Origin: Deltaproteobacteria bacterium
Lineage (GTDB): Bacteria; Myxococcota_A; Polyangia; Polyangiales; JADJMO01
Direction of reading: 5' to 3'
Length of the DNA stretch: 64,000 bases
NCBI GenBank assembly: GCA_025363655.1
Contig: JANYDK010000127.1
Location: forward strand, 1 to 64,000
Position numbers and translations under genes: made by a program. The notes under the pieces are model-generated. The model was given only the letters and a program-made list of their open reading frames with translations, was not told where the DNA came from and searched no databases. Of this stretch, positions 1-64,000 are shown one piece after another (positions within the stretch are counted from its first letter, which is position 1; each line of letters opens with the position of its first letter).

Positions 1-156
1 ACGGCCTCCGAAGACTCCGGCCGTCCACGTTCACTCCGTACCAAGGGCACTCGTGGACGTGGAACGGCCTCCGAAGACTCCGGCCGTCCACGTTCACTCC
101 GTACCAAGGGCACTCGTGGACGTGGAACGGCCTCCGAAGACTCCGGCCGTCCACGT
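1..156. repeat. 63-bp tandem direct repeat, about 2.5 copies, with inverted repeats inside each unit
   Basis: Units begin at 1, 64 and 127 with an exact 63-bp period; the third copy departs from the pattern near 156. Each unit carries ACGGCC and GGCCGT around a 12-nt loop. The stem can be extended by ACGTGG/CCACGT arms with one bulged base, so each copy could fold into a strong hairpin. The array is cut by the window edge and may be longer to the left. It lies directly upstream of the lipoprotein gene starting at 188. The 63-bp period is a multiple of three, so an open frame runs through it, but the in-frame peptide looks non-biological. Confidence 0.9.
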
Positions 157-187
157 TCCCCGGAACCGCCGAAGTGAAGGAGACGTC

Positions 188-643
188 ATGAGACTCGTCG
201 CCGCGCTCGCCCTCCTGCTCGCGACCTCGTGTGCTGCACCGGTCGATCCCGACGTGATCGGCGTCGGTAAAGGGGACACCGGTCACGGCGGGGCCGACGT
301 CGGTGGCGCCGACGTCACGCTCGACACGACAGCGCCACTGGCCGACGCCCATCCCGCCGTCGATACGGGCGCGCTGCCCACCGAAGACTCCGGCGCGAAG
401 GTCGACACCGGTGGAACCGCCGACGACACCAGCGTCGCGCCGACGGACACCGACGTTCCCGACTTCGGCGCGCCCGTCGACACCGGCAGCGGTACGGTCG
501 ACTCGGGCATCCCCGACGTCACCGGCGGTCTGCTCACGTGTAGCAAGGACGCCGACTGCACCATCTCGCCGTTCACGTGCTGCGATCTCTCGAAGCACAA
601 GTGCGGCATCGGCGCGTTTCCGCTCTGCGTCTCGCCGTTCTGA
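188..643 (+). CDS. Small lipoprotein with Asp/Thr/Gly-rich linker and Cys-rich C-terminus
   Basis: The 151-aa product starts with a lipoprotein signal peptide (MRLVAALALLLATSC, predicted lipidated Cys15). ATG 188 was chosen because it has an AAGGAG ribosome site about 8 bases upstream; starts further left would translate the 63-bp repeat. The central part is low complexity (repeated D-T-G, D-S-G, V-D-T units), probably an extended stalk. The last 40 residues hold six cysteines, including a CC pair, and probably form a small disulfide-bonded domain. It is probably anchored at the cell surface. No function is recognised. It converges on the next gene with only 3 bp between the stop codons. Confidence 0.8.
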   Translation: MRLVAALALLLATSCAAPVDPDVIGVGKGDTGHGGADVGGADVTLDTTAPLADAHPAVDTGALPTEDSGAKVDTGGTADDTSVAPTDTDVPDFGAPVDTGSGTVDSGIPDVTGGLLTCSKDADCTISPFTCCDLSKHKCGIGAFPLCVSPF

Positions 644-646
644 CCC

Positions 647-1633
647 TCAATTCAGCTTCACGCTGTCGACCGACCAGCCCGGATTCTGGAGGTTCCACGC
701 GCTCGAGCCCTTCGCCTCGAAGCGGATGCGCGTCGTCGCGGTGCGGCAGGTGGCAGGGAGCGCGAGGCTCTGCGCGGTCCAGGGAAAGCTTCGACCCGCG
801 CTCGGACCGCCGCAGCAGTAGCTGGTGGCGCAGGCGCTCTGGTTGGTCGGCCACGTGGTCGGCGTGAGGCTCGTCCAGGTGGTGCCGCCATCGCCCGAAC
901 ACTGCACGAAGAGGCGCTCGGATTTGTCGGGGCCCTTGCTCGAGTAGCTGGGATCGTCGTCGAGGCGAACGGTGAACGTGAGCGTCGTCGCCGCGCACGT
1001 CGAAAGGTCGACGTTGGCGGGATTGGTCAGGTTCTGCGTGTACGAGCTGGCGTATTTCGTCGACGAGCCGGCGACCATCGACGCGCTGCCGCTGTCGTAG
1101 CGCCAGAGGCCATCGAAGGTCCATGCCTCGGCGCTGGTGTCGAAGGTTCCGAGGGAGAGCGGGAGTGGACAGACCGTTCCGGAATCGACAGGTCCGGTGT
1201 CGACCTTGCCGGAGTCGGTTCCCGTATCGAGAATTCCTGTGTCGATGGTTCCGGAGTCGAAGGTGTCGGGGGCTGCCGTGTCGACGGTTCCACTGTCGAG
1301 CGTGTCAGGCTTGCCGCTGTCGAGCGTCCCCGAGTCGAAGGTGTCGGGCGCGTCGGGCGCACGAGTGTCGCCGTCGTCCGAGCTCGAATCGAGCGGTCTC
1401 GAGTCGGTGGGCGAAGTGTCGGAGACGTCTGGCAAGTCACCGACCGAGCTGTCGTCGAGCGCGTCGAGATGGCTCGTGTCAGGGCTCCCATCAAGGCTCG
1501 CATCAAGGCTCGCATCGAGACTCGCATCAGGACTGGCATCGAGACTCGCATCGACGTGCACGGAACCATCGTCGGCGGCGCCGGTGGCGCAGGCGGAGCA
1601 GACGGCGAGGAGCACGACGGCGACGGCTCTCAT
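647..1633 (-). CDS. Lipoprotein with Asp-repeat stalk and C-terminal beta-sandwich-like domain
   Basis: The product is about 328 aa from ATG 1633; ATG 1645 is an in-frame alternative 4 codons upstream and neither has a clear ribosome site. The signal peptide ends in a lipobox (AVCSAC). About 130 residues of degenerate repeats follow, first D-A-S-L/P units and then D-S-G/D-T units, visible in the DNA as 12-bp and 6-bp near-repeats. From about residue 150 a folded domain begins (CPLPLSLGTFDT...), ending in a W-S-V-D-S-V-K-L-N strand as in jelly-roll or MAM-like modules next to secreted proteases. I infer a surface-displayed binding module. The ligand is unknown. Confidence 0.75.
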   Translation of the reverse strand: MRAVAVVLLAVCSACATGAADDGSVHVDASLDASPDASLDASLDASLDGSPDTSHLDALDDSSVGDLPDVSDTSPTDSRPLDSSSDDGDTRAPDAPDTFDSGTLDSGKPDTLDSGTVDTAAPDTFDSGTIDTGILDTGTDSGKVDTGPVDSGTVCPLPLSLGTFDTSAEAWTFDGLWRYDSGSASMVAGSSTKYASSYTQNLTNPANVDLSTCAATTLTFTVRLDDDPSYSSKGPDKSERLFVQCSGDGGTTWTSLTPTTWPTNQSACATSYCCGGPSAGRSFPWTAQSLALPATCRTATTRIRFEAKGSSAWNLQNPGWSVDSVKLN

Positions 1634-1741
1634 GGGCGCTCTCATCACCGAGGATGCTATCGCGCGTGTCGACGACGCCGACGTCCGCTTTCGTCGAAGA
1701 CGTAGCCAGCCGTCGCCAGCCGATTCCGCGTTGGACCCTTC

Positions 1742-3208
1742 ATGAAAACGGCTGCTGCGGTTGACGCGACCGGTGCGCGGCTCGACACCGACATCATGTC
1801 TCGGTCGTCGTCTCGTGACGCGCTCGCCGCGAAGATCCTCCTCGTAGACGACGATCCCGGCGTGCTCTTCACGTTGCGCGAGATCCTGCTCGACCGGGGC
1901 TTCGAGGTGGTGGCGACCGCTTCCCCCGAGGAAGCTCTCAGCAAGCTCGAGGGTGTACGCGCGGCGCTCGTCGACTACGCGATGCCGACGATGGACGGGC
2001 TCACCTTGCTCGCGGCGATTCACGAGCGCGACGAGGCGATTCCGGTGATCGTGCTCACCGCGCATGGCTCGGAGCGGCTCGCCGTCGCGGCGATGAAGGC
2101 GGGCGCACACGACTACCTGACGAAGCCCTTCGACATCGACGAAGTGGCGATCGCCATCGAGCGCGCCGTCGAGCTCCGACGACTCCGCGAGACCAACCTC
2201 CGTCTCAAGGCCGAAGCAGCGATCGGGCGGAAAATCGTGGGCGATTCGGCGCCGATGCGGCGTCTTCTCGAGGCCGTCGGGCGCGTCGCCGGCAAGGACA
2301 TCACCGTGCTCGTGCGTGGCGAGACGGGCACCGGCAAGGAGCTGATCGCGACGCTGCTCCACGCGCAGAGTCACCGTTCGCAGAAGCCGCTGGTGCGCTT
2401 CAACTGCGCGGCCATTCCTGGTGAGCTCGCCGAGGCCGAGCTCTTCGGACACGCCAAGGGTGCCTTCACGGGCGCGCAGCAAGCTCGACGTGGATTCTTC
2501 GCGCTCGCCGACGGGGGGACGCTGGTGCTCGACGAGGTGGGTGAGCTCTCGCTCGCGGTGCAGGCCAAGCTCCTTCGCGCCATCCAAGAAGGAGAGATCC
2601 AGCCGGTCGGCTCGGGTCGGGTCGACAAAATCGACGTTCGCATCGTCGCCTCGACCAACCGCGATCTGCTCGCCGAGGCGCAGGCCGGACGCTTCCGCGA
2701 AGACCTCTACTATCGCCTCGCCGTCGTCGAGCTGGTGGTGCCGCCGCTGCGCGATCGACGTGAAGACATCGCCTCGCTCGTCGAAGAGATGGTGCGCCGA
2801 TACGCCGAGAAATTCGGCTCCAATGCGCTTCGGCTCTCGCCTCGGCTGATCGAGCACCTCGAGAAGAAGCCGTGGCCGGGCAACGTGCGGCAGCTCGAGA
2901 ACACCATCGCGCGACTGGTCGCGCTCGCCGATGGGGACACACTCGATCTATCCGATCTATCCGATCTCTCCGAGCCGGACAGTCCCGATGGGCCCGGCGG
3001 GGTGCAGGTGGTTTCGTCGGGGCAGGCGAGCGAAGCGGGGACGCCGGAGGACGGGCCGTCGTTGAAAGAGCAGGTCGAGGCCTTCGAGCGAGGCCTCATC
3101 GTGCGCGCGCTCGCGACCAGCGGCGGCAACCAGAGCGAGGCCGCGCGTCGTCTCGGCACCAGTCGACCGACGTTGATCGACAAGATGAGGCGGTATCGTC
3201 TGGGTTGA
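1742..3208 (+). CDS. Sigma-54-dependent NtrC-family response regulator
   Basis: The product is 488 aa. An N-terminal receiver (about 31-150) has the acidic pair in LVDDDPG, phosphoacceptor Asp78 (ALVDYAMP) and the K of LTKPF. The AAA+ domain (about 165-400) has Walker A GETGTGKE (193-200), an intact GAFTGA sigma-54 loop (240-245) and Walker B LVLDEVG. The C-terminus is a Fis-type helix-turn-helix (GGNQSEAARRLGTSRPT). An intact GAFTGA predicts activation of sigma-54 promoters. ATG 1742 opens the frame; ATG 1796 (MSRSSSRD) would still include the whole receiver. No partner histidine kinase is adjacent. The linker before the HTH carries a 9-bp triplication (SDLSDLSDL). Confidence 0.93.
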   Translation: MKTAAAVDATGARLDTDIMSRSSSRDALAAKILLVDDDPGVLFTLREILLDRGFEVVATASPEEALSKLEGVRAALVDYAMPTMDGLTLLAAIHERDEAIPVIVLTAHGSERLAVAAMKAGAHDYLTKPFDIDEVAIAIERAVELRRLRETNLRLKAEAAIGRKIVGDSAPMRRLLEAVGRVAGKDITVLVRGETGTGKELIATLLHAQSHRSQKPLVRFNCAAIPGELAEAELFGHAKGAFTGAQQARRGFFALADGGTLVLDEVGELSLAVQAKLLRAIQEGEIQPVGSGRVDKIDVRIVASTNRDLLAEAQAGRFREDLYYRLAVVELVVPPLRDRREDIASLVEEMVRRYAEKFGSNALRLSPRLIEHLEKKPWPGNVRQLENTIARLVALADGDTLDLSDLSDLSEPDSPDGPGGVQVVSSGQASEAGTPEDGPSLKEQVEAFERGLIVRALATSGGNQSEAARRLGTSRPTLIDKMRRYRLG

Positions 3209-3284
3209 AGTCGAGGAAATGGCATTGCGGTCGTGCGGTTTCGCCGACGTGCACGGAGGCGGTGCGCGCGCTAGGATCCCCGAC

Positions 3285-4064
3285 ATGTCGCGTGTGAGCT
3301 TCGGAACCGTCTGGGCCTTCGCCTTCACATCTTTCGCTTCGGCCTTTGCCGTCGTCTCGATGGGCGGGTGCTCGAGCGAGGAGTACCACCACGGCTACGG
3401 ACGCGACGACCTGCCGCCGCCGCCACTCTGCAGCACGGTCGCGTCGTGTGGCGCGTGCACGCCGATCGTCGGCTGCGGTTGGTGCGACTTCGGCGATGGC
3501 ACCGGCGCGTGCGCCACCGGTCCTTCGGCCTGCAAGGCGCCGACGTTCCGATGGAATTGGGAGCCGAACGCCTGCCCCGCGAGTGGCTACGACGCCGGCC
3601 CGAACGACACGTCGTCGAACGCCGATGCTTCGAGCGATGTCATGAGCGAGGCTTCGAGTGAGGCTTCGAGTGACGTGGCGAGCGACGCCACGAGCAGTGA
3701 CGCCGGAACCGATGTCGTGACCGAGATCGACACCGGCCGGGAAATTCCCGATGGTCGTCGAGATGACGGCGCGATCGAGGCGAGCGCGGACGCAGGTTCC
3801 GACGCGAGCTCCGAGACGAGCGTGAGCGACGCGACGAGCACGGACGCGACCGAGACCCTCGCGTGCGCACCGCCTTCCGACATCGGTTCTCCCGGCTGCG
3901 TCGTCACCACCGGCGGCAGCGCGTGCACCGGCGACACCTTCACCGTCGGCTGTCACGGCGATCCGGCAGCGGTACCGACGCCGAACGGCGCGCTCAAGTG
4001 CGAGGCGACCTCGGCCGGCGCCTCACCGGGCTCGAAGTACTACTGCTGCCCCTGCAGTCACTGA
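3285..4064 (+). CDS. Cys-rich lipoprotein with PSI-like domain and Ser/Asp/Ala stalk
   Basis: The product is 259 aa from ATG 3285. The signal peptide ends at VVSMGGC (lipobox). Residues of about 40-95 contain eight cysteines spaced as in PSI/plexin-like modules (CSTVASCGACTPIVGCGWC). A low-complexity stretch of SSDA/EASSD units follows. The C-terminal domain is again Cys-rich and ends CCPCSH, a pattern repeated in other Myxococcota surface proteins. The function is unknown. The stop codon lies inside an 8-bp tandem repeat. Confidence 0.8.
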   Translation: MSRVSFGTVWAFAFTSFASAFAVVSMGGCSSEEYHHGYGRDDLPPPPLCSTVASCGACTPIVGCGWCDFGDGTGACATGPSACKAPTFRWNWEPNACPASGYDAGPNDTSSNADASSDVMSEASSEASSDVASDATSSDAGTDVVTEIDTGREIPDGRRDDGAIEASADAGSDASSETSVSDATSTDATETLACAPPSDIGSPGCVVTTGGSACTGDTFTVGCHGDPAAVPTPNGALKCEATSAGASPGSKYYCCPCSH

Positions 4065-4088
4065 GTCACTGAGGCACTCACCGAGTCA
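4057..4088. repeat. 8-bp tandem repeat across the 3' ends of two converging genes
   Basis: GTCACTGA occurs twice exactly (4057-4064, 4065-4072) and is followed by two degenerate units (GGCACTCA, CCGAGTCA) in the same 8-bp register. The first unit supplies the stop codon of the lipoprotein gene, and the last reaches the end of the oppositely oriented kinase gene at 4086. Confidence 0.65.
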
Positions 4089-5813
4089 CGCGCGCGCGGC
4101 CATACGCTCGCCGAGGTCGATGCCGACCGTTTGACCGAGTGGCGAGGCGCTCGGGCTTCGGCGTCGTTTCGTGTCCTCGGCGTTGTCCGACCACCATCGC
4201 GAAGCTTGGTCGTCGGTCCAAACGGCGACCTCGCCACGTTCGACGAGCGCGCGCAAGGAAGCCCCGAGCGCCGCCGCCGAGGCCGGCCTCTTCGCCGGAT
4301 CTTTCTCCAAACACTGCAAAACAAGGGCTTCGAGCGCCGACGGCAGCTCGCGCTTTCCGCGTACCGAGGGCAGCTCGACGTCGGCGTGAAGGTGCTTCGC
4401 GCAGATTTCGAGGAGCGTGGGGGCATCGAAGACCGGCGTGCCGGTGAGCAGCCAGTAGGCGACCGCGCCGAGCGCGTAGAGATCTGCCCGCGCATCGATG
4501 GTGTCGGGCGCGACGATCGCTTCGGGCGCGAGGTAGAGCGGCGTGCCGGTGATGACGTTGCCGGCGGAGCTGGCGCTCGCCGAAGTCGACGAAGGCTTCA
4601 GCTCCTTGACGAGGCCGAAATCGACCACTTTGGCGAAATCGCTGACCCCGCCACGCTGGCAGAGGATGACGTTGGCCGGCTTGATGTCGCGATGGATGAG
4701 CCCCGCCGCGTGCGCTTCGCTGAGCGCGCCGGTGACTTGGACGAGCACGTGGAGCACGCGCGCCGCTGGTTGAGGACCCCGTCGCTCGACGAGCACCTCG
4801 AGATCGAGGCCCTCGAGGTACTCCATCGCGTAGTAGAAGATGCCATCGGGCGTGCGACCGTAGTCGTAGATGGCGACGGTGTTGGGGTGGGTGAGGAGCG
4901 CAGTGAGCTGCACTTCGCGCTCGAAACGCTGGAGCGCACGGGCTCCGGCGCGCTCGGCCGGCAAGAGCTTGATCGCGGTCGGCCGGCGCAACATCGCGTG
5001 GCTCGCGCGATAGACGGCGCCCATGCCGCCCTCGCCGATCTTCTCGACGAGCGTGTACTGTCCGAGGCGCATCGCCTGCTCGAGGTGCCGCTGGAGGCCG
5101 TAAATGACGCGGGAAATCAGGCCCGTGAGGCCGACGGTGATCATCGACCAGGTCGCGGCGGCGATGAGGATGATCGGGAGCGGCGGGATGCCTCCCTTGT
5201 CGAAATCGAGCGTCACGAGCGCCGGATCGACGCCGCGCGAGTAGACGATGCAAGCGCCGGCGATGAGGAACGCGCTCGCGAGCAAGCCGATGATGAGGGT
5301 TCGTCCGAGCGTGCTCGGCACCATCGCCGCGCGGCTCACCAGGATGATGTTGATGGTGAGGAGCATCTCGATTTCCGGGCGCGTGATCGCCGGGGAGCCG
5401 ATGAGCATGGTCGCCAGTCCGGCGACGATGACGACCGTGCCGGTGACGTCGAAGAAGCTGAGGGCGACGATCGAGCGCGGCATGCTCCGCATCCAAAGCC
5501 ACAGCGCGGTGGCTCCGAGGGTGATCGTCAGGTGGACGATGCGCATCAAGTCGATGAGATCGGTCGGCAGGCCGTGATGGCCGAAGATGAGGACCATCAC
5601 GATGTGGATGACGTAGAAAGTCCACCCGATGGTCGCGCAGATCGCGAAGAAGAGGCCGAGTCGCCGCTGAAAGAGCGCGCGCGCCTCGTCGGGGGTTCCG
5701 GGGATCGTCCCCAGCCCAAAAAGATCGGACCATCTCCGCCGCGTCGGCCGCGTCGGCTTCGAGAGCGGCGCGAACGGGAGAGTGTCGCTGACGTGGCGCG
5801 GTGGCTCGTTCAT
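4086..5813 (-). CDS. Membrane-domain Ser/Thr protein kinase at the end of the ton operon
   Basis: The product is 575 aa from ATG 5813. In-frame ATGs at 5855, 5879 and 5891 would lengthen it; 5891 lies only 5 nt after the tonB stop. Residues of about 50-240 form roughly six hydrophobic segments. They are followed by a linker and a Hanks-type kinase domain (about 253-510): GEGGMG glycine loop, TAIKLL lysine, HRDIKPAN catalytic loop, DFG (VVDFGLVK) and a GTPLYLAPE activation segment, all intact. The tail ends in a W...WW...TVGIDL motif shared with the kinase at 11912. The membrane half precedes the kinase, unlike PknB-type enzymes with C-terminal sensors. The position suggests it signals together with the Ton system. 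Confidence 0.88.
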   Translation of the reverse strand: MNEPPRHVSDTLPFAPLSKPTRPTRRRWSDLFGLGTIPGTPDEARALFQRRLGLFFAICATIGWTFYVIHIVMVLIFGHHGLPTDLIDLMRIVHLTITLGATALWLWMRSMPRSIVALSFFDVTGTVVIVAGLATMLIGSPAITRPEIEMLLTINIILVSRAAMVPSTLGRTLIIGLLASAFLIAGACIVYSRGVDPALVTLDFDKGGIPPLPIILIAAATWSMITVGLTGLISRVIYGLQRHLEQAMRLGQYTLVEKIGEGGMGAVYRASHAMLRRPTAIKLLPAERAGARALQRFEREVQLTALLTHPNTVAIYDYGRTPDGIFYYAMEYLEGLDLEVLVERRGPQPAARVLHVLVQVTGALSEAHAAGLIHRDIKPANVILCQRGGVSDFAKVVDFGLVKELKPSSTSASASSAGNVITGTPLYLAPEAIVAPDTIDARADLYALGAVAYWLLTGTPVFDAPTLLEICAKHLHADVELPSVRGKRELPSALEALVLQCLEKDPAKRPASAAALGASLRALVERGEVAVWTDDQASRWWSDNAEDTKRRRSPSASPLGQTVGIDLGERMAARA

Positions 5814-5896
5814 CGGAGGTCTCACTTCGTCCTCGGGATGGACGAGGCGGAGCATAGAGACATCACGCGCGGCGCGCATCGGTGCGCTCATGACGA

Positions 5897-6781
5897 TTAC
5901 CTGGTGAAGCGCACGTTGACGGTCGATGAGGCCAAGGCCGCTTGTCCGTTCTTGTCGAGGCCGGGGCTGAACGTCTTCGCGAGGAGACACGTGCGCGCCG
6001 CTTGGCCGAAGCCCTGACCGGCGGGCGACTCTTTCACGACCGAGGCGCTGCTGACGCCACCATCGGGACGAACGACGACGACGAGCGTGACGACGGCGTT
6101 GTCATCGTCGGCGATGCCTGGAAAATAGCCTCTGCATGCATCGGGTTGATCGAGCCGCGGGGCTTGGCTGAGGTTTGCCCCGGAGAGAATCTTCGGCGCA
6201 GCGATGGCGGGAGGACCCGCGAGCGTCGTCGCCGCTTTCGGTGCGGGGGCGGTGCCGACACCACCGGCCTTCGCGCCCTCGAGACCGACCTCGGCGGTGC
6301 CACCTTGGGCGACGACGCCGCTGCCGTAGCTCGTGCCGTTCGGATCGGTGACGAAGGAGTAGGTCTCGTCGGCTTTGTCGGCATGCGGATCGGGAGGCGC
6401 GGTGAGGACGTTGCCGGCCTTGGCCGCGGCGGGGGCTTTGGCGAGCGCGGGTGCGGGCGCCGGCGCAGGCGCAGGCGCGAGCGTCGGCGTGGGCGTGGGG
6501 TCGGGCTCCGGTGCGGGCGGGGGCGGGGGCTCGGCGGCTGGCGGAGCGGGGGCGAATTCGACTTCCATCGGAGGAGCGTCGGCCGCTACGGGAGGAGGCG
6601 CGCGACCGACGGCGAAGGCGACGCTGGCGTGGAGCGCGATCGCGGCGACGATGGTGGAGCCGAGAATGAACGAGCGACGACCGGGAGTTCTCTCGGCGAA
6701 CGCGAGGACGCGGGCGAGGGCGGGCTCGTCATTCGCTGCGAGGTGCGCGATCGACGGGATGGATTGGATCGCGGTGTTCAT
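5897..6781 (-). CDS. tonB: TonB energy-transducing protein
   Basis: The product is 294 aa. One N-terminal membrane anchor (about 38-60, SFILGSTIVAAIALHASVAFA) precedes a long Pro/Ala-rich periplasmic spacer with PTPTPT and APAPAP runs. The C-terminal domain has beta-strand features of TonB (VVTLVVVVRPDGGVSSASVV, then CLLAKTFSPG). TonB couples the inner-membrane proton-motive complex to outer-membrane receptors. Two cysteines (DACRGYF, RTCLLAK) in the C-terminal domain may form a disulfide. The gene starts 1 nt beyond the exbD stop, and the divergent receptor at 8320 is the obvious partner. Confidence 0.9.
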   Translation of the reverse strand: MNTAIQSIPSIAHLAANDEPALARVLAFAERTPGRRSFILGSTIVAAIALHASVAFAVGRAPPPVAADAPPMEVEFAPAPPAAEPPPPPAPEPDPTPTPTLAPAPAPAPAPALAKAPAAAKAGNVLTAPPDPHADKADETYSFVTDPNGTSYGSGVVAQGGTAEVGLEGAKAGGVGTAPAPKAATTLAGPPAIAAPKILSGANLSQAPRLDQPDACRGYFPGIADDDNAVVTLVVVVRPDGGVSSASVVKESPAGQGFGQAARTCLLAKTFSPGLDKNGQAALASSTVNVRFTR

Positions 6782-6782
6782 G

Positions 6783-7193
6783 TCAGGTCTTCGTCTTCTC
6801 GGCCGCGAACGCGACCTTGGTGATGCCGACGCGACGAAGCTCGTCGACGACGTGGAGCACCTTGCCGTGGTTCACCGCCGCCGAGGCTTGGATGACGGTG
6901 CGGAGCTCGTGGTTCTTGGCGTAGGCAGCTTGCGCCTTCGCTTCGAGCTCGGCGTCGCTGCCGATGGGACTGCCATCGGCCGAGAGCCGACCGTTCTCGT
7001 CGATGCCGACCGAGAAGATCGTCTGCGTTTCGCCGGCGGTAGCCGCCTTCGGGAGATCCATCGGGATCGCCTGGTTCACGATCAGCTTGGCGGTGACCAT
7101 GAAGATGATGAGGAGCACGAGCGTGATGTCGACCAGTGGCGTGACGTTGATGCCGTTGATGCCGTCGTCGTCGTTCGATGCGTTCTGGGCCAT
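6783..7193 (-). CDS. exbD: ExbD/TolR-family proton-channel subunit
   Basis: The product is 136 aa, normal for the family. It has one transmembrane helix near the N-terminus with the signature ...INVTPLVDITLVLLIIFMV; the Asp in this segment is the conserved proton-path residue. The periplasmic domain follows (KAQAAYAKNHELRTVIQAS, HGKVLHVVDELRRVGI), typical of ExbD. It is expected to work with the ExbB-like protein upstream and TonB downstream, in exbB-exbD-tonB order with a 60-nt gap to exbB. Confidence 0.93.
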   Translation of the reverse strand: MAQNASNDDDGINGINVTPLVDITLVLLIIFMVTAKLIVNQAIPMDLPKAATAGETQTIFSVGIDENGRLSADGSPIGSDAELEAKAQAAYAKNHELRTVIQASAAVNHGKVLHVVDELRRVGITKVAFAAEKTKT

Positions 7194-7253
7194 GGGCGGA
7201 GCCTCTCGGGTGAGGGAAGTCGGAAGAAGGTCTTGGCGGATGAGCCGGCGTGA

Positions 7254-8015
7254 TCAGGAGTGCGCGGGGATGCTCGGTCGGCTCGCGCGGAGCGACGCAC
7301 GGCTGCTCTCGACCTCGGTCTCGCGGGTGTCGCGCAGGTTCTCGTTCGTGCGGCGCGCGCGCGGCTCGGGCTTGCCCTTGAGGTGCGCGAGGAGCACACG
7401 TGACAGCGCTTCGGTGTTGCTCACCGTGGCCTTGATTCGGCGTTGAAAGTAGTTGTAGGCGACGACCGCGGGGATCGCGACGGCGAGGCCGATGGCAGTG
7501 GCGACGAGGGCCTCGGCGATGCTCGACATGACGGCGGCAGGGGCTGCGCCGCCCGCAGTGGCCGCGGCCGCAGCGCCGTCACCGAGGTGCTCGAAGGCCT
7601 CGATGATGCCGATGACGGTGCCGAAGAGACCGATGAAGGGAGCGTTGTTGCCGAGGGTGCCGAGATAGGCGAGCCGGCGCTCGAGCTTCATGCGCTGGAG
7701 GGCGGTCGCGCCGGCCATTGCTTCGGCGGCAGCGTCGGCGCCGCGATCGGCTTCGACGAGCCCTGCGACGACGACGGCAGCCTCGGCGGATTTCGACTTG
7801 CTCATCGCCGCACGCGCGCCGGTGAGGTCGCCGTTGCGGAGACGCTGGTGGAGCTCGCGCGCCAGCTTCTCGAGGTCGTCCTTGATGCTGCTGAAGAAGA
7901 CGATGCGCTCGAGGATGATCGCGGCGCTGATCACGCTGAGCGCGATCATCAGATACATGATGGGCGAGGCGCCCAGGGTGAGCATGATGCTCTTGGCTTT
8001 GGCGACGATGTTCAT
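7254..8015 (-). CDS. exbB: ExbB/TolQ/MotA-family proton-channel protein
   Basis: The product is 253 aa. ATG 8015 was chosen because it is preceded by AGAGGAG at good spacing; the frame stays open to 8087 without support. There are three transmembrane segments: one near the N-terminus (PIMYLMIALSVISAAIILE) and two later (NNAPFIGLFGTVIGIIEAF and SIAEALVATAIGLAVAIPAV), the last two carrying the family signature. It forms the pentameric channel that powers TonB. It is the first gene of the leftward arm, facing the palindrome cluster at 8168-8210. Confidence 0.93.
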   Translation of the reverse strand: MNIVAKAKSIMLTLGASPIMYLMIALSVISAAIILERIVFFSSIKDDLEKLARELHQRLRNGDLTGARAAMSKSKSAEAAVVVAGLVEADRGADAAAEAMAGATALQRMKLERRLAYLGTLGNNAPFIGLFGTVIGIIEAFEHLGDGAAAAATAGGAAPAAVMSSIAEALVATAIGLAVAIPAVVAYNYFQRRIKATVSNTEALSRVLLAHLKGKPEPRARRTNENLRDTRETEVESSRASLRASRPSIPAHS

Positions 8016-8319
8016 GGGAGCGTCTCCTCTTCGAGGTCGGGTTGCGACGGCGGTTCGGACGAGCCCTTCAGCACGGGTCGTGCCCACCGCCGCTTCGCCG
8101 CCGAATCAGCCAGGAATTGCGACGTCTGATCGCGATCGCGGTCTGACGGGCGACACGTCCGCGCAGCGTCCGGACACGGGCGACTGTCCGGACGCCGGAC
8201 AATTGTCCGGGCCGCTGGACAAGGTCGGACGACCACGCGCCGCGGACGTGGAGTCGAGAAAAAAAGCCTGATCGTCGACTTCGACGACGCTGGCGCGCTC
8301 GATGCTTAGGCGCTGCGAC
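8016..8319. promoter_or_regulatory. Divergent intergenic region between exbB and the TonB-dependent receptor
   Basis: This 304-bp gap separates the two arms of the Ton locus, so both promoters should lie here. Visible are a 10-bp palindrome CGCGATCGCG at 8131-8140, three clustered GTCCGGAC-type palindromes at 8168-8210 (listed separately) and related half-sites (GTCGGAC near 8224; GTCCG at 8158). No convincing sigma-70 or -24/-12 promoter was recognised, and no gene. Confidence 0.6.
8168..8210. promoter_or_regulatory. Cluster of three palindromes, candidate operator
   Basis: GTCCGGAC occurs at 8168-8175 and again at 8186-8193, followed by the perfect 16-bp palindrome CCGGACAATTGTCCGG at 8195-8210. 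The centres are 18 and 13 bp apart. The repeated core TGTCCGG/CCGGACA suggests a dimeric regulator binding several sites in the shared promoter region of the divergent Ton transport arms. The regulator is not identifiable from the sequence. Confidence 0.6.
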
Positions 8320-10980
8320 ATGACCACCCCCTTCCGCCGCGCGCGCTTCGTCGCCGCGCTAGCGTTCACGCTCGGCGCCTTCGCTATCGTCGAACCGTCG
8401 GTCGCGATCGCGCAGAACGCTCCTCTCGATCCCGCCGCCCTCGTCGCGCCTCGGCTCCTCGAGAACGTGGAGCCCGTGTATCCCGAGTCGCAGAAGGCGG
8501 CCGCGGTCAAAGCGACGGTGCACCTCACGCTCACGCTCGATGCGATGGGCAAGGTCACCGAAGCCGTCGTCGCCACCTCCGGCGGGCCGGACTTCGACGG
8601 CGCCGCGCTCGAAGCCGCGAAGCGTCTCGTCTTCTCCCCCGCGTCGAAGGGCGGAAAGCCGATTCCCTCGAAGATCCCCTTCCGCTTCGACTTCGCTTAC
8701 GAAGCGCCGCCGCCGCCGGTCGCCGTCGACGTCGCGCCGAAGACGGCCGCCGTGCCCAAGGTCGGCGTGCTCAAGGGCCTCGTGAAGACGCCCACCGAAG
8801 AGCCGCTCCCGGGTGCGCAGGTCACCCTCACCCGCGTGGGTGGCGGAAAGGGCGAAGACGGAAAATCGGTCGTCGTCGCCCAGGTGTCGACCGACGCCAA
8901 AGGGGCCTTCGTCTTTCCCCCTTTGCCGGCCGGCCAATATCACGTCGAGGTGGTCGCCGAAGGCTTCGATCGCTATGCGGTCGACGAGGACGTGGCGCCG
9001 GACGTCGAGTCGAGCGTCGTCTATCGCACCGCGCTCGCGCCCTCCACCGATGGCGTCGTCGACGTCATCGTCAAAGGGGAAAAGCCTCCCCGCGAGGTCA
9101 CCCGCCGGACGATGGAGCGCGAAGAAATCCTCAAAGCTCCGGGCACCGGCGGTGACGCGCTCCGCTCGCTCGAGAACATGCCCGGCGTGGCGCGCCCGCC
9201 CGGTCTCATGGGTCTTCTCATCGTCCGCGGCTCGGCGCCGACCGATACGCTGGTATTGGTCGACGGCACCGAAATCCCGATTGCCTATCACTTCGGCGGG
9301 CTCACCTCGGTGATTCCCACCGAGATGCTCGAGCGCATCGACTTCTATCCCGGCAACTTCGGTGTCGAATACGGCCGCGTCATGGGCGGCATGGTCGACG
9401 TCGGGATCCGCTCTCCGAAGAAGGACGGATATCACGGACTCTTCCAAATCGATCTCATCGACGCCCGCCTCATGGCCGAGGGACCGATCACCGAGAAAAC
9501 CCGCTTCCTCGTCGGTGCGCGCCGCAGCTGGCTCGACGCCTGGCTCCCCGGCGTCCTCCGCAAGACCGGCGCCGACGTCACTGCCGCTCCCGTTTATTAC
9601 GATTGGCAAGCAGTCCTCGAGCACGACATCTCCGACAAGACGACGGGGAGGCTCCTCTTCATGGGCTCGGACGATCGCCTCGAGCTGATTCTCAATTCGG
9701 CGAGCGAGTCCGATCCCGGCTTCGGCGGCGACATCGGCAATCGCACCAAGTTCTGGCGTCTCCAAGCCCGATTCGACACCAAGGCCTCGGAGGCGGTGCG
9801 TGCGATCAACACGGTGTCGATCGGCCACGACGGCGTCTTCTTCAACTTCGGCGATCGCTTTCTCAACCTCGACTTGCACCCGATCAGCGCCCGCTCCGAT
9901 TTGCGCGCCAAGCTCTCCAAGGAAATCACCTGCATCGCCGGTCTCGATCTCAACTTCACGCCCTACGACGTCAGCTACAAGTTCCCGCCCTTCCGCCAAG
10001 ACGGCGTCATCGACGGGCCGACGTTCGCGCGGCAGGCCAACCTCATCAGCGGCAAGTCGACGCTCTTCCGACCGGGCGCCTACGTGATGCTCGACCTCGC
10101 GCCGGTCAAGGGTCTCAAGCTCCTCCCCGGAGTGCGCGTCGACTACTCGCAAGACACCGCCAGCTGGACGGCCGATCCGCGATTTGCCGCGCGCTTCGAC
10201 ATCGTTCGTGAGTATCCCCGCACCACCCTCAAGGGGGGTGTCGGCCTCTTTCATCAACCGCCGCAGCCGCAAGAGAGTCTCGTGCCCTTCGGCAACAAGG
10301 GATTGCACAGCAATCAGGCGATTCACTACAGCCTCGGCTTCGAGCAGGAGCTCAGCCGTCACGTCGAAATCTCCATGGAGGGCTTCTACAAAGACCTCCG
10401 CAGCCTCGTCATCCAGGAGGCCGCCGAGTCGTCCTCGGCCAACGGCGTCAAATACGTCAACAAGGGCGTCGGTCGCATCTACGGTGGCGAAGCGCTGATT
10501 CGTTGGAAGCCCGATGGCCAGTTCTTCGGATGGCTCGCCTTCACGCTCTCGCGCAGTGAGCGCAAAGACGATCCCTCGCAGTCCTACCAGCTCTTCCAAT
10601 ACGATCAGACTCACATCCTCACCGCGCTCGGCAGCTACAAGCTCGGCCGCGGTTGGGAGCTGGGGATGCGCTTCCGCTACGTCACGGGGAGCCCCGACAC
10701 TGCCTATCTCGGCGGGCTCGTCGACTACGACGCGGGCGCCTACAACCCGAACCAAGGCCCCCGTTGGGGCACCCGCCTCGGCTCCTACCACACGCTCGAC
10801 GTGCGGGTCGAGAAGACCTGGCAGTTCTCCACTTGGAAGCTCTCGGCCTATCTCGATTTGCGCAACGCTTACAACCACAAGAACCCCGAAGCCGTGTCCT
10901 ACAACTACGATTACACCCAATCGAAGTCCGTCGCCGGACTCCCCATTCTGCCGGTCTTCGGCGTGCGAGGTGAGCTGTGA
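8320..10980 (+). CDS. TonB-dependent outer-membrane receptor carrying its own TonB C-terminal domain
   Basis: The product is 886 aa from ATG 8320; ATG 8302 is an alternative. A signal peptide (about 1-32, cut after SVAIAQ) is followed by a TonB C-terminal-type domain (about 48-126; VEPVYPESQKAA... AVVATSGGPDFDGAALEAAK). Next are a carboxypeptidase-regulatory-like domain (about 148-235; GLVKTPTEEPLPGAQVTL), a plug (about 255-375; LRSLENMPGV, VRGSAPTDTLVLVDG) and a beta-barrel. The protein ends in GVRGEL, not the usual terminal Phe/Trp. Known receptors import siderophores, cobalamin, glycans or peptides; the substrate here is not predictable. It overlaps the next gene by 4 bp. Confidence 0.9.
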   Translation: MTTPFRRARFVAALAFTLGAFAIVEPSVAIAQNAPLDPAALVAPRLLENVEPVYPESQKAAAVKATVHLTLTLDAMGKVTEAVVATSGGPDFDGAALEAAKRLVFSPASKGGKPIPSKIPFRFDFAYEAPPPPVAVDVAPKTAAVPKVGVLKGLVKTPTEEPLPGAQVTLTRVGGGKGEDGKSVVVAQVSTDAKGAFVFPPLPAGQYHVEVVAEGFDRYAVDEDVAPDVESSVVYRTALAPSTDGVVDVIVKGEKPPREVTRRTMEREEILKAPGTGGDALRSLENMPGVARPPGLMGLLIVRGSAPTDTLVLVDGTEIPIAYHFGGLTSVIPTEMLERIDFYPGNFGVEYGRVMGGMVDVGIRSPKKDGYHGLFQIDLIDARLMAEGPITEKTRFLVGARRSWLDAWLPGVLRKTGADVTAAPVYYDWQAVLEHDISDKTTGRLLFMGSDDRLELILNSASESDPGFGGDIGNRTKFWRLQARFDTKASEAVRAINTVSIGHDGVFFNFGDRFLNLDLHPISARSDLRAKLSKEITCIAGLDLNFTPYDVSYKFPPFRQDGVIDGPTFARQANLISGKSTLFRPGAYVMLDLAPVKGLKLLPGVRVDYSQDTASWTADPRFAARFDIVREYPRTTLKGGVGLFHQPPQPQESLVPFGNKGLHSNQAIHYSLGFEQELSRHVEISMEGFYKDLRSLVIQEAAESSSANGVKYVNKGVGRIYGGEALIRWKPDGQFFGWLAFTLSRSERKDDPSQSYQLFQYDQTHILTALGSYKLGRGWELGMRFRYVTGSPDTAYLGGLVDYDAGAYNPNQGPRWGTRLGSYHTLDVRVEKTWQFSTWKLSAYLDLRNAYNHKNPEAVSYNYDYTQSKSVAGLPILPVFGVRGEL

Positions 10981-11909
10981 AAGCCTCTTCTTCCAAGGTC
11001 ATTCCCCTGGCGGCGCTCGCCCTCGTGGGTGGTCTCCTCGCTTGCGGCAGCGACTTCGATCCGGCCTCGCGCGTCTCGACCCTCCGAGTGCTGGCCGTCG
11101 GTGCCGATCAGCCCTACGCCCATCCGGGAGAATCGGTGCACCTCGACGCCCTCGCGGCTGACCCTGCGGGGAGACCGATCACCTATGGCTGGGCCTATTG
11201 CGTGAATCCCACGCAGTCGACGCCACAAGGTTGCTTCGAGCAATATCTGACCGACCGCGCCCAGGGGAAAGGGCCGGCCTTCACCATCGGCCTCGACGTC
11301 ACCAAGTTCCAAGTCGACGTGCCCGCCGACTTCCTCTCGACGCTTCCGTCGTCGGCGCGCACGAACGCGATGATCGGCGTCATCACCGTCGCCTGCCCGG
11401 GCACCCTCACCGCGGTGCCCTCCAACGGACTCCCCTATACGTGCACCGATCCGAGCGGCCGCGTCCTCGGCGTGCACGACGTCATCGGGGGAATGAAGCG
11501 CATCTTCGTCCGCAGCAAAGATCGCAATCAGAACCCGGTGATTTCCAAGGTGACGTGGGACGGCGTCGATTGGCCGGCGACGGAGACGAAGACGGTCTCG
11601 GCCTGCGACGTCGACACCAACACCTATGACGATTGCGACGCCGAAAAGCACGATGTCGCGGTGGTCGCCAGCTCCGAATCGGTCGAGTCCGGCGTCGACG
11701 AGTTCGGCAGCGGCTTCGAGGAGCAGGTCGTCGTCCAATATTACGCCGACGAAGGCCTCTTCAAAGATTCGGTGCGCATCACCTCGAAGCCGGAGAACGG
11801 CTTCGTCGCCCGCAAGAGCTCGCGCGGCAAGACGCTGACGCTATGGCTGGTGCTCCGCGACGATCGCGGCGGAGTCACCTGGACGACCCGAAAGGTGACG
11901 GTGCGCTGA
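10977..11909 (+). CDS. Lipoprotein partner of the TonB-dependent receptor
   Basis: The product is 310 aa with a GTG start inside the receptor's stop (GTGA, 4-bp overlap), which indicates translational coupling. The signal peptide ends at GGLLAC (lipidated Cys23). The mature part is rich in beta-strand segments (STLRVLAVGADQPYAHPGE resembles an Ig-like or cadherin-like fold) and has several cysteines. Its position after a receptor, like SusD-type or surface-binding lipoproteins elsewhere, suggests ligand capture or barrel gating, but no sequence resemblance to SusD was seen. Function is inferred only from context. Confidence 0.85.
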   Translation: MKASSSKVIPLAALALVGGLLACGSDFDPASRVSTLRVLAVGADQPYAHPGESVHLDALAADPAGRPITYGWAYCVNPTQSTPQGCFEQYLTDRAQGKGPAFTIGLDVTKFQVDVPADFLSTLPSSARTNAMIGVITVACPGTLTAVPSNGLPYTCTDPSGRVLGVHDVIGGMKRIFVRSKDRNQNPVISKVTWDGVDWPATETKTVSACDVDTNTYDDCDAEKHDVAVVASSESVESGVDEFGSGFEEQVVVQYYADEGLFKDSVRITSKPENGFVARKSSRGKTLTLWLVLRDDRGGVTWTTRKVTVR

Positions 11910-11911
11910 GC

Positions 11912-13699
11912 ATGTTGGGCATGGACGCCGAGCTCGCTGCTAGTCTGCCTGTGGTGCGAGGCGAACAGGTGGCTATCGCAGGCGGGAGAGACGGGAAACA
12001 CGCGAGCGACGCGAGAACCTCGGCTCTCCCAGAAGATCAGGCGCTCCTCCAGTCGCGCGTCGGTCGCTTCGGGCTCGTCGCCGGGATGCTCGGTTTCGCC
12101 TCGCTCCTCTTCCGCGTTCCCGCCTACGTGCTTCACAGTCACTTCGATTGGAGCTGCTTCTTCGAGCCGTCGATGGCCTGGCACGAGCTCAGCGTCGTCA
12201 TCCTCCTCGGCGGATCGCTCTTCGCCTCGGGGAAGCCGCGCGCGGTGTGGGTGCTTCGGCTCGTCGAGGCGGGCGCGGTCATCGGCAGTTGTTTCGCATA
12301 CGGGGCGATGGGGCGCGCGCTCTTCTTCTTGAAGACGGCGCCCCACATGGCGGACACCGGACTCTCGCCGGCGGTGGTCGGCCTCATCGTCAACGCCGCG
12401 ATGAGCTACACCGTCCTCGCTCGTGCGGTGTTCGTCCCCAGCTCGCCGATGCGCACCGGAGTGGTCACCCTCCTCGCGGGGGGTGGATTCTTCTTCGTCG
12501 TCGGCGTCTCTTCGGGCGGGGTCGACTCCTTCGGATATCGCAACACGGTATTCGGCGCCGGAATCGGGCATTTGCTTTGGTGGTCACTCTCGGTCGGCCT
12601 GGCGGTGGCAGCTTCGCGCGTCATCTTCGGCCTCCGCAAAGAGGCGCGGATGGCGCAACAATATGGGCAATACACGCTGGCCGAGAAAATCGGGGAAGGC
12701 GGCATGGGCGTCGTCTATCGCGCGCGTCACGCGCTCCTCCGGAGGCCGACGGCCCTCAAGCTCCTTCCGCCCGAGCGCATGGGTCGTCTCTCGCTCGATC
12801 GCTTCGAGCGTGAAGTGCAATTGACGGCGACGCTGACGCACCCCAACACCGTGCGCGTCTTCGACTACGGACGCACCCCTGAGGGTATATTTTACTATGC
12901 GATGGAGTTCCTCGACGGCGAGACGCTCCAAGACATCGTCGACGCCACCGGTCCGATGCCTCCCGCCCGCGTCGCCCACGTCCTCCGTCAGGTGGCCGGC
13001 GCGCTCGTCGAGGCGCACGACGCGGGGCTCATCCACCGCGATCTCAAGCCCGCCAACGTCATGCTCTGCACGCAGGGAGGCATCGACGACTTCGCCAAGC
13101 TCCTCGATCTCGGCCTCGCCCACGACGCCCGCGAACCGAAGCTCGGCAAGTCGCGTGCGGTCGATCGCGGCGATCGCGGCGATCGCGGCGGGACCGAACG
13201 CACGGTGAGCGTCGATGCCCAGCCCTTCCCCAGCGGCACGCCGCTCTATCTCGCGCCCGAGGCGATTCAGGCGAACGGGCAGGTGACGGCAAGAAGCGAT
13301 CTCTACGCGCTCGGCGCCGTCGCCTACTTTCTGCTCACCGGGCGCGAGGTCTTCTCCGGCGCCACCTCGGTCGAGGTCTTCGCCAAGCACGTCTGGTCGC
13401 CGCCCGAGCTTCCGAGCACGCTCTTGCCTTTGGGCACGCTCGACGACGCGCGCGCGCGAGGGCTCGAGCTCTTGATCATGAGCTGCCTCGAAAAAGAGCC
13501 GGCCGCGAGACCCGAGAGCGCACGCGAGCTCCTCGGGCGCCTCGACGAATCGGGAATTCCCGCGTGGAAAGAGGCGGATGCGCACGCCTTCTGGACCGCC
13601 CGTGCCACCGTGGTTCGCGCCCATCGTCAGAAGCAGCTCGCCGCCTTCACGCCCCCGGCGCATCGCACGTTGGCGATCGACTTCGCCGGACGCGGGTAG
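11912..13699 (+). CDS. Membrane-domain Ser/Thr protein kinase, paralogue of the kinase at 4086
   Basis: The product is 595 aa from ATG 11912, 2 nt after the previous stop. Residues of about 50-240 form about six membrane segments. The kinase domain starts near 254 (QYTLAEKIGEGGMGVVYRA) with the TALKLL lysine, HRDLKPAN catalytic loop and GTPLYLAPE segment. The magnesium motif is DLG, not DFG (LLDLGLAHD), a variant also seen in active bacterial kinases. A 9-bp microrepeat encodes RGDRGDRG after the DLG motif. The tail (W...FW...TLAIDF) matches that of the kinase at 4086. It closes the receptor-lipoprotein part of the rightward arm. Confidence 0.9.
   Translation: MLGMDAELAASLPVVRGEQVAIAGGRDGKHASDARTSALPEDQALLQSRVGRFGLVAGMLGFASLLFRVPAYVLHSHFDWSCFFEPSMAWHELSVVILLGGSLFASGKPRAVWVLRLVEAGAVIGSCFAYGAMGRALFFLKTAPHMADTGLSPAVVGLIVNAAMSYTVLARAVFVPSSPMRTGVVTLLAGGGFFFVVGVSSGGVDSFGYRNTVFGAGIGHLLWWSLSVGLAVAASRVIFGLRKEARMAQQYGQYTLAEKIGEGGMGVVYRARHALLRRPTALKLLPPERMGRLSLDRFEREVQLTATLTHPNTVRVFDYGRTPEGIFYYAMEFLDGETLQDIVDATGPMPPARVAHVLRQVAGALVEAHDAGLIHRDLKPANVMLCTQGGIDDFAKLLDLGLAHDAREPKLGKSRAVDRGDRGDRGGTERTVSVDAQPFPSGTPLYLAPEAIQANGQVTARSDLYALGAVAYFLLTGREVFSGATSVEVFAKHVWSPPELPSTLLPLGTLDDARARGLELLIMSCLEKEPAARPESARELLGRLDESGIPAWKEADAHAFWTARATVVRAHRQKQLAAFTPPAHRTLAIDFAGRG
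13161..13190 (+). repeat. 9-bp microrepeat inside the kinase gene
   Basis: The unit GATCGCGGC is repeated in tandem about three times in the insert between the DLG motif and the activation segment, encoding Arg-Gly-Asp triplets. The length is a multiple of three, so copy-number change would keep the frame. Confidence 0.7.
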
Positions 13700-13713
13700 G
13701 ATGGAGTCTCGTC

Positions 13714-15165
13714 ATGCAGATGCAGAAGGTGCTCATCGTCGACGATCAACCGGCCGTGCGGACGGCGCTCGAGATCCTCTTCGAGGTCCACGACATCGAC
13801 GCGGTGTCGGTGCCATCGCCCGACGCTGCGCTCGCACGCATCGCCAAGGGCGACGTCGCCTGCGTCGTGCAGGACATGAACTTCACCGAGAACACCACCT
13901 CGGGTGACGAGGGCACCGCGCTCTTCCGCCGCATCCGCGCCATCGATCCGACCCTCCCGGTGCTCTTGATGACCGCGTGGAGCTCGCTCGAGACCGCGGT
14001 GATGCTCGTCAAAGAAGGCGCCGCCGACTACCTGAGCAAACCGTGGGACGACCAGAAGGTCGTCGCCACCGTGCGCAACCTCTTGCGAATGCGCGCGCTC
14101 GAGGACGAGAACGAGCAGCTCCGCCGTGATCGTGATCGCGCACGACGTGAAATCGTCGACAAAAACGAGCTTTGCGGCCTCGTCTACGAGAGCGAGGCGA
14201 TGCATCGGGTGGTGTCCCTCGCGGTCAACGTCGCCGCCGCCGACGTGCCCGTGCTCATCACCGGTCCGAACGGCGCAGGCAAAGAGAAGCTCGCTGAAAT
14301 CATCCAGGCCAACTCTCGACGAAAGTCCAAGCCGTTCATCCGCGTCAACGCTGGCGCGCTCCCCGAGAACCTGATGGAGGCCGAGCTCTTCGGCGCCGAA
14401 GCGGGCGCGTTCACCGGGGCCACCAAGGCGAGGCAAGGTCGATTCGAGGCAGCCGACGGCGGGACGATCTTCCTCGACGAGGTCGGAAACCTGCCCCTGA
14501 CCGGTCAGATGAAGCTGCTTCGCGTCTTGCAGACGGGCGAATACCAGCGTCTCGGCAGCAACACCCAGCGCCGCGCCGACGTCCGCGTGATCAGCGCCAC
14601 CAACGCCGACCTGCCGCGCTGCATCGCCGACAAGACCTTCCGCGAAGATCTGTTCTTCCGCCTCAACGTCATCGAGCTCCGCCTCCCGCCGCTCGCCGAG
14701 CGCCGCGAAGATCTCCTCCCGCTCGCGCGTCATCTCTTGGCGTCGTTCGGCGTCTCGGAGGGCGGCGAGCCGTTCTCCCTCGGAGAGAGCGCGCGCAGCG
14801 CCATCCTCGCCTACGCCTTTCCCGGAAACGTGCGCGAGCTACAAAACAAGCTCCGCCGTGCGACGCTGGTGGCCAAGGGGCCCGTGCTCGGTCGGGACGA
14901 TCTCGGCTTCGACGACGCACCCGCGCGCAGCTCGACCACCCCGCCGAGCGCCAACACCGCCTCGAGCATCAGCCCCTCCAGCTCGGGAGCCGTCGACGAC
15001 GAGGGCGGGCCCGATCGCGCGGCCATCGAAGACGCGCTCTTGCGTGCGGCGGGCAACGTCTCGAAGGCGGCGAATGAAATCGGCGTCAGCCGTCAGGCCC
15101 TCTACCGTCGGATGGATCGTCTCGGCATCGTCCTCGAGCGACGTCCGCGTGGCACAGGCGCATGA
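13714..15165 (+). CDS. Sigma-54-dependent NtrC-family response regulator
   Basis: The product is 483 aa from ATG 13714, 14 nt after the kinase gene. The receiver (1-125) has phosphoacceptor Asp54 (VVQDMNF), the Thr of LLMTAW and Lys of LSKPW. The AAA+ part (about 155-385) has Walker A GPNGAGKE, an intact GAFTGA loop and Walker B IFLDEVGN. The C-terminal Fis-type HTH (NVSKAANEIGVSRQALYRRM) follows a Ser/Pro-rich linker. It should activate sigma-54 promoters when phosphorylated. The histidine kinase gene starts 44 nt downstream, so the two are likely cognate partners. Confidence 0.94.
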   Translation: MQMQKVLIVDDQPAVRTALEILFEVHDIDAVSVPSPDAALARIAKGDVACVVQDMNFTENTTSGDEGTALFRRIRAIDPTLPVLLMTAWSSLETAVMLVKEGAADYLSKPWDDQKVVATVRNLLRMRALEDENEQLRRDRDRARREIVDKNELCGLVYESEAMHRVVSLAVNVAAADVPVLITGPNGAGKEKLAEIIQANSRRKSKPFIRVNAGALPENLMEAELFGAEAGAFTGATKARQGRFEAADGGTIFLDEVGNLPLTGQMKLLRVLQTGEYQRLGSNTQRRADVRVISATNADLPRCIADKTFREDLFFRLNVIELRLPPLAERREDLLPLARHLLASFGVSEGGEPFSLGESARSAILAYAFPGNVRELQNKLRRATLVAKGPVLGRDDLGFDDAPARSSTTPPSANTASSISPSSSGAVDDEGGPDRAAIEDALLRAAGNVSKAANEIGVSRQALYRRMDRLGIVLERRPRGTGA

Positions 15166-15172
15166 GCACGCA

Positions 15173-15212
15173 ATCGCGTGATCGCGTGATCGGGTGATCG
15201 GGTGATCGCGTG
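15173..15212 (+). repeat. Five tandem 8-bp units ending in the histidine-kinase start codon
   Basis: Units of ATCGCGTG or ATCGGGTG lie end to end at 15173, 15181, 15189, 15197 and 15205. The last three bases (15210-15212) are the GTG start of the histidine kinase. Earlier GTGs in the array run into TGA almost at once. Gain or loss of units would change leader length, not the reading frame. Confidence 0.85.
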
Positions 15213-16469
15213 AACGCGCTCCTCGCGGGCATCGCGGTGCTCTGCGCGGCGTTGGCCGTCTACGCGGTCTTCGCGCGCTTCGCGATCCGTGCCCGCGAAC
15301 GTCGCATCGAGGCAGCCGTGCGGGTCCTCGGTCGCTACGCCGAGCGCGATTTCGACGCCATTCTCTCGGCCAGCGGCGCTGGCGACGATCACCTCACCTC
15401 CGTCGTCAACGTGCTCGGCGAGCGTCTCCGAGGCGACGCGCGTGATCTCGATCACTGGGAGACGGTCCACCGCACCATCTTCGACGTGGCACCGATGGCG
15501 GTGCTTCTCTTCTCGGATGAAGGTCGCATCCTGTACGCCAACGAGAACGCGCGCGATCTCTTCTTCGAGGGACGCAGCATCGAAGGCGACAACTTCCTCG
15601 AGCTCCTCGGCAGCGCACCCGAGGCGCTTCGGAAGGCCCTCCTCGGCGATCGCGACGAGCTCTTCACCGTCGAGGTCGACGGCGAGCGCGAGACTTACCA
15701 TTTGAGCAAGCGCCACGTCCGCGCGATGGGCGGACCGCACACGCTCCTGATGGTCAAGCACCTGACCCAAGAGCTCAATCGGCAAGAGGTCGAGATCTGG
15801 AAGAAGATGATCCGGGTCATCAGCCACGAGCTCAACAACTCGCTCGCGCCGATCAGCTCGCTCGTCCACTCCGCGCGCCTCATCGCCAAGAGCAAAGATC
15901 CCGGGCCGAAGCTCGATCGCGTCTTCGACACCGTCGCCGAGCGCGCCGATCACCTCAAGGTCTTCCTCGAAGGCTATGCCCGCCTCGCGCGACTCCCCGA
16001 GCCACGTTGCGCGCGCGTCGAGCTCGCGGCCTTCCTCGGCGGCCTCCGCGAGCTCTACCCGCAAGTGAAGGTCGGCGCGCCTCCGGCCGAGGCCGCGTAC
16101 TTCGACGCCGGCCAAGTGCAACAGGTGCTCATCAACCTCCTGAAGAACGCCGAAGAATCGGGCGGCGAGGAGGCGACGATCACCCTCGACGTCGAAGCAG
16201 CGCCGGCCGACGGCGTTCGCTTCGTGGTCAGCGATCGCGGCAAGGGCATGAGCGAAGAGGTGCTGAAGAACGCGCTCCTCCCGTTCTATTCGACGAAGGA
16301 GCGAGGCACCGGGCTCGGCCTCGCGCTCGCCCGCGAAATCGTCGAAGCCCACGGCGGTCGCATTCGCATTCGCAGCCGCGAACGAGGAGGCACCGAGGTC
16401 GCCTGTCGCTTTCCCGGCCCCAGCCCCGTCGCCGGCGTGCGCGCCCGTCTGACGCTCACGAAGGGCTGA
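15210..16469 (+). CDS. Sensor histidine kinase with PAS domain, NtrB/NtrY-like
   Basis: The product is 419 aa, GTG start at 15210; an in-frame TGA at 15195 blocks longer versions. One N-terminal membrane segment (ALLAGIAVLCAALAVYAVFA) is followed by a HAMP-like/coiled region, a PAS domain (about 85-180; FDVAPMAVLLFSDEGRILYAN) and an HisKA H-box (RVISHELNNSLAPI). The ATPase domain has an N-box (QVLINLLKNAEES), G1 (SDRGKGM) and G2 (GTGLGLALA). The pattern resembles NtrY-type kinases paired with sigma-54 regulators, as found here. No Shine-Dalgarno sequence is visible: the leader is an octamer repeat. Confidence 0.92.
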   Translation: MNALLAGIAVLCAALAVYAVFARFAIRARERRIEAAVRVLGRYAERDFDAILSASGAGDDHLTSVVNVLGERLRGDARDLDHWETVHRTIFDVAPMAVLLFSDEGRILYANENARDLFFEGRSIEGDNFLELLGSAPEALRKALLGDRDELFTVEVDGERETYHLSKRHVRAMGGPHTLLMVKHLTQELNRQEVEIWKKMIRVISHELNNSLAPISSLVHSARLIAKSKDPGPKLDRVFDTVAERADHLKVFLEGYARLARLPEPRCARVELAAFLGGLRELYPQVKVGAPPAEAAYFDAGQVQQVLINLLKNAEESGGEEATITLDVEAAPADGVRFVVSDRGKGMSEEVLKNALLPFYSTKERGTGLGLALAREIVEAHGGRIRIRSRERGGTEVACRFPGPSPVAGVRARLTLTKG

Positions 16470-16493
16470 CCAGGGCGACGATTGGCCGGAAAT

Positions 16494-17108
16494 TCAGGGA
16501 GAAACGGTGATGGAACCCTTGATTGCGCGATCGTAGGGGAGCGTGCAGGGCACCGCAGGGTTGTTGACGTAGAACGTGAGGACGTAGGTGCCCGCCGCTG
16601 CGAGTGGCTTCGCGCCCGTCGTGAGGACGCCGGTCACCGCGTGCCATCCCGCGCAGCCCGGACCGGCGCTGGTCTCGGTCATTCCCGCACCGCCGGCGCA
16701 GTAACTCCCGCCGATGTCGAGGCGCAGCTGTGGCAACGTCGACGACGAGACGACCCAGAATTTGGCAGTGCCGCCGAGCTTGACCGGGTTCGGGCTGACG
16801 ATCACCTGCTCGCCGGTGAGCACCTTGCCGTCGGGGCCTTTGCAGAGATCGACCGCCGCGTCGTCGCTGCCATCCGCGGCATCGCGGGCGCCGTCCGTCG
16901 TCGCGTCGGTCCCCGATTCGCTGCTCCCCGTGGTGTCGGTCGGAACGGCGCTGTCGGGCGAAGCTCCGTCGCCGGTGTCGGTCGTGACGTCGTCGTGCGT
17001 GGCGTCGTCTCCACTGGCCACCGCGAAATTTCCGTCGCTGCATGCGAAGAGCAGTCCCGCGCACGGAGCGAGGCAATGTCTCGCCGTGATTCTTCGGATC
17101 TTTCTCAT
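16494..17108 (-). CDS. Lipoprotein with Asp/Thr/Ser-rich linker and Ig-like C-terminal domain
   Basis: The product is 204 aa from ATG 17108. The signal peptide has a long Arg-rich n-region and a lipobox (LLFAC). A low-complexity segment (TDTGDGASPDS, DATTDGARDAADG) leads to a domain of about 120 residues with strands VIVSPNPVKLGG and AAGTYVLTFYVNN and several cysteines, probably an Ig-like fold. The function is unknown. It converges with the histidine-kinase gene. Confidence 0.75.
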   Translation of the reverse strand: MRKIRRITARHCLAPCAGLLFACSDGNFAVASGDDATHDDVTTDTGDGASPDSAVPTDTTGSSESGTDATTDGARDAADGSDDAAVDLCKGPDGKVLTGEQVIVSPNPVKLGGTAKFWVVSSSTLPQLRLDIGGSYCAGGAGMTETSAGPGCAGWHAVTGVLTTGAKPLAAAGTYVLTFYVNNPAVPCTLPYDRAIKGSITVSP

Positions 17109-17125
17109 CGTCTCGCCAGCGTAGC

Positions 17126-18223
17126 TCACGGCAGCTCTTCGTCCCACCCGCCGTTCGCTGCCGCCGCGCCCTTGCGCAGCATCGACGTGCGCGCATCGAG
17201 CCAACGTTCGACCATCGGCCAGGTGCTCCGCGGCGCATCGCGACCGACGATGAGATCGATGTGCCCGAGAGGCAGCTCGCGGTACTGCTTGTCGGGGCTC
17301 CGCGAGCGAAGGTACGCCGGTTCGACCGAAGCAGGCGGGGCGAGATCGTCCCCCGTGCCGGCGATGACGAGGAGCGGTAGCCGACACTGCTCGAAGCGCT
17401 CGGCGTAGCTGAGCCCATCGATCTCGGAGGCGACGCCGCCGCCGAAGGCCTTCCCACCCGACCAACTGAACATCGTGCGCATGACCTCGAAGCTCGCGAG
17501 ATCGAAGGCGTACGTCAGGTGCTCGGCGAGCACGTCGGGCTCGATCGCGCCCTTGTGCCACCCGCGCAATCGCACTGGATAAAGAGGGCTCTCCATGTAG
17601 CGGCGAGCGAAGCGCATGCCTCGACCGATCGCGCGAATCGGCAGCGGCACGTTGGCGAGCGGGAGACCGGCGCGCTCGAGGAGCCCGAGGACACCAGCAA
17701 TGGTCTTCAGCGTCGTCGAACCGAGCGTGAATTGGTACGGGCTGCCGATGGTGACGAGCCCTTGCACGAGCCCCGGTGCAAGCGGCGCGCTCGCGTAGCT
17801 GATGAGCCCACCGAGCGAGTGACCAATCATGAAGAGATCGTCACGCTTGGTCGTGCGATGGACCTCTTCGAGCGCGCGCGGGAGATCTTCTTCGATGTAC
17901 TCGGCGAGGTTCTGTGGCCGCGGCGCTCCGACCCTGCGACTGCGACCGTGCCCGCGGAGGTCGAGGTTCCAGACGTCGTAGCCGACCGAGGCGAGGTGAT
18001 TGGCGAACGAGCGCGAAGGCAGATGCCAGGTGTATCGGTTCTGCCCGAAGCCGTGGATGAGGAGCACCGTTGCCCGTGGCGGCCGTCCGTCGGCGCGACG
18101 CTTGCGAACGAAGCAGAGCGGCACGTCCCCGCGGGCGAGGACGATTTCCTTGAGGAACTTCTCGCGCCTGCCGGTGGCGAGGTCGATCGCCTGATCGACG
18201 ATTTCGCTGCGGAGGATGGTCAC
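17126..18223 (-). CDS. Alpha/beta-hydrolase (lipase or esterase-like)
   Basis: The product is 365 aa with a GTG start at 18223 (AGGAT upstream). Motifs in order are an HGFGQNR oxyanion segment, an LDLRGHGRS strand, a GHSLGG nucleophile elbow, an acidic residue in AGTGDDLAPP and a catalytic His in LGHIDLIVG. A helical lid of about 100 residues lies between the elbow and the acid. The layout resembles polyhydroxyalkanoate-synthase-like and acylglycerol lipases. There is no signal peptide, so it is probably cytoplasmic. The substrate is not predictable. Confidence 0.85.
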   Translation of the reverse strand: MTILRSEIVDQAIDLATGRREKFLKEIVLARGDVPLCFVRKRRADGRPPRATVLLIHGFGQNRYTWHLPSRSFANHLASVGYDVWNLDLRGHGRSRRVGAPRPQNLAEYIEEDLPRALEEVHRTTKRDDLFMIGHSLGGLISYASAPLAPGLVQGLVTIGSPYQFTLGSTTLKTIAGVLGLLERAGLPLANVPLPIRAIGRGMRFARRYMESPLYPVRLRGWHKGAIEPDVLAEHLTYAFDLASFEVMRTMFSWSGGKAFGGGVASEIDGLSYAERFEQCRLPLLVIAGTGDDLAPPASVEPAYLRSRSPDKQYRELPLGHIDLIVGRDAPRSTWPMVERWLDARTSMLRKGAAAANGGWDEELP

Positions 18224-18347
18224 GCTGCCGAGATCCTGCTCATCCGTACCGTTCTGCCTTTGCCCCCGGCTTACTCTGCAACCCTGGAAATGCTAAGTCT
18301 CCCCCTCGGCAGGTGCCACGAGAAAGGCACCCTTTCGCCGCTTGGCC

Positions 18348-18375
18348 TTGACTATAGGCCGAATTTGCGTACCCT
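18348..18375 (+). promoter_or_regulatory. Probable sigma-70-type promoter of rpsP
   Basis: TTGACT (18348-18353), a 16-bp spacer and TACCCT (18370-18375) lie about 65 bp upstream of rpsP in a relatively AT-rich patch. The -35 matches the consensus at five of six positions; the -10 is weak. An AGAGGT ribosome site follows at 18425. Confidence 0.5.
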
Positions 18376-18439
18376 TCCGCCCCCCGACACAACCACGTCC
18401 TCCGGGCGGGTTGCCTTCCAACTCAGAGGTCTACGTCCC

Positions 18440-18691
18440 ATGGTCCGCATCCGTCTCACGCGCGCTGGCGCCAAGAAGTCCCCGTTCTATCGCATCGTGG
18501 TCACCGACCACCGGTCGCCGCGTGGGGGGCGCTTCCTCGAGACGATCGGCACGTTCGATCCGCTGCGCAACCCGTCGCCGTTCGAGATCAAGCGTGACCG
18601 CCTCGCCTACTGGCAGGACAAGGGCGCGCAGGTCAGCGACACGCTCAAGGCCGCGCTGAAGAAGAACCCGGCTCCCGTCGCCGCGGTCTGA
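18440..18691 (+). CDS. rpsP: 30S ribosomal protein S16
   Basis: The 83-aa product has the S16 N-terminus MVRIRLTRAGAKKSPFYRIV, then DHRSPRGGRFLETIGTFDP, with normal length. ATG 18440 follows AGAGGT. S16 binds 16S rRNA early in small-subunit assembly. It heads an operon with khpA and rimM. Confidence 0.98.
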   Translation: MVRIRLTRAGAKKSPFYRIVVTDHRSPRGGRFLETIGTFDPLRNPSPFEIKRDRLAYWQDKGAQVSDTLKAALKKNPAPVAAV

Positions 18692-18693
18692 TC

Positions 18694-18945
18694 ATGGCGC
18701 AAACCCAGCTCGCCGAGCTGATCGGCACCATGGCGCGCGCGCTCGTGGACGAGCCCGCGGCCGTGGAGGTCGCCGAGTTCGACGGTGATGGCCAGAACTC
18801 TTCGGTGGTCGAGCTGCGCGTCGCGCGCAACGACATCGGCAAGGTCATCGGCAAGTCGGGCCGCACCGCCGAAGCGATGCGCGTCGTGCTCGCCGCCGCC
18901 TCGACCAAGGTCGGCCGGCGCGTGCACCTCGACATCCTCGACTAG
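18694..18945 (+). CDS. khpA: KH-domain RNA-binding protein KhpA
   Basis: The 83-aa product is a single KH domain with the GxxG loop (VIGKSGRTAEAMR). It starts 2 nt after rpsP. KhpA (YlqC family) proteins bind RNA, often with KhpB, and affect cell division and ribosome-related processes in other bacteria. The genomic place between rpsP and rimM is the usual one. Confidence 0.95.
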   Translation: MAQTQLAELIGTMARALVDEPAAVEVAEFDGDGQNSSVVELRVARNDIGKVIGKSGRTAEAMRVVLAAASTKVGRRVHLDILD

Positions 18946-18950
18946 GCCCC

Positions 18951-19484
18951 GTGGCTCCGGAAAAGCCGTCGCCTGAGACGTGGGTTCCGCTCGCCGCCGT
19001 CGGGCGCCCGCATGGCGTCCGCGGTGAGCTGCGTGCCCACTCCTTCAACAAGGACTCGGCGCTCCTCCTCGAGCTCGACGAGGTGCTCGTGCGCTTCGTC
19101 GACGGGCCTCGCAAGGGCGAGTCTCACGAAGTCTCGATCGACGGCGCGCGTCAGGGCAACGACGCCATCCTCCTCAAGCTCCACGACGTCGACGATCGCG
19201 ACGCTGCCGAAGCCGTGCGCGGCGCCGAGCTCTGCGTGCGCCGCGCCGATTTTCCCGAGCCCGAGGAGGGCGAGTTCTACGCCTGCGACATCGTCGGCGC
19301 GCGCGTCCTGGTCGGCGGCGAGATCGTCGGCACCGTCCGCGCGCTCACCAGCTACCCGAGCGTCGACATCCTCGTCATCGAGGGGCCGAACAATCGCTGG
19401 GAAGTGCCGCTCGTCGACGCCTTCGTCGCCAAGGTCGACGCCGTCGCTGGCGAGGTCACCTTGCACACGCTCGAAGGCTTCTAG
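18951..19484 (+). CDS. rimM: Ribosome maturation factor RimM
   Basis: The 177-aa product starts at GTG 18951, 5 nt after khpA. The N-terminal barrel has VGRPHGVRGELRA, and the C-terminal PRC-barrel includes GEFYACDIVGARVL and WEVPLVDAFV. It binds S19 in the 30S head and assists late 16S processing. The usual downstream neighbours trmD and rplS are absent: the next gene is on the other strand. Confidence 0.96.
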   Translation: MAPEKPSPETWVPLAAVGRPHGVRGELRAHSFNKDSALLLELDEVLVRFVDGPRKGESHEVSIDGARQGNDAILLKLHDVDDRDAAEAVRGAELCVRRADFPEPEEGEFYACDIVGARVLVGGEIVGTVRALTSYPSVDILVIEGPNNRWEVPLVDAFVAKVDAVAGEVTLHTLEGF

Positions 19485-19497
19485 CCGTCCTCGGGCC

Positions 19498-20118
19498 TCA
19501 AGATTTCTTGAGCGCGAGTGACTCGCAGGCGGCGATCGCCTCGTCCTTGGTGATCACCTTCGGGTTGAGCTCGTCCTGCTTCAGGTTCGCCGAGCAGATG
19601 ACCGTCGAGGCGCCGAATTTACGGACGTAGAAGAGGTCCTTGGTGCCCGGCTCACGCTCGACGATCGCGTAGAGGCCGACCTTCGTCTTCTTGTCCTCGA
19701 GGACCTTGGTCACCGCGCTGCCGAGCTGCGGCATCATCGGCGCCTCCGTCTTGATGTCCTCGACGCTCTCGAAGCTCTCGCTCTCGACGCGGACCATGAT
19801 CGAGAAAGAATCTTCTCGAATCCACTTCGCGGTGTGCTGATCACCGTCCCACTCGGTCTTCCAGGTACCCATCGGCTTCATGTCGAGGCCGAGGTAGTCC
19901 TTGTCGCGATCGGCGCTCGGCCCGTCGTCCTTCGCGGGTGCGGGCGTCTTCATCTCGACCTTCGGTTGATCGCCTGCGCTTCCCTGCTTCGGGCCATCGC
20001 TCTTGGTCGACTTCGATTCGGTCTTGCTGGTGCTCGAGGTGTCGTCCTTCTTGTCGCAACCCGTGGTGCCAGCGATCGCGAACGTCAGCACGGCAACTGA
20101 AATAAAGCTCGTTTTCAT
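19498..20118 (-). CDS. Lipoprotein of unknown function
   Basis: The 206-aa product starts at ATG 20118 with AGGAG at good spacing. The lipobox is IAGTTGC. A Lys/Ser/Thr-rich linker precedes a compact domain (about 75-200) with alternating strands (SFSIMVRVESE, VGLYAIVER, FYVRKFGASTVICSAN) and a conserved-looking CESLALKKS end. No family is recognised. It lies 40 nt downstream of the next small gene and may be cotranscribed with it. Confidence 0.8.
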   Translation of the reverse strand: MKTSFISVAVLTFAIAGTTGCDKKDDTSSTSKTESKSTKSDGPKQGSAGDQPKVEMKTPAPAKDDGPSADRDKDYLGLDMKPMGTWKTEWDGDQHTAKWIREDSFSIMVRVESESFESVEDIKTEAPMMPQLGSAVTKVLEDKKTKVGLYAIVEREPGTKDLFYVRKFGASTVICSANLKQDELNPKVITKDEAIAACESLALKKS

Positions 20119-20158
20119 GACTGTTTCTCCTGAGTGTGGGTGAGCGAGCGCGCGGCTG

Positions 20159-20455
20159 TCAGAGCCCGGTAGGGCCCTTGCACGCATCGAGGTCCTTCGA
20201 CGTCTCGGCGTCGCGGATGCACTTGAGTTGCTTCACCCAGGGGACGCGGCCGAACTGCGGCGGGGTGCCCATCTGGCGGATGCACGAGGCGCGATCCTTC
20301 TCGCTCATCTCGACGTTGGCTTCTTTCTTCATGATGCGCGCGAGGTTGTCGCAGACCGACTCGGGCGAAGGCGGACGCATCCAGCCGACGTAGAAGATGG
20401 CGACGGCGACGAGGATGGTGGCGAAGATGGCACCGATGATCTTGAGCGCTTTCAT
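20159..20455 (-). CDS. Small membrane-anchored protein with four cysteines
   Basis: The 98-aa product starts at ATG 20455, preceded by GAGGAG. One N-terminal helix (IIGAIFATILVAVAIFYVGWM) is followed by a helical domain with four Cys (SVCDNL, ASCIRQM, LKCIRD, DACKG) spaced as two disulfide-linked helix pairs. That suggests a periplasmic domain. The function is unknown. Confidence 0.75.
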   Translation of the reverse strand: MKALKIIGAIFATILVAVAIFYVGWMRPPSPESVCDNLARIMKKEANVEMSEKDRASCIRQMGTPPQFGRVPWVKQLKCIRDAETSKDLDACKGPTGL

Positions 20456-20630
20456 GACGACTCCTCTCCGCGGCCGACCTCTCGAGGAGCGGCGACGGAT
20501 CTGCACGACGGGGGGTCTCCGGCGACCGAGCCTTTCCGGCCGCTTCGCCCCTCTCGTCGGGGAAGACGGAGGGGTCTTCCGAATGTCGTCCAGGTCGCCG
20601 TCGATTCCGCGAAATGACGTAAATAATGGG

Positions 20631-23600
20631 CTAAATCGCGTCGAGTTTCTTGCGCAGCGCGGCCGCCTCGGGTGAGCTCTTGCCGAGCCGCTTCTCGAGG
20701 TCGTCGAGCGCCGCCTGATAGAGCCGCCGCGCCTCGTCCTTGCCGCGGAGCTCGAGGGAGAGCTCGGCGCGCGCGATCAAGTTCTCCTCGATGCGTCGAT
20801 GCTCGAGGCCGTACACGTGCCAGAGCACGAGGATGGCCGTGTCGTAGTGATCGAGCGCCGCCTTCTTGTCGCCGAGCGAGCGCTCGAGATCGGCGAGGTC
20901 GACGAGGAGCGGTCCAGAGGCCGCGCTGAGGGGCCCGAACGCCTTCTCCGCGAGGGTGAGCGCGCGGGCCAAGGTCGCCGCTGCGCTCTTTCCATCGGCC
21001 GCCGCGCGCTCGGCCTGCGCGAGCGCACGAAGGTGGGCGACGAGGCGCGCGTCGTCCTTGCCGACCAGATCTTCGATCGCCACGAGCCCGTCGCGGAGCA
21101 GCTTCACCGCTTCGGCCGGCTTGCCTTGCGCGAGCCGGAGCTTGGCGATGAAGCGGAGCGAGATGCTCTCCTCCGGCATGTGATCGCTGATGCCGCGTCG
21201 ATGGCTGATCGCCAAAGAGAACGATTTTTCGGCCTCCGCGAGATCGCCGGCCTCCAGTCGATCGCGCCCGACCGCCTCGTAGATTTGCCCCATCGGCTCG
21301 ACGTTCATGTCGACGGTGCCGAGGGCGATGCGCTCGGCCCGATGATCGGATTCGTAAGCGGCAGCGCCATGACCGAGCATCGCCTGCGCATCGCCGACCG
21401 CGAGGAGCGCGGCGATGATGCGTGGATCGTCACGGTACTTCGCGCCTCGTTCGGCAGCGTCGAGCGCCTTCTGCGCGTGCTCGACCGCGAGCGTACCTTC
21501 CTCGCGCGCGAGCTCGATGCGGGAGAAGAGCGCCCAGGTCTCGGTGTCGAAGACCGCGCCGCCATCGAGCACTTTTTGCAGACGCTCGCGCGCATGACTG
21601 TTTTCGCCTTGCGCGAGCTCGAGCCCGGCGAGCGCGCGGAGGAGACGCCGCTCGAGCGTCGAATCGTCCTTCGGGAGCGTGCTCTCGGCGAGCCGTACCC
21701 AACGATCGCTGTCTTTGATACGCAGCTCGGTGATGCCGACGAGACCGACCAGCTCGATCGCTGCCTCGTGCACGAGGTCGTCACGGTGGGCCAGCTTCGC
21801 GCTTCCCACCGCAGTTTCCAGGGCTCTTTCCGCGCCCTCCTCGTCGGTCGCGTGGTGCGATCGCGCGAGGTAGATCGCGTGCGCGAGCTGCGCCTCGGCG
21901 ACGAGCGGCGCGTAGCCGGTCTTGTCGGCATCGGCGAGGACGTGCGCGTCGAGCTTCTCGGCGTCGCGCATGGCGTGCAGCTCGGCGAGTGTTCGCAAAT
22001 CGGCGACGTCTTGGCGCGCGAGCTCGACCACCGCCGCAGAGCCCTGAGGCACGACGTCGGCGATGGCTCCGACGTGCTCGACGTCGAGGCATCGCGCGGG
22101 GGAGGGGAGCTTCTCGGCCGCCACCAAGAGGCGCGCCGAAGGGTTGAAGCTCGCGTGGAGGGCGGTGCGCGTCAGTGATTCGAAGGCACGACGCCGATCG
22201 TCGAGACAGGCGACGACCAGCGGATCGGGCCCGCCCTTGGTCTGGCACGCCTTGACCTTGGCCTTCTTCCAACCGGAGACGTACGCGTCGAGCACGCCGC
22301 CGAGGCGCTTCGACAAGTTGCGCCCGTCGCCGATCGCAGTTCCGGCGTTGTTCGCCACTGCGTCGAGCAACGTCGCGCGATCGTCCGCGCCGTAGTGATC
22401 GAGGATCGAACCGCCGCCGCAGGAGAGATTCTCCGGTGTTTTCCCGCCATTTTTCGCATCTTTGCTGGCGAGCTCGGAGCCCGTCGGGCTCGGCGTATTC
22501 GTGGGGCTCGAAGAGGGCGCCGCCCGAGAGCCTGCGCTGAGCGCCGCGAAGAGACCGACCAGCGCCGCGGCACCGATCGTCATGCCGCCGGCGGTCAGCG
22601 CCATTCGACGAAGTCGTCCTCGATCGCGTTCGAGCTCCGCGAGGAGCGTCGGCATGTCTGCAAAACGATCTTCCGGGCGCGTGGAGAGGCCGCGAACGAG
22701 GAGCTGCCTCAGCCATCGCGGCGCCGCCGGCGGTGGCGGCGTCATGCGGCCCATCTCGACCGAGGCGACGAGCTCGACGAGCGTTCGACCGGCGAAGGGG
22801 CGCGCGCCGAAGAGCGCTTCGTAGAGCGACACGCAGTACGCGAACTGATCGGAGCGCGCGTCGGCCAGCTCGCCACGGAGCTGTTCGCGCGGCATGTACG
22901 CCGGCGTCCCCACGATCGTCCCCGCGGCCGTACCGAGTCCCCGCGCGCTCGGTGGAATGGCGCCGTGCTCGCCCTCGTCGGCGGGAGCCTGTCCGCGCGT
23001 GACCGGACGGGCGAGGCCGAAGTCGGTGACCCGCGCGCGACCGTCGCGACCGATGAGCACGTTGTCAGGCTTGAAATCTCGATGAACGAGCCCGACCGCG
23101 TGCGCCGCCGCGAGCCCCCGTCCCGACTCGACGAACATGCGGAGGATCTCGGCCTGCGTTCGCGGCTTTTCTTGCAACCAGCGCGTCAGCGTCGTGCCTT
23201 CGACGAGCTCGACGGCGACGAACACCTGCTCACCGACGCGCCCGACGTCGTAGATGGCGACGACGTTGGGATGAGAGAGCCGCGCCATCGCCTGCGCTTC
23301 GCGGAGCAGGCGAAGGCGTTGCTGCTCGGTGGTGCCGGCCGGGTCGGGGTGGAGGAGCTTGATGGCGACGCGTCGGTCGAGCTCGGGATCGTGTGCTGCG
23401 AACACCACGCCCATGCCGCCGGCGCCGAGCCGTTCGCCGAGTCGATAGCGTCCGAGCATCGGGCTGCCGCTGCCCTGCGCAGGAGGCGCGTCGCTCACCG
23501 CCTGCGCAGGCAACGTCGGTGCTTCGGCGAGCGATCGGTCACGGGTATCGCCGGGATGACCAGATTTCCCGAGATCGGTGCCGTAGATGCGCGCCAACTC

Positions 23601-23732
23601 GACGAGGAGCCGCCGACACTCCGAGCATCGATCGACGTGCGTGTCTCCCCTCGCGCGAGCGACGGCATCGGCACGGCCGGTCGCGAGCGCGTCGAGCTCG
23701 TCGGGATCGAGACAGTCTCCGCTCCCGGTCAC
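20631..23732 (-). CDS. Ser/Thr protein kinase with N-terminal zinc-finger-like motif and helical-repeat C-terminal half
   Basis: The product is 1033 aa, GTG start 23732 (AGGGA upstream). Residues 32-39 form an H-x3-C-x2-C motif like zinc-finger anti-sigma domains. The kinase domain (about 95-365) has GAGGMG, VAIKLL, HRDFKPDN, DFGLAR and a GTPAYMPREQ segment (P+1 loop differs from APE). One TM segment follows (MTIGAAALVGLFAALSAG). About 600 residues of helical repeats make up the rest; these look TPR-like (AEKSFSLAISHRRGI, AKLRLAQGKPAEAVKLL, LARALTLAEKAFGPLS). The layout is common in Myxococcota. It is divergent from the sigma-factor-like gene at 23821, and the anti-sigma-like motif makes a regulatory link plausible. 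Confidence 0.9.
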   Translation of the reverse strand: MTGSGDCLDPDELDALATGRADAVARARGDTHVDRCSECRRLLVELARIYGTDLGKSGHPGDTRDRSLAEAPTLPAQAVSDAPPAQGSGSPMLGRYRLGERLGAGGMGVVFAAHDPELDRRVAIKLLHPDPAGTTEQQRLRLLREAQAMARLSHPNVVAIYDVGRVGEQVFVAVELVEGTTLTRWLQEKPRTQAEILRMFVESGRGLAAAHAVGLVHRDFKPDNVLIGRDGRARVTDFGLARPVTRGQAPADEGEHGAIPPSARGLGTAAGTIVGTPAYMPREQLRGELADARSDQFAYCVSLYEALFGARPFAGRTLVELVASVEMGRMTPPPPAAPRWLRQLLVRGLSTRPEDRFADMPTLLAELERDRGRLRRMALTAGGMTIGAAALVGLFAALSAGSRAAPSSSPTNTPSPTGSELASKDAKNGGKTPENLSCGGGSILDHYGADDRATLLDAVANNAGTAIGDGRNLSKRLGGVLDAYVSGWKKAKVKACQTKGGPDPLVVACLDDRRRAFESLTRTALHASFNPSARLLVAAEKLPSPARCLDVEHVGAIADVVPQGSAAVVELARQDVADLRTLAELHAMRDAEKLDAHVLADADKTGYAPLVAEAQLAHAIYLARSHHATDEEGAERALETAVGSAKLAHRDDLVHEAAIELVGLVGITELRIKDSDRWVRLAESTLPKDDSTLERRLLRALAGLELAQGENSHARERLQKVLDGGAVFDTETWALFSRIELAREEGTLAVEHAQKALDAAERGAKYRDDPRIIAALLAVGDAQAMLGHGAAAYESDHRAERIALGTVDMNVEPMGQIYEAVGRDRLEAGDLAEAEKSFSLAISHRRGISDHMPEESISLRFIAKLRLAQGKPAEAVKLLRDGLVAIEDLVGKDDARLVAHLRALAQAERAAADGKSAAATLARALTLAEKAFGPLSAASGPLLVDLADLERSLGDKKAALDHYDTAILVLWHVYGLEHRRIEENLIARAELSLELRGKDEARRLYQAALDDLEKRLGKSSPEAAALRKKLDAI

Positions 23733-23820
23733 GCTTCCCTACGTAGCACCGGATTGCCAGGGCGCATGGGCGCATGGCCGCGCCATTGGCGGGCGTGGGC
23801 AGACGAGCGATCCTCGGCAG

Positions 23821-24699
23821 GTGACCTCGCCCTTGCGCACGCGAGCCGCCGAGCGAGCCCGCATCAGCCTCGCCGCACACCCGGAAATTCCGCTCGATCA
23901 TGACGATCTGACGGCGGCGATCCTCGCCCGCGTCCCCGTCGAAGAGCTTGCTGCGATCGAGGGTCCGCTCGCGCATCTCGAGGCTCTCCACGTCGACGAT
24001 CTCCTCCTCTCGGAAGGCTGTGCCCGCGGTCGTGATCTCGCCCTCCGCGCCTTCGAGCGCACGTACGGCGCCGATCTCGACATCGCCATCTCCAAGAGCC
24101 CTTCGCTCGGCCTCACCAAGGACGAGTTCCGGCAGGTCTTCCGCGAGCACGTCTTCGTCGCTCCCGACGAAGGACGAACGCCGCGCATCGCTTCGTATGG
24201 CGCTCGTGGTCCCTTGCGCGCGTGGGTGCGCGTCGCCGCGGCTCGTCTCGTCGTCGATCTCTCGCGCAAGCCCGACGTCCCCGAGCCGGTGCCCGACGAC
24301 GAGCTGACCGCGCGTCTCGCCGGTGGAGGCGATGCCGAGCTCGACTACCTGCGCCACGCCTATGGCGAGCAGGTCCCGAGCGCCTTCGCCGACGCGCTCG
24401 CCAGCCTCAGCGCGCGTCAACGCAATCTCCTCCGGCAGCGATACTTGCACGCGCTCGGCTCCGATCGCTTGGCGACGATGTACGGCGTTCATCGCGCGAC
24501 GATGTTCGCTTGGCTCGACGAAGCACGCGCTGCGCTCGTCACCGGCGTACGTGCGGCGATGCAAGCGCGCCTGCCTGGGAGCGAGCTCGAGAGCGTCGTC
24601 GCCGCGCTCGGCAGTCGACTCGACGTCAGCGTGCGCCGCCTCCTCGAGTCAGGTCTCGAGCCCGAGAAAAAGCCCGCTTTGCCCAAGAAAAAGGGCTAA
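23821..24699 (+). CDS. Sigma-70-family-like regulator
   Basis: The product is about 292 aa from GTG 23821; the ribosome site is poor and the frame is open further upstream, so the start is uncertain. The C-terminal half has a sigma-region-4-like helix-turn-helix (LSARQRNLLRQRYLHALG, LATMYGVHRATMFAWLDEA). The middle (GPLRAWVRVAAARLVVDLSRK) resembles region 2. Together this fits the divergent ECF-like sigma factors that Myxococcota encode beside kinase/repeat proteins. The tail is basic (EKKPALPKKKG). Target promoters are unknown. The protease gene follows 5 nt later. Confidence 0.65.
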   Translation: MTSPLRTRAAERARISLAAHPEIPLDHDDLTAAILARVPVEELAAIEGPLAHLEALHVDDLLLSEGCARGRDLALRAFERTYGADLDIAISKSPSLGLTKDEFRQVFREHVFVAPDEGRTPRIASYGARGPLRAWVRVAAARLVVDLSRKPDVPEPVPDDELTARLAGGGDAELDYLRHAYGEQVPSAFADALASLSARQRNLLRQRYLHALGSDRLATMYGVHRATMFAWLDEARAALVTGVRAAMQARLPGSELESVVAALGSRLDVSVRRLLESGLEPEKKPALPKKKG

Positions 24700-24704
24700 T
24701 CGGC

Positions 24705-25832
24705 GTGCTCTTCCCGCCGCCGATGGTGATCGTCCTCGGCGCCTCGATGAAGGCGTGGACCAGCTACGTCACCCCCGCGGCCACGTGGGACGCCGCGAGC
24801 CTGCCGGTGCACCTCGCGGTCGTCTCTTCACCCGCGCTCCCGGGCATCGGCGCCGAGGGTCTCGACGCTTCCCTCGTCGTCGCGGCGCGCCAATGGATGA
24901 TCCCATCGTGCACCGCCGTCTCGTTCGTCGTCGACGCCGCGCACCCGCCCCTCGGCGATCCCTCGTCACTCGTCGCCGACGGCAAGAACGAAGTCATCGT
25001 CCACACCACCGATTGGCCCACCGCCCTCGAGCCCGGAGCGATCGCGCACACCGTCGTCTATCTCGTCGGCGATCGCATCGTCGAAGCCGACATCCACCTC
25101 GACGCCAAGGATTGGACCTTCGCCCTCGACGGCGCTAGCACTGGCGGCACCGCGCGCGATCTCCGCAGCGTCCTCACGCACGAGCTCGGCCACGTCCTCG
25201 GCATCGGCCACAGCACGGAGCCGCGCGCGACGATGGACGCAGGTCTCCCGGCTGGCTCGGCCGGTCGCACCCTCGAAGCCGACGACCTCGCCGCCGCGTG
25301 TGCTCTCTATCCCCCCGACCCCAAGGCCCCCGCTGCGGCCCATGGCTGCGATCGCGATGGTCTCGCCTGTCCGACGGGCTTCATCTGCGTCGGTCATGCG
25401 TGCGAACGTGCGGGGGAGGATGGAGTGCTCGGCGCCGCCTGCGCGAAGGCGAGCCCCCGCTGCGATGGCGCCAGCGACGACGCGTATTGTTTGCCGACCT
25501 CGCACGGCGAACGCTGCGTCGCCCCTTGTCCGCCCACCGGGTGCGGCGCCGGCCTCGCATGCCTCGCGACCGACACCGAAGGCCATCACGCGTGCATCCC
25601 CGAGGGCTCGAGCATTCCCCTCCCGGGCGATGCCGGTGACGGGGGCGTACTCGACGCTGGTGGCGATGGAGGGCTCCCCGTCGCGCCCGCGAGCAGCGGC
25701 GGGTGCGTGTTCACGGCGCGCGATCGGTGCGATCGGCGGCTTCCAGCTCTTTCGCTCGGCGCGATCGTCCTCTTCATCTTCCTGCGTCGCACGCGTCGAG
25801 GCGCAAAGTCGGGTACACTCGCGGCCATCTAA
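24705..25832 (+). CDS. Matrixin-type metalloprotease with C-terminal sorting tail
   Basis: The product is about 375 aa from GTG 24705; ATG 24723 and ATG 24750 are alternatives and the signal sequence is weak. The catalytic zinc motif HELGHVLGIGH is at about 159-169. It is followed by a Met in RATMDAG, which may be the Met-turn of metzincins. A Cys-rich module follows (about 225-320). The C-terminus has a Cys (SGGCVFTA), a hydrophobic helix (LPALSLGAIVLFIF) and RRTRRG, the layout of MYXO-CTERM-like sorting signals. It is probably exported and anchored or released at the surface. Confidence 0.8.
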   Translation: MLFPPPMVIVLGASMKAWTSYVTPAATWDAASLPVHLAVVSSPALPGIGAEGLDASLVVAARQWMIPSCTAVSFVVDAAHPPLGDPSSLVADGKNEVIVHTTDWPTALEPGAIAHTVVYLVGDRIVEADIHLDAKDWTFALDGASTGGTARDLRSVLTHELGHVLGIGHSTEPRATMDAGLPAGSAGRTLEADDLAAACALYPPDPKAPAAAHGCDRDGLACPTGFICVGHACERAGEDGVLGAACAKASPRCDGASDDAYCLPTSHGERCVAPCPPTGCGAGLACLATDTEGHHACIPEGSSIPLPGDAGDGGVLDAGGDGGLPVAPASSGGCVFTARDRCDRRLPALSLGAIVLFIFLRRTRRGAKSGTLAAI

Positions 25833-25865
25833 CCTTGCGAGCTGACCTCGCAGAGAGGGGTCCTC

Positions 25866-26243
25866 GTGGAAGGCGAAGTTTGTGGGATTTGCGGCGGTGA
25901 CGGACGAGTCGCCAACGCATTCGGTGGGAGCACCGCCACCTGTCCGGGCTGTCACGGCACCGGTCGCAAAACCGACGTGTCGCAGGTTTTTCGCGACGTG
26001 ACGAAGACGAAGCCCTCGCACCACAAGGCCCCCGCATCCGGCCCCGCCGCCGCGAAGTGGCCGACCTCGCTCGAAGGCACCCAGCTCGCCAACGCCATCC
26101 GCGACGGCAGCCTCGGCGCCGACGTGAAGACCCGCCTCATCGTCGAAATCATCGACCACGAAGCCACTCACGGCCGCTGCACGCAGACCTTCGTGAAGAA
26201 GATGCGCAAGCAGGCCGGCATCGCCGCACCGACGCCCAAGTAG
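25866..26243 (+). CDS. Small protein with DnaJ-type zinc-finger motifs
   Basis: The product is 125 aa, GTG start 25866 after GAGAGGGG. Two CxxCxGxG-like motifs (CGICGGDGR, CPGCHGTGR) in the first 40 residues should bind one zinc, as in the DnaJ cysteine-rich domain, but there is no J-domain. The C-terminal half is helical and basic (VKTRLIVEIIDHEATHGRC, FVKKMRKQAG). It may be a chaperone-like or nucleic-acid-binding adaptor; no specific function can be assigned. Confidence 0.75.
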   Translation: MEGEVCGICGGDGRVANAFGGSTATCPGCHGTGRKTDVSQVFRDVTKTKPSHHKAPASGPAAAKWPTSLEGTQLANAIRDGSLGADVKTRLIVEIIDHEATHGRCTQTFVKKMRKQAGIAAPTPK

Positions 26244-26260
26244 CCCCGTTGCCCGTGAAG

Positions 26261-26280
26261 GCGAGGCGAGGCGAGGCGAG
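26261..26280. repeat. 5-bp tandem repeat (GCGAG, four copies)
   Basis: Four exact GCGAG units lie 18 bp after the stop of the zinc-finger gene, followed by a partial unit. This is another short tandem array at a gene 3' end. Confidence 0.7.
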
Positions 26281-26338
26281 CGAGAGGGTCGCGGCCTCTC
26301 CCGTCTCAGCCCGCGCCCGATCCCTTGACCCCTCAATG

Positions 26339-26361
26339 GTAAGTGATTACTTACGGTAAGT
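26339..26361 (+). promoter_or_regulatory. ArsR-type operator overlapping the arsR-family start
   Basis: GTAAGT-GATT-ACTTAC (26339-26354) is a perfect inverted repeat with a 4-bp centre. It is followed by an extra half-site GGTAAGTG (26355-26362) that runs into the GTG start codon at 26360. Dimeric ArsR/SmtB repressors bind such 12-2-12-like AT-rich repeats. The site abuts translation initiation, so autorepression is likely. Confidence 0.8.
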
Positions 26362-26746
26362 GCATGCTAACCCACTGACTCCCTGGGACGCCCTCGGCGA
26401 TCCCACTCGACGCGCCATCTTCGAGCGCCTCGTGGTGCGGCCTTCGTCCGTGGGTGAGCTCGCCGATCGAATGCCGGTCAGTCGTCCGGCGGTGTCGCAG
26501 CACCTGCGCGTCCTCAAGGATGCGGGGCTCGTCCGCGATCGGGCGGAGGGCACCCGTCGCGTCTACGCGGTGAACGTCGTCGGTCTCGCCAAGCTGCGCG
26601 CCGATCTCGATCGCTTCTGGGATCACGCGCTCCTCGCTTTCAAGGACGCCGCCGAAGCCGCCGAACGAGAGCACGCCTCCACAGCCGAGAAACCCCGACG
26701 CCAGAGCCCGAAGACCTCGAAGACCCATGAGAAGGAGAAGTCATGA
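26360..26746 (+). CDS. ArsR-family transcriptional regulator
   Basis: The product is 128 aa, GTG start 26360. The winged-helix domain (about 8-95) has the ArsR signature (LGDPTRRAIFERLV, ADRMPVSRPAVSQHLRVLKDAGLV). No metal-binding cysteine box is visible, so it is probably the AHSA1-associated type that senses something other than a metal. No Shine-Dalgarno is seen; the operator occupies that position, so the mRNA may be leaderless or nearly so. The Lys-rich tail overlaps the next gene by 4 bp (ATGA). Confidence 0.92.
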   Translation: MHANPLTPWDALGDPTRRAIFERLVVRPSSVGELADRMPVSRPAVSQHLRVLKDAGLVRDRAEGTRRVYAVNVVGLAKLRADLDRFWDHALLAFKDAAEAAEREHASTAEKPRRQSPKTSKTHEKEKS

Positions 26747-27228
26747 ACGTCGTCGCCCAGCCCGCCAGCGCCAAGCTCGTCCACAAATCCATCTATGTCG
26801 CCGCGTCACCTGCGCGGGCATTCGTCGTCTTCACCGAACAGCTCGGCACCTGGTGGCCGCTCGCCTCCCACAAGATCGGCAAGGCGCCGGCGATCGACGC
26901 GCGCATCGAGCCGCGGGTCGGCGGACGTTGGTACGAGGTCGGCGACGATGGCGTCGAGTGCGTCTGGGGTCACGTGCGCGCTTGGGAACCGCCTGGCCGC
27001 GTGCTCCTCTCGTGGGAGCTGAGCGCCGACTTTGCGCACGACGCCACGGTGCAGACCGAGGTCGAGGTTCGCTTCGTCGCCGAGGGCAACGGCACCCGCG
27101 TCGAGCTCGAACATCGGCTGCTCGAGACCTACGGGGCGCGGGCGGAAGAGATGCGCGGAGTCTTCGATTCGGAGGGCGGTTGGACCGGAATGCTCGGAAA
27201 ATTCGCGGAGAAGGCTTCGCAGTCCTGA
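26743..27228 (+). CDS. SRPBCC/AHSA1-family protein
   Basis: The 161-aa product is a START-like helix-grip fold (SIYVAASPARAFVVFTEQLG, EPRVGGRWYEVGDDG, GHVRAWEPPGRVLLSWEL, GTRVELEHRLL). The family binds hydrophobic ligands or assists Hsp90. Overlap with the ArsR gene makes the usual ArsR-AHSA1 pair, in which the regulator controls its own operon. The ligand is unknown. Confidence 0.92.
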   Translation: MNVVAQPASAKLVHKSIYVAASPARAFVVFTEQLGTWWPLASHKIGKAPAIDARIEPRVGGRWYEVGDDGVECVWGHVRAWEPPGRVLLSWELSADFAHDATVQTEVEVRFVAEGNGTRVELEHRLLETYGARAEEMRGVFDSEGGWTGMLGKFAEKASQS

Positions 27229-27291
27229 CCTTTGCCCGATCGCAGGGCGTTTTCACGCAACCGACGCCGAGATCCTGTCGACGAGGAGGGC

Positions 27292-27402
27292 ATGAGCCCG
27301 ACCCTCGCAGACAAGTTGGAAACCCTCGGCGTCGTCGGCGTCCTCGCCGTCCCCTTCGCGGCGGTGCTCTTCACCCTCGTGGGGATGTTCGTCGCCTGCT
27401 AG
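27292..27402 (+). CDS. 36-aa small membrane protein
   Basis: ATG 27292 has a strong GAGGAGG ribosome site 5-6 bases upstream. The product is a short polar N-terminus (MSPTLADKLETLG) followed by one hydrophobic helix of about 22 residues (VVGVLAVPFAAVLFTLVGM) and a terminal Cys. Small single-helix proteins of this type often associate with membrane complexes. Its TAG stop shares the palindrome CTAG with the stop of the opposite gene, so the two coding regions overlap by 4 bp. No homologue is recognised. Confidence 0.6.
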   Translation: MSPTLADKLETLGVVGVLAVPFAAVLFTLVGMFVAC

Positions 27403-28046
27403 CCGGCGTTCGACGATGACGGCTCGGTGAGCGCAGCCAGCTTCTTGCGGAGCGTGCGGTTCTCCTCTTCCAGCGCGTGCACGCGTTCGTTCGCCTCCAG
27501 CGTGGCGGCTCGTACGTCACGTTCGTCGAGCTTGCGGGGGATGTGCTGCGGGCAGTTGGCGTCCCAGGCTTCGACGGTGAAGACGAGGACGCGTTCGCCG
27601 CGGGCACGGTAGCCCTCGGGCATGACGCGCGCAAGGAGGGCCTCGTCGCCTTCGACCATCCGCGCCCGTCCCCAGATCTTGATGCGTTGCCTCTTCGAGT
27701 AGTCCATGAAGAAGAGGAACGCGCGCTCGTTCTCGAGGAGATTGCCGACGCTGATGTATTGACGATTGCCGGCGAAGTCGGCGAAGGCGAGGGTGCGCTC
27801 GTCGAGGACGCGGACGAAGCCGGGCGGCCCGCCGCGGTGCTGAATGTACGGCTGGCCCGCGGCATTCGCGGTCGCGAGGTAGCAGCTGTCGCGATCTTCG
27901 AGGAACGCGCGCAGGTCGTCCGTCACGGTGGTCGACCAACCGTCACCGCGTTCCATCTTGGCGTAGGCGGCGCGCGAGCCGCGCTTCTCTTGCTCGAGTT
28001 TCACGGTCTCGGTGAAGGCGACGTCACTGGCGATGATCTTCTCCAT
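27399..28046 (-). CDS. Pyridoxamine 5'-phosphate oxidase-like flavoprotein
   Basis: The product is 215 aa; ATG 28046 was chosen for its GAGAGGAG ribosome site. The split-barrel FMN-binding fold is seen in FLEDRDSCYLATANAAGQPYIQHRGG, LAFADFAGNRQYISVGNL, FLFFMDYSKRQRIKIWGRA. A C-terminal coiled segment (ANERVHALEEENRTLRKKL) may promote oligomerisation. Family members bind FMN or F420 and reduce diverse substrates; specificity is not visible. It is divergent from a LysR regulator. Confidence 0.85.
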   Translation of the reverse strand: MEKIIASDVAFTETVKLEQEKRGSRAAYAKMERGDGWSTTVTDDLRAFLEDRDSCYLATANAAGQPYIQHRGGPPGFVRVLDERTLAFADFAGNRQYISVGNLLENERAFLFFMDYSKRQRIKIWGRARMVEGDEALLARVMPEGYRARGERVLVFTVEAWDANCPQHIPRKLDERDVRAATLEANERVHALEEENRTLRKKLAALTEPSSSNAG

Positions 28047-28151
28047 GAGCGGTAGCTCCTCTCTCGCTTGCCCGCTGAAGATGAGGCTGATCTCCATCCG
28101 TGTGAATGCGTATGCATCGCAAATCATCTGTGCGTATTCTGCAAAGACGAG

Positions 28152-29045
28152 ATGGACCGCTTCGACGCCATGCAGGCCTTCGTCGTCACCGTCGACGCGG
28201 GCAGCCTTTCTGCCGCCGCACGCACGCTCGGCCGCTCGGCCGCTTCGGTCACACGCGCCGTCGGCGGCCTCGAAGCGCGCCTCGGTGTGCAGCTCCTACG
28301 GCGCACCACGCGCACGCTCAAGCTCACCGAGGCAGGCGATCGCTACCTCGCCGTCGCCCGGCGCGTCCTCGCCGAGATCGCCGAGGCCGAGAAGTTCGCC
28401 GGCGGTCCGCTCGATGCTCCCCGAGGCCGACTCACCGTCACCGCGCCGAGCCGCTTCGGCACGCTCCACGTCCGCCCCGTCGTCGACGACTTCCTCGAGG
28501 CCCACGCTGGTGTGCAGTCGCGTCTCTTGCTCGTCGATAGGGTCGTCGATCTCGTCGGCGAAGGCGTCGACGTCGCCGTGCGCATCGCTCACCTCCCCGA
28601 CTCGGCCCTCGTCGCCGTCCGCCTCGGCGAGGTGAGGCGCCTCGTCTGCGCCAGCCCGGCCTACCTTGCACGCCACGGCAAGCCCAAAACCCCAGCCGAT
28701 CTCGCGGCCCATCGTTGCATCTCGTTCACCGGGCTGACGCCGAACGACACCTGGGCATTCGGCGGCAGCGGTCGCAGGCAGCACGTGAAGGTGCGCCCGA
28801 CGCTCTCGGTCAACGCCGTCGAAGCCGCCATCGGCTCCGCGCTCGAAGGTCGCGGCCTCGTCCGCGCGCTCTCCTATCAGGTCGCGCTCGCGCTCCGCGC
28901 TGGCGAGCTCGTGCCCCTGCTCGGCAAGTTCGAGCTCCCCGCGCTCCCGGTGCACCTCGTCTACCCCGCAGGCAGCACCAGCGCCGCGAAGGTCCGCAGC
29001 TTCGTCGAGCTCGCCGTCCCCCGCCTCCGCGCAGCCCTCAGCTGA
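28152..29045 (+). CDS. LysR-family transcriptional regulator
   Basis: The product is 297 aa from ATG 28152. The N-terminal winged helix (MDRFDAMQAFVVTVDAGSLS, SAASVTRAVGGLEARLGVQL) is followed by the periplasmic-binding-like effector domain (PRGRLTVTAPSRFG, VDVAVRIAHLPDSALVAVRLG). It probably controls the divergent PNPOx-like gene. The 105-bp gap holds an inverted repeat TGCG...CGCA around TATGCAT near 28107-28121 that could be its binding site. Confidence 0.92.
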   Translation: MDRFDAMQAFVVTVDAGSLSAAARTLGRSAASVTRAVGGLEARLGVQLLRRTTRTLKLTEAGDRYLAVARRVLAEIAEAEKFAGGPLDAPRGRLTVTAPSRFGTLHVRPVVDDFLEAHAGVQSRLLLVDRVVDLVGEGVDVAVRIAHLPDSALVAVRLGEVRRLVCASPAYLARHGKPKTPADLAAHRCISFTGLTPNDTWAFGGSGRRQHVKVRPTLSVNAVEAAIGSALEGRGLVRALSYQVALALRAGELVPLLGKFELPALPVHLVYPAGSTSAAKVRSFVELAVPRLRAALS

Positions 29046-29051
29046 AGTGCA

Positions 29052-30272
29052 TCAACGCGATCGCCCGCCCCCACGCCGCCCAGCGCGCGGATCGGCCGCC
29101 GGGGCCTCCCCCTTCGCCCCAGGACGCGCCGGACGCTCCGGGCGTGCACCCGCCTTGAACGCCGGCCGCTTCACCGCACCGCCGGTTTTCCCGTATCCAA
29201 CGCGCGCCTCACTGGCACTCTCACGTGCTCGACCCCGTCCCCCCGAACGCCCCGCAGGCGCCTCCCGCGGCGAGCTCTCACGCGCCGGCCCACGTGCACT
29301 CTCACGCCCGCGCCCGACCTCACGCGCGCCCTCGCGCCCGCTCTCACGCACGCGCTCGCGCCCACGCCCGCTCTCACGCCCGCCCTCACGTCCGCCCTCA
29401 CGCCCGCCCTCACGTCCGCCCTCCGCAAGAGCCTTCGCCCTCTCCTCTTCCTTCTCCCTCACCACCCTCCCCACCGGCATCCCCCGCTTCCTCGGCGCGA
29501 TCTCTTCCGCATTCCCCGCCGCGCTCGGATGCCTCGGCACGCCATACGCCTTCTTCATCTCCACGAGCTCTTCCCGCGTGAGCGCGCGCATGTCGCCGGG
29601 ACGCAGCCCCTCGACGGTGATGCCCGCGAACGACACGCGCGAGAGGCGCATGACGCGGAAGCCAGTTGCGTCGCCCATGCGGCGAATTTGCTGATTTCGG
29701 CCTTCTTTGATGGTGATTTCGAACCAGGTCTTGTCGGCCTCGAAGCGGATGAAGGCGGCATCGGCGGGGCGGGTCGGGCCATCGTCGAGCTGCACGCCGG
29801 CGCGCCACTTCTCGATGTCCTCGGGCTGCATCACGCCCTGCACCTTGACGACGTACGTCTTCGGTACTGCGCCCTTGGGGTGAAGCAACCCATCGGAGAA
29901 CGCGCCGTCGTTGGTGACGAGGATGATGCCGCTGGTGTGGAAGTCGAGACGGCCGACCGGGAAGAGGCGCGCGCCCTCGGCCGCTTCGGTGTGGCGCTTC
30001 AGCAGGTCGACGATCGTCGCGCGTCCCTCCGGATCGGAGAGCGTGGTGACGAAACCGCGCGGCTTGTGGAGCGCGTAGTAGACGACCTTCTCGGCGACGA
30101 CGCGCTTGCCATCGACCTCGACGCGATCGTGTCGCGGGTCGGCCTTCGTCCCCAACTCGGTGACGATTTTCCCGTTCACCCGCACGCGCCCCTCGGTGAT
30201 GAGTTTTTCGGCGGCGCGGCGCGAGGCGAGGCCACCACGGGCGAGGATCTTCTGCAGCCTCTCGGTCGACAT
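29052..30272 (-). CDS. RluB-type 23S rRNA pseudouridine synthase with Arg/Gly/Glu-rich tail
   Basis: The product is 406 aa from ATG 30272. The S4 RNA-binding domain (about 1-60; RLQKILARGGLASRRAAEKLI) precedes the catalytic domain with the Asp signature GRLDFHTSGIILVTND and the KEGRNQQIRRM motif. The family converts a uridine in 23S helix 80-93 or 16S to pseudouridine. Residues beyond about 260 form a low-complexity basic tail (GREGG, RES, PARESS units), probably an RNA-binding disordered extension not found in E. coli RluB. Confidence 0.9.
   Translation of the reverse strand: MSTERLQKILARGGLASRRAAEKLITEGRVRVNGKIVTELGTKADPRHDRVEVDGKRVVAEKVVYYALHKPRGFVTTLSDPEGRATIVDLLKRHTEAAEGARLFPVGRLDFHTSGIILVTNDGAFSDGLLHPKGAVPKTYVVKVQGVMQPEDIEKWRAGVQLDDGPTRPADAAFIRFEADKTWFEITIKEGRNQQIRRMGDATGFRVMRLSRVSFAGITVEGLRPGDMRALTREELVEMKKAYGVPRHPSAAGNAEEIAPRKRGMPVGRVVREKEEERAKALAEGGREGGREGGREGGRESGRGRERVRESGREGAREVGRGRESARGPARESSPREAPAGRSGGRGRARESASEARVGYGKTGGAVKRPAFKAGARPERPARPGAKGEAPAADPRAGRRGGGRSR
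29376..29424 (-). repeat. 12-bp tandem repeats encoding GREG units
   Basis: About four CGCCCGCCCTCA/CGTCCGCCCTCA units encode Gly-Gly-Arg-Glu repeats in the pseudouridine-synthase tail. More degenerate units continue to about 29290. Confidence 0.7.
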
Positions 30273-30359
30273 GGCGAGTGCTTCCCCCGGTGAGTTGCGG
30301 TTGGCAATGCGATCTGCGATGAACCGCCCATACCCACCGAAGTGCACAGGAGAAGCGCC

Positions 30360-30731
30360 GTGAGTGATGTCCCGAGCCTGTCGAAAGAGCGCCGCGTCGA
30401 GAAGCCGTGGGGCTACGAAATCATCTGGGCGGAAGCGCCGAAGTACGTGGGGAAGATCCTCCACATCGCCAAGGGTCAACGCCTGTCGAGGCAGTACCAC
30501 AACGTGAAGGAAGAGACGCTCCGTGTGCTCGTCGGGCACATGTCACTCGAGCTCGGCCCGAACGACGCGCGCACCACGCTGTCGATGAAGCCGGGCGATG
30601 TCTTCCACGTCAAGCCGCTCACCATCCACCGGATGATCGCCATCGAAGACACCGACGTGCTCGAGGTGTCGACCACCGAGCTCGACGACGTGGTTCGCCT
30701 GGAAGACAGCTACGGCCGCGAAGGAACCTGA
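30360..30731 (+). CDS. Cupin-domain protein, mannose-6-phosphate-isomerase type II-like
   Basis: The product is 123 aa; GTG 30360 has an AGGAG site 9 nt upstream. It matches the C-terminal cupin of type II phosphomannose isomerase/guanylyltransferase (RVEKPWGYEIIWAEA, LHIAKGQRLSRQYHN, DVFHVKPLTIHRM). His residues in the RQYHN and TIHRM positions fit a metal-binding cupin. It is a stand-alone cupin; the precise substrate is unknown. Confidence 0.85.
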   Translation: MSDVPSLSKERRVEKPWGYEIIWAEAPKYVGKILHIAKGQRLSRQYHNVKEETLRVLVGHMSLELGPNDARTTLSMKPGDVFHVKPLTIHRMIAIEDTDVLEVSTTELDDVVRLEDSYGREGT

Positions 30732-30747
30732 GTTTTCCGGGTGATTC

Positions 30748-31407
30748 TCATTTTCCCGGGTGCTTCTTGCTCGGGCCCGTCCCGATGTCGGGGTCGATCG
30801 TCGGCGTGACGGTCGGCGTGGGCGTCGGCTTCGGCTTCGGTGGGACCCACGTCGGCTTGGGAGTTGGCGTCGGCGTGGGAGTCGGCGTCGGTTTCGGCGG
30901 CGGCGTCTCGACGTGCTCGGACGGGTGCGAGGTGACGTCGGGAGGCGTTTCGACGCCATCGGGCGTCGGCGGTTTCTCGGGCCACTTCGCGCCCTCCCAC
31001 TCTTTCGTCGAGTGGCAGTCCTGACAGGTCGTCGTCGCGTCCTCTTCGTCACCGTGGCCGCGCTCGAAGTCGTCTTCGTGGCACGAGATGCACTTCTTGC
31101 TCGTGCCCTTGAATTTCGCCGGCGTACCGGTGTGACACGCGAAGCAATCGGCGCCGTCGTGTGCCCCGCTCAGCGTCCACGGATGATCGACGACCGACGG
31201 TTTCCACGCTTTCTGCGAATGACAGATGGCGCAGGTGACCGGCTTCACGTCGACGTGCTTCGGCCTCCGCACCTCTTGGTAGTCCGAGAGGTGACAGCTC
31301 GCGCACTCGTTCTCCGGCGCGCGACGATCGACGGGCGTCGCACACGAGGCGAGCAAGAGCGGAGCGATCCATGCGCTCGTGGCGATCGCGAGCGAGCGCG
31401 TTTTCAA
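30748..31407 (-). CDS. Pentahaem c-type cytochrome lipoprotein
   Basis: The product is 219 aa with an unusual TTG start at 31407, which overlaps the oxidase stop (TTGA) and has GAGGAG 5 nt upstream. The signal peptide ends in a lipobox (LLLASC, Cys22). Five CXXCH haem sites (CASCH, CAICH, CFACH, CISCH, CQDCH) lie between residues of about 35 and 132. A Pro/Thr/Lys-rich tail follows (PTPTPTP, KPTWVPP). It is probably a periplasmic or outer-surface electron carrier linked to the upstream membrane oxidase by translational coupling. The arrangement resembles small tetra/pentahaem electron-transfer proteins. Confidence 0.88.
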   Translation of the reverse strand: MKTRSLAIATSAWIAPLLLASCATPVDRRAPENECASCHLSDYQEVRRPKHVDVKPVTCAICHSQKAWKPSVVDHPWTLSGAHDGADCFACHTGTPAKFKGTSKKCISCHEDDFERGHGDEEDATTTCQDCHSTKEWEGAKWPEKPPTPDGVETPPDVTSHPSEHVETPPPKPTPTPTPTPTPKPTWVPPKPKPTPTPTVTPTIDPDIGTGPSKKHPGK

Positions 31408-32813
31408 AATCGCTCCTCGCGGAAGGGCATCTTCCGCTTGCGACAAAGCGCTTCGAGCTTTTGACCGAGGCCGCGCGGTCCGCAGAAGTAGACGTCGACG
31501 GTCGCGGGAGCGTGCTGCGCGACGATGCCATCGAGCACCGTGTCCCAATCGGGATGTCCCATGTGGGTCAGCGTCCGGAGGCCCGTCACGAGGTCGCGCC
31601 GCCCCTCTTCGTGCATGATTTCTCGGGCCATTTCCAGCCCGACGGCGGTCGCGCCGGTGCGTCCGCTGGTCATGCAGAGGTGCACCTCGAGCATCGCCTT
31701 TCGATCGAGCTCTTCGAGATCGGTGAGGAGCGCGGTGAACCACTCGAACGAATATTGATCGCGATTGAGCCAGAAGAAGTGCACCTTCTCGAGCTTCGAG
31801 GGACCACTGCTCGCGCGGCGGACGATGCTCTCGAGGATGCTGGCGAAGGGCGTGACCCCGATGCCGCCGGCGATGAGCACCGCGAAGCGCGACTCGAAGA
31901 CATGCGTCGTCGGCGCGCCATAAGGCCCGTCGATCTTGATTGGCAGCGGCAGCGGCGACTCCTGCGTCTCGCGGAGCTCGATGTGCCGTCGGAGCGCGCT
32001 CGTCCAGTTGCCGAGCGTGCGCACGTGGACGGTGAGATGCTCGTTCTCTGGCGCGTTGCTCAGCGTGAAGGGGTGCCACTCGTGCGCGGCGATCGCCGGG
32101 ATGTTGAGGAAGACGTAGTCGCCGGGCCGCTGCGTCATCTTCGGCGGCCGCTGGATGTCGAGCCGCGTGACCCCGGAGCGCAGCGCCGCGCCCTTCACCA
32201 GCACGCTCCGTTTGCCTCGCCGAAAGAGCCGCACGAGCTGCTCGATGGCAAAGAAAAACAGCGGAATTCCTGCGTAAAACGCGAACGTCGGCGCATGGAC
32301 GAGGACGAGGACGAACCACGCGACATAGAGCAGGTGCGAGAAGTAGAAGAGCTCGAAGAGGCGTGAGCGACGAATCGGCTCGAGCGCGAAGAGCCACATC
32401 ATGAGGAAGACGGCGAGGATGAGCGTGCCGGTGAGGCCCCGCTGCGTGTGGAGGAAGAAGTTCGCGGTCGTCGCGTCGTGATGGCCCGAGGCGTACGCCG
32501 CGAGGAGCGAACCACCGTGGCCGAGCGCGCAGAAGAACATCGTGTGACCGACCCAACGGTGGAAGTCGATCGCGTCGTCGATGGGGAGGAGTCGACCGAG
32601 CCAGGTGGCGCGCACCCAGGTCGAAAGCCGTCGCATCACCGGGAAGAGAATGAGCGCGCCGTCGAGGCTGATGCAGGCGCCGAACGCGCGGCCGAGCTGA
32701 CGAAACGGATCGATGCCGCTCGGGGCCGAGCGCACCATCGAGACGACGAAGACGGCGAGGTGCGCGGCGACGAACATCGTGAGAAAGAGCGCCAGCGCCA
32801 GCCGGTTCTCCAT
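31404..32813 (-). CDS. NOX/ferric-reductase-type transmembrane oxidase
   Basis: The product is 469 aa from ATG 32813. About six membrane helices carry two histidine pairs, H85/H99 and H160/H173, as in two-haem NADPH oxidases and ferric reductases. The cytoplasmic half has an FAD motif (HPFTLSNAP), GPYGAP, an NADPH motif (GGIGVTPFASIL) and a late CGPRGLG motif. Electrons should pass from NADPH through FAD and two haems across the membrane, reducing O2 or an acceptor such as the downstream cytochrome. No ribosome site precedes ATG 32813; the EF-hand frame immediately upstream suggests it is the catalytic half of a NOX5-like protein broken by a frame change. Confidence 0.85.
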   Translation of the reverse strand: MENRLALALFLTMFVAAHLAVFVVSMVRSAPSGIDPFRQLGRAFGACISLDGALILFPVMRRLSTWVRATWLGRLLPIDDAIDFHRWVGHTMFFCALGHGGSLLAAYASGHHDATTANFFLHTQRGLTGTLILAVFLMMWLFALEPIRRSRLFELFYFSHLLYVAWFVLVLVHAPTFAFYAGIPLFFFAIEQLVRLFRRGKRSVLVKGAALRSGVTRLDIQRPPKMTQRPGDYVFLNIPAIAAHEWHPFTLSNAPENEHLTVHVRTLGNWTSALRRHIELRETQESPLPLPIKIDGPYGAPTTHVFESRFAVLIAGGIGVTPFASILESIVRRASSGPSKLEKVHFFWLNRDQYSFEWFTALLTDLEELDRKAMLEVHLCMTSGRTGATAVGLEMAREIMHEEGRRDLVTGLRTLTHMGHPDWDTVLDGIVAQHAPATVDVYFCGPRGLGQKLEALCRKRKMPFREERF

Positions 32814-32825
32814 GAAGCGGGCGAA

Positions 32826-33060
32826 TTACGATGGCGCGCATTCCGGCGAGGAATTCGTCGCGAGCGATGTGTCCGTCACCGTTCTGATCGAGGCAGACGA
32901 GGACGCGTTTCGCGAGATACTCGCTGCGTAGCCCGAGCGCCTTCTGCAGATCGACGACGTCGATGACCGCGTCACTGCCCGCGTGCTTGGCGAAGGCGCG
33001 CTCGAGCGTCTCGAGGAGGCGCACGTCGATCAGCGAGGGTCGCGGGCGGGTGGACTCCAT
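32826..33060 (-). pseudogene. EF-hand domain fragment fused out of frame to the NOX-type oxidase
   Basis: From ATG 33060 about 78 codons encode a helical segment with a clear EF-hand calcium loop (DQNGDGHIARDEF) preceded by a degenerate partner (HAGSDAVIDVVDLQ). The frame does not stop: it runs on, open, through the whole oxidase in a wrong frame and ends only at the cytochrome stop (30748), so a separate EF-hand protein cannot terminate normally. The oxidase frame lies +1 to it and has a TAA at 32828-32826. Either a +1 shift near 32828-32813, an indel mutation, or a sequence error separates the halves. The boundaries given are inferred. Confidence 0.6.
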
Positions 33061-33162
33061 CGACGCAGCGAGAAAGCTACCAGTAGCCTCGGGTCGAAGG
33101 CCGAGTGTTCGCGCGACTCGTACGATGCGCGCACCGACGCTCGCGCCGAGGAGGTGCGGGCG

Positions 33163-35091
33163 CTACGGTTTCAGCCGCGTGATGTAGGACTGGCCGGTTC
33201 CGCCAGGCGGCAAGGCCGGCGTCACCTTCAGATCCAACGCGCCAGCGTAGGTGCCGGCGAAGACGATGTCTCCGTCTGCAGTTCGTACCAATCGACCTGC
33301 CGATTGCTGGACGCCGTCACCGAAAATGCGCTGGCGGGTGGCGATGATTCCCGTCGCCGAGCTCGTGAGTTGCACGAGGAGGATGTCACCCGAGCCTGCC
33401 TGCGTCAGCGGCGCGAGCTTGGAGTCGAAGGTGAACTTCGGCGTCGTCGTGTCGTCCTGCGTGGTGGCGACGAAGGTGAGATCGCCGGCCGGGCCGCGGG
33501 CGAGCGCCATCGGCAGATCGAGGGCGCCATGCGTGACGACGATTCCGGTCGGAAACGTCTGGCCGCGCACCCAAGCGCCCGCCGCGTCGAGCTGCACGGC
33601 GAACGAGCCGGGGCCGGTCAAGTCGTGTCCCGCGATGCGGACGCCGTCTGCGAGAGTGGCGCCCATGGCGAAGACGTCGCCCTCGCTCGTCATCGTGACG
33701 GCGCCGAGTAGCTGCGCGCCTGCCGTGCCGACGTCGACGGTGGAGACGGCCCATCGCTGCTTGAGCGAGCCGTCGAGCGCGAGGAGGAACGCGTCGTCGG
33801 CCTGCGCCTTGGGAAGGCCGGCAAAGGTATCGCTGTATTGACCGACGAGGTACGCGCCGTCTTTGCCGATCGCGAGGGCGCTGACTCTCGTGAACGAACC
33901 GGCCAGCCCGCCGAAGATGGCGACGTTGGAGCCGGCGCCGTCCTTGGCGGCGAAGATGCCGACGGCGACGTCGAGGTCCCCAATGCCGCCGCGGCTGGTG
34001 CCGTCCCACTCGACCGTGTTCGTCACCGTCTGCGCGACGACGAGGTCACCGGCGGCGTTCAGTGCAGCGCCGCCGAACGGTGGGTAGTCGCCGCCGCCGA
34101 GGAAGCGACGCGCGTAGACCAAGGCGCCCGCGGCGGTGTAGCGCGCGAGGTAGAGCCCACTACCGCCGGGGCTCGGGAGCGCAGCGCCGCCTTCGGGTTG
34201 GAAGACGCCGCTCTCGGTGCGTCCGAGGACGAGGATGTCGCCGCTCGGGTGGACGTGGATCGAGTTGACCCATTCGTCGGCATCTCCGCCGATCTGCCGT
34301 GACCAGAGCACGGCGCCGCTCGCCGAGTATTTCACGAGCGCCGTGTCGAGCCCCGTAGCGGTGAGGCTACGTTCGTAGTTGGCAGTGCCTTGGAAGGCGA
34401 AGCTGCCGTAGAGGCTTCCGTCGGACGCGACCGCGACTGCGCCGCCCATGCCGGAGGTCGAGCCGGCCGCGCGCGCCCAAGGATCGGTCGAGATCGCTCC
34501 ATCGCCGTCGGGAACATCGGGAACGTCGGGAGCATCGACGCCAGCGTCACTGCCCGGCTTGCCCGGCGTGCTGCGACGACAAGCGTCGGCGAAGCAGAGG
34601 GTCGAGTCGAGGATGAGGGCGTCCTCGCAGGTGCCGTCGATACATGTCTGGGTCGGGCCGCATTTCTTGGCGACGCAGGAGAGCTTCATGTCGACGGGGA
34701 GCTCGAGCTCGCTGTGCGGGACGAAGGCCAGCGCCCGTCGCGCGAAGATGCAACCCGAAAGCGCCCTTGGATCGGTCGACTGATCGTCGCAAGCGGCCGG
34801 GTCGCCTTGCCCGTAGTCGCGGGCGACGATCTCGATCCCGACGACCTCGCTCTTGTCTCCGCTCGGCAGGACGACGAGCGAGCCGACGCGACCACCGACG
34901 CACGTGGTCGTGTCGACGGTCGCGAGCTTTCCTTTCAGTCCGCCGAGGGAGCCGATTCGGATGAGCGTGTGCGAAGGGTGAGCCGGGTCGCAGGACAGCT
35001 CGGTGTAGACGGTGAGCGTGACCTGGGTCGGCGTTCTGCAGGATCCGAGCAGGAGAAAAAGCAACGCCCCGGACGCGGTCGAGCGAGACAT
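33163..35091 (-). CDS. Large lipoprotein with propeller-like repeats
   Basis: The product is 642 aa from ATG 35091 with a lipobox (LLLGSC). A Cys-rich N-terminal part (CDPAHP...CIDGTCEDA) is followed by an Asp/Pro linker (DAPDVPDVPDGDG). After that come several repeats of a DG/GD-rich beta motif (GGAVAVASDGSLYGSF, HPSGDILVLGRTESG, TMTSEGDVFAMGATL, VRTADGDIVFAGTYAG) that suggest a beta-propeller. Such proteins usually bind ligands at the cell surface. The function is unknown. It is the last gene of the leftward bactofilin-pyrE series. Confidence 0.8.
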   Translation of the reverse strand: MSRSTASGALLFLLLGSCRTPTQVTLTVYTELSCDPAHPSHTLIRIGSLGGLKGKLATVDTTTCVGGRVGSLVVLPSGDKSEVVGIEIVARDYGQGDPAACDDQSTDPRALSGCIFARRALAFVPHSELELPVDMKLSCVAKKCGPTQTCIDGTCEDALILDSTLCFADACRRSTPGKPGSDAGVDAPDVPDVPDGDGAISTDPWARAAGSTSGMGGAVAVASDGSLYGSFAFQGTANYERSLTATGLDTALVKYSASGAVLWSRQIGGDADEWVNSIHVHPSGDILVLGRTESGVFQPEGGAALPSPGGSGLYLARYTAAGALVYARRFLGGGDYPPFGGAALNAAGDLVVAQTVTNTVEWDGTSRGGIGDLDVAVGIFAAKDGAGSNVAIFGGLAGSFTRVSALAIGKDGAYLVGQYSDTFAGLPKAQADDAFLLALDGSLKQRWAVSTVDVGTAGAQLLGAVTMTSEGDVFAMGATLADGVRIAGHDLTGPGSFAVQLDAAGAWVRGQTFPTGIVVTHGALDLPMALARGPAGDLTFVATTQDDTTTPKFTFDSKLAPLTQAGSGDILLVQLTSSATGIIATRQRIFGDGVQQSAGRLVRTADGDIVFAGTYAGALDLKVTPALPPGGTGQSYITRLKP

Positions 35092-35126
35092 CGACCTTGA
35101 GGATACGCGATCGCGGCCGCGCTGAT

Positions 35127-35162
35127 GTAGTGGGACTCGACGTAGAGCTCCTACGTCACTAC
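35127..35162 (-). terminator. Stem-loop between two lipoprotein genes
   Basis: Outer arms GTAGTG (35127-35132) and CACTAC (35157-35162) enclose a perfect inner stem ACGTAG-AGCTC-CTACGT (35140-35156). It lies at the 3' end of the gene ending at 35159 and upstream of the gene starting at 35091. No clear T-run follows, so it could be an attenuating or mRNA-end structure, not a strong terminator. Confidence 0.4.
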
Positions 35163-35995
35163 TCGTGCGAATCGGTCGCGGTCCAATTGGCGGCGCCCAT
35201 CGTCAACGATTCGCGTACCGGCTCGCCGTCCATGATCTTGCCCTTGAGCACGACGCGAATGGCCGAGCCGCTCGCGTCAGGATCGCACAGCGCCGTCGCC
35301 CGGTACGTGGCCGCCGGACCCTTGCCCGACGACTCGTAGGCGTATTGGCAGAGCTGCTCGGGGAGCGAGAATTTCAGGCACTTCCACACGTTGCCGCGAT
35401 AGTCGCCGATCGCCTTGCCGTTCGGCACGTCGGCCGGCTGCGGCGAGCCCCCCGAGTCGAACGGCGTGACGCCGCAGAACACGTGCTCGAGGTGGACGCC
35501 GTCGGGACCGACGGACGTCTCCTGCTGGTACTTGTCGCGCGAGGCCCGCTCGACCTTCGCGAGCACTCGCTTGGCCTCTTCGGCTGCGCCGAGGCGAATC
35601 GTCACCTTGCCCGCACACGGTTTGCCACACGTGGAGAGCTCGCCCTCGTTCTTCGACTCGTCGGCGCACTTGCGGATGCACGAGAACTCGTCGGGCCCCA
35701 ACTTGCGCAGGAGGTCGAAGAACTCGGGGCAGCTCTCGTCCTTGGTGCCGGTGAGGCTGTCGATCTTGGCGCAAAACACCAGCACGATCGGTGACGATAA
35801 TCCCGCGTCGACGCTGGGCATCGCGGTGGGCCCGACGCTGGTGTTGCTTGTGTCGCCGGTGTTGCTGGGGCTCGGGCTCGACGTCGTCGACGCCGCGCTC
35901 GACGTCGCAGCCGGCGTATCGGTCGTCGACTTGCGACCACACGCGCCGACGAGGACGCCCGTGAGAAGCGCCAAGCGATGCCAACGACGAGCCAT
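35159..35995 (-). CDS. Cys-rich lipoprotein
   Basis: The product is 278 aa from ATG 35995. The signal peptide has a lipobox (LVGAC), followed by a Ser/Thr-rich linker (TSSAASTTSSPSPSNTG). The main domain (about 70-278) has about ten cysteines (FCAKID, SCPEF, SCIRKCADE, TCGKPCAG, FCGVTP, KCLKFS, LCQYAY) and probably several disulfides. No family is recognised. It follows pyrE by 10 nt and may be cotranscribed. Confidence 0.78.
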   Translation of the reverse strand: MARRWHRLALLTGVLVGACGRKSTTDTPAATSSAASTTSSPSPSNTGDTSNTSVGPTAMPSVDAGLSSPIVLVFCAKIDSLTGTKDESCPEFFDLLRKLGPDEFSCIRKCADESKNEGELSTCGKPCAGKVTIRLGAAEEAKRVLAKVERASRDKYQQETSVGPDGVHLEHVFCGVTPFDSGGSPQPADVPNGKAIGDYRGNVWKCLKFSLPEQLCQYAYESSGKGPAATYRATALCDPDASGSAIRVVLKGKIMDGEPVRESLTMGAANWTATDSHE

Positions 35996-36005
35996 CACGA
36001 GCGGC

Positions 36006-36560
36006 TCAGCGCGGGAAATCGGCGCGTGTGAAGAGCGTGACCAGCGGCAGACCGGCGGCCTCGATCGCTTCCCGACCACCTTCTTGGCGATCGACCATCG
36101 CGATCACGCCGGCGACGTCGTAGCCCGCTGCACGCAATTTCTCGGCACATTTCAGCGTCGAGCCGCCGGTGGTGACGACGTCTTCGAGGATGACGAGCCG
36201 CGCGCCTGATGCCAGACGGGCGTTGCCTTCGAAGAGGCGCTGGCTGCCGTGGTCCTTCGCTTCCTTGCGGACGTAGACGGCGTCGAGCGTGCGAGCCTTC
36301 TGGAAGGCGAGGAGCGCGACCGCGCTGGCGAGTGGACAGCCCCCGAGCTCGACCCCCGCGACGGCGGCGACGGGCTCTCCCGGGAGCTCTTTCAGAGCCT
36401 CGAGCATCATCGCGCCGACGAGCGCGTGGCCCTCGCCGGTGAGGACCGTCTGCTTGCAGTCGATGAAAAAATCACTCTTTTTCCCGCTCGCGAGCGTGAC
36501 CTCGCGCTTCTGGTACGAGCGCTCGGTGAGGAGGGCGAGGAGACGCGCGCGGTCGCTCAT
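36006..36560 (-). CDS. pyrE: Orotate phosphoribosyltransferase
   Basis: The 184-aa product has the PRPP-binding signature (VILEDVVTTGGST) and the N-terminal flexible-loop region (EVTLASGKKSDFFIDCKQT). It makes orotidine 5'-phosphate in pyrimidine synthesis. It starts 7 nt after a bactofilin gene, so it appears to be part of the bactofilin operon. Confidence 0.96.
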   Translation of the reverse strand: MSDRARLLALLTERSYQKREVTLASGKKSDFFIDCKQTVLTGEGHALVGAMMLEALKELPGEPVAAVAGVELGGCPLASAVALLAFQKARTLDAVYVRKEAKDHGSQRLFEGNARLASGARLVILEDVVTTGGSTLKCAEKLRAAGYDVAGVIAMVDRQEGGREAIEAAGLPLVTLFTRADFPR

Positions 36561-36567
36561 CGGGAAC

Positions 36568-37173
36568 TCAGGCGGTCTTCTTCTTCGGCGCGGCCTTCGC
36601 GCCCTTCTTGATCGAAGGCACGACCGGCGACGGCGGAGCCTTGGGGCCCGATGACGACGATGACGACGATGAATGCGAGGGCGCCGACGGCGGAGCCTGC
36701 ACCTGCGTCACGACCTCGGGAGCCTTGCGGGTGACGACGACCGAGCGCACGGGGGGAAGGGGCTCGCGACGCACTGGCGGCGGGGCGGGACGAACGGCGG
36801 CAGGCGTGGTGCGGGGCGCCGCGGCAGTGGCCGGCCTTCGCGCTTCGACCTTGTCGCCGGGGACGTCCATGCGCAGCTCGCCGCGAATTTGTGCGCCGAG
36901 CGCGATGGCGATGCGATCGGCGGTGAGGTTGCCGACGACGCGCGCGCTCTCTTCGAGGACGATCGCCTCGGAGGCGCTGATGTCCCCGAGCACGGCGCCG
37001 CGGACGACGACGCGCGATCCGGAGAGCGACGCGCGCATCAGCGCACCCTCGGCGATGACGAGCTCGCCGCCGATGGCGACCTCGCCTTCGACGCGGCCGC
37101 GGATTTCGAGATCGCCCTCACCGCGGATTTTCCCGCGGATGCTGGTGCTCTCACTGAGGACGCTGGCGCTCAT
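36568..37173 (-). CDS. Bactofilin with basic, proline-rich C-terminal extension
   Basis: The product is 201 aa. A bactofilin beta-helix (about 10-105) is built from short turns (GKIRGEGDLEIRGRVEGEV, AVLGDISASEAIVLE, GNLTADRIAIALGAQIRGEL). Beyond it lies a disordered tail of Pro/Ala/Arg segments and a Lys-rich end (KKGAKAAPKKKTA). Bactofilins form filaments that scaffold cell shape or chromosome organisation. It is the last of three in tandem. Confidence 0.92.
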   Translation of the reverse strand: MSASVLSESTSIRGKIRGEGDLEIRGRVEGEVAIGGELVIAEGALMRASLSGSRVVVRGAVLGDISASEAIVLEESARVVGNLTADRIAIALGAQIRGELRMDVPGDKVEARRPATAAAPRTTPAAVRPAPPPVRREPLPPVRSVVVTRKAPEVVTQVQAPPSAPSHSSSSSSSSGPKAPPSPVVPSIKKGAKAAPKKKTA

Positions 37174-37175
37174 CG

Positions 37176-37490
37176 TCAGACGTCCATGTCGACGTGGCCC
37201 TTGAATTGGGCGCCGTCCTGGATGGTGAAGCGAGCCGATTTGACGTCGCCGATGACGCGCGCGCCGGTGGCGATGACGACCCGATCGGTCGCCCGCACGT
37301 TGCCCGTGAGGTGACCGCCGACCTGGACCTCGCTGCCCGACACGTCGGCTTCGACGGTGGCGCCTTGCTCGATCGAGACCGCGTCCTTCGCGTCGATTTT
37401 GCCGCGGACGACGCCTTGGATGGAGATGTCCTCGTCGGTGACGATCTCGCCTTCGACCGTGATGCCCGCGCCGATGACCGTGCTCGCCAT
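37176..37490 (-). CDS. Short bactofilin
   Basis: The 104-aa product is almost only the beta-helix core (GAGITVEGEIVTDEDISIQG, GKIDAKDAVSIEQGATVEAD, GNVRATDRVVIATGARVIGD, KGHVDMDV) without tails. It starts 3 nt after the preceding bactofilin. Tandem bactofilins of different tail type are typical of Myxococcota and may copolymerise. Confidence 0.93.
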   Translation of the reverse strand: MASTVIGAGITVEGEIVTDEDISIQGVVRGKIDAKDAVSIEQGATVEADVSGSEVQVGGHLTGNVRATDRVVIATGARVIGDVKSARFTIQDGAQFKGHVDMDV

Positions 37491-37493
37491 GGA

Positions 37494-37898
37494 TTAACCT
37501 TTGTTCCTCGTGTTGGTCTTCGCCTGTGCGGCGGGGCCGCTCGGCGAAGTGAGCTCGCGCGGGAGCTCGACGTCCATCTCGATTTTCCCGGAGAAGCGCG
37601 CGCCGTCTTCGAGGCCGACCTTGCCGGCGCGGATGGCGCCACGAAGGCGAGCGCCCTCGCGGAGGACGACGCTGCCGCTGGCCACGAGATCGCCATCGAT
37701 GGTGCCCTCGAGGGTGACGTCGGCGGCCGAGACCGGCGCTGCGACGACCCCGCCCGCGGCGACGTGGAGGTGGCCTCCGAGCGTGACGTCGCCTTCGATG
37801 CGCCCTTCGACGACCAAATCACCGTCGCCGGTGATGCGGCCGACAACGCGTGTGCTGCGGCCGATGCTTCCGCTCGAAGCGGTGGAACCCTGTTTCAT
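37494..37898 (-). CDS. Bactofilin, first of three
   Basis: The product is 134 aa from ATG 37898 (MKQGSTASS); an upstream TTG is possible but less likely. The core (VVGRITGDGDLVVEGRIEGD, GTIDGDLVASGSVVLREGA, AGKVGLEDGARFSGKIEMDV) is flanked by a short Ser-rich N-terminus and a polar C-terminus. It heads the operon bactofilin-bactofilin-bactofilin-pyrE. Confidence 0.9.
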   Translation of the reverse strand: MKQGSTASSGSIGRSTRVVGRITGDGDLVVEGRIEGDVTLGGHLHVAAGGVVAAPVSAADVTLEGTIDGDLVASGSVVLREGARLRGAIRAGKVGLEDGARFSGKIEMDVELPRELTSPSGPAAQAKTNTRNKG

Positions 37899-37980
37899 GA
37901 GCGCGCGGAGCCTACCAAATGCGCAGCCTGATCGGAACCTCAATCAGAGCGATGCGTCATACGCACCGTGCGAGGCGCAA

Positions 37981-38529
37981 TCAAAGCGCGTCGAAGGCGT
38001 GGCCGAGCGACACCATCTCGATGGCGCTGATCGCCGCTTCCCAACCTTTGTTGCCCGCCTTGGTGCCGGCGCGCTCGATTGCCTGCTCGATCGAATCGGT
38101 GGTGAGGACGCCGAGCGCGATGGGGATGCCGCTCTCGAGCGAGATGCCCGCGAGCCCCTTCGTCACCTCGGAGGCGACGTAGTCGAAGTGCGGGGTCGAG
38201 CCGCGGATGACGCAGCCGAGGCCGACGATGGCGTCGACCTTCTTCAGGCGCGCCAGCTTGGCGGCGGCGAGCGGCATTTCCCAGGCGCCGGGGACGCGCA
38301 CGAGGGTCGCGAGGCCGACGTCGCCGCCGTGACGACGGATGGCATCGAGCGCGCCGTCGACGAGGCGATCGACGATGAAGTGGTTGAAGCGGCTGGCGAC
38401 GAGCGCGATGCGCGTGCCTGCAGGGACGACGACGTTGCCTTCGAGCTCGCGCGGCGTGGTGCGCTTCACGGGCGCCGCCGTGACCGTGACGGCAGTGGCG
38501 ACGACTGCGGCTTGCTTCTTTGCGGCCAT
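37981..38529 (-). CDS. ribH: 6,7-dimethyl-8-ribityllumazine synthase
   Basis: The product is 182 aa. Motifs of the capsid-forming enzyme are present: [45 protein letters not shown] and NKGWEAA; the catalytic His is in the TPHFDY segment. A 30-residue Ala/Val/Lys N-terminal extension is unusual. It is the last gene of the ribE-ribBA-ribH series, with ribD absent here. Confidence 0.95.
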
Positions 38530-38563
38530 GGTGTGCGGTTTCTACCACGCCTTTCGGAGCGGC

Positions 38564-39757
38564 TCAGGAAATTGCCAGCGGCACGCTCCCGCACACTTCG
38601 AGGCCGTAGCCGTGGAGGCCGGCGATCTTGCGCGGGTTGTTGGTGAGGAGTCGGATGCGCTTGAGGCCGAGGTCGACGAGGCACTGCGCGCCGAGGCCGA
38701 ATTCGCGCAGCGGCGGCTCGGGCGCACCTTCCGGACCCTCGGCCGATTTCGACGTCGCCTTCACCCAGGCGTCGAGCTCGCGCGTGATGTCGCCGCGAGG
38801 AGGCAGGTAGAGGATGACGCCACGCCCGTCACGCTCGATGGCAGCCGTCGCCGCGCGCAGGTTGTTGCCGCCGTCGTGCGGTGTCGAGCCGAAGACGTCG
38901 CTGAAGCAGGAGCCGCTGTGCACGCGACAGAGGACGGGCTCGGTCGCGCTCGCGAGATCGCCGTACGAGAGCGCGAGGAACTGCCGATTCTCGACGGCGA
39001 CCTCGAACACCACCGCGCGCCAACCCTCGGCGCCCTCGGGCACCCGTGAGCCATCGAGGCGCACCGGGAGATCCCGCGCGCGGGTGACGAGCGACTCGGT
39101 CTGCAAGCGGTACTGAATCAGGTCGGCGATAGAGAGCACGAGAAGCCCATGTTTTTGGGCGAATTTCTCGAGATCGGGCATCCGCGCCATGGTGCCGTCG
39201 TCGTTCATGATCTCGCAGATGACGCCGGCCGAGGTGAGCCCGGCGAGGCGCGCGAGATCGACCGAACCCTCGGTCTGGCCCGTGCGTTGAAGGACGCCGC
39301 CCGGCTTGGCGCGCAGCGGAAAGACGTGCCCCGGAGCGACGAGATCTTGCGGCCGCGTCGCCGGATCGATGGCCACCTTGACGGTGTGCGCGCGGTCGGC
39401 GGCGCTGATGCCGGTGGTGACGCCGTGACGGGCCTCGATGCTGACCGTGAAGGCGGTCCCGAGCGAGGCGGTGTTCTTCTCGACCATCATCGGGAGGCCG
39501 AGCCGGTCGACGATCGACTCGTCGAGCGCGAGACAGATGAGCCCGCGCGCGTGCCTCGCCATGAAGTTGATCGCCTCGGGCGTCGTCTTGTCGGCCGCGA
39601 GGACGAGATCTCCCTCGTTTTCACGATCTTCGTCGTCGACGAGGATGACCATCTGTCCCTTGCGGATGGCGTCGACGGCGGCGGCGACGTGCGTCAGGCG
39701 AGCGACGTCGGCGGCGGGAAATGCGCGCGGAGTGGGCGGTGCGTGGCGTTGCGGCAT
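38564..39757 (-). CDS. ribBA: DHBP synthase with degenerate GTP cyclohydrolase II domain (RibBA-like)
   Basis: The product is 397 aa. The N-terminal half (about 20-220) is a complete 3,4-dihydroxy-2-butanone-4-phosphate synthase: VDDEDRENEGDLVLAAD, ARHGVTTGISAADRAHT, GHVFPLRAKPGG. The C-terminal half keeps the GTP cyclohydrolase II fold (ending LLTNNPRKIAGLHGYGLEV) but lacks the zinc cysteines: the usual HSECLTGD...RCDCG region reads HSGSCFSDVFGSTPHDGG. The catalytic QEGRG loop is also lost. It probably supplies only the DHBP branch. Confidence 0.9.
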   Translation of the reverse strand: MPQRHAPPTPRAFPAADVARLTHVAAAVDAIRKGQMVILVDDEDRENEGDLVLAADKTTPEAINFMARHARGLICLALDESIVDRLGLPMMVEKNTASLGTAFTVSIEARHGVTTGISAADRAHTVKVAIDPATRPQDLVAPGHVFPLRAKPGGVLQRTGQTEGSVDLARLAGLTSAGVICEIMNDDGTMARMPDLEKFAQKHGLLVLSIADLIQYRLQTESLVTRARDLPVRLDGSRVPEGAEGWRAVVFEVAVENRQFLALSYGDLASATEPVLCRVHSGSCFSDVFGSTPHDGGNNLRAATAAIERDGRGVILYLPPRGDITRELDAWVKATSKSAEGPEGAPEPPLREFGLGAQCLVDLGLKRIRLLTNNPRKIAGLHGYGLEVCGSVPLAIS

Positions 39758-39811
39758 GGGAGGTCGCAGTCCTTGGGTGCGTGTCTACTTGGGGAGAGAG
39801 CGCGAGGGCGC

Positions 39812-40480
39812 TTAGAGGTATCCGCCGTCCCGCAGCTTGCGATGGATCGGATGGTCTTCGAGGTTGTCGCTCTCGCTCGCGCCAGCTGCGGCTCGGGTGG
39901 TCACTTCGAGGTGGCGCACGACGTAACGCGCGAGAAGATCGACCTCGAGAGTGACGCGATCGCCGGGCTTGCGATCGACGAGCGTGGTGCGCGCGAGCGT
40001 GTGCGGAATGACGACCAACGAGAACGAGCGATCGTCGACGTCGTTGACGGTGAGGGAGACGCCGTCGATGGCAATCGAGCCTTTTTTTGCGACAAATCGT
40101 GCGAGATCGGCCGGCAGCGAGAAGCGCCAAGCGGAGGCGTCGCCAAGCGGGCGGACCTCGAGGAGCTCGCCGATGCCGTCGGCGTGACCGGCGACGTAGT
40201 GACCGCCGAGCCTCGATTCTGGCGTGAGCGCGCGCTCGAGGTTGACGCTTCCGCCAGCGCGGAGAGCGGAGAGCGTCGAGAGGGCGAGCGTCTCGGCGGA
40301 GGCGTCGGCCGAGAAGCGCGCCTGACCGATTTCGGTGACCGTCAAGCAGACACCCGACACGCAAATCGACTCGCCGAGCTGGAGGCGCGGGAAGGTGCAG
40401 GCGAGGGTCAGCCGCGCGCCGGGACCACGAGCCTCGCGGGCGAGGAGCCGTCCCACTTCCTCGACGATGCCGGTGAACAT
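39812..40480 (-). CDS. ribE: Riboflavin synthase, alpha chain
   Basis: The product is 222 aa. ATG 40480 was chosen because it starts with the diagnostic MFTGIVEEVG. Two lumazine-binding repeats are visible (ESICVSGVCLTV / KGSIAIDGVSLTVNDV), with GGHYVAGHADG. It dismutates 6,7-dimethyl-8-ribityllumazine to riboflavin. It is divergent from cmk; no FMN riboswitch is visible in the 95-bp gap. Confidence 0.95.
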   Translation of the reverse strand: MFTGIVEEVGRLLAREARGPGARLTLACTFPRLQLGESICVSGVCLTVTEIGQARFSADASAETLALSTLSALRAGGSVNLERALTPESRLGGHYVAGHADGIGELLEVRPLGDASAWRFSLPADLARFVAKKGSIAIDGVSLTVNDVDDRSFSLVVIPHTLARTTLVDRKPGDRVTLEVDLLARYVVRHLEVTTRAAAGASESDNLEDHPIHRKLRDGGYL

Positions 40481-40575
40481 GCCTCGGCCGGAGGTAGTGC
40501 CGAGTGGGGGCGCGGGCAATGGCTGCCGTGCCCATGGACGCCAGACGCGGCTCCAGCTAACGACGCCGGACGAAA

Positions 40576-41319
40576 ATGAGCGAGCAACCGGCGGCCTTCA
40601 TCGTCGCCCTCGACGGCCCCGCCGGGGCGGGCAAGAGCACCATCGCCCGCCGCGTCGCCCAGGCGATGGGCTTCACGCTCCTCGACACCGGAGCCATCTA
40701 TCGAACGGTCGCGCTCGCCTGCGAGCGAGCCAGCGTTCCCTTCGACGATCCGCGCGCGACCGGCATCGCCGAGGCGCTGGTGACGGGCGAGCGCATGGTC
40801 TTGCTCCGCGGCGCCGAGACCGGGATGAAAATTCTCCTCGACGGCGTCGAAGTGGGAGAAGCCATTCGCACCCCCACCATCTCGATGGGCGCCAGCACCG
40901 TCAGTGCCACCCCCGGCGTCCGCAACGCGCTCCTCGACGTGCAAAGGCGCTTTGCCCGCGGCGGAACCACCGGTCTCGTCGCCGAGGGGCGCGACATCGG
41001 CACCGTCATTTTCCCCGACGCCGATCTGAAGATCTTCCTCACCGCGTCCGTCGACGAGCGAGCGCGTCGCCGTCACGGCGAGCTGCTCGGCAAGCCAAAG
41101 GCAGATCCGACGATGACCTTCGAGAAGACCCGCGCCGACGTGATGGCGCGTGACAAGCAAGACGAATCGCGGGCCGTCGCGCCCCTGCGACAAGCCGACG
41201 ATGCGGTCGTCGTCGACAGCACCGGCGCCGAGGTCGACACCACCGTCGGGCGCGTGCTCGCCCTCGTTCGCACGCGGCTGCAAGCACGCGATGCCCGCGA
41301 TACAGGCGGTCAGGCATGA
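40576..41319 (+). CDS. cmk: Cytidylate kinase
   Basis: The product is 247 aa with the P-loop DGPAGAGKSTIARRVAQ, LDTGAIYRTVAL, the LVAEGRDIGTVIFPDADLK segment and TASVDERARRRHGEL. It phosphorylates CMP and dCMP. It overlaps the following gene by 4 bp (ATGA). The length is slightly above the usual 220-230 aa. Confidence 0.96.
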   Translation: MSEQPAAFIVALDGPAGAGKSTIARRVAQAMGFTLLDTGAIYRTVALACERASVPFDDPRATGIAEALVTGERMVLLRGAETGMKILLDGVEVGEAIRTPTISMGASTVSATPGVRNALLDVQRRFARGGTTGLVAEGRDIGTVIFPDADLKIFLTASVDERARRRHGELLGKPKADPTMTFEKTRADVMARDKQDESRAVAPLRQADDAVVVDSTGAEVDTTVGRVLALVRTRLQARDARDTGGQA

Positions 41320-42875
41320 GCCGCAAGCTTCCGCCGCTGATCCACCTCCGCGCGCCGCAACCGCGTGGGGCAGGGCGCCCTAGCAGCCCGCCTCCTTCGA
41401 GCGAAGATCTCTCCGCCCGCGCAGCGCCGGTCGATGTCGTTCGTCGCGAGCTGCAGAGCGGCGCCCTCCCGCGTGACACCGAGGTGCTCTTCACCGGCAT
41501 CGTCGACTGGACACCGGCGAGCGAAGTCCCCGAGCTCTGGATCGCCCCCGTCGACGCGCCGCCCGCCGACGCAGGTGATGCTGCCGACTCCGTCGATTCG
41601 CACCCGGCGTCGTCGTCGAAGAACGTCGCGCCCAAGGCGGGCTCCAAGAAAAAGGGCGTCTCCGCCCTCGCCATCATCGGCGCCATCTTCGGGGCCATCG
41701 GTCTTCTCTTGATCGGCGCCGGCGCGATCTACCTCGTATATTTTCATTATACACCGGTGGCGATCCGCCATCTCCCGAAGAAGTGCACCGTCGCCGGGCG
41801 CGTCGACTTCATCGACTGGGTCTTCTTCTCGCCCTTCAAAGACAAGCTCGTGCCTGCCATCGAAGAGGCGACGAAGCCGAAGCCGGGCGGGCCACCAGGT
41901 CCCGAGGGGCCGTCGCTCAAAGAGCGCATCCTCGCCAGCGCCGGCATCAACCTCGATCGCGACGCGCGCGAGGTCGCCTTCTGCGTCTACCAAGACACGA
42001 CGCCCAGCGCCGCCGGTGCGCCGCCCGACGTCCTCCACGGCGTGCGCTTCGTCGTCGCCATCGGCGGTCGCCTCAAGCGCGGCGCCATCCCCGGGCTCTA
42101 CGAGGCCATTCGCACCGAGTCGTTCGCCTCGATTTTTCGCCTCGATGGCGTCGGCGACACCGCGGTACTCCGCATGACGTCACCGTTTCCCGGCGTCATC
42201 GGGCAGGCCGACGACGGCACGATCATCTTCGCACCGAACGACGCCGTGCTCGCCGAGCTCCGCCAGCCGATGACGGAAGACGAGGCCGAGGACAAGACGC
42301 GCCTGAAGAAGTTGGGCGGCCTCGAGCTCTCCGCGTCGCACCTGGTGTTCGCGCTCTTCTCCACCATCTCGCCGACCGCGGCGCTCGACGCCGCGACCAT
42401 CGACGCCATCAGCCGTGTGCAGACGGGGCACTTCTCGCTCGTGCTCAGCAAGCAGCCGTACCTCGCGCTCGACGTCGATCACCGCACCGACGCCGAGGCG
42501 AAGGCGACCGAAGCCGCGCTCCGTCACCTCCTCGATCTCGTGCAGACCGAGCTCTCGGCCTCGAGCACCGACTGGGCCGGCGAGCACGGCGCGATCGCCG
42601 GCGCGAAGTTGGTGCGCACCGACACGAGCGTCTCGCTTCGTCTCGATTTTCCCTATTCCGACGTCGATCGCGGGGCGACGACTTTTGGCGAGCAGCTGAA
42701 GGACGAGAAGTCCCCGTTCCGCACGAAGACGTTGCCGCTCCTCCTCTACAGCGCCGGCGTCGGTCCCGCGCCGCCTGCCAGCGCGAGCGCGAGCGGGAGC
42801 AGCAGCGCACCGCCCGGTGGGAGCGGCTCGGCCCCTCCGTCGCCCTCGCCCTCGATCATGCCGATGCCCGAGTGA
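41316..42875 (+). CDS. Single-pass membrane protein of unknown function, GYF_2-like N-terminus
   Basis: The product is 519 aa. Residues of about 38-75 (VDVVRRELQSGALPRDTEVLF, VDWTPASEVPEL) resemble a GYF_2-type interaction domain. A TM helix (about 115-145; AIIGAIFGAIGLLLIGAGAIYL) is followed by about 330 residues, probably extracytoplasmic, with no recognised family, and a Ser/Pro/Gly-rich end. The start overlaps the cmk stop, so translation is coupled. The function is unknown. Codons of the AT-rich stretch after the TM helix (about 41736-41755) are unlike its neighbours. Confidence 0.75.
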   Translation: MSRKLPPLIHLRAPQPRGAGRPSSPPPSSEDLSARAAPVDVVRRELQSGALPRDTEVLFTGIVDWTPASEVPELWIAPVDAPPADAGDAADSVDSHPASSSKNVAPKAGSKKKGVSALAIIGAIFGAIGLLLIGAGAIYLVYFHYTPVAIRHLPKKCTVAGRVDFIDWVFFSPFKDKLVPAIEEATKPKPGGPPGPEGPSLKERILASAGINLDRDAREVAFCVYQDTTPSAAGAPPDVLHGVRFVVAIGGRLKRGAIPGLYEAIRTESFASIFRLDGVGDTAVLRMTSPFPGVIGQADDGTIIFAPNDAVLAELRQPMTEDEAEDKTRLKKLGGLELSASHLVFALFSTISPTAALDAATIDAISRVQTGHFSLVLSKQPYLALDVDHRTDAEAKATEAALRHLLDLVQTELSASSTDWAGEHGAIAGAKLVRTDTSVSLRLDFPYSDVDRGATTFGEQLKDEKSPFRTKTLPLLLYSAGVGPAPPASASASGSSSAPPGGSGSAPPSPSPSIMPMPE

Positions 42876-42887
42876 AGACGACCGATC

Positions 42888-43871
42888 ATGAGCGCACGTA
42901 AAGAGGAGCAGGCGACGACGACGTCCGATCCGCCGCCGTCGCGTCGCTCGAGCGCCTCGATGTTGGCGGCGCCGAAGCAGGTCGGGCTCGTCCGCGGGCT
43001 CATCCGCACGATTCGTCCGCACCAGTGGGTGAAGAACCTCTTCGTCCTCGCGCCGATCGTCTTCGCCAAAGACGCCTTCCACAAAGACCGCCTCATCCCC
43101 GCGCTCGGTGCGGTGGCGATCTTCTGCATCCTCTCGGGCGCGGTCTACACGCTCAACGACATCATCGACGTCGACTCCGATCGCGTGCATCCGGTGAAGC
43201 GACATCGGCCGATTCCCTCGGGGAGCGTTCCGGTCCCGGTGGCTCGCGTCTTTCTCGTGGGGCTGCTGGTCGTCGCCTTCGGGCTCGCCTTCGCCGCCTT
43301 CCCACTTCGCTTCGCGGCCACCGCCGGCGCCTATTTCACGATCAACGTCGCCTATTCGTTGCGACTCAAGAAGATCCCCTTCCTCGACGTCGGGTGCATC
43401 GCGGCCGGGTTCGTGCTGCGCGTCGTCGGCGGCGGGTTCGCCATCGCGGTGCGTCCGAGCTGGTACATGTTCGCCTGCACTGCGCTCCTCGCGCTCTTCC
43501 TCGGCTTCGGCAAGCGTCGCCACGAGATCGCGCAGGAGCACGCTGGCAAGCAGCGCAAGAGCCTCGAGGCGTACACCGCGCGTGGGCTCGACGTGGCGCT
43601 CACGCTCACCGGCGGCGCGACCGTGCTCACGTACATCGCCTACACGCTCGACCCGTCCACGCGCGTGTTCTTCAAGAGCGATCAACTGTGGATGACCAGC
43701 CCTTCGGTGGTGATGGGCGTCGCCCGCTTCGTCCAAATCGTCAAAGGGCACCCCAAGGCCGAATCGCCGACGCAAGAGATGCTGCGCGATTCGCTCTTCG
43801 TGCTGAATCTCGTGCTCTGGGCGACCGTCGTATTGGTCATCGTCTACCGACTGCGCCCCAACTTCGAGTGA
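42888..43871 (+). CDS. UbiA-family prenyltransferase, decaprenyl-phosphate phosphoribosyltransferase-like
   Basis: The product is 327 aa. About eight to nine membrane helices carry the family motif NDIIDVDSDRVHPVKRHRP, including the Asp-rich site, and the RPHQWVKNLFVLAP start that is typical of the phosphoribosyl-decaprenol branch (Rv3806c-like). The substrate is probably a polyprenyl phosphate used for cell-envelope glycan assembly. It starts 12 nt after the preceding gene. Confidence 0.88.
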   Translation: MSARKEEQATTTSDPPPSRRSSASMLAAPKQVGLVRGLIRTIRPHQWVKNLFVLAPIVFAKDAFHKDRLIPALGAVAIFCILSGAVYTLNDIIDVDSDRVHPVKRHRPIPSGSVPVPVARVFLVGLLVVAFGLAFAAFPLRFAATAGAYFTINVAYSLRLKKIPFLDVGCIAAGFVLRVVGGGFAIAVRPSWYMFACTALLALFLGFGKRRHEIAQEHAGKQRKSLEAYTARGLDVALTLTGGATVLTYIAYTLDPSTRVFFKSDQLWMTSPSVVMGVARFVQIVKGHPKAESPTQEMLRDSLFVLNLVLWATVVLVIVYRLRPNFE

Positions 43872-43946
43872 GACAAATCGCCGCAACCGGCGCAGCTAGG
43901 TAGCCGCTAGCTTCTCTCGCAGCTGCTCATTTCCACGAGGTCCGTC

Positions 43947-44666
43947 ATGCGTCTCCACTCCTTCGCGTCCATCGCCTTCACTCTCTTCGTCGCGGCTTGC
44001 ACCATCAAGGAGGTGCGGCCGCAGAACGCTGCAGCGACGCCTCCTCCGGCGCCGGCGCCTGCTCCGGTTGCCGCAACGCCGACTGCGACGCCCGCCCCTG
44101 CGACGCCGACTGCGACGCCCGCGACCAACACCGGCGGGCTCATCGGAGCCGGCATCGCCAAGCTCGACATGGTGAAGCCGAACATCTTCGGCAAGGACAA
44201 GCCGTTCACGGGCGCCATCGAAGGTCACGTCTTCGACATCCCGGCGGGCACCAACTCGCTGCCGGCGCCCTCCGACTGGTTCAAGCTCAAGCAAATCGCC
44301 ACGCTCTGGTCGCAGTCCTGGGACATCTCGGCGCGCGACTTCAAAGACGGCTTCCCCGGCGTGCCCGGCAACAAGGACGAGTGGTTCGCCATCCACTGGG
44401 ACGGCACGATCAACGTCACCAAGGCCGGCACCTACAACTTCAAGATGATCAGCGACGACGGCGCGCGCCTGATGCTCGACGACCAGCTGGTGGTCAACGA
44501 CGACGGCCTCCACGCGCCGAAAGAAGCGACCGGCAGCTACAGCCTCACCTCTGGCCCGCATCACCTCGTCATCGACTACTTCCAGGGCCCGAAGTGGCAG
44601 ATCGCCCTGCAGATTTTCGTCTCCTCGCCGAACATGATGCAGAAGCCGCTGACCAGCAGTTTTTAG
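43947..44666 (+). CDS. PA14-domain lipoprotein
   Basis: The product is 239 aa. Signal peptide and lipobox (FVAAC) are followed by a Pro/Ala/Thr linker (ATPTATPAPATPTA), then a PA14 beta-barrel (about 90-239; WFAIHWDGTINVTKAGTYNF, DDGARLMLDDQLVVND, GPHHLVIDYFQG). The DDGARL and strand pattern fit PA14 calcium- and carbohydrate-binding domains. It is probably a surface adhesin-like binding protein. Confidence 0.9.
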   Translation: MRLHSFASIAFTLFVAACTIKEVRPQNAAATPPPAPAPAPVAATPTATPAPATPTATPATNTGGLIGAGIAKLDMVKPNIFGKDKPFTGAIEGHVFDIPAGTNSLPAPSDWFKLKQIATLWSQSWDISARDFKDGFPGVPGNKDEWFAIHWDGTINVTKAGTYNFKMISDDGARLMLDDQLVVNDDGLHAPKEATGSYSLTSGPHHLVIDYFQGPKWQIALQIFVSSPNMMQKPLTSSF

Positions 44667-44726
44667 CCGGCGAAGTCGCCGCCGAGACCTAACGTCCGGC
44701 GTCGGTCGTGGTAGATCGCTCTCACC

Positions 44727-47453
44727 ATGACCACGCCGGCCTCCGGACGTTTCGTCTCCATTCGTCCCGTCGCTCCGCCCCCCAGCCAGTCCGACGGTCG
44801 CCGCGATCGCTACGAGCCGTCGCAGATCGAGCCCGTCTGGCGTCAGCGTTGGAAGAAGTCGAAGCTCTTCGAGGTCGCCGACCCGACGGGCGCCGAGCGT
44901 GCCGAGAAATACTACGTGCTCGAGATGCTCCCGTACCCGAGCGGGCGCATCCACATGGGGCACGTGCGCAACTACTCCATCGGTGACGTGCTCGCGCGTT
45001 TCCATCGTATGCGCGGCAAGCACGTGCTCCACCCGATGGGGTGGGACGCCTTCGGCATGCCGGCGGAGAACGCCGCCATCGAGCGCGGGCGTCACCCGGC
45101 CGATTGGACGCTCGAGAACATCGCGACGATGCGGCAGCAGCTCGAGCCGCTCGGCTTCTCCTACGACTGGTCGCGCGAGCTCGCGACCTGCGACGCCGAC
45201 TACTACCGTTGGGAGCAGCTCGTCTTCACGCGCATGCTCAAGGAAGGGCTCGCGTACAAGAAGAGCGCGCTCGCCAATTGGTGTCCGCACTGCGAGACGG
45301 TGCTCGCCAACGAGCAGGTCGAAGACGGCAAGTGCTGGCGCTGCAGCACCGACGTCATCCAGCGCGAGCTCGATCAGTGGTTCCTCCGCATCACCCGCTA
45401 CGCCGACGAGCTCCTCGACGGCACCGAAGCGCTGAAGGGTGGCTGGCCCGAGCAGGTGCTGGTCATGCAGCGCAACTGGATCGGCAAGTCGATGGGCGCG
45501 CGCGTGCGCTTCGGGCTCGAGGCCCCCATCGCCGGTCACGAGCACATCGACGTCTTCACGACGCGTCCCGACACGCTCTACGGCGTGACGTTCATGTCGA
45601 TCGCCGCCGAGCATCCGATCGCGCGCGCGCTCGCCGTCCCCGGAAGTGGCCCGAACGCGGCGCACGTGGCGGCGTTCCTCGACAAGATGGCGAAGACCAG
45701 CGACATCGAGCGCTCGGGAGAGAACGCGCCGAAGGACGGCGTCGCGACGGGCGTCTCGGTGGTGCACCCGCTCACCGGCGAAAAGATCCCGCTCTACATC
45801 GCTTCATTCGTATTGATGGGTTATGGAACGGGCGCGGTCATGGCCGTGCCGGCGCACGACGGGCGTGACTTCGCCTTCGCCAAGGAGCACGCGCTCCCGC
45901 TCAAGGTGGTGATTCAACCGACCAAGGGCGACGCGCTCGCGGCCAACGGCGCGGGCCTGACCGAGGCGTTCACCGAGGCGGGCGTGATGTTCGCGTCGGG
46001 TGAGCTCGACGGCATGCCCAACGAAGAGGGCAAGGCCAAGGTCGTCGCGCAGCTGCAGAAGAAGGGCCTCGGCGAGTCGACGGTCAGCTATCGCCTGCGC
46101 GATTGGCTCATCTCGCGTCAGCGTTACTGGGGATGCCCGATCCCGGTGGTCTATGGCGAGGACGGCGTGGCCGTGCCGGTGCCGGAAGATCAGCTCCCGG
46201 TGGTCCTTCCGCGCGACGTGCAATTCACCGGCGAAGGCGGCTCGCCGCTCGGCAAGGTGAAGTCCTTCGTCGAGACGCAGGACCCTCGTTTTCCCGGTGA
46301 TCCGTCGAAGAAGGCACGCCGCGAGACCGACACCTTCGACACCTTCTGGGAGTCGAGCTGGTACTTCCTCCGCTACACCTCGCCCAAGTACGACAAGGGC
46401 CCGGTCGATCCCGAGGTCGCGGGCGCGTGGATGCCGGTCGATCAATACATCGGCGGCATCGAGCACGCGGTCATGCACCTGCTCTACGCGCGCTTCTTCC
46501 ACAAGGTGATGATCGACCTCGGCTTCCTCCCGCGCTCGACGCCGCGTGAGCCGTTCGCGCGTTTGCTCACGCAAGGGATGGTCTGCATGCAGACGCAGTT
46601 CGTCCGCGACGCCAAGGGCTCGCCGGTGTGGCTCTACCCGGAGGAGGTCGACGCCGCCGGCAAGGCGCACGCGACGGGGCACGAGGGCAAGACCGTCGAG
46701 CTCGGCCGCGTCGAGAAGATGAGCAAATCGAAGAAGAACGTCGTCGATCCCGACGCGATGGTCGCGCGCTACGGCGCCGACACCGTGCGCATGTTCATGC
46801 TCTTCGCCGCGCCGCCCGAGGCCGAGCTGGTCTGGAGCGACTCGGGCATCGAGGGCTCGCATCGCTTTCTCTCGCGCGTCTATCGCACCGTGCGTGACGT
46901 CGTCGCGCTCCCGCGGGCGACGTTGCCGACGCAGCTCAGCGCCGAGGCCGTCGCCCTCCGTCGCAAGCTCCACCAAACGGTGCAGCGCGTGACGCACGAC
47001 ATCGAGGTGCGCAAGCAGTTCAACACCGCCATCTCGGCGATGATGGAGCTGGTGAACGAGATGGTGCCGGCGACCGCGCGCGTCGCTGCCGGTGATCCGC
47101 CGGTCGGTCTCATCGCCGCGCTCGGGGAAGCGGCGGACATGCTCCTCCACCTGCTCTCGCCCTTCGCGCCGCACCTCGCCGACGAGCTGTGGAGCTCGAT
47201 GGGCGGCGACACCTTCCTCCTCCATCGCCGCTGGCCCGAAGCCGACGCCGACATCGCTCGTGAGGACGACGTCGAGATCGGCGTGCAGGTCAACGGGAAG
47301 GTGCGTGGTCGCATCCGCATCGCCAAGACGGCCAATGAGCAAGAGGCGCTCGCCGCTGCCAATGCCGAACAATCGGTCGCCGCGTTCCTCGCCGGGAAAG
47401 CGCCGAAGAAGGTCGTCTACGTCGCCGGACGAATCCTCAACCTCATCGTCTGA
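44727..47453 (+). CDS. leuS: Leucyl-tRNA synthetase
   Basis: The product is 908 aa. The HIGH-type motif reads SGRIHMGHVRNYSIGD and the KMSKS motif is intact (VEKMSKSKKNVVDPD). The editing (CP1) domain (about 230-430) has the TRPDTLYG signature. An N-terminal extension of about 30 residues precedes the usual start. The enzyme charges tRNA-Leu and removes mischarged isoleucine. Confidence 0.98.
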   Translation: MTTPASGRFVSIRPVAPPPSQSDGRRDRYEPSQIEPVWRQRWKKSKLFEVADPTGAERAEKYYVLEMLPYPSGRIHMGHVRNYSIGDVLARFHRMRGKHVLHPMGWDAFGMPAENAAIERGRHPADWTLENIATMRQQLEPLGFSYDWSRELATCDADYYRWEQLVFTRMLKEGLAYKKSALANWCPHCETVLANEQVEDGKCWRCSTDVIQRELDQWFLRITRYADELLDGTEALKGGWPEQVLVMQRNWIGKSMGARVRFGLEAPIAGHEHIDVFTTRPDTLYGVTFMSIAAEHPIARALAVPGSGPNAAHVAAFLDKMAKTSDIERSGENAPKDGVATGVSVVHPLTGEKIPLYIASFVLMGYGTGAVMAVPAHDGRDFAFAKEHALPLKVVIQPTKGDALAANGAGLTEAFTEAGVMFASGELDGMPNEEGKAKVVAQLQKKGLGESTVSYRLRDWLISRQRYWGCPIPVVYGEDGVAVPVPEDQLPVVLPRDVQFTGEGGSPLGKVKSFVETQDPRFPGDPSKKARRETDTFDTFWESSWYFLRYTSPKYDKGPVDPEVAGAWMPVDQYIGGIEHAVMHLLYARFFHKVMIDLGFLPRSTPREPFARLLTQGMVCMQTQFVRDAKGSPVWLYPEEVDAAGKAHATGHEGKTVELGRVEKMSKSKKNVVDPDAMVARYGADTVRMFMLFAAPPEAELVWSDSGIEGSHRFLSRVYRTVRDVVALPRATLPTQLSAEAVALRRKLHQTVQRVTHDIEVRKQFNTAISAMMELVNEMVPATARVAAGDPPVGLIAALGEAADMLLHLLSPFAPHLADELWSSMGGDTFLLHRRWPEADADIAREDDVEIGVQVNGKVRGRIRIAKTANEQEALAAANAEQSVAAFLAGKAPKKVVYVAGRILNLIV

Positions 47454-47456
47454 GCG

Positions 47457-48098
47457 TCACTTTTTTCGTTTCGCGGACAAGCCGTCCAGCAATTTCGCGT
47501 GCGCTTCTTCGACGATGCGATCGAGCGTCGTATCGTCGGCTTCTGGAAATGCGCGCGAGGCGATGAGCGACGCGAGCCCGTGGTGCATCGCCCAGATCGG
47601 CGTCGCCAAGCTCATCGGGTCGCCCTCCGGGAAGAGCTCGGCCTTCTGCGCCCGAGCGATGAAGCGAAGGAGCGTGCCGAACGACCGCTCCTTGGCGGCG
47701 ATGAGCTCGGGTGACGCGAGGTCGATGACGTCGCGCTCGTCGCGATAGAGGACGAGATAGCGACCACGGTGCTCGCGCGCGAAGCGGACGTAGGCGACGC
47801 TGGCGGCGAGGAACTGTTTGCGGAGGTCGTGACCGGCGGCGTCGATGGCCGTTTCGATGGCCGCGCCGAGCGCGTGCATGGCATCGATCGCGAGCGCGGT
47901 GACGAGCGCGCGCTTGTCGGGGAAGTGTCGATAAGGGGCGGCGTGGGAGACGCCGATCCGCCGGGCGACGTCCCGGAGCGTGCAGGCCTCGAGCCCCTCG
48001 GTCTCGACGATGGCGAGCGCCTCGCGAAGGACGGCCATGCGCAAGTCGCCGTGGTGGTAGGGGCGCACCGCGCCCTTTTTGGCTCTCTTTTCGGTCAC
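47457..48098 (-). CDS. TetR/AcrR-family regulator with WHG-type C-terminal domain
   Basis: The product is 213 aa from ATG 48098. The N-terminal HTH (HHGDLRMAVLREALAIVET, CTLRDVARRIGVSHAAPYRHF) is followed by the TetR C-terminal WHG-type domain. It converges with leuS, 3 nt apart, and is divergent from the flavoprotein gene at 48217, its likely target. Confidence 0.92.
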   Translation of the reverse strand: MTEKRAKKGAVRPYHHGDLRMAVLREALAIVETEGLEACTLRDVARRIGVSHAAPYRHFPDKRALVTALAIDAMHALGAAIETAIDAAGHDLRKQFLAASVAYVRFAREHRGRYLVLYRDERDVIDLASPELIAAKERSFGTLLRFIARAQKAELFPEGDPMSLATPIWAMHHGLASLIASRAFPEADDTTLDRIVEEAHAKLLDGLSAKRKK

Positions 48099-48144
48099 AG
48101 CGTGCGCTCCATCGACTTCCGGACACTATCACCGACCGCGCATG

Positions 48145-48178
48145 TTGACATCGACTACTTCATAATGTAGACAGTGTC
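48145..48178 (+). promoter_or_regulatory. Promoter and candidate TetR operator upstream of the flavoprotein gene
   Basis: TTGACA (48145-48150), a 17-bp spacer and TAGACA (48168-48173) form a plausible sigma-70 promoter in a short AT-rich patch. The odd palindrome GACA-G-TGTC (48170-48178) overlaps the -10. A related GACAC site occurs at 48122. Confidence 0.5.
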
Positions 48179-48216
48179 ATCATTGTCGCATGGCCGTCGT
48201 GGCCGGGAGGTCTCTC

Positions 48217-49440
48217 ATGGAAGAAGCTCGTCGCTGTTCGGAACGTTCGCTGCTCCTCGAAGCCGTCGCTGCCGTCGCCCCCATCGCCCGTGCCCATGCG
48301 CCCGAGGCCGAAGAACGCCGGACGCTCTCCTTGCCGGTCGTCGCCGCCTTGCGGGAGCGAGGTCTCTTCGCGCTCGCCACGCCGCGAGAGCTCGGTGGTT
48401 TCGAGGCCGATCCGCTGACCCAGCTCGAGGTCTTCGAGGCGATGACCCGCATCGACACGTCCGCCGGTTGGGGCCTCCTCATCGGCGCGATGCAGGCGGC
48501 GATGGTCGGCGCCTATCTGCCCGATGCCGCGGTCTCACGCGTCTTTCCCGGAGGCGCGCGGACCAAGACGCACACGCCCCTCATCGCCGGATTGCTCCAA
48601 CCCGTCGGGCGTGCCGTCGCCGTCGAAGGTGGTCATCGCGTCGAAGGTCGCTATCCCTTCGGCAGCGGCATCCGCCACGCGGAGTGGATCTTCACCTCGG
48701 CCATCGTCGCCGGCGCCGAGAACGCGCCGCCTGGGCCGCCGTCGTTCGTCAGCGTCCTCGTGCCGCGTGAGGACGTGCAGGTCGAGGACACGTGGCACGT
48801 CGCCGGGCTTCGCGGGAGCGGCAGCGATCACTACGTGCTGCGAGACACCTTCGTGCCTTCGAACCACACCTGCTCATTTCCCGCGGGCGCACGTCGACGG
48901 GGCGGCACTGCTTACGACCTGCCGTTCGTCGCCCTCCTCGCGCCGGCGCACGCGGCCTTCGTCCTCGGCCTCGCTCGTCGCGCGCTCGACGAGGTGGCGG
49001 TGCTCGGCGCAGCACGAAACAAGGTCTGGCGGCAGACGACGCTCGGCGAGACCGACGCCTTTCGCATGGATCTCGGACGCGCCGAGGCCAAGCTCAGCGC
49101 CGCGCGTGCGTATGCGCTCGATGCCCTCGGGGCCTGTTGGGATCGCGTGCGCTCCGGCGCGGCGCTCGGCGTCGAAGAGATGATGCACGCCCGCCTCATC
49201 GTCAGTCATGCGACCGACGTCGCCGCCGAGGTGGTGACCTTCGCCTATCGCTCCGGTGGCGGAAGCGCGCTCTATCTCACCTCGCCGTTGCAACAGCTCT
49301 TGCGCGACGTCTTCGCGGCGACGCAGCACGTGGCTGCCACCGACGATGCCTTCGAGCACGCGGGAAAGGTGCGTCTCGGGCTCCCCGTCGCGCATCCGCT
49401 GCTCGCTCCAAGAGCGCTTCCGTTCGCGGCCGCGCCGTGA
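48217..49440 (+). CDS. Acyl-CoA-dehydrogenase-fold flavoprotein, group D monooxygenase-like
   Basis: The product is 407 aa. ATG 48217 was preferred over ATG 48190 because it has GGGAGG six bases upstream. The fold is visible in LSLPVVAALRERGLFALATPRELGG, DTSAGWGLLIGAMQAA, GRYPFGSGIRHAEWIF and HVAGLRGSGSDHYVL. The absence of an acyl-CoA dehydrogenase catalytic Glu pattern and the GLRGSGS motif resemble flavin-dependent hydroxylases such as HsaA. It would need a partner flavin reductase, which is not in the window. Confidence 0.8.
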   Translation: MEEARRCSERSLLLEAVAAVAPIARAHAPEAEERRTLSLPVVAALRERGLFALATPRELGGFEADPLTQLEVFEAMTRIDTSAGWGLLIGAMQAAMVGAYLPDAAVSRVFPGGARTKTHTPLIAGLLQPVGRAVAVEGGHRVEGRYPFGSGIRHAEWIFTSAIVAGAENAPPGPPSFVSVLVPREDVQVEDTWHVAGLRGSGSDHYVLRDTFVPSNHTCSFPAGARRRGGTAYDLPFVALLAPAHAAFVLGLARRALDEVAVLGAARNKVWRQTTLGETDAFRMDLGRAEAKLSAARAYALDALGACWDRVRSGAALGVEEMMHARLIVSHATDVAAEVVTFAYRSGGGSALYLTSPLQQLLRDVFAATQHVAATDDAFEHAGKVRLGLPVAHPLLAPRALPFAAAP

Positions 49441-49456
49441 TGAACTCCCGCGCGTC

Positions 49457-49912
49457 ATGTCCTTTTCGCCGGTGGGTCGACTCACGCCATTGTCGTCGCT
49501 TGCCTTGAATGGCGTGCTCTGCGCGCTCTTCGCCTGCAGCGGTCCGTCGGTCACGCCGGTGGTCGCCAAGGCGCCCGTTCCACCGGCCTCGACCTCGGTG
49601 ACCGTTGCGCCGACGTCGAGCACGCCGCCGCCGCCGCCTCCGCCGCTCACGTGCGAGACGCTCTGCGCGCGAGCCAACCAAGTCGCCGGGTGCGCGACCG
49701 ATGCGGCCAACGTCTCGGCGTGCATCGAGGTCTGCGCGCGGATGTCGGCGGGTCCCTGCAAGGACGCGATCGCCGCCGAGCTCGCGTGTGCAGCGCGCGT
49801 CGAGCTCGCATGCAAGGGCTCGTCGGTCGATTGGGGCACGTGCAGCGCCGAGCAATCGGCGGCCAATACCTGCGTCAAAGCGGCGCTCTCGGCCGAGTCG
49901 AAGAATCCCTGA
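49457..49912 (+). CDS. Cys-rich lipoprotein
   Basis: The product is 151 aa from ATG 49457. Signal peptide and lipobox (LFAC) are followed by a Pro/Thr-rich linker including a run of seven Pro, then a compact domain of eight cysteines (CETLCARANQVAGC, CIEVCARMSAGPC, CAARVELAC, TCSAEQ) arranged like small helical disulfide domains. The function is unknown. Confidence 0.75.
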   Translation: MSFSPVGRLTPLSSLALNGVLCALFACSGPSVTPVVAKAPVPPASTSVTVAPTSSTPPPPPPPLTCETLCARANQVAGCATDAANVSACIEVCARMSAGPCKDAIAAELACAARVELACKGSSVDWGTCSAEQSAANTCVKAALSAESKNP

Positions 49913-49993
49913 ACGCCCACGTTCACCCACCGATTTCACACCCTCGCGCATCCGTCGCTTTCGCTGCGGGCGTTCTCTTCGCAGAATGAAGGG

Positions 49994-51064
49994 ATGACCT
50001 TCGGAACTGCGCGGTCGCTCGGCCTGCTCGGCTTGCTTGGCTCGTTGGGGTTGTTGGTGACGAGCTGCGGCGGAGGTGGCAACGGCGACGGCACCAATGG
50101 CGATGGTGGCGATGCCGGCACGGGCGTCGACACCGGCATGTGTGCGCCGCCGTGCGGAACCGGCACCGACACCGGTGCGCCACCGCCTCCAGGCTCGGGC
50201 CCGAGCGCAGGTGGCTGCGCGGTCTTTCCGGCGAGCAACGAATGGAACCGTGACGTCTCGGCAGATGCGGTCGATCCCAATTCGGCGAATTACATCGCGG
50301 CGATGAGCCCGACCAAGTCGCTTCATCCCGATTGGGGGTCGATGACCGACAACTACGGGATTCCGTACGTCATCGTCCCCGCCGATCAAGCGAAGGTGCC
50401 GGTCTCGTTCGACTACGCCGACGAGAGCGATCCCGGGCCCTATCCGATCCCCGCGACGGCTCCCGTCGAAGGCGGCGCTGGAGCTTCGGGCGATCGACAC
50501 GTGCTCGCGCTGCAGCAAGGCTCGTGTCTCCTCTACGAGATGTTCGCCTCGGAGAAAGATGCGTCAGGCGCGGGCTGGCATGCCGGCTCGGGCGCAGTGT
50601 GGAACCTCGGCACCGGCGCGCTCCGGCCCGAAGGTTGGACCTCCGCCGACGCCGCTGGATTGCCTATTTTTCCAGGCTTGGCGCGACCGGACGAGGTGCT
50701 CGATCAGAAAGAGATCAAGCACGCGCTCCGGTTCACGGTCGTCAATTCGCAGAAGGCGTACGTGCACCCGGCGACGCACCTCGCGAGCAGCAAGACCGAT
50801 CCCAACCTGCCGCCGATGGGGCTGCGCGTGCGGCTCAAGGCCTCGGTCGACCTGTCGGCGATGAGCCCGGCGGCGAAGGTGGTCTTCACCGCGTTGAAGA
50901 AGTACGGAATGTTCGTCGCCGACAACGGCTCCGATTGGTACGTCTCGGGCGCGAGCGACAACCGTTGGGACGCGACGGTGATGGACGGCCTCGTCGGTGA
51001 CTTCAAGAAGATCCATGGCTCGGATTTCGAAGTCGTGAAATTGGGGACGATCGTCACGAAATAG
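49994..51064 (+). CDS. Lipoprotein with a conserved but unnamed beta-rich domain
   Basis: The product is 356 aa from ATG 49994. The lipobox is LVTSC, followed by a Gly/Asp/Thr-rich linker and a short Cys-rich patch. The main domain (about 75-356) begins CAVFPASNEWNRDVS, has SLHPDWGS and NYGIPYVIV, and RHVLALQQGSCLLYEM, and ends in a region with HPATHLASSK and ALKKYGMFVADNGSDW. Similar lipoproteins seem widespread in Gram-negative bacteria. No enzyme or ligand is known to me. Confidence 0.8.
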   Translation: MTFGTARSLGLLGLLGSLGLLVTSCGGGGNGDGTNGDGGDAGTGVDTGMCAPPCGTGTDTGAPPPPGSGPSAGGCAVFPASNEWNRDVSADAVDPNSANYIAAMSPTKSLHPDWGSMTDNYGIPYVIVPADQAKVPVSFDYADESDPGPYPIPATAPVEGGAGASGDRHVLALQQGSCLLYEMFASEKDASGAGWHAGSGAVWNLGTGALRPEGWTSADAAGLPIFPGLARPDEVLDQKEIKHALRFTVVNSQKAYVHPATHLASSKTDPNLPPMGLRVRLKASVDLSAMSPAAKVVFTALKKYGMFVADNGSDWYVSGASDNRWDATVMDGLVGDFKKIHGSDFEVVKLGTIVTK

Positions 51065-51091
51065 CCCTTCGAGAAGGGGTACAGTCGCCCC

Positions 51092-51616
51092 GTGGATCTG
51101 GTTCGCAACCTCGCGGCGACGTTGGGCGTCGTCATCGTGATGGGTTGCGGCTACGCGCCGCTCCGCTCGCAGTTGCAAGGGAGCCCGCACGTGCGGGTGA
51201 TGCGTGCGCGCGCGCTCGTGCCCGGAGGCGCCGGGGCTGCGCTCGCGGAAGAGGCGGAGCGAGGCGCGCGGGTCGAGCTCGCCCGTTACGGCGCGCTCGC
51301 CGAGGGAGACGAGGTCGCCGATCGACTCGTCGTCGAGGTCGTACGCGTCGACGAACGCAGCGAAGGCGTGACCAGCGTCGCCGGCGAAAAGGGCGACAAA
51401 CCGCTGGCGCGTGGCGTTTCGTTGCGCGTTACGGTGCGCGGTGAAGTGGAAGGACGTGGCGAGCACTACACCACGCCCGACGTCGACGTCGTCGAGGTGG
51501 TGGCGGCGCCTTCGTCCGACGCGCTCGGCTGGGAAGGCGCACGTAGCGCCGCGGCGAGGAGCGCAGCACGCAAAGGCGGAGCGCTCGTCGCCCGCGAGAT
51601 GCTCGGCCTTCCTTAG
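51092..51616 (+). CDS. Putative outer-membrane lipoprotein, LptE-like
   Basis: The product is 174 aa, GTG start 51092. The lipobox is VMGCGYAPL, as in LptE-type proteins (Cys-Gly-Tyr after the signal). The rest is an alpha-beta domain with a strand ADRLVVEVVRVDE and helix ARSAAARSAARKGGALVAREMLG. LptE partners LptD in lipopolysaccharide export, but no lptD is nearby, and the resemblance is weak. The stop codon touches the 8-bp repeat array. Confidence 0.5.
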   Translation: MDLVRNLAATLGVVIVMGCGYAPLRSQLQGSPHVRVMRARALVPGGAGAALAEEAERGARVELARYGALAEGDEVADRLVVEVVRVDERSEGVTSVAGEKGDKPLARGVSLRVTVRGEVEGRGEHYTTPDVDVVEVVAAPSSDALGWEGARSAAARSAARKGGALVAREMLGLP

Positions 51617-51672
51617 TCGGATAGTCGGATAGTCGGATAGTCGGATAGTCGGATAGTCGGATAGTCGGATAG
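51617..51672. repeat. Seven tandem copies of an 8-bp unit (TCGGATAG)
   Basis: TCGGATAG is repeated seven times without mismatch from 51617 to 51672, filling the space between the stop of the LptE-like gene and the stop of the converging presenilin-like gene (51675). Perfect identity suggests recent expansion by slippage. Confidence 0.95.
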
Positions 51673-51674
51673 GT

Positions 51675-52541
51675 TCAGAGAAATCGTCGAGCCATCGTCA
51701 CCGCCGCGAGCGCCACCGAAACGCCGATGGCGAGGGTCGCGACGTTCTTGTCTTTGCGGGCCAACGTGCGCGCGGCGGGCACGAAAAGGAGCACCGGCGC
51801 GATGAGGAAGGGGAGGGCGGGCATCGCGCTCTTCGCCAGCGCGGAGGCGAAGCCAGCGAAGAGGAGGCCGACGAAGGCGAGCGCGACGATGCGCCCGTAG
51901 GGGAGCGCGTGGGCAGAGGCAGCGGCGAGCACGAGCGCGAGGAACACGAGATCGCCGACGCCGATCACCGGCGCGATGACAGTGGTCCCCGGCACCGGGA
52001 AATGAAACGCGGTGACGGCGAGGGCACGTTCGCTCTCGGCGAGCGCGTGGGTCGGTCCGCTCGGCGAGACCACCGAAATGACGTCGGCGCACGCAGCGAC
52101 GACGCCAGCAGGTAGGAGGTGTCCGGGGTGCTGCACGCGCGAGCCGAGCGCGCCGCCGGTCGCGCAGGCGAAGAGGACGAGCGCCGCGTCGACCCCGACA
52201 CCGACCGCGGAAGCGTGCGGCCGGAGGAGCGCGACCGCCACGAGCGCGCCGAGAGCGATGACGTCGAGACCGAGCACCACCGTCGCCGTCGGCCTGATCG
52301 CGCGGCTCCCCACCGCGACCGCGCCGGCCGACGCGAGCGCCGCGCCGAGGAAGGTGATCAGCGCGGCGGTGTTCGCTGATACGTGAATTGCCGGTGAAAT
52401 CGGCAAAAAAAGACCGACTGCAGCCGCAGCGACGAGCGCGCCGCACGAGATCGTCTTCGCCGAGGAGAGCGCGTTGGCGATGCCGGTAGTCTGCCAGGTG
52501 ACGAGCCCGGCGTCTGGTTCGACGTCGAGCCCTCGCGTCAT
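51675..52541 (-). CDS. Presenilin-like intramembrane aspartyl protease (A22 family candidate)
   Basis: The product is 288 aa from ATG 52541, with eight to nine hydrophobic segments. Three signatures occur in order. The first is a membrane Asp (D153) in ADVISVVSPSGPTHALAE, which parallels the presenilin DLVAVLCPKGPLRMLVE segment. The second is GVGD (194-197) with D197 in the next membrane segment, followed by LVFLALVLAAAS. The third is a PAL motif (241-243, MPALPFL) in a late segment. The first Asp is preceded by Ala, not the usual Tyr. The two-Asp spacing (44) is short. These features support a GxGD protease that cuts within membranes; activity is untested. Confidence 0.72.
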   Translation of the reverse strand: MTRGLDVEPDAGLVTWQTTGIANALSSAKTISCGALVAAAAVGLFLPISPAIHVSANTAALITFLGAALASAGAVAVGSRAIRPTATVVLGLDVIALGALVAVALLRPHASAVGVGVDAALVLFACATGGALGSRVQHPGHLLPAGVVAACADVISVVSPSGPTHALAESERALAVTAFHFPVPGTTVIAPVIGVGDLVFLALVLAAASAHALPYGRIVALAFVGLLFAGFASALAKSAMPALPFLIAPVLLFVPAARTLARKDKNVATLAIGVSVALAAVTMARRFL

Positions 52542-52586
52542 CGGGATCTCGCCGCGCCAGCCCGCGCGCGTGTAGACTGAGACGAG

Positions 52587-53015
52587 ATGCCGCGCATCCT
52601 CCTCGTGGAAGACTCCGCCGCGATGCGATCGTTCGTTCGCGCCGCGCTGGAAGAGGCCGACGACGGCGACGAACCCATCGAGGTCGTCGAGGCGGCGAGC
52701 GGCTTCGAGGCCCTCCGGCTCCTCCCGCGTGGTCCGTACGACCTCGTCATCACCGACATCAACATGCCCGACATCAACGGGCTGGAGTTGGTGCACTTCG
52801 TACGCAAGAGCGAGCACCTCCGGCAGACGCCCCTCATCATCATCAGCACGCAGTCCTCCGAGCGCGACAAACAGCGCGGCCTCGCGCTCGGCGCCGATTC
52901 GTACCTCGCCAAGCCCTTCGAGCCCGAGCACCTGCGCGATCTGGTTCGCGCGCACCTCGCCCGCACGCGCAAGGGCACCGCCGCCGGGGGATCGTCCGGC
53001 CAGAAGTCCGGCTGA
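52587..53015 (+). CDS. CheY-like single-domain response regulator
   Basis: The product is 142 aa from ATG 52587. The receiver has the acidic pair in LLVEDSAAM, phosphoacceptor Asp in LVITDINMPDING, Ser/Thr in IIISTQSS and Lys in LAKPFEPE. A Gly/Lys/Ser-rich tail follows. It heads the seven-gene chemosensory operon. Confidence 0.92.
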   Translation: MPRILLVEDSAAMRSFVRAALEEADDGDEPIEVVEAASGFEALRLLPRGPYDLVITDINMPDINGLELVHFVRKSEHLRQTPLIIISTQSSERDKQRGLALGADSYLAKPFEPEHLRDLVRAHLARTRKGTAAGGSSGQKSG

Positions 53016-53022
53016 GCCTTCC

Positions 53023-55281
53023 GTGGTCGACCAGCGCGACGAATTCATCAGCGAGGCGCAAGAGATCATCGAAGGTCTCTCGCGCGATCTGCTCGCGCTC
53101 GACGCGGCGCTGAAGCACGGTCCAGGGAGCGGCGCGCCCGATCACGAGCTGGTCAACGACGCCTTCCGCGCAGTGCACACGTTGAAGGGGCTCGCGAGCC
53201 TCTTCGGCGTCGCGCGGATGACCACGCTTTCCCACCACCTCGAAGATCTACTCGACGATTTGCGCCTCGGCCGCGTCGACCTCACGCCCAAGGTGCTCGA
53301 CGTCCTCTTCCGCGGCGTCGACGTCTACGGGCGCATCCTCTCTGCGCTACGCGCCGGCGAACCCGAGCCGCAGCGAGAAGTCGAAGAGCTGCTGATGGCG
53401 CTCGATGCCGCGGCGTCGCGTCCTGCGTTCGCAGGCGTCAACCCGCTCGCCGAGTACGAGCTCGACCCGGGCCTCCTCGCGGTGCTCACCGAATACGAAG
53501 AGCACCGGCTTCGCACGAACCTCCAGCAGGGCGTCGCGCTCTTCAAGATTCGCGTCCGCTTCGAGCTCGCGACCATCGACACCGCGCTCGACAGCCTCAA
53601 GGCGAAGGCGAAGCCACACGGAGAAATCCTCACGTATTTGCCGAGCGGCGGCGGGGGCGACGCCGACTCGATCGAGCTCGACGTGCTGCTTGCCAGTCGG
53701 CAGACGCTCGACGTCCTGACGACCGAGCTCGGCGATACCAACGTCACCATCGAGGCGGTCGCACGGCGCGGCGCTGGCGGTCGAACGGCGCAGAGCGATC
53801 CACCCGACACCGTCTACGCCACGGTCGGCATGGCGCCGCGCATCACCAGCCCGCCTGCCGCGCCCGAAGACGACCTCCACGGAAACGCCGACACCGGCTC
53901 GTTCAACGCGCCGCGCGTGGTCATCAGCGCGCTCGGTAGCATCATGGGCGGCGGAGGCGGGGGCGGGGGAATCGGCGGCGGGGGCGGTGGCGACGACGAC
54001 GTGCCCGAGCCTCCGCCGGTCGGCCTCTCGATCCGCGGCGTCGCGCAGACGGTTCGCGTCGACATCCGCAAGCTCGACCACCTGATGAACATCGTCGCCG
54101 AGCTGGCGATCGTGCGTGGCGCGCTCGGACGCGTCACCGATCGCGTGCGCGCCAGCCCCGAGCAACGCGAGCTCGGAATGGAGCTCCATCGCCTGCACCG
54201 CAGCCTCGATCGCCACCTCTCCGACATGCAGGGGGGCATCCTCGAGGTGCGCATGGTCCCGCTCGGGCAGGTCTTCGACAAGCTCGCGCGCGTCGTGCGG
54301 CAGATCAGCCGCGAGCACGACAAGGACATCAACCTCGTCATCACCGGCGCCGAGACCGAGGTCGACAAGCTCATCGTCGAAGAGCTGTCCGATCCTCTGA
54401 TGCACATGATCCGCAACGCCATCGATCACGGCATCGAGTACCGAAAGCAGCGCAACGGCAGCGGAAAGCCCGAGGCCGGGACGATCGCACTCAACGCCTA
54501 CCAGAAGGGCAACCACGTCGTCATCGAGGTCCAGGACGACGGCGCCGGCATCGACGAGACGAAGGTGCTGCAACAGGCGATTCGTCGTGGGCTGGTCACC
54601 GAGTCCGAGGCCTCGGCGCTCCTCCAGCGCGAGATCCTCAGCTTCATTTTTCTCCCTGGATTCTCGACCAAAGAGGGCGTCGACGAGCTCTCCGGCCGCG
54701 GCGTCGGCATGGACATCGTCAAGACCAACATCGGCAAGCTCGGCGGCGTCATCGACGTGCAGAGCGAGCTCGGCATCGGCACCAAGATGACGGTGACGTT
54801 GCCGATCACGCTCGCGATCATCAGCGCGCTGGTGGTCGTCGTCGCCGGGCGACGTTACGCGCTCCCACTCGCCAGCGTGCTCGAAGCGCTGGTCTTCGAT
54901 CCAGGGGCCGTGCGCAACATCGAGCAGCGAGAAGTGATGAGCCTCCGCGGATCGACGCTCCCGCTCTGCCGGCTCGACGCGCTCTTCGGCCTCGCGCCGA
55001 TCGAAGGCTCGATCCCCGCCCGCCGCTTCGTCGTCGTCGTCGGCGTCGGCGATCATCGCCTCGGGTGCGTCGTCGACTCGCTCATCGGCCAACAAGACAT
55101 CGTCATCAAAGCGCTGGGAAAGAGCCTCCAAGGCGTGCGCGGCTTCTCCGGTGCCACCGAGCTCGGCGATCAACACGTCGGCTTGGTCATCGACGCGCCG
55201 TCGATCGTCGAAGAGGTGTTGGCGACGTCGGAAGCCTCGCGCCTCTTGGGCGCGCGTCGCCTCGGGGGAGGGGCCGCTTGA
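53023..55281 (+). CDS. cheA: CheA-like chemosensory histidine kinase
   Basis: The product is 752 aa, GTG start 53023. The N-terminal Hpt domain has phospho-acceptor His52 (AVHTLKGLASLFG). A second domain (about 140-270) of unknown type and a polyglycine linker (about 309-323) precede the dimerisation helices (about 345-400). The ATPase has an N-box (HMIRNAIDHGIE), DDGAGID and GRGVGMDIV. The CheW-like P5 domain (about 610-735) closes it. It phosphorylates the CheY-like protein and CheB. It overlaps the next gene (TTGA). Confidence 0.94.
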   Translation: MVDQRDEFISEAQEIIEGLSRDLLALDAALKHGPGSGAPDHELVNDAFRAVHTLKGLASLFGVARMTTLSHHLEDLLDDLRLGRVDLTPKVLDVLFRGVDVYGRILSALRAGEPEPQREVEELLMALDAAASRPAFAGVNPLAEYELDPGLLAVLTEYEEHRLRTNLQQGVALFKIRVRFELATIDTALDSLKAKAKPHGEILTYLPSGGGGDADSIELDVLLASRQTLDVLTTELGDTNVTIEAVARRGAGGRTAQSDPPDTVYATVGMAPRITSPPAAPEDDLHGNADTGSFNAPRVVISALGSIMGGGGGGGGIGGGGGGDDDVPEPPPVGLSIRGVAQTVRVDIRKLDHLMNIVAELAIVRGALGRVTDRVRASPEQRELGMELHRLHRSLDRHLSDMQGGILEVRMVPLGQVFDKLARVVRQISREHDKDINLVITGAETEVDKLIVEELSDPLMHMIRNAIDHGIEYRKQRNGSGKPEAGTIALNAYQKGNHVVIEVQDDGAGIDETKVLQQAIRRGLVTESEASALLQREILSFIFLPGFSTKEGVDELSGRGVGMDIVKTNIGKLGGVIDVQSELGIGTKMTVTLPITLAIISALVVVVAGRRYALPLASVLEALVFDPGAVRNIEQREVMSLRGSTLPLCRLDALFGLAPIEGSIPARRFVVVVGVGDHRLGCVVDSLIGQQDIVIKALGKSLQGVRGFSGATELGDQHVGLVIDAPSIVEEVLATSEASRLLGARRLGGGAA

Positions 55282-55874
55282 GCACCCGTCGTCGCTTCGC
55301 CCAGCGCGCCGCCGAGGCTGCGCAGCGTCGGGGCGCCATCGCCCGTCGCGCCGTCGAGCGCGGCGCACGCAGCGAATTCCTCGCCTTCCGCATGGCCGAA
55401 GAGATCTACGCCGTGCCCATCGCCTACGTGAAGGAGATCCTCAAGCTCCCGCCGCTCACCGAAGTGCCGCGCGCGCCGCCCGACGTTCTCGGTGTCATCT
55501 CGGTGCGCGGACGCATCGTCACGGTGCGCGATTTGCGTCGTCGACTTCGGCTCACCGAGGCGCCCGTGACGCGTCGCTCGCGCATCCTCCTCGCCGAGCT
55601 GCTGCCCGAGCAAGGTGGCAGCGGCGAGCGCGTGGGGCTCTTCGTCGACGAGGTGCTGAACGTCTATCGACTCGCCGAAGCTGAGATCGAGAGCGCGGCC
55701 AACGTCCTCGGGAGCGAGCTCGCCGAGTACGTCGCCGGCATCGGTCGCCAAGGCGGTGAAATGATCATCCTCATCGATCTGAAGCCGATCCTCGCCGTCG
55801 CCGGCAAGCCGCAGCCCCCGCGGGGACCGGCGATGCTCGGCACGCGCTACGGCACCGGCGGAGGGGCTTTCTGA
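55278..55874 (+). CDS. CheW-like adaptor with TTG start
   Basis: The product is 198 aa. The TTG at 55278 overlaps the cheA TGA (TTGA) and has GGGGGAGGGG upstream; no ATG or GTG start precedes the folded domain. An Arg/Ala-rich N-terminal helix (about 1-30) precedes the CheW domain (about 35-180; FLAFRMAEEIYAVPIAYVKEIL, DVLGVISVRGRIVTVRDLRRRL, GEMIILIDLKPIL). It links the kinase to receptors. Confidence 0.9.
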   Translation: MSTRRRFAQRAAEAAQRRGAIARRAVERGARSEFLAFRMAEEIYAVPIAYVKEILKLPPLTEVPRAPPDVLGVISVRGRIVTVRDLRRRLRLTEAPVTRRSRILLAELLPEQGGSGERVGLFVDEVLNVYRLAEAEIESAANVLGSELAEYVAGIGRQGGEMIILIDLKPILAVAGKPQPPRGPAMLGTRYGTGGGAF

Positions 55875-56395
55875 TGGTCGACAGCCTCCGCCGCGCCTCG
55901 CCGCAGCTCCCGCCGGAGCGGCAGCTCGTCCTCTTCGGCGTCGGCAACGTCGTCTATGGTCTGCCCATCGAGCGCGTCCGCGAGGTCGTGAATCCGCAGT
56001 CGGTGGTCGAGCTCCCGCATGCACCGGCGGCCATCGTCGGCGTCGCCGATCATCGCGGCGAGGTAGTTCCAGTCGTCGATTTGCGCACGAAATTCGGACT
56101 CGCGCCGCTCGGCGAGTGGGAGGCGCAGCGGCGGGTGAAGTGGATCATGATCGACGTCGCCGACCACGTCGATGCGCAGCGCCTCGTCGCCATCGTCGTC
56201 GACGTCGTGCACAACGTGCATCCGGCGCGCGAGCCACTCCGTCCGGCCCCGCCGCTCGGCGGAGGCGAGGCCGATCGCGGCATCGCCGGCGTCCTTCCGC
56301 GCGGCAGCGGCGCCGATCGCGGGCTCATCTTCGTCCTCGACATCGAGCCGCTCCGGGCGCTCGCGGTCCCCATCGCGGAGGCACACGGCGCGTGA
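55874..56395 (+). CDS. Second CheW-like adaptor
   Basis: The product is 173 aa; ATG 55874 shares the TGATG with the preceding stop. The CheW domain is complete (LVLFGVGNVVYGLPIERVREVV, AAIVGVADHRGEVVPVVDLR, GLIFVLDIEPL). An insertion of about 30 residues (REPLRPAPPLGGGEADRG) is unusual. Two CheW copies beside one CheA suggest two docking modes. Confidence 0.92.
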   Translation: MVDSLRRASPQLPPERQLVLFGVGNVVYGLPIERVREVVNPQSVVELPHAPAAIVGVADHRGEVVPVVDLRTKFGLAPLGEWEAQRRVKWIMIDVADHVDAQRLVAIVVDVVHNVHPAREPLRPAPPLGGGEADRGIAGVLPRGSGADRGLIFVLDIEPLRALAVPIAEAHGA

Positions 56396-58632
56396 GCGAT
56401 CCCAGGCCTCCCCCCGAGCTCCGCTCCTCGGACGAGGTGCGCAAGGCGCTCGCGACCACCGACGCCGAAGCGCGACGGCTGGTGGTTCGCGCGCTCGCAT
56501 CGTCGGCGGCGAACACCGGCGCATCGGGTGCTTCCGTGCTCCGCGAGCTCCTCGGCGACCCCGACTGGCGCGTCCGCAAAGAAGCGATCGGGCTCGCACA
56601 AGCGCTCGAAGCGCGTGGCGTCGACGTGGTGCCGATGCTCGTCGCCGCGCTGGTGGCGCCGGCCGAAGAGGTCGCGCTGCGCAACGCTGCGGTCGAGGCG
56701 CTCTCCCTCTGCGGTGGCCCTGCGGTGGAGGCCGTGCACCAAGCGCTCCGTGGACGCGACGGCGAGCCGGGACTCGACGCCGATCAACGCAAGCTCGCCC
56801 TCGAGGTCCTCGCCGCCGCACGTCAGCCGAGCTCGCTCGAGGTGGCCATCGCCGCCACCGTCGATCCCGACGCCAACGTGCGGGCCGCCGCCACCGAAGC
56901 GATCGGTCTCATCGGCGGAGAAGCGGCGCCTGCCGCGCTCCTGCGCGTGCTCGATCGAGCGACCCCCGAGGGCGAAGCGGGCGATCGATTCCTCCGGCTG
57001 GTGGCCCTCGAGGGCCTTGGTCGACTCGGCGCCGAGGTTCCGCTCGCGCGGCTGCGGCCGTATCTGCAGGACAAAATCCTCCGCCACGCCGCCGTCGTCG
57101 CGCTCTCGCGGAGCAACGACCCCGCCGCGTTCGAGCTCCTCGTCGCCGCGCTCGACGATGGTTCGCGACACGTCGCCGAGACCGCGATGCGGGCCTTCGG
57201 TGCCCTCGTCAAGACGCTCCCCGACGGCGCTCCGATGCAGCTCGGTCCACTCTCGGCGAGAGCGAAAGAGCGCATATTTTCCTGCGTCTCCGCGGCGGGG
57301 ACGGTCGATGCGTCGCTTCGACGCGGGGCCATCGCGGTGCTGACGCGTCTCTCCGATCTCGCCTCCATCGCGCTCCTCGTCGGGGCGCTCTCCGACGACG
57401 ACGTCGCCGAGGAAGCCGCCGCCGCGCTCCTCTCGCTCGGCGCTCGCGCGTTGCCGGCGCTGGTGGGTGCGGCGCGCGAAGGCGAGCTCGCGGTGCGTCT
57501 CTCGGCCATGCGTCTTCTCCCTCGATTCGTCGGTGAGGACGCGGCCGCTCTCGAGCGCGAGGCGTCGATGGGCGTGCTCCGTCACGCGCTCGCCGATCCC
57601 ACCGCCGAAATCGTCGCTGCCGCCGCCGGTGCGTTGGCGCAGGTCCTCTCGACCGCGACGACGCCGAGCGACGGTGACGTACGTGCACTCATCCAGACCG
57701 CGGCTCGACGTGAACCTCGAGTGGCCGCGTCCGCACTCGGCGCCCTTCGCGCGCTCGCCCGCAAGCGGCCCGAGCTCGTGCGGCCACACCTCCACGAGGT
57801 CGATCCGCAAGGCGACGGCGCAGCGGTGGTCTGCGCGGTCCTCGCCGTCGTCGGTGGTGCCGAGCACGTCGCGTGGCTCTCGCAAGCGCTCTCGGCCGAG
57901 GCACCGCGCACCCGTCGGGCCGCCGTCGAAGCGCTCGGCATCATCGGTGGGGACGGCGCCGCAAGGGCCATCTCCCTCGCCGTCACCGACGAGGTCCGCG
58001 ACGTCGCGCTGGCGGCGATCAAGGCGCTCGGTCGCGCGCGCGGATCGAGCGGTTCGAACGAATCGCCAGGTTTGCGGCCACTCCTCCGCTTGCTCGAATC
58101 GACCTCCGATCCCGCGCTCCTTTCGGCGGCCGTTCGTGCGCTCGGATCGACCGAAGATTCTCGCGCCATTCCTGCGCTCCTCCAGTTCGTCGGCAGCGAC
58201 GTCAACGCGCTCTCGTGCGCCGCCCTCGACGCCCTCGCCGAGCTCCGCGCCGTCGAGCTGACGCGGGCCATCGACGTCGCGCTCGGCCACGCTTCGAGCG
58301 TCGTCGTCCGCGCCGCGCTCGATTTGCTGGACGCGATGGTGCTCGAAGGTTCGACCGAGCTGGCGTGGGCGGGCGCGGCGCTGCTTCGTGGCGTCGATCA
58401 CGACTCGTGGGAGGTCCGTCGTCGCGCCATCGAAATTCTTCCGCGCCTCTCGCGGGCCGCGCGCGCCGCCGAGCTCGACGCACCGGTCTCGAGCGAGCGC
58501 AGCGCCGCGACCGAGCCGGAGTCGATTCGGACGCTCCTCTACGCCCGCGCAGCGCTCGAGACGGAGCCCGCCGTCCGCGACTCGATCGATCGCGCACTCG
58601 CCGAGCTCGGCACCACCGAGGGCGCCAGCTGA
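56392..58632 (+). CDS. HEAT-repeat protein in the chemosensory operon
   Basis: The product is 746 aa, GTG start (GTGA overlap with the previous stop). About 15 or more HEAT-like units of 30-40 residues are visible: DWRVRKEAIGLAQALEARG, DPDANVRAAATEAIGLIGGE, FLRLVALEGLGRLGAEVPLAR, VVALSRSNDPAAFELLVAAL, RTRRAAVEALGIIGGDGAA, EVRRRAIEILPRLSRAARA. The solenoid has no enzyme motif. HEAT proteins occur in some myxobacterial chemosensory clusters as scaffold or output proteins. The role here is inferred only from position. Confidence 0.88.
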   Translation: MSDPRPPPELRSSDEVRKALATTDAEARRLVVRALASSAANTGASGASVLRELLGDPDWRVRKEAIGLAQALEARGVDVVPMLVAALVAPAEEVALRNAAVEALSLCGGPAVEAVHQALRGRDGEPGLDADQRKLALEVLAAARQPSSLEVAIAATVDPDANVRAAATEAIGLIGGEAAPAALLRVLDRATPEGEAGDRFLRLVALEGLGRLGAEVPLARLRPYLQDKILRHAAVVALSRSNDPAAFELLVAALDDGSRHVAETAMRAFGALVKTLPDGAPMQLGPLSARAKERIFSCVSAAGTVDASLRRGAIAVLTRLSDLASIALLVGALSDDDVAEEAAAALLSLGARALPALVGAAREGELAVRLSAMRLLPRFVGEDAAALEREASMGVLRHALADPTAEIVAAAAGALAQVLSTATTPSDGDVRALIQTAARREPRVAASALGALRALARKRPELVRPHLHEVDPQGDGAAVVCAVLAVVGGAEHVAWLSQALSAEAPRTRRAAVEALGIIGGDGAARAISLAVTDEVRDVALAAIKALGRARGSSGSNESPGLRPLLRLLESTSDPALLSAAVRALGSTEDSRAIPALLQFVGSDVNALSCAALDALAELRAVELTRAIDVALGHASSVVVRAALDLLDAMVLEGSTELAWAGAALLRGVDHDSWEVRRRAIEILPRLSRAARAAELDAPVSSERSAATEPESIRTLLYARAALETEPAVRDSIDRALAELGTTEGAS

Positions 58633-59657
58633 TGGCTTCGGGGCGCGGTTCACGAGAGCCCGAAGAGCCGGGGCTCGGCCCCGAAGATTTTCGGGTCCTC
58701 CGCGACGCCGTCTCCAGTCACTGCGGCCTCGAGCTCTCGATCGAACAGCGTGGGACGGTCGAGCGTCGCCTGCGCGAGCGCCTCGTCATCCTCGGTCTCG
58801 ACTCGTTCGGCGAATACGTGCGCATGCTCCGTGACGATCCGCCCGTGCGCGGCGGACGCGTGCTCGGCGACTCGGCCACCGAGCTCGACGAAGCGGTCGA
58901 GTGTCTCACCACCCACGAGACCTACTTCAACCGCGAGGCCTATCAGCTGCGTGCGTTCCGCGAAGAGGTCATCCCGATGCTCGCCAAACAAGCGGCGCCG
59001 CGGCGTCGGTTGGCGGTATGGAGCGCCGGATGCTCGACGGGCGAAGAGGTCTACACCATCGCCGCGATGCTCCTCGAAGCCCCCGAGCTCGTCGGTTGGG
59101 ATCTCCTCGTCTACGGCAGCGACATCAGTCGGCGTTGCCTCGCGCACGCCAGACGCGGCGTCTACGGACCGAGCGCCTTTCGCACCACGCCCCCCGAGTT
59201 CCGACGCCGTTGGTTCACCGAACGCGACTCGGGCGCGATCATCAGCGACCGCCTCCGGCAGATTTGTCACTTCGGCCATCTCAACCTCTTGGAGCCCGAG
59301 CGAGCGACCGCGGTCGGCCGCGTCGACGCTGTCTTCTGCCGAAACGTCCTTATTTACCTCGAATCGAGGGCTCGGCGGAGAGTCATCGACCTCTTCCACG
59401 AGCGGCTCTATCCTGGAGGGGTGCTCCTTCTCGGACACTCCGAGTCGCTCCTCAACGTGTCGACTGCCTTCGAGCTCCTCCACCTACGCGATGATCTCGT
59501 GTATCGGCGGCCGCTCCTCGGGAGCTTCGGATACCCGTCCTCGCGGAAGATGCGCGTAGCGTCCAAAGTCGGCGGCCTCCCGGGCGACGATTCGACCGAC
59601 GAACCGAGCGGGGCCATCGACGTGCGCAAAGCGCCGGGCAAGAAGAGCGAACCGTGA
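58632..59657 (+). CDS. cheR: CheR-type protein-glutamate methyltransferase
   Basis: The product is 341 aa; ATG 58632 shares TGATG with the previous stop. The N-terminal CheR domain (about 20-75) is followed by the SAM domain: THETYFNRE, WSAGCSTGEEVYTIA, VYGSDISRRCLAHARRGVYG, DAVFCRNVLIYL, LLGHSESL. It methylates receptor glutamates. A Lys/Asp-rich tail lies beyond residue 295. No receptor is encoded near it. Confidence 0.95.
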   Translation: MASGRGSREPEEPGLGPEDFRVLRDAVSSHCGLELSIEQRGTVERRLRERLVILGLDSFGEYVRMLRDDPPVRGGRVLGDSATELDEAVECLTTHETYFNREAYQLRAFREEVIPMLAKQAAPRRRLAVWSAGCSTGEEVYTIAAMLLEAPELVGWDLLVYGSDISRRCLAHARRGVYGPSAFRTTPPEFRRRWFTERDSGAIISDRLRQICHFGHLNLLEPERATAVGRVDAVFCRNVLIYLESRARRRVIDLFHERLYPGGVLLLGHSESLLNVSTAFELLHLRDDLVYRRPLLGSFGYPSSRKMRVASKVGGLPGDDSTDEPSGAIDVRKAPGKKSEP

Positions 59658-60832
59658 GCGCCGGAACTCCTTCGGGACCGTCCAAGGGCGGTGGTAGTGG
59701 CAGTGATCCCGCGCGCAAAATGCGCCTGATGGTGGTCGACGACAGCGCCTACAACCGGCGCAACATCGCCGACATCTTCCTCGGTCACCCCGACATAGAA
59801 GTCGTCGGCCGTGCCGGTGACGGCGAAGAAGCGTTGCGCCTCGTGGGCACGCTCAAGCCCGACGTCATCACGCTCGACCTCGAGATGCCGCGGATGGACG
59901 GCTTCACCTTCCTCCGCATCCTCATGTCGCGCCAGCCGACGCCGGTGATCGTCGTCTCCAGCTACTCGCAGAAGGAGAACGTCTTCAAGGCCCTCGAGCT
60001 CGGCGCGCTCGACTTCGTCGCCAAACCCGACCGCCAAATCAGCCCCGACAGCACCGACGTCAAGCAGCAGATCCTCGACAAAGTGCGGATGGTTCGCAAT
60101 CTCCGGCCCGCGGTCATCGAAGGGCTCGGACGGCCGCAAGTACGTCGTCCGCCGACGCCGGTCCCCGCGTCCCCGTTCGGCGAGCCCGCACACGGCTCGG
60201 CGAACACCCACACGCCTGCGAGCGGTGCCCAGCGCGCGCAGCTCCCCGTCGTCGGTGCGCCGCCGAAGTGGCTCGTCGCCATCGCCTGCTCGACCGGCGG
60301 CCCCTCGGCCCTGCTCGAAGTGGTCGGACGGCTCCCGCCAAATAGCCTCGCTGCCTACGCCATCGCGCAGCACATGCCCGACAAGTTCACGCGCACCTTC
60401 GCCGAGAGGCTCGGCCGCCGCGGAACGATCCGCGTCACCGAAGCGCAAGACGGCGACGTGCTCTACGCCGCCACCGGCTTCGTCTGCCCGGGCAGGCAGT
60501 GCATGGAAGTCACCGGCACGACGGCGAGCGATTGGAAGCTCCGCGTCACCGCCGCCGCGCCGACCGATCGCTACGTGCCGAGCGCCGATCGTCTCTTCAA
60601 GAGCGCAGCGGCGGTCGCCGGTTCGCGCGTCATCGGCGTCATCCTCACCGGCATGGGCGACGACGGGACCGAGGGCGCACGCGCAATCCGCGCCGCGGGC
60701 GGCATCATCCTCGTCGAGTCGCAAGAGACCGCGGTCGTCTTCGGCATGCCCGGAAGCGCCGTACGCGCGGGCCTCGCGAACGAAGTGCTGCCGCTGCAGG
60801 CCCTCGCGGATCGACTGGCAAAGCTCGGTTAG
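59654..60832 (+). CDS. cheB: CheB-type protein-glutamate methylesterase
   Basis: The product is 392 aa, GTG start (GTGA overlap). The receiver (about 23-140) has Asp in ITLDLEMPRMDG and Lys in VAKPD. A Pro-rich linker precedes the esterase domain with the Ser in IACSTGGPSALLE, His in AQHMPDKF and Asp in GMGDDGTEG. It reverses CheR methylation when phosphorylated by CheA. It ends the operon. Confidence 0.96.
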   Translation: MSAGTPSGPSKGGGSGSDPARKMRLMVVDDSAYNRRNIADIFLGHPDIEVVGRAGDGEEALRLVGTLKPDVITLDLEMPRMDGFTFLRILMSRQPTPVIVVSSYSQKENVFKALELGALDFVAKPDRQISPDSTDVKQQILDKVRMVRNLRPAVIEGLGRPQVRRPPTPVPASPFGEPAHGSANTHTPASGAQRAQLPVVGAPPKWLVAIACSTGGPSALLEVVGRLPPNSLAAYAIAQHMPDKFTRTFAERLGRRGTIRVTEAQDGDVLYAATGFVCPGRQCMEVTGTTASDWKLRVTAAAPTDRYVPSADRLFKSAAAVAGSRVIGVILTGMGDDGTEGARAIRAAGGIILVESQETAVVFGMPGSAVRAGLANEVLPLQALADRLAKLG

Positions 60833-60844
60833 CTCGCGGTCGCT

Positions 60845-61312
60845 TCAGGCTCGCACGCGCCAGTGCCCGACGAAGCTGCGACCGACGTCGTCGCACGTCG
60901 GATCGCAGACGATCACCTCGGGCCGCGCGTTGCGGCAGTAGATGACCGCGTTCTGGCGGAAGACGCGCCCGAAGGCGACTGCTTCGTCGCGATCCATGCC
61001 GTGCACCAGCCACGCGGGCTCGCGCCAGATGCTCTCGGCGTCATCCTCGTAACCCACGCACGCTTCGACGCGATAGACGCCGAGGACGAGCAGATCGCGG
61101 AGCACCGCGTGGCGCGCGTCGTTGACCTTGCGCGGGAGGAGCATCGAGCGCGGGTTGTACGCGGTGACGATGGCGAAGGTGCGCGTGAGGATGTCGGGGA
61201 GCGCCGAGGGATCGTTGGCGACGTCGCCGTCGAGCGACACGCGGACGATGCCGTTCGGGGAGGGGAGATCGTAGATGGTCGCGAGATACGAGCGCAGCAG
61301 CCCCTGGTCCAT
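60845..61312 (-). CDS. DUF3293-family protein
   Basis: The product is 155 aa. Hallmarks of DUF3293 are visible: YLATIYDL, FAIVTAYNPRSML, EPAWLVHGMDRDEAVAFGRVFRQNAVIYC. The family is widespread and uncharacterised. It converges on cheB with a 12-bp gap. Confidence 0.85.
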   Translation of the reverse strand: MDQGLLRSYLATIYDLPSPNGIVRVSLDGDVANDPSALPDILTRTFAIVTAYNPRSMLLPRKVNDARHAVLRDLLVLGVYRVEACVGYEDDAESIWREPAWLVHGMDRDEAVAFGRVFRQNAVIYCRNARPEVIVCDPTCDDVGRSFVGHWRVRA

Positions 61313-61357
61313 CGCGCGACCCTAGATGTTGGATCCGGCGACGACAAGCGCGACGAC

Positions 61358-61387
61358 GAGCGGCCGACTTGCGAGCGGCTGACTTGC
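61358..61387. repeat. 15-bp tandem repeat, two copies
   Basis: GAGCGGCCGACTTGC and GAGCGGCTGACTTGC lie side by side upstream of the acetyltransferase gene, followed by GAGCG. They differ by one base. This is a short array in the 106-bp gap between divergent genes. Confidence 0.7.
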
Positions 61388-61418
61388 GAGCGCGCAGGTC
61401 GGCGGGTAACCATCGCGC

Positions 61419-62264
61419 ATGTCTTCGCTCTCGAGCGAGCTCCGGCGCGATCTCGAGGCCGCCTTCGGTGACGCAAGGGTGGTGATGCTGCACGCCGCGC
61501 CGCGAGAAATCGGCCTCGTCGACGGCGGTGGACGCGCGATCTTCGACGGCATCCTCGAAGTGCTCGGCCCCTCGCGCACGCTCGTCGTACCCGCCTTCAC
61601 CAACCAACTCACCGATCCTTCGCACTGGGTGAATCCACCGGCGCCGCCCGAGCGTTGGGAGACGATTCGCGCCGAGATGCCGCTCTTCGATCCGCACGAG
61701 ACGCCGCCGTACCAGCTCGGAGCGATTCCCGCGCTCGCCTACCGGCACCTGCGCGCAGCGCGAAGCCCGCACCCGGTGATGAGTCTGGTCGCGATCGGGC
61801 CCGACGCAGAGGGCCTCATGCAATCGCACGCGATCACCGATCCGATGGGACGCCGTTCACCGTGGCCGCGTCTCGTCGAGGTCGACGCGCGCGTCGTCCT
61901 CCTCGGCGTCGGGCTCACCCGATGCACCTTGGTGCACTACGCCGAGCACCTCGCAGGCGTGCCTTACGAAGACCTCGCGACCTGCACGTTTCCTCTGGAA
62001 ATCGAGGGTGAACGGCACTTCGTCGAGGCCGAGCCCTCGGGCGGCGACTGCTCCGAAGGCTTCGACGCGCTCTTTCCCCATCTCGAGCGCGCGCGCGTCG
62101 TCGAGCACCGGCGGGTCGGCCGCGCGCGGACGATGAGCTTCTCTGCGCGCGATCTCCTCCGCGTCGCCGCCGAGGTCCTCCGTGCCGATCCCTTGGCGCT
62201 CCTCTGCAACTTCGTCACTTGTCATCTCTGCTCGCGTGCGCGGGTGGACGGGGCGAGCCCCTAG
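61419..62264 (+). CDS. Aminoglycoside 3-N-acetyltransferase-like enzyme
   Basis: The product is 281 aa. AAC(3)-family motifs include VMLHAAPREIGLVDGGGRA, TLVVPAFTNQLTDP, AARSPHPVMSLVAIG and a GVGLTRCTLVHYAEH segment. The family uses acetyl-CoA to modify aminoglycosides or peptidic metabolites. A role in resistance is possible but not shown; chromosomal members often have other substrates. Confidence 0.82.
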   Translation: MSSLSSELRRDLEAAFGDARVVMLHAAPREIGLVDGGGRAIFDGILEVLGPSRTLVVPAFTNQLTDPSHWVNPPAPPERWETIRAEMPLFDPHETPPYQLGAIPALAYRHLRAARSPHPVMSLVAIGPDAEGLMQSHAITDPMGRRSPWPRLVEVDARVVLLGVGLTRCTLVHYAEHLAGVPYEDLATCTFPLEIEGERHFVEAEPSGGDCSEGFDALFPHLERARVVEHRRVGRARTMSFSARDLLRVAAEVLRADPLALLCNFVTCHLCSRARVDGASP

Positions 62265-62283
62265 CGCTAGACCGAGTCAGGTC

Positions 62284-63117
62284 ATGACCACTGATCCGCA
62301 GCTCCTCGCCCTCGAGAATCGATTGCGCGAGCTAGGCTCCGTCGTCGTTTGCTATTCGGGCGGCGTCGATTCGGCGTTCGTGCTCCTCGTCGCGCATCGA
62401 GTCCTCGGCGAGCGGGCGGTCGGCCTCACCGCGGTCTCGCCGAGCCTCGCGCCGAGCGAAAAAGAAGGCGCCGTTCGCATCGCCAAGCAAATCGGCGCGC
62501 GCCACGTCCTCGTCGAAACCCACGAAATCGACGACCCGAACTACGCCAAGAACGAATCGAGCCGCTGCTTCTACTGCAAGAGCGAGCTCTACGACGTCGC
62601 CGAGAAATGGGCCGCCGAACACGGCTTTTCGGCGATGGCCAACGGCACCAACGTCGACGACCTCGGCGATCATCGCCCCGGCCTCGAGGCGGCGAAGAAC
62701 GCCAAGGTGACGAGCCCGCTCGTCGACGTCGGCATGACCAAGGCCGACGTCCGCCGTCACAGCAAGACCCTCGGCCTCGGCGTCTGGGACAAGCCCGCGT
62801 CGGCGTGTCTCTCGTCGCGTCTCCCGTACGGCACCGCGGTCACGCGCGAACGTCTGACGCAAATCGGCGGCCTCGAAGAGTCTCTCCGCGCGCTCGGTTT
62901 CCGCCAAGTGCGCGTGCGCTGGCACGAGACCATCGCGCGCATCGAGCTCGGAGTCGACGAGCTCGCGCGCGCCTTCGACGAAGGCACCCGAACGAAGATG
63001 GTCGAGGCCGGCAAGCGACATGGCTTCCACTTCGTCACCCTCGATTTGCAGGGCTATCGGCAGGGAAGTCACAACGAGCTGCTCGTCGGCAACGCCCTTC
63101 GCGTCATCCCATCCTGA
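62284..63117 (+). CDS. larE: LarE-family ATP-dependent sulfur transferase
   Basis: The product is 277 aa from ATG 62284. The PP-loop SGGVDSAF (25-32) and Cys175 (ASACLSSR), equivalent to the sulfur-donating Cys of lactobacillar LarE, are present. A CxxC pair (Cys95, Cys98) is added; the three-cysteine set is found in the type that may bind an Fe-S cluster. LarE matures the nickel-pincer cofactor of lactate racemase; larB, larC and larA are not in the window. Confidence 0.9.
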   Translation: MTTDPQLLALENRLRELGSVVVCYSGGVDSAFVLLVAHRVLGERAVGLTAVSPSLAPSEKEGAVRIAKQIGARHVLVETHEIDDPNYAKNESSRCFYCKSELYDVAEKWAAEHGFSAMANGTNVDDLGDHRPGLEAAKNAKVTSPLVDVGMTKADVRRHSKTLGLGVWDKPASACLSSRLPYGTAVTRERLTQIGGLEESLRALGFRQVRVRWHETIARIELGVDELARAFDEGTRTKMVEAGKRHGFHFVTLDLQGYRQGSHNELLVGNALRVIPS

Positions 63118-63210
63118 CTGTCCGGCGACCGAGCCATGCGAGATCGACCGGGCGGCCAAAGTTGCAAAGCAATCTTTGGCGAACATCAGACTGTCGTAAG
63201 CTGCGCCCCC

Positions 63211-63810
63211 GTGACTTCTCGCCGCTCGTCCGCGTTCAGGCTCTTGGCATCGACCGCAATCTTCGCGCTCGTCTCGGCGTGCTCGCGTGTTCCCGAAGAG
63301 CCAGGCCCGGTGCCCAAGGAGACGCGTCCGATGCCGAAAGACACGGTGGCGAAGGCGCCGACTCCCGCGGAGACGCCGACGCCTGCCCCGGCAGCGCAAT
63401 GCCCGAACGATCCCGATCCGAGCCAACTGACCAAGCTCTACGGCCACGGCAAGGCGGCCTTCGTCACGCCCGATGGCGCGCGCCACGAGTTCGACGTCGA
63501 GATCGCCGAGACCGAAGACGCGCAGCAACGCGGGCTGATGTACCGCACCTCTCTCGCCGAGACCGCGGGGATGGTCTTCGTCTTCGCCGAGACGCATCAC
63601 GCCACGTTCTGGATGAAGAACACGTGCATCCCGCTCGACCTGGTCTTCGTCGGCGAGAACGATCGCGTCATCGGTGTCGTCACCGCGCCCCCCTTGAGTG
63701 AGTTGCCGCGCGAGGTGCCCGGCTTCTCCAAGTACGTCGTCGAGCTCGGGGCCGGAGTCGCCAAGAAGCGCGGCATCGCCATCGGTACCTTGTTTTCCCG
63801 CTCCCCGTGA
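63211..63810 (+). CDS. DUF192-family lipoprotein
   Basis: The product is 199 aa, GTG start 63211, just upstream of a lipoprotein signal (FALVSAC). A Pro/Lys/Thr linker (PKETRPMPKDTVAKAPTPAE) precedes a DUF192 domain (about 90-199; FDVEIAETEDAQQRGLMYRT, FWMKNTCIPLDLVFVGEN). DUF192 proteins are small, secreted and of unclear function. The domain is complete. Confidence 0.85.
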   Translation: MTSRRSSAFRLLASTAIFALVSACSRVPEEPGPVPKETRPMPKDTVAKAPTPAETPTPAPAAQCPNDPDPSQLTKLYGHGKAAFVTPDGARHEFDVEIAETEDAQQRGLMYRTSLAETAGMVFVFAETHHATFWMKNTCIPLDLVFVGENDRVIGVVTAPPLSELPREVPGFSKYVVELGAGVAKKRGIAIGTLFSRSP

Positions 63811-63842
63811 ACATCGTCGTCTCCGTTCGAGGTCCCCGCAAC

Positions 63843-64000
63843 ATGCGTCTCCACTCTGCGCTCTTCTGGTTCGCCGTTCCCGCGTCGCTCGTGCTCGCAG
63901 CCGTCGCTTGCGACAAGAACGCCCCCGAGATCCCCGCCAAGGATCCGACCCCAGGCGCCAGCGCTCCCGCGCCTCCGCCGCCTGCGCTTCTGAGCAACAA
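63843..64000 (+). CDS. Lipoprotein gene, truncated by the window end
   Basis: ATG 63843 opens a frame that reaches the window end. The first residues form a signal peptide with lipobox (LVLAAVAC), then a Pro/Ala-rich linker (PTPGASAPAPPPPA). Only the first 52 codons are visible; nothing about function can be said. Confidence 0.7.
   Translation, partial: MRLHSALFWFAVPASLVLAAVACDKNAPEIPAKDPTPGASAPAPPPPALLSN

Follow-up and report, generated by a model that had tools for sequence, protein, structure and literature searches.

We report that a TonB-dependent receptor encoded in a 64,000-nucleotide stretch of DNA from a Deltaproteobacteria bacterium (the window) is a member of a TonB-dependent transporter (TBDT) family of Myxococcota whose receptors carry an N-terminal periplasmic domain with the fold of a TonB C-terminal domain (CTD), as shown by computation. 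Receptors bearing this domain (TonB_C) look like a conserved, little-noticed myxobacterial arrangement. Moreover, a downstream lipoprotein gene recurs with these receptors, and the gene order exbB-exbD-tonB-receptor-lipoprotein is found in several families; both observations are new here. As to function, we give an even chance to the reading that the receptor and the lipoprotein are partners in a Myxococcota transport system that has a Ton motor of its own, where the receptor-borne TonB-fold domain would tune the engagement of TonB.

The receptor and its N-terminal domain

The receptor gene and its parts are as follows (positions in the window, strand, description):
8302..10980, +, TonB-dependent receptor, 892 aa, with TonB_C, CarboxypepD_reg, TonB box, plug and barrel
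8302..8412, +, signal peptide of the receptor (residues 1-37; cleavage between AIA and Q placed by eye)
8470..8691, +, TonB C-terminal-type domain PF03544 (residues 57-130; Pfam, NCBIfam and an AlphaFold2 block with pLDDT 89-97)
8770..8997, +, CarboxypepD_reg domain PF13620 (residues 157-232; Pfam)
9061..9078, +, putative TonB box DVIVKG (residues 254-259; motif by eye)
9109..9387, +, plug domain PF07715 (residues 270-362; Pfam)
9397..10977, +, beta-barrel (residues 366-892; fold from the model, no PF00593 match)

A preliminary description of this DNA had the reading frame right but began the gene at 8320, which is the second ATG; the open reading frame starts at 8302. It placed a TonB C-terminal-type domain after the signal peptide at residues 48-126, which is about right: the Pfam profile PF03544 covers residues 57-130 (51.4 bits, cut-off 24.6, E 1.5e-13) and the NCBIfam model TIGR01352 (tonB_Cterm) also matches the receptor (47.2 bits, cut-off 27.1). 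The carboxypeptidase-like domain, plug and barrel that it listed were likewise recovered, the first two with Pfam scores of 50 bits (CarboxypepD_reg, cut-off 32.3) and 37.4 bits (Plug, cut-off 23.9) and the barrel by modelling; of the two profiles proposed for the N-terminus PF03544 held, while PF13715 stayed below its cut-off (20.5 vs 32.2 bits) and PF13620 matches instead. The two parts that define a TonB-dependent transporter, plug and TBDT barrel, are thus present, by Pfam and by model, respectively. The Pfam search of the window receptor gave no match to the barrel family PF00593, which is matched in three other fused receptors (L010, L016 and L163), and the STN domain (PF07660) is absent from its Pfam matches. 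A TonB box with an acidic first residue, like the candidate DVIVKG, is present in 62 of 74 aligned receptors.

In sequence comparison the solved structures closest to the receptor N-terminus are TonB CTDs (2k9k, 6i97 and 6fip). The AlphaFold2 model of receptor residues 41-892 (74 rows) has a mean pLDDT of 89.3 with TonB_C folded confidently (pLDDT 89-97), and matches TBDTs, e.g. BtuB, FyuA and PirA (best Z 36.3 over 544 residues, 2.8 Å). While the window's own domain was modelled within this full-length receptor, the test of the TonB CTD fold rests on the copy in a relative (L087), which lacks CarboxypepD and whose N-terminus is the shortest natural construct modelled (53 rows). With the L087 domain model, TonB CTDs occupied ranks 1-9 in Foldseek, and the best match was 6i97_D, the TonB CTD of Pseudomonas aeruginosa in complex with FoxA (TM by target 0.84, 1.6 Å, E 4.9e-6). 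We consider it confirmed that the N-terminal domain of the receptor is a genuine TonB C-terminal-type domain.

The same models bear on the possibility of a lock in the resting receptor, in which its TonB box would be bound by TonB_C through strand addition and so be hidden from TonB until substrate frees it. The best match of the L087 model being a receptor-bound TonB CTD agrees with such a lock, as do the TonB box kept just downstream of the domain and the FpvA signalling domain, which pairs with its own TonB box according to the available part of PMC11658791. However, the box (residues 214-219 of the full-length model) sits inside a stretch with pLDDT <50 (208-222), and in the L087 model it is unpaired and not a strand. 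Strand addition in cis is therefore predicted by neither single-chain AlphaFold2 model (74 and 53 rows), nor is the proposed competition, if it means binding of the receptor's own box; we count this as weak negative evidence. Together with the absence of an Arg of the generic TonB motif (see below), this makes the lock unlikely.

The adjacent Ton motor and the downstream lipoprotein gene

The genes next to the receptor are:
5897..6781, -, separate TonB with an N-terminal membrane segment with His, a Pro-rich region and a divergent CTD with two Cys (5903-6097)
6783..7193, -, ExbD/TolR (Pfam, 90.1 bits)
7254..8087, -, ExbB/TolQ (Pfam, 103.6 bits)
10977..11909, +, lipoprotein of 310 aa with lipobox LLAC; its GTG start codon overlaps the stop of the receptor gene

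A complete exbB-exbD-tonB set is thus divergent from the receptor, the CTD of its TonB scoring just under the PF03544 cut-off (24.1 vs 24.6 bits). The two Cys of this CTD (in CRGYFP and AARTC) are common to the TonBs of L087, L091 and L109, a two-Cys CTD is also present in a second TonB of the source genome (L019), and the pair in the window TonB may form a disulfide. Two similar membrane Ser/Thr kinases, named by eye, flank the Ton locus (4086-5990 on the minus strand and about 11900-13699 on the plus strand), and near each of them is an NtrC-type response regulator, named by eye from translations (1742-3208 and 13564-15165).

These neighbours argue against the suggestion in the preliminary description that the receptor-borne domain replaces the contact of the separate TonB, or takes over its task. 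The one argument for it is the homology of the domain. Yet the receptor adjoins complete exbBD and a separate TonB that has a membrane segment, such sets are found at other loci too, the TonB box is kept, and no membrane anchor follows the signal peptide: a 19-residue hydrophobic stretch starting at residue 16 (mean 1.85) is the only strong one in the receptor N-terminus (next best later, 1.06), and a hydropathy scan found no hydrophobic segment as inner-membrane anchor between signal peptide and plug. We regard replacement as extremely improbable.

Among 80 relatives an ExbB homologue was found in the fetched flanks of 13, with many flanks ending early; exbB is divergent from and adjacent to the receptor in nine of the 80 loci and on the same strand in four more. 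Minicystis rosea (L101) has these genes arranged as receptor, lipoprotein, exbB, exbD, tonB. The order exbB-exbD-tonB-receptor-lipoprotein on one strand occurs on another contig of the source genome (C116; L010:6579-12385) and at all six loci inspected in other genomes (L163-L168), in one of which ExbD was not detected; these seven tonB-receptor operons were picked because tonB and receptor were listed as adjacent and give no frequency estimate. Finally, three genomes of another family (f15) have the lipoprotein homologue immediately upstream of a receptor in which CarboxypepD matches twice.

In 68 of 79 loci (L121 was left out, being too short) the receptor gene is directly followed by a same-strand lipoprotein homologue, as detected with an HMM trained on 46 sequences that were largely the adjacent matches themselves. 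The start overlaps the receptor gene in 37 of these 68, and 56 have a lipobox-like motif. The 11 loci that lack a homologue directly downstream comprise seven of one clade of the domain tree together with L106, L145, L151 and L152. An alignment of 18 members shows six invariant Cys, one of them that of the lipobox, and a seventh that is nearly invariant, and the C-terminal end of the family is RGGVTW-like. No Pfam family was above its cut-off for the window lipoprotein, the 18 members gave no SusD-type match and three weak families in all, and a PDB sequence search with the lipoprotein profile gave no match. In the source genome the lipoprotein adjoins all five fused receptors that contain CarboxypepD, and is not beside the three other fused receptors and two sibling receptors examined. 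The lipoprotein family is unannotated in Pfam and accompanies these receptors in many Myxococcota.

The SusCD and BtuB-BtuG systems of Bacteroidetes also couple a TBDT gene to a lipoprotein gene. The pairing of a transporter gene with a lipoprotein gene is common to these systems and the window; unlike in those systems, the window lipoprotein has neither a Pfam family above cut-off nor a PDB sequence match.

Distribution of the domain and its relation to free TonBs

Profile search of the source genome gave 16 PF03544 and 18 Plug matches. Of the 18 plug proteins ten lack TonB_C and eight carry it N-terminally; five of these eight also contain CarboxypepD and three do not. PF03544 is above its cut-off in all seven other fused receptors scanned. 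The eight fused receptors span more than one receptor family, since siblings without the domain exist (L026, L037 and L039). On contig C21 the TonB_C receptor L016, whose plug family is a different one, lies about 2 kb from the divergently oriented sibling L026.

In a scan of named genomes, using an HMM from five receptors of the source genome, TonB_C was present in 76 of 80 relatives, and the four without it (L083, L095, L129 and L138) all begin at a contig edge. The titles of the 80 are Myxococcota, Deltaproteobacteria or related, with one "Proteobacteria" and one "uncultured bacterium". CarboxypepD is missing in seven of the 76. Among 95 sampled genomes of the phylum at least 60 have a match spanning TonB_C to plug, and in 15 the N-terminal profile matched nothing at E 1e-10; residues 41-263 of the receptor had no match in the plasmid collection. 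The extra domain, which had been described as unusual, is present, but it extends well beyond this one gene: the architecture is widespread in Myxococcota. With half of the 16 PF03544 matches of the genome lying in receptor frames, and considering the relatives that carry it, the domain is more than chance, and we reject a chance or misread motif, against which the profile, the fold and these relatives speak.

Mean pairwise identity over 74 full-length rows is highest in the plug (0.67), nearly equal in TonB_C (0.46) and the barrel (0.45), and lowest in CarboxypepD (0.30), where the alignment omits the four relatives that start at a contig edge and three others (L117, L134 and L151) in which TonB_C is cut. 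TonB_C is conserved like the barrel and more than CarboxypepD, which we read as purifying selection, and is therefore probably kept for function. That it is a neutral passenger, an old fusion retained by inertia, would fit the ten plug proteins of the same genome that do without it, but is very improbable given that the domain equals the barrel in conservation and is found also in receptors without CarboxypepD.

The receptor-borne domain shares the CTD fold and the YP motif with TonB energy transducers; in contrast to these it is N-terminal, lacks a membrane anchor, is on the outer-membrane partner and is without the motif Arg. RxQP(Q/E)YP is given as the motif of generic TonBs in the accessible text of PMC13253070, and its Arg, five before the Tyr, was found in none of 75 scorable receptor domains vs 20 of 26 free TonBs; the TonBs adjoining fused receptors also lack it (0/7). 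Without this Arg the receptor domain may treat a box differently from a TonB CTD. In a domain tree (118 rows, 89 columns) the receptor-borne domains group together, with three changes vs a shuffled mean of 33.5 (0/500 as low), and the TonBs of the fused loci fall apart from them. This tree has many unresolved forks and long branches that meet among the locus TonBs, and its free TonBs are mainly the best PF03544 scorers, i.e. a biased sample. A recent duplication of the adjacent tonB was considered as the origin of the domain and rejected, as the receptor-borne domains cluster apart from the locus TonBs.

Known systems and possible roles of the domain

Positions 1-104 of the NCBIfam MxcH model (NF038079; myxochelin receptor) match receptor residues 49-152 with 81.6 bits, far below the cut-off of 925 bits, so the window receptor is not an MxcH. 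A member from another genome that is above this cut-off (L160) has the domain, which falls in the receptor-borne group of the tree, but CarboxypepD was not found in it, unlike in the window receptor. In the MxcH-like receptors L161 and L162, which are below the cut-off, the domain is absent, and this we count against the tuning role. With Oar-type TBDTs of Myxococcus, as presented in the accessible sections of PMC6434023, the window receptor has in common a CarboxypepD_reg domain before the plug, a TonB box and a linked Ton cluster, and it has TonB_C in addition. The survey of 34,893 TBDTs in that paper, as far as its available text goes, lists five N-terminal architectures, none with PF03544, and required PF00593, which the window receptor does not match. 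The architecture is embedded in the NCBIfam MxcH model, yet absent from the five N-terminal architectures of the survey. No paper describing a TonB_C domain in a receptor was found in the open literature examined; subscription papers, e.g. on the myxochelin regulon, may do so.

Transducers such as FpvA, FecA and FoxA also have a small extra domain before the TonB box, whereas the window receptor is without STN and has no FecR gene on its contig. The domain could act like the STN of FecA and FpvA and signal to an inner-membrane regulator, in line with its position before the TonB box and with neither of the two STN matches of the genome being at a plug-protein position. None of the ten FecR-domain matches of the genome is on the window's contig (C16), however, with one FecR-domain frame (C38:121390-121566) listed about 2.4 kb from another TonB_C receptor, and a signalling role is quite unlikely. 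It is improbable, too, that the domain is an envelope anchor which holds the receptor at the motor or the wall by binding to peptidoglycan, ExbD or some other periplasmic protein; in its favour, links with peptidoglycan have been described for the TonB CTD and the periplasmic domain of ExbD.

In the tuning role that we prefer, the separate membrane-anchored TonB, driven by ExbBD, would pull the plug via the receptor's TonB box, while the lipoprotein would capture substrate at the outer membrane. The TonB_C domain, on a flexible linker upstream of the box, would be an accessory docking or gating module; lacking an inner-membrane anchor it would itself transmit no force, and it might set when and which TonB engages the box, via the TonB CTD or nearby motor parts. 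A precedent for docking is FoxA, where the stretch just before the TonB box binds TonB constitutively, as reported in the accessible part of PMC6699858. Two deletions count against it: removal of most of the FoxA signalling domain left TonB binding unchanged (PMC6699858, same part), and PopC secretion by Oar persists after loss of the N-terminal extension (PMC6434023, available text), so N-terminal extensions can be dispensable.

Dimerisation of the receptor domain with TonB, as raised in the preliminary description, is possible. A specific form of it, to which we give a small but real chance, is that the domain and the CTD of the cognate TonB pair by strand exchange, which would pre-dock the motor on its own transporter, so that a TonB-TonB contact besides the box would set force or specificity. 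If true, such CTD-CTD pairing would give Ton engagement across Myxococcota a second mode that has so far gone undescribed.

A possible foothold for study is Myxococcus xanthus MXAN_0821, a TBDT which, according to the available text of PMC6434023, is clustered with a complete Ton system and whose deletion failed; MXAN_0820 is named there as TonB, and with a TonB beside the TBDT the arrangement may be similar to that of the operon described above. A TonB-fold receptor with its cognate motor and lipoprotein in one locus allows a direct test of how an outer-membrane transporter chooses one TonB among several.

Follow-up and report, generated by a model that had tools for sequence, protein, structure and literature searches.

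NOX enzymes are known as producers of reactive oxygen species. The described systems closest to the locus analysed here are human NOX5 (PDB 6sz5/8u7y) and, listed with it, the domains of cyanobacterial csNOX5 (PDB 5o0t/5o0x). Intact relatives of our gene share with human NOX5 an N-terminal EF-hand domain, a core with six TM segments and two hemes, domains for FAD and for NADPH, and a C-terminal Phe. The EF domain of one such relative, L018, matched human NOX5 residues 5-167 with an E-value of 2e-21, second behind a calmodulin-calcineurin fusion chain only. The copy in the window (the whole stretch of 64,000 nucleotides that was analysed) differs from NOX5 in having neither EF-hands 3 and 4 nor the linker that follows them, while its clade as a whole differs in having a cytochrome gene directly behind the oxidase gene. 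The SpNOX enzyme of Streptococcus pneumoniae is a bacterial NOX core without EF-hands (PMC5676040, PMC11564096), and what remains of the oxidase in the window would be similar to it in domain make-up. In contrast to SpNOX, of which EF-hands were never part as described, the window oxidase comes from an EF-fused ancestor, and its best PDB match is NOX5.

The reading that we favour, at somewhat better than even confidence, is that the window holds a NOX5-like, calcium-controlled gene that was broken by a deletion of ~340 nt and is a recent pseudogene, and that its intact relatives are switched by calcium, with the cytochrome as their likely electron acceptor.

The NOX locus and its broken frame

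The locus lies on the minus strand. Its 5' part (32815-33060) begins with an ATG at 33060 and encodes a degenerate EF-hand 1 (~32982-32947) and a canonical EF-hand 2 (32889-32851, loop DQNGDGHIARDEF), with homology extending up to ~32824. The frame opened at 33060 meets no stop before the one ending at 30748. The oxidase frame is +1 relative to it; it runs from an ATG at 32813 to a stop that ends at 31404 and carries a TAA at 32828-32826. Homology to the oxidase of relatives reaches upstream of this ATG, to ~32825 (FARF), and a purine-rich ribosome site was looked for upstream of 32813 and was absent. The third part of the locus is a pentaheme c-type cytochrome lipoprotein gene (30748-31407), which likely starts with a TTG and has a 4-nt overlap with the oxidase stop. 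The start at 33060 and its open frame to 30748, the offset oxidase start, the TAA and the missing ribosome site had all been reported in a sequence-only reading of this DNA, and all hold.

Two neighbours on the same strand were also inspected. Just upstream of the NOX locus, 33163-35091 encodes a protein of 642 aa that begins like a lipoprotein (LLLGSC); a Pfam search with E-values allowed up to 1 gave no family for it. The product of 29052-30371 resembles, as judged from its translation, an RsuA/RluB-type pseudouridine synthase and has a long low-complexity Arg/Gly/Glu-rich C-terminal tail.

Taken alone, the EF piece of the window gave weak Pfam EF-hand matches (E ~5e-5, below the gathering score). 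The EF domain of L018 matched the same stretch with an E-value of 2.3e-24 and 64% identity. Over 79 residues the window piece was 46-62% identical to same-clade relatives, and its start, MESTRP, corresponds to MDSTRP, MSRTRP or MTDTRP in relatives. Judged by these alignments, the EF stretch is true homology and no chance motif.

Whole genomes from the order and the phylum, together with public genome contigs, supplied the relatives for comparison; the closest was 59% identical. All 28 distinct EF-hand relatives with upstream DNA encode their EF-hand domain and NOX core in one continuous open frame. This bears out the earlier proposal that EF-hand and oxidase belong together in one NOX5-type gene, for which the state of the fused frame in related genomes had been suggested as a check and a conserved separate EF-hand gene named as the contrary outcome. 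In the window copy, the union of an N-terminal EF domain with the core in one polypeptide, on which assignment to the NOX5 type depends, is broken. That the EF-hand protein and the oxidase are two separate functional genes would account for the different frames and for nothing further. Neither a separate EF-hand gene nor independent initiation of the oxidase was seen in any relative compared, and the EF frame runs as far as 30748 before it meets a stop of its own; we give this explanation practically no weight.

The size of the break was assessed against the same relatives. Between the homologues of the last EF residue and the first oxidase residue of the window, clade relatives have 112-116 residues; the window lacks ~113. 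The missing segment corresponds to EF-hand 3, EF-hand 4 and the conserved linker to TM1 (MTRSEAxWIAPNEDLL). Oxidase homology starts directly past the TAA (FARFMENR in the window, FSRLLENG in L018), and in a codon-usage scan the EF coding signal ended at 32830 and the oxidase signal started at 32825, a switch within 5 nt. The junction thus appears to be an out-of-frame deletion of ~338-350 nt (2 modulo 3) at ~32830-32824, relative to all clade relatives. As a control for the frame break, 15 adjacent same-strand gene pairs within the window were compared. In the EF/oxidase pair alone, the upstream frame runs on past the switch without a nearby stop, with an overrun of 2082 nt as compared with 30 nt or less in the other 14 pairs.

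The sequence-only reading had offered two ways of accounting for the offset, an indel or read error and +1 frameshifting. A one-base indel or error was rejected, since relatives carry 112-116 extra residues at the site and some 340 nt are gone. Programmed +1 frameshifting would join the EF-hand to the oxidase, and the overlap of the two frames and the lack of stops in the upstream one are in its favour. We nevertheless regard it as highly improbable. Every relative stays in one frame across this region, and as none of them has the junction, a conserved shift site is impossible. The shifted product would still be without EF-hands 3 and 4 and the linker, and the RNA at the junction is not specially structured (z 0.25), revealing no stimulatory structure. 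That the EF frame stays open across the oxidase carries no significance in itself, because alternative frames are commonly open in this GC-rich clade: among 18 relatives with a near-full-length match, the corresponding frame had 0-5 stops, and none at all in seven. Its length was therefore rejected as evidence of readthrough and is seen as a by-product of base composition.

The missing segment was searched for in the 9.03-Mb assembly and was not found elsewhere, and its relocation within the genome was accordingly rejected. Slippage between direct repeats was rejected as well, the repeats at the deletion ends in 13 relatives being none clearly longer than in random pairs.

A different origin of the gap is that the organism has an intact fused gene, from which ~340 nt were dropped in assembly. 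Both surviving frames are undamaged, the genome is a draft of 150 contigs, and in L031, a further NOX of this family, the break is just an NN assembly gap (L031 1692-1703), on which ground it was rejected as a second naturally broken NOX. Against an artefact, there is no N at the window junction, relatives have no direct repeat exceeding random pairs at either end, and a comparable break occurs in no other gene pair of the window. We consider an artefact unlikely, at a chance of roughly one in five.

The oxidase core and the fate of the window copy

The NOX core (31404-32813, 469 aa) extends from TM1 to the C-terminal Phe. Ferric_reduct, PF08022 and PF08030 scored above the Pfam cutoff, and the FAD- and NAD(P)H-binding domains (FAD_binding_8 and NAD_binding_6) are fused to the TM domain, with the motifs HPFT and GGIGVTPF present. 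TM3 and TM5 each contribute two heme histidines, and these four have the NOX spacing in the window and in relatives; the core aligned with human NOX5 and DUOX1. The best PDB matches were NOX5 and a putative ferric reductase (5o0x, 8cak), which we take to be the dehydrogenase domain of cyanobacterial NOX5.

This completeness raises the question of whether the deletion, if real, left a working enzyme, EF-less and calcium-independent like SpNOX, translated from the ATG at 32813 and still coupled to the cytochrome. The reading frame has the entire core with every heme ligand and nucleotide motif, and the cytochrome frame is intact. Several observations argue against such an enzyme: 32813 is not preceded by a ribosome site, the upstream frame does not end close by and so allows no stop-start coupling, and the EF domain is kept in every relative. 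We judge it improbable, though more likely than the explanations by frameshifting or by two genes.

We conclude that the window copy is probably a deletion mutant turning into a pseudogene, or an assembly error. If the deletion is real, decay is the most likely outcome, given the patchy presence of the gene, the missing ribosome site and the upstream frame that runs on. Within the order, 26 of 184 genomes carry the gene, and this patchiness makes its loss plausible. The undamaged remainder of both frames suggests that the pseudogene is recent, although the deletion cannot be dated from a closest relative of 59% identity. A wholly intact oxidase frame also counts against decay, since it would not survive in a pseudogene of any age.

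On the favoured reading, the locus descends from a single NOX5-like gene, whose product had four EF-hands in its N-terminal domain, and from the overlapping gene of the pentaheme cytochrome lipoprotein behind it. Comparison with relatives shows that ~340 nt, no multiple of three, are missing; EF-hands 3 and 4 and the linker to TM1 are gone with them, and the two ends are in different frames. Translation from 33060 would yield EF-hands 1 and 2 with an arginine-rich nonsense tail, and no calcium-regulated enzyme would be made from the window copy.

The cytochrome partner and the loss of His-119

A gene for a multi-heme c-type cytochrome lies directly behind the NOX gene in all 18 clade members, that is, the window and the 17 relatives with downstream DNA (L018, L003, L005, L016 and L024 are among these loci, and two of the 18 end at a contig edge after two CxxCH). 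In ten of the 18 the NOX stop and the cytochrome start overlap as TGATG. Like small multi-heme cytochromes of the Cytochrome_C7 type (PF14522), the partners are rich in CxxCH, and they score above the PF14522 cutoff. They differ from that type in five CxxCH that are invariant in 15 aligned proteins, some of which have eight, in a lipobox (14 of the 15) and in their fixed place behind a NOX gene. Related multi-heme modules are present also in genomes without a clade NOX. In the literature collection that was searched, neither a pairing of a NOX with a multi-heme cytochrome nor a myxobacterial EF-hand NOX was found.

His-119 of NOX2 is one of four residues marking NOX enzymes that generate reactive oxygen species (Zhang et al., PMC3591440). 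The window oxidase has the equivalents of the other three, His-101, Thr-178 and Gly-179 (H, T, G). At the His-119 position, four residues past the second heme histidine of TM3 (window ~32515-32500), it has Leu, so that the four-residue signature is incomplete. Other clade members have Leu, Phe, Tyr or Val there, in contrast to human NOX5 and DUOX1, in which the residue is His.

The histidine is kept in nine sister EF-hand NOX (L040, L041, L010-L014, L028 and L029), two of them at 48-49% identity, and none of the nine has the cytochrome gene behind it. In a maximum-likelihood tree, the loss of His-119 and the change in the cytochrome trait fall on one branch (support 95/99). The loss and the pairing thus count as a single evolutionary event; the correlation has n = 1, even if it was kept through 18 lineages.

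L078 and L079 (with L080 and L081) are distant, solitary NOX-like proteins of ~30% identity without EF-hands. In L078 and L079 the His-119 position is occupied by Tyr and no cytochrome gene lies downstream; the idea that loss of the histidine strictly predicts a cytochrome partner was therefore rejected.

Possible electron export by intact relatives

The cytochrome gene always follows the NOX gene in intact relatives, which suggests that electrons are passed to the cytochrome and not only to oxygen. By analogy with NOX biochemistry, calcium binding to the EF domain would activate the enzyme, so that NADPH passes hydride to FAD, and electrons would then cross the membrane via the two b hemes to the periplasmic side. 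There, the co-encoded multi-heme lipoprotein cytochrome would be a likely acceptor, and oxygen the other candidate. The clade may therefore consist of calcium-gated NADPH-to-cytochrome electron exporters that have given up the oxygen-site histidine and no longer make superoxide as their main product; we put this forward tentatively, at clearly less than even confidence.

Support for export comes from SpNOX, for which direct reduction of cytochrome c is reported, under argon as well; the same paper suggests that bacterial NOX may have other acceptors, and names no natural partner there (PMC5676040). Caution comes from the same enzyme, as SpNOX makes superoxide and the oxygen sites proposed for it are other residues (PMC11564096), and from L078 and L079, which have neither the histidine nor the cytochrome.

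The broken copy itself reflects gene decay or an assembly error, and it is the intact relatives that hold the interest. They form an entire clade of EF-hand NOX with one candidate partner gene fixed behind them, and the oxygen-site histidine was lost on the same branch. If the exporter reading is true, these relatives would provide a concrete system for testing the NOX fold as a calcium-switched electron exporter.
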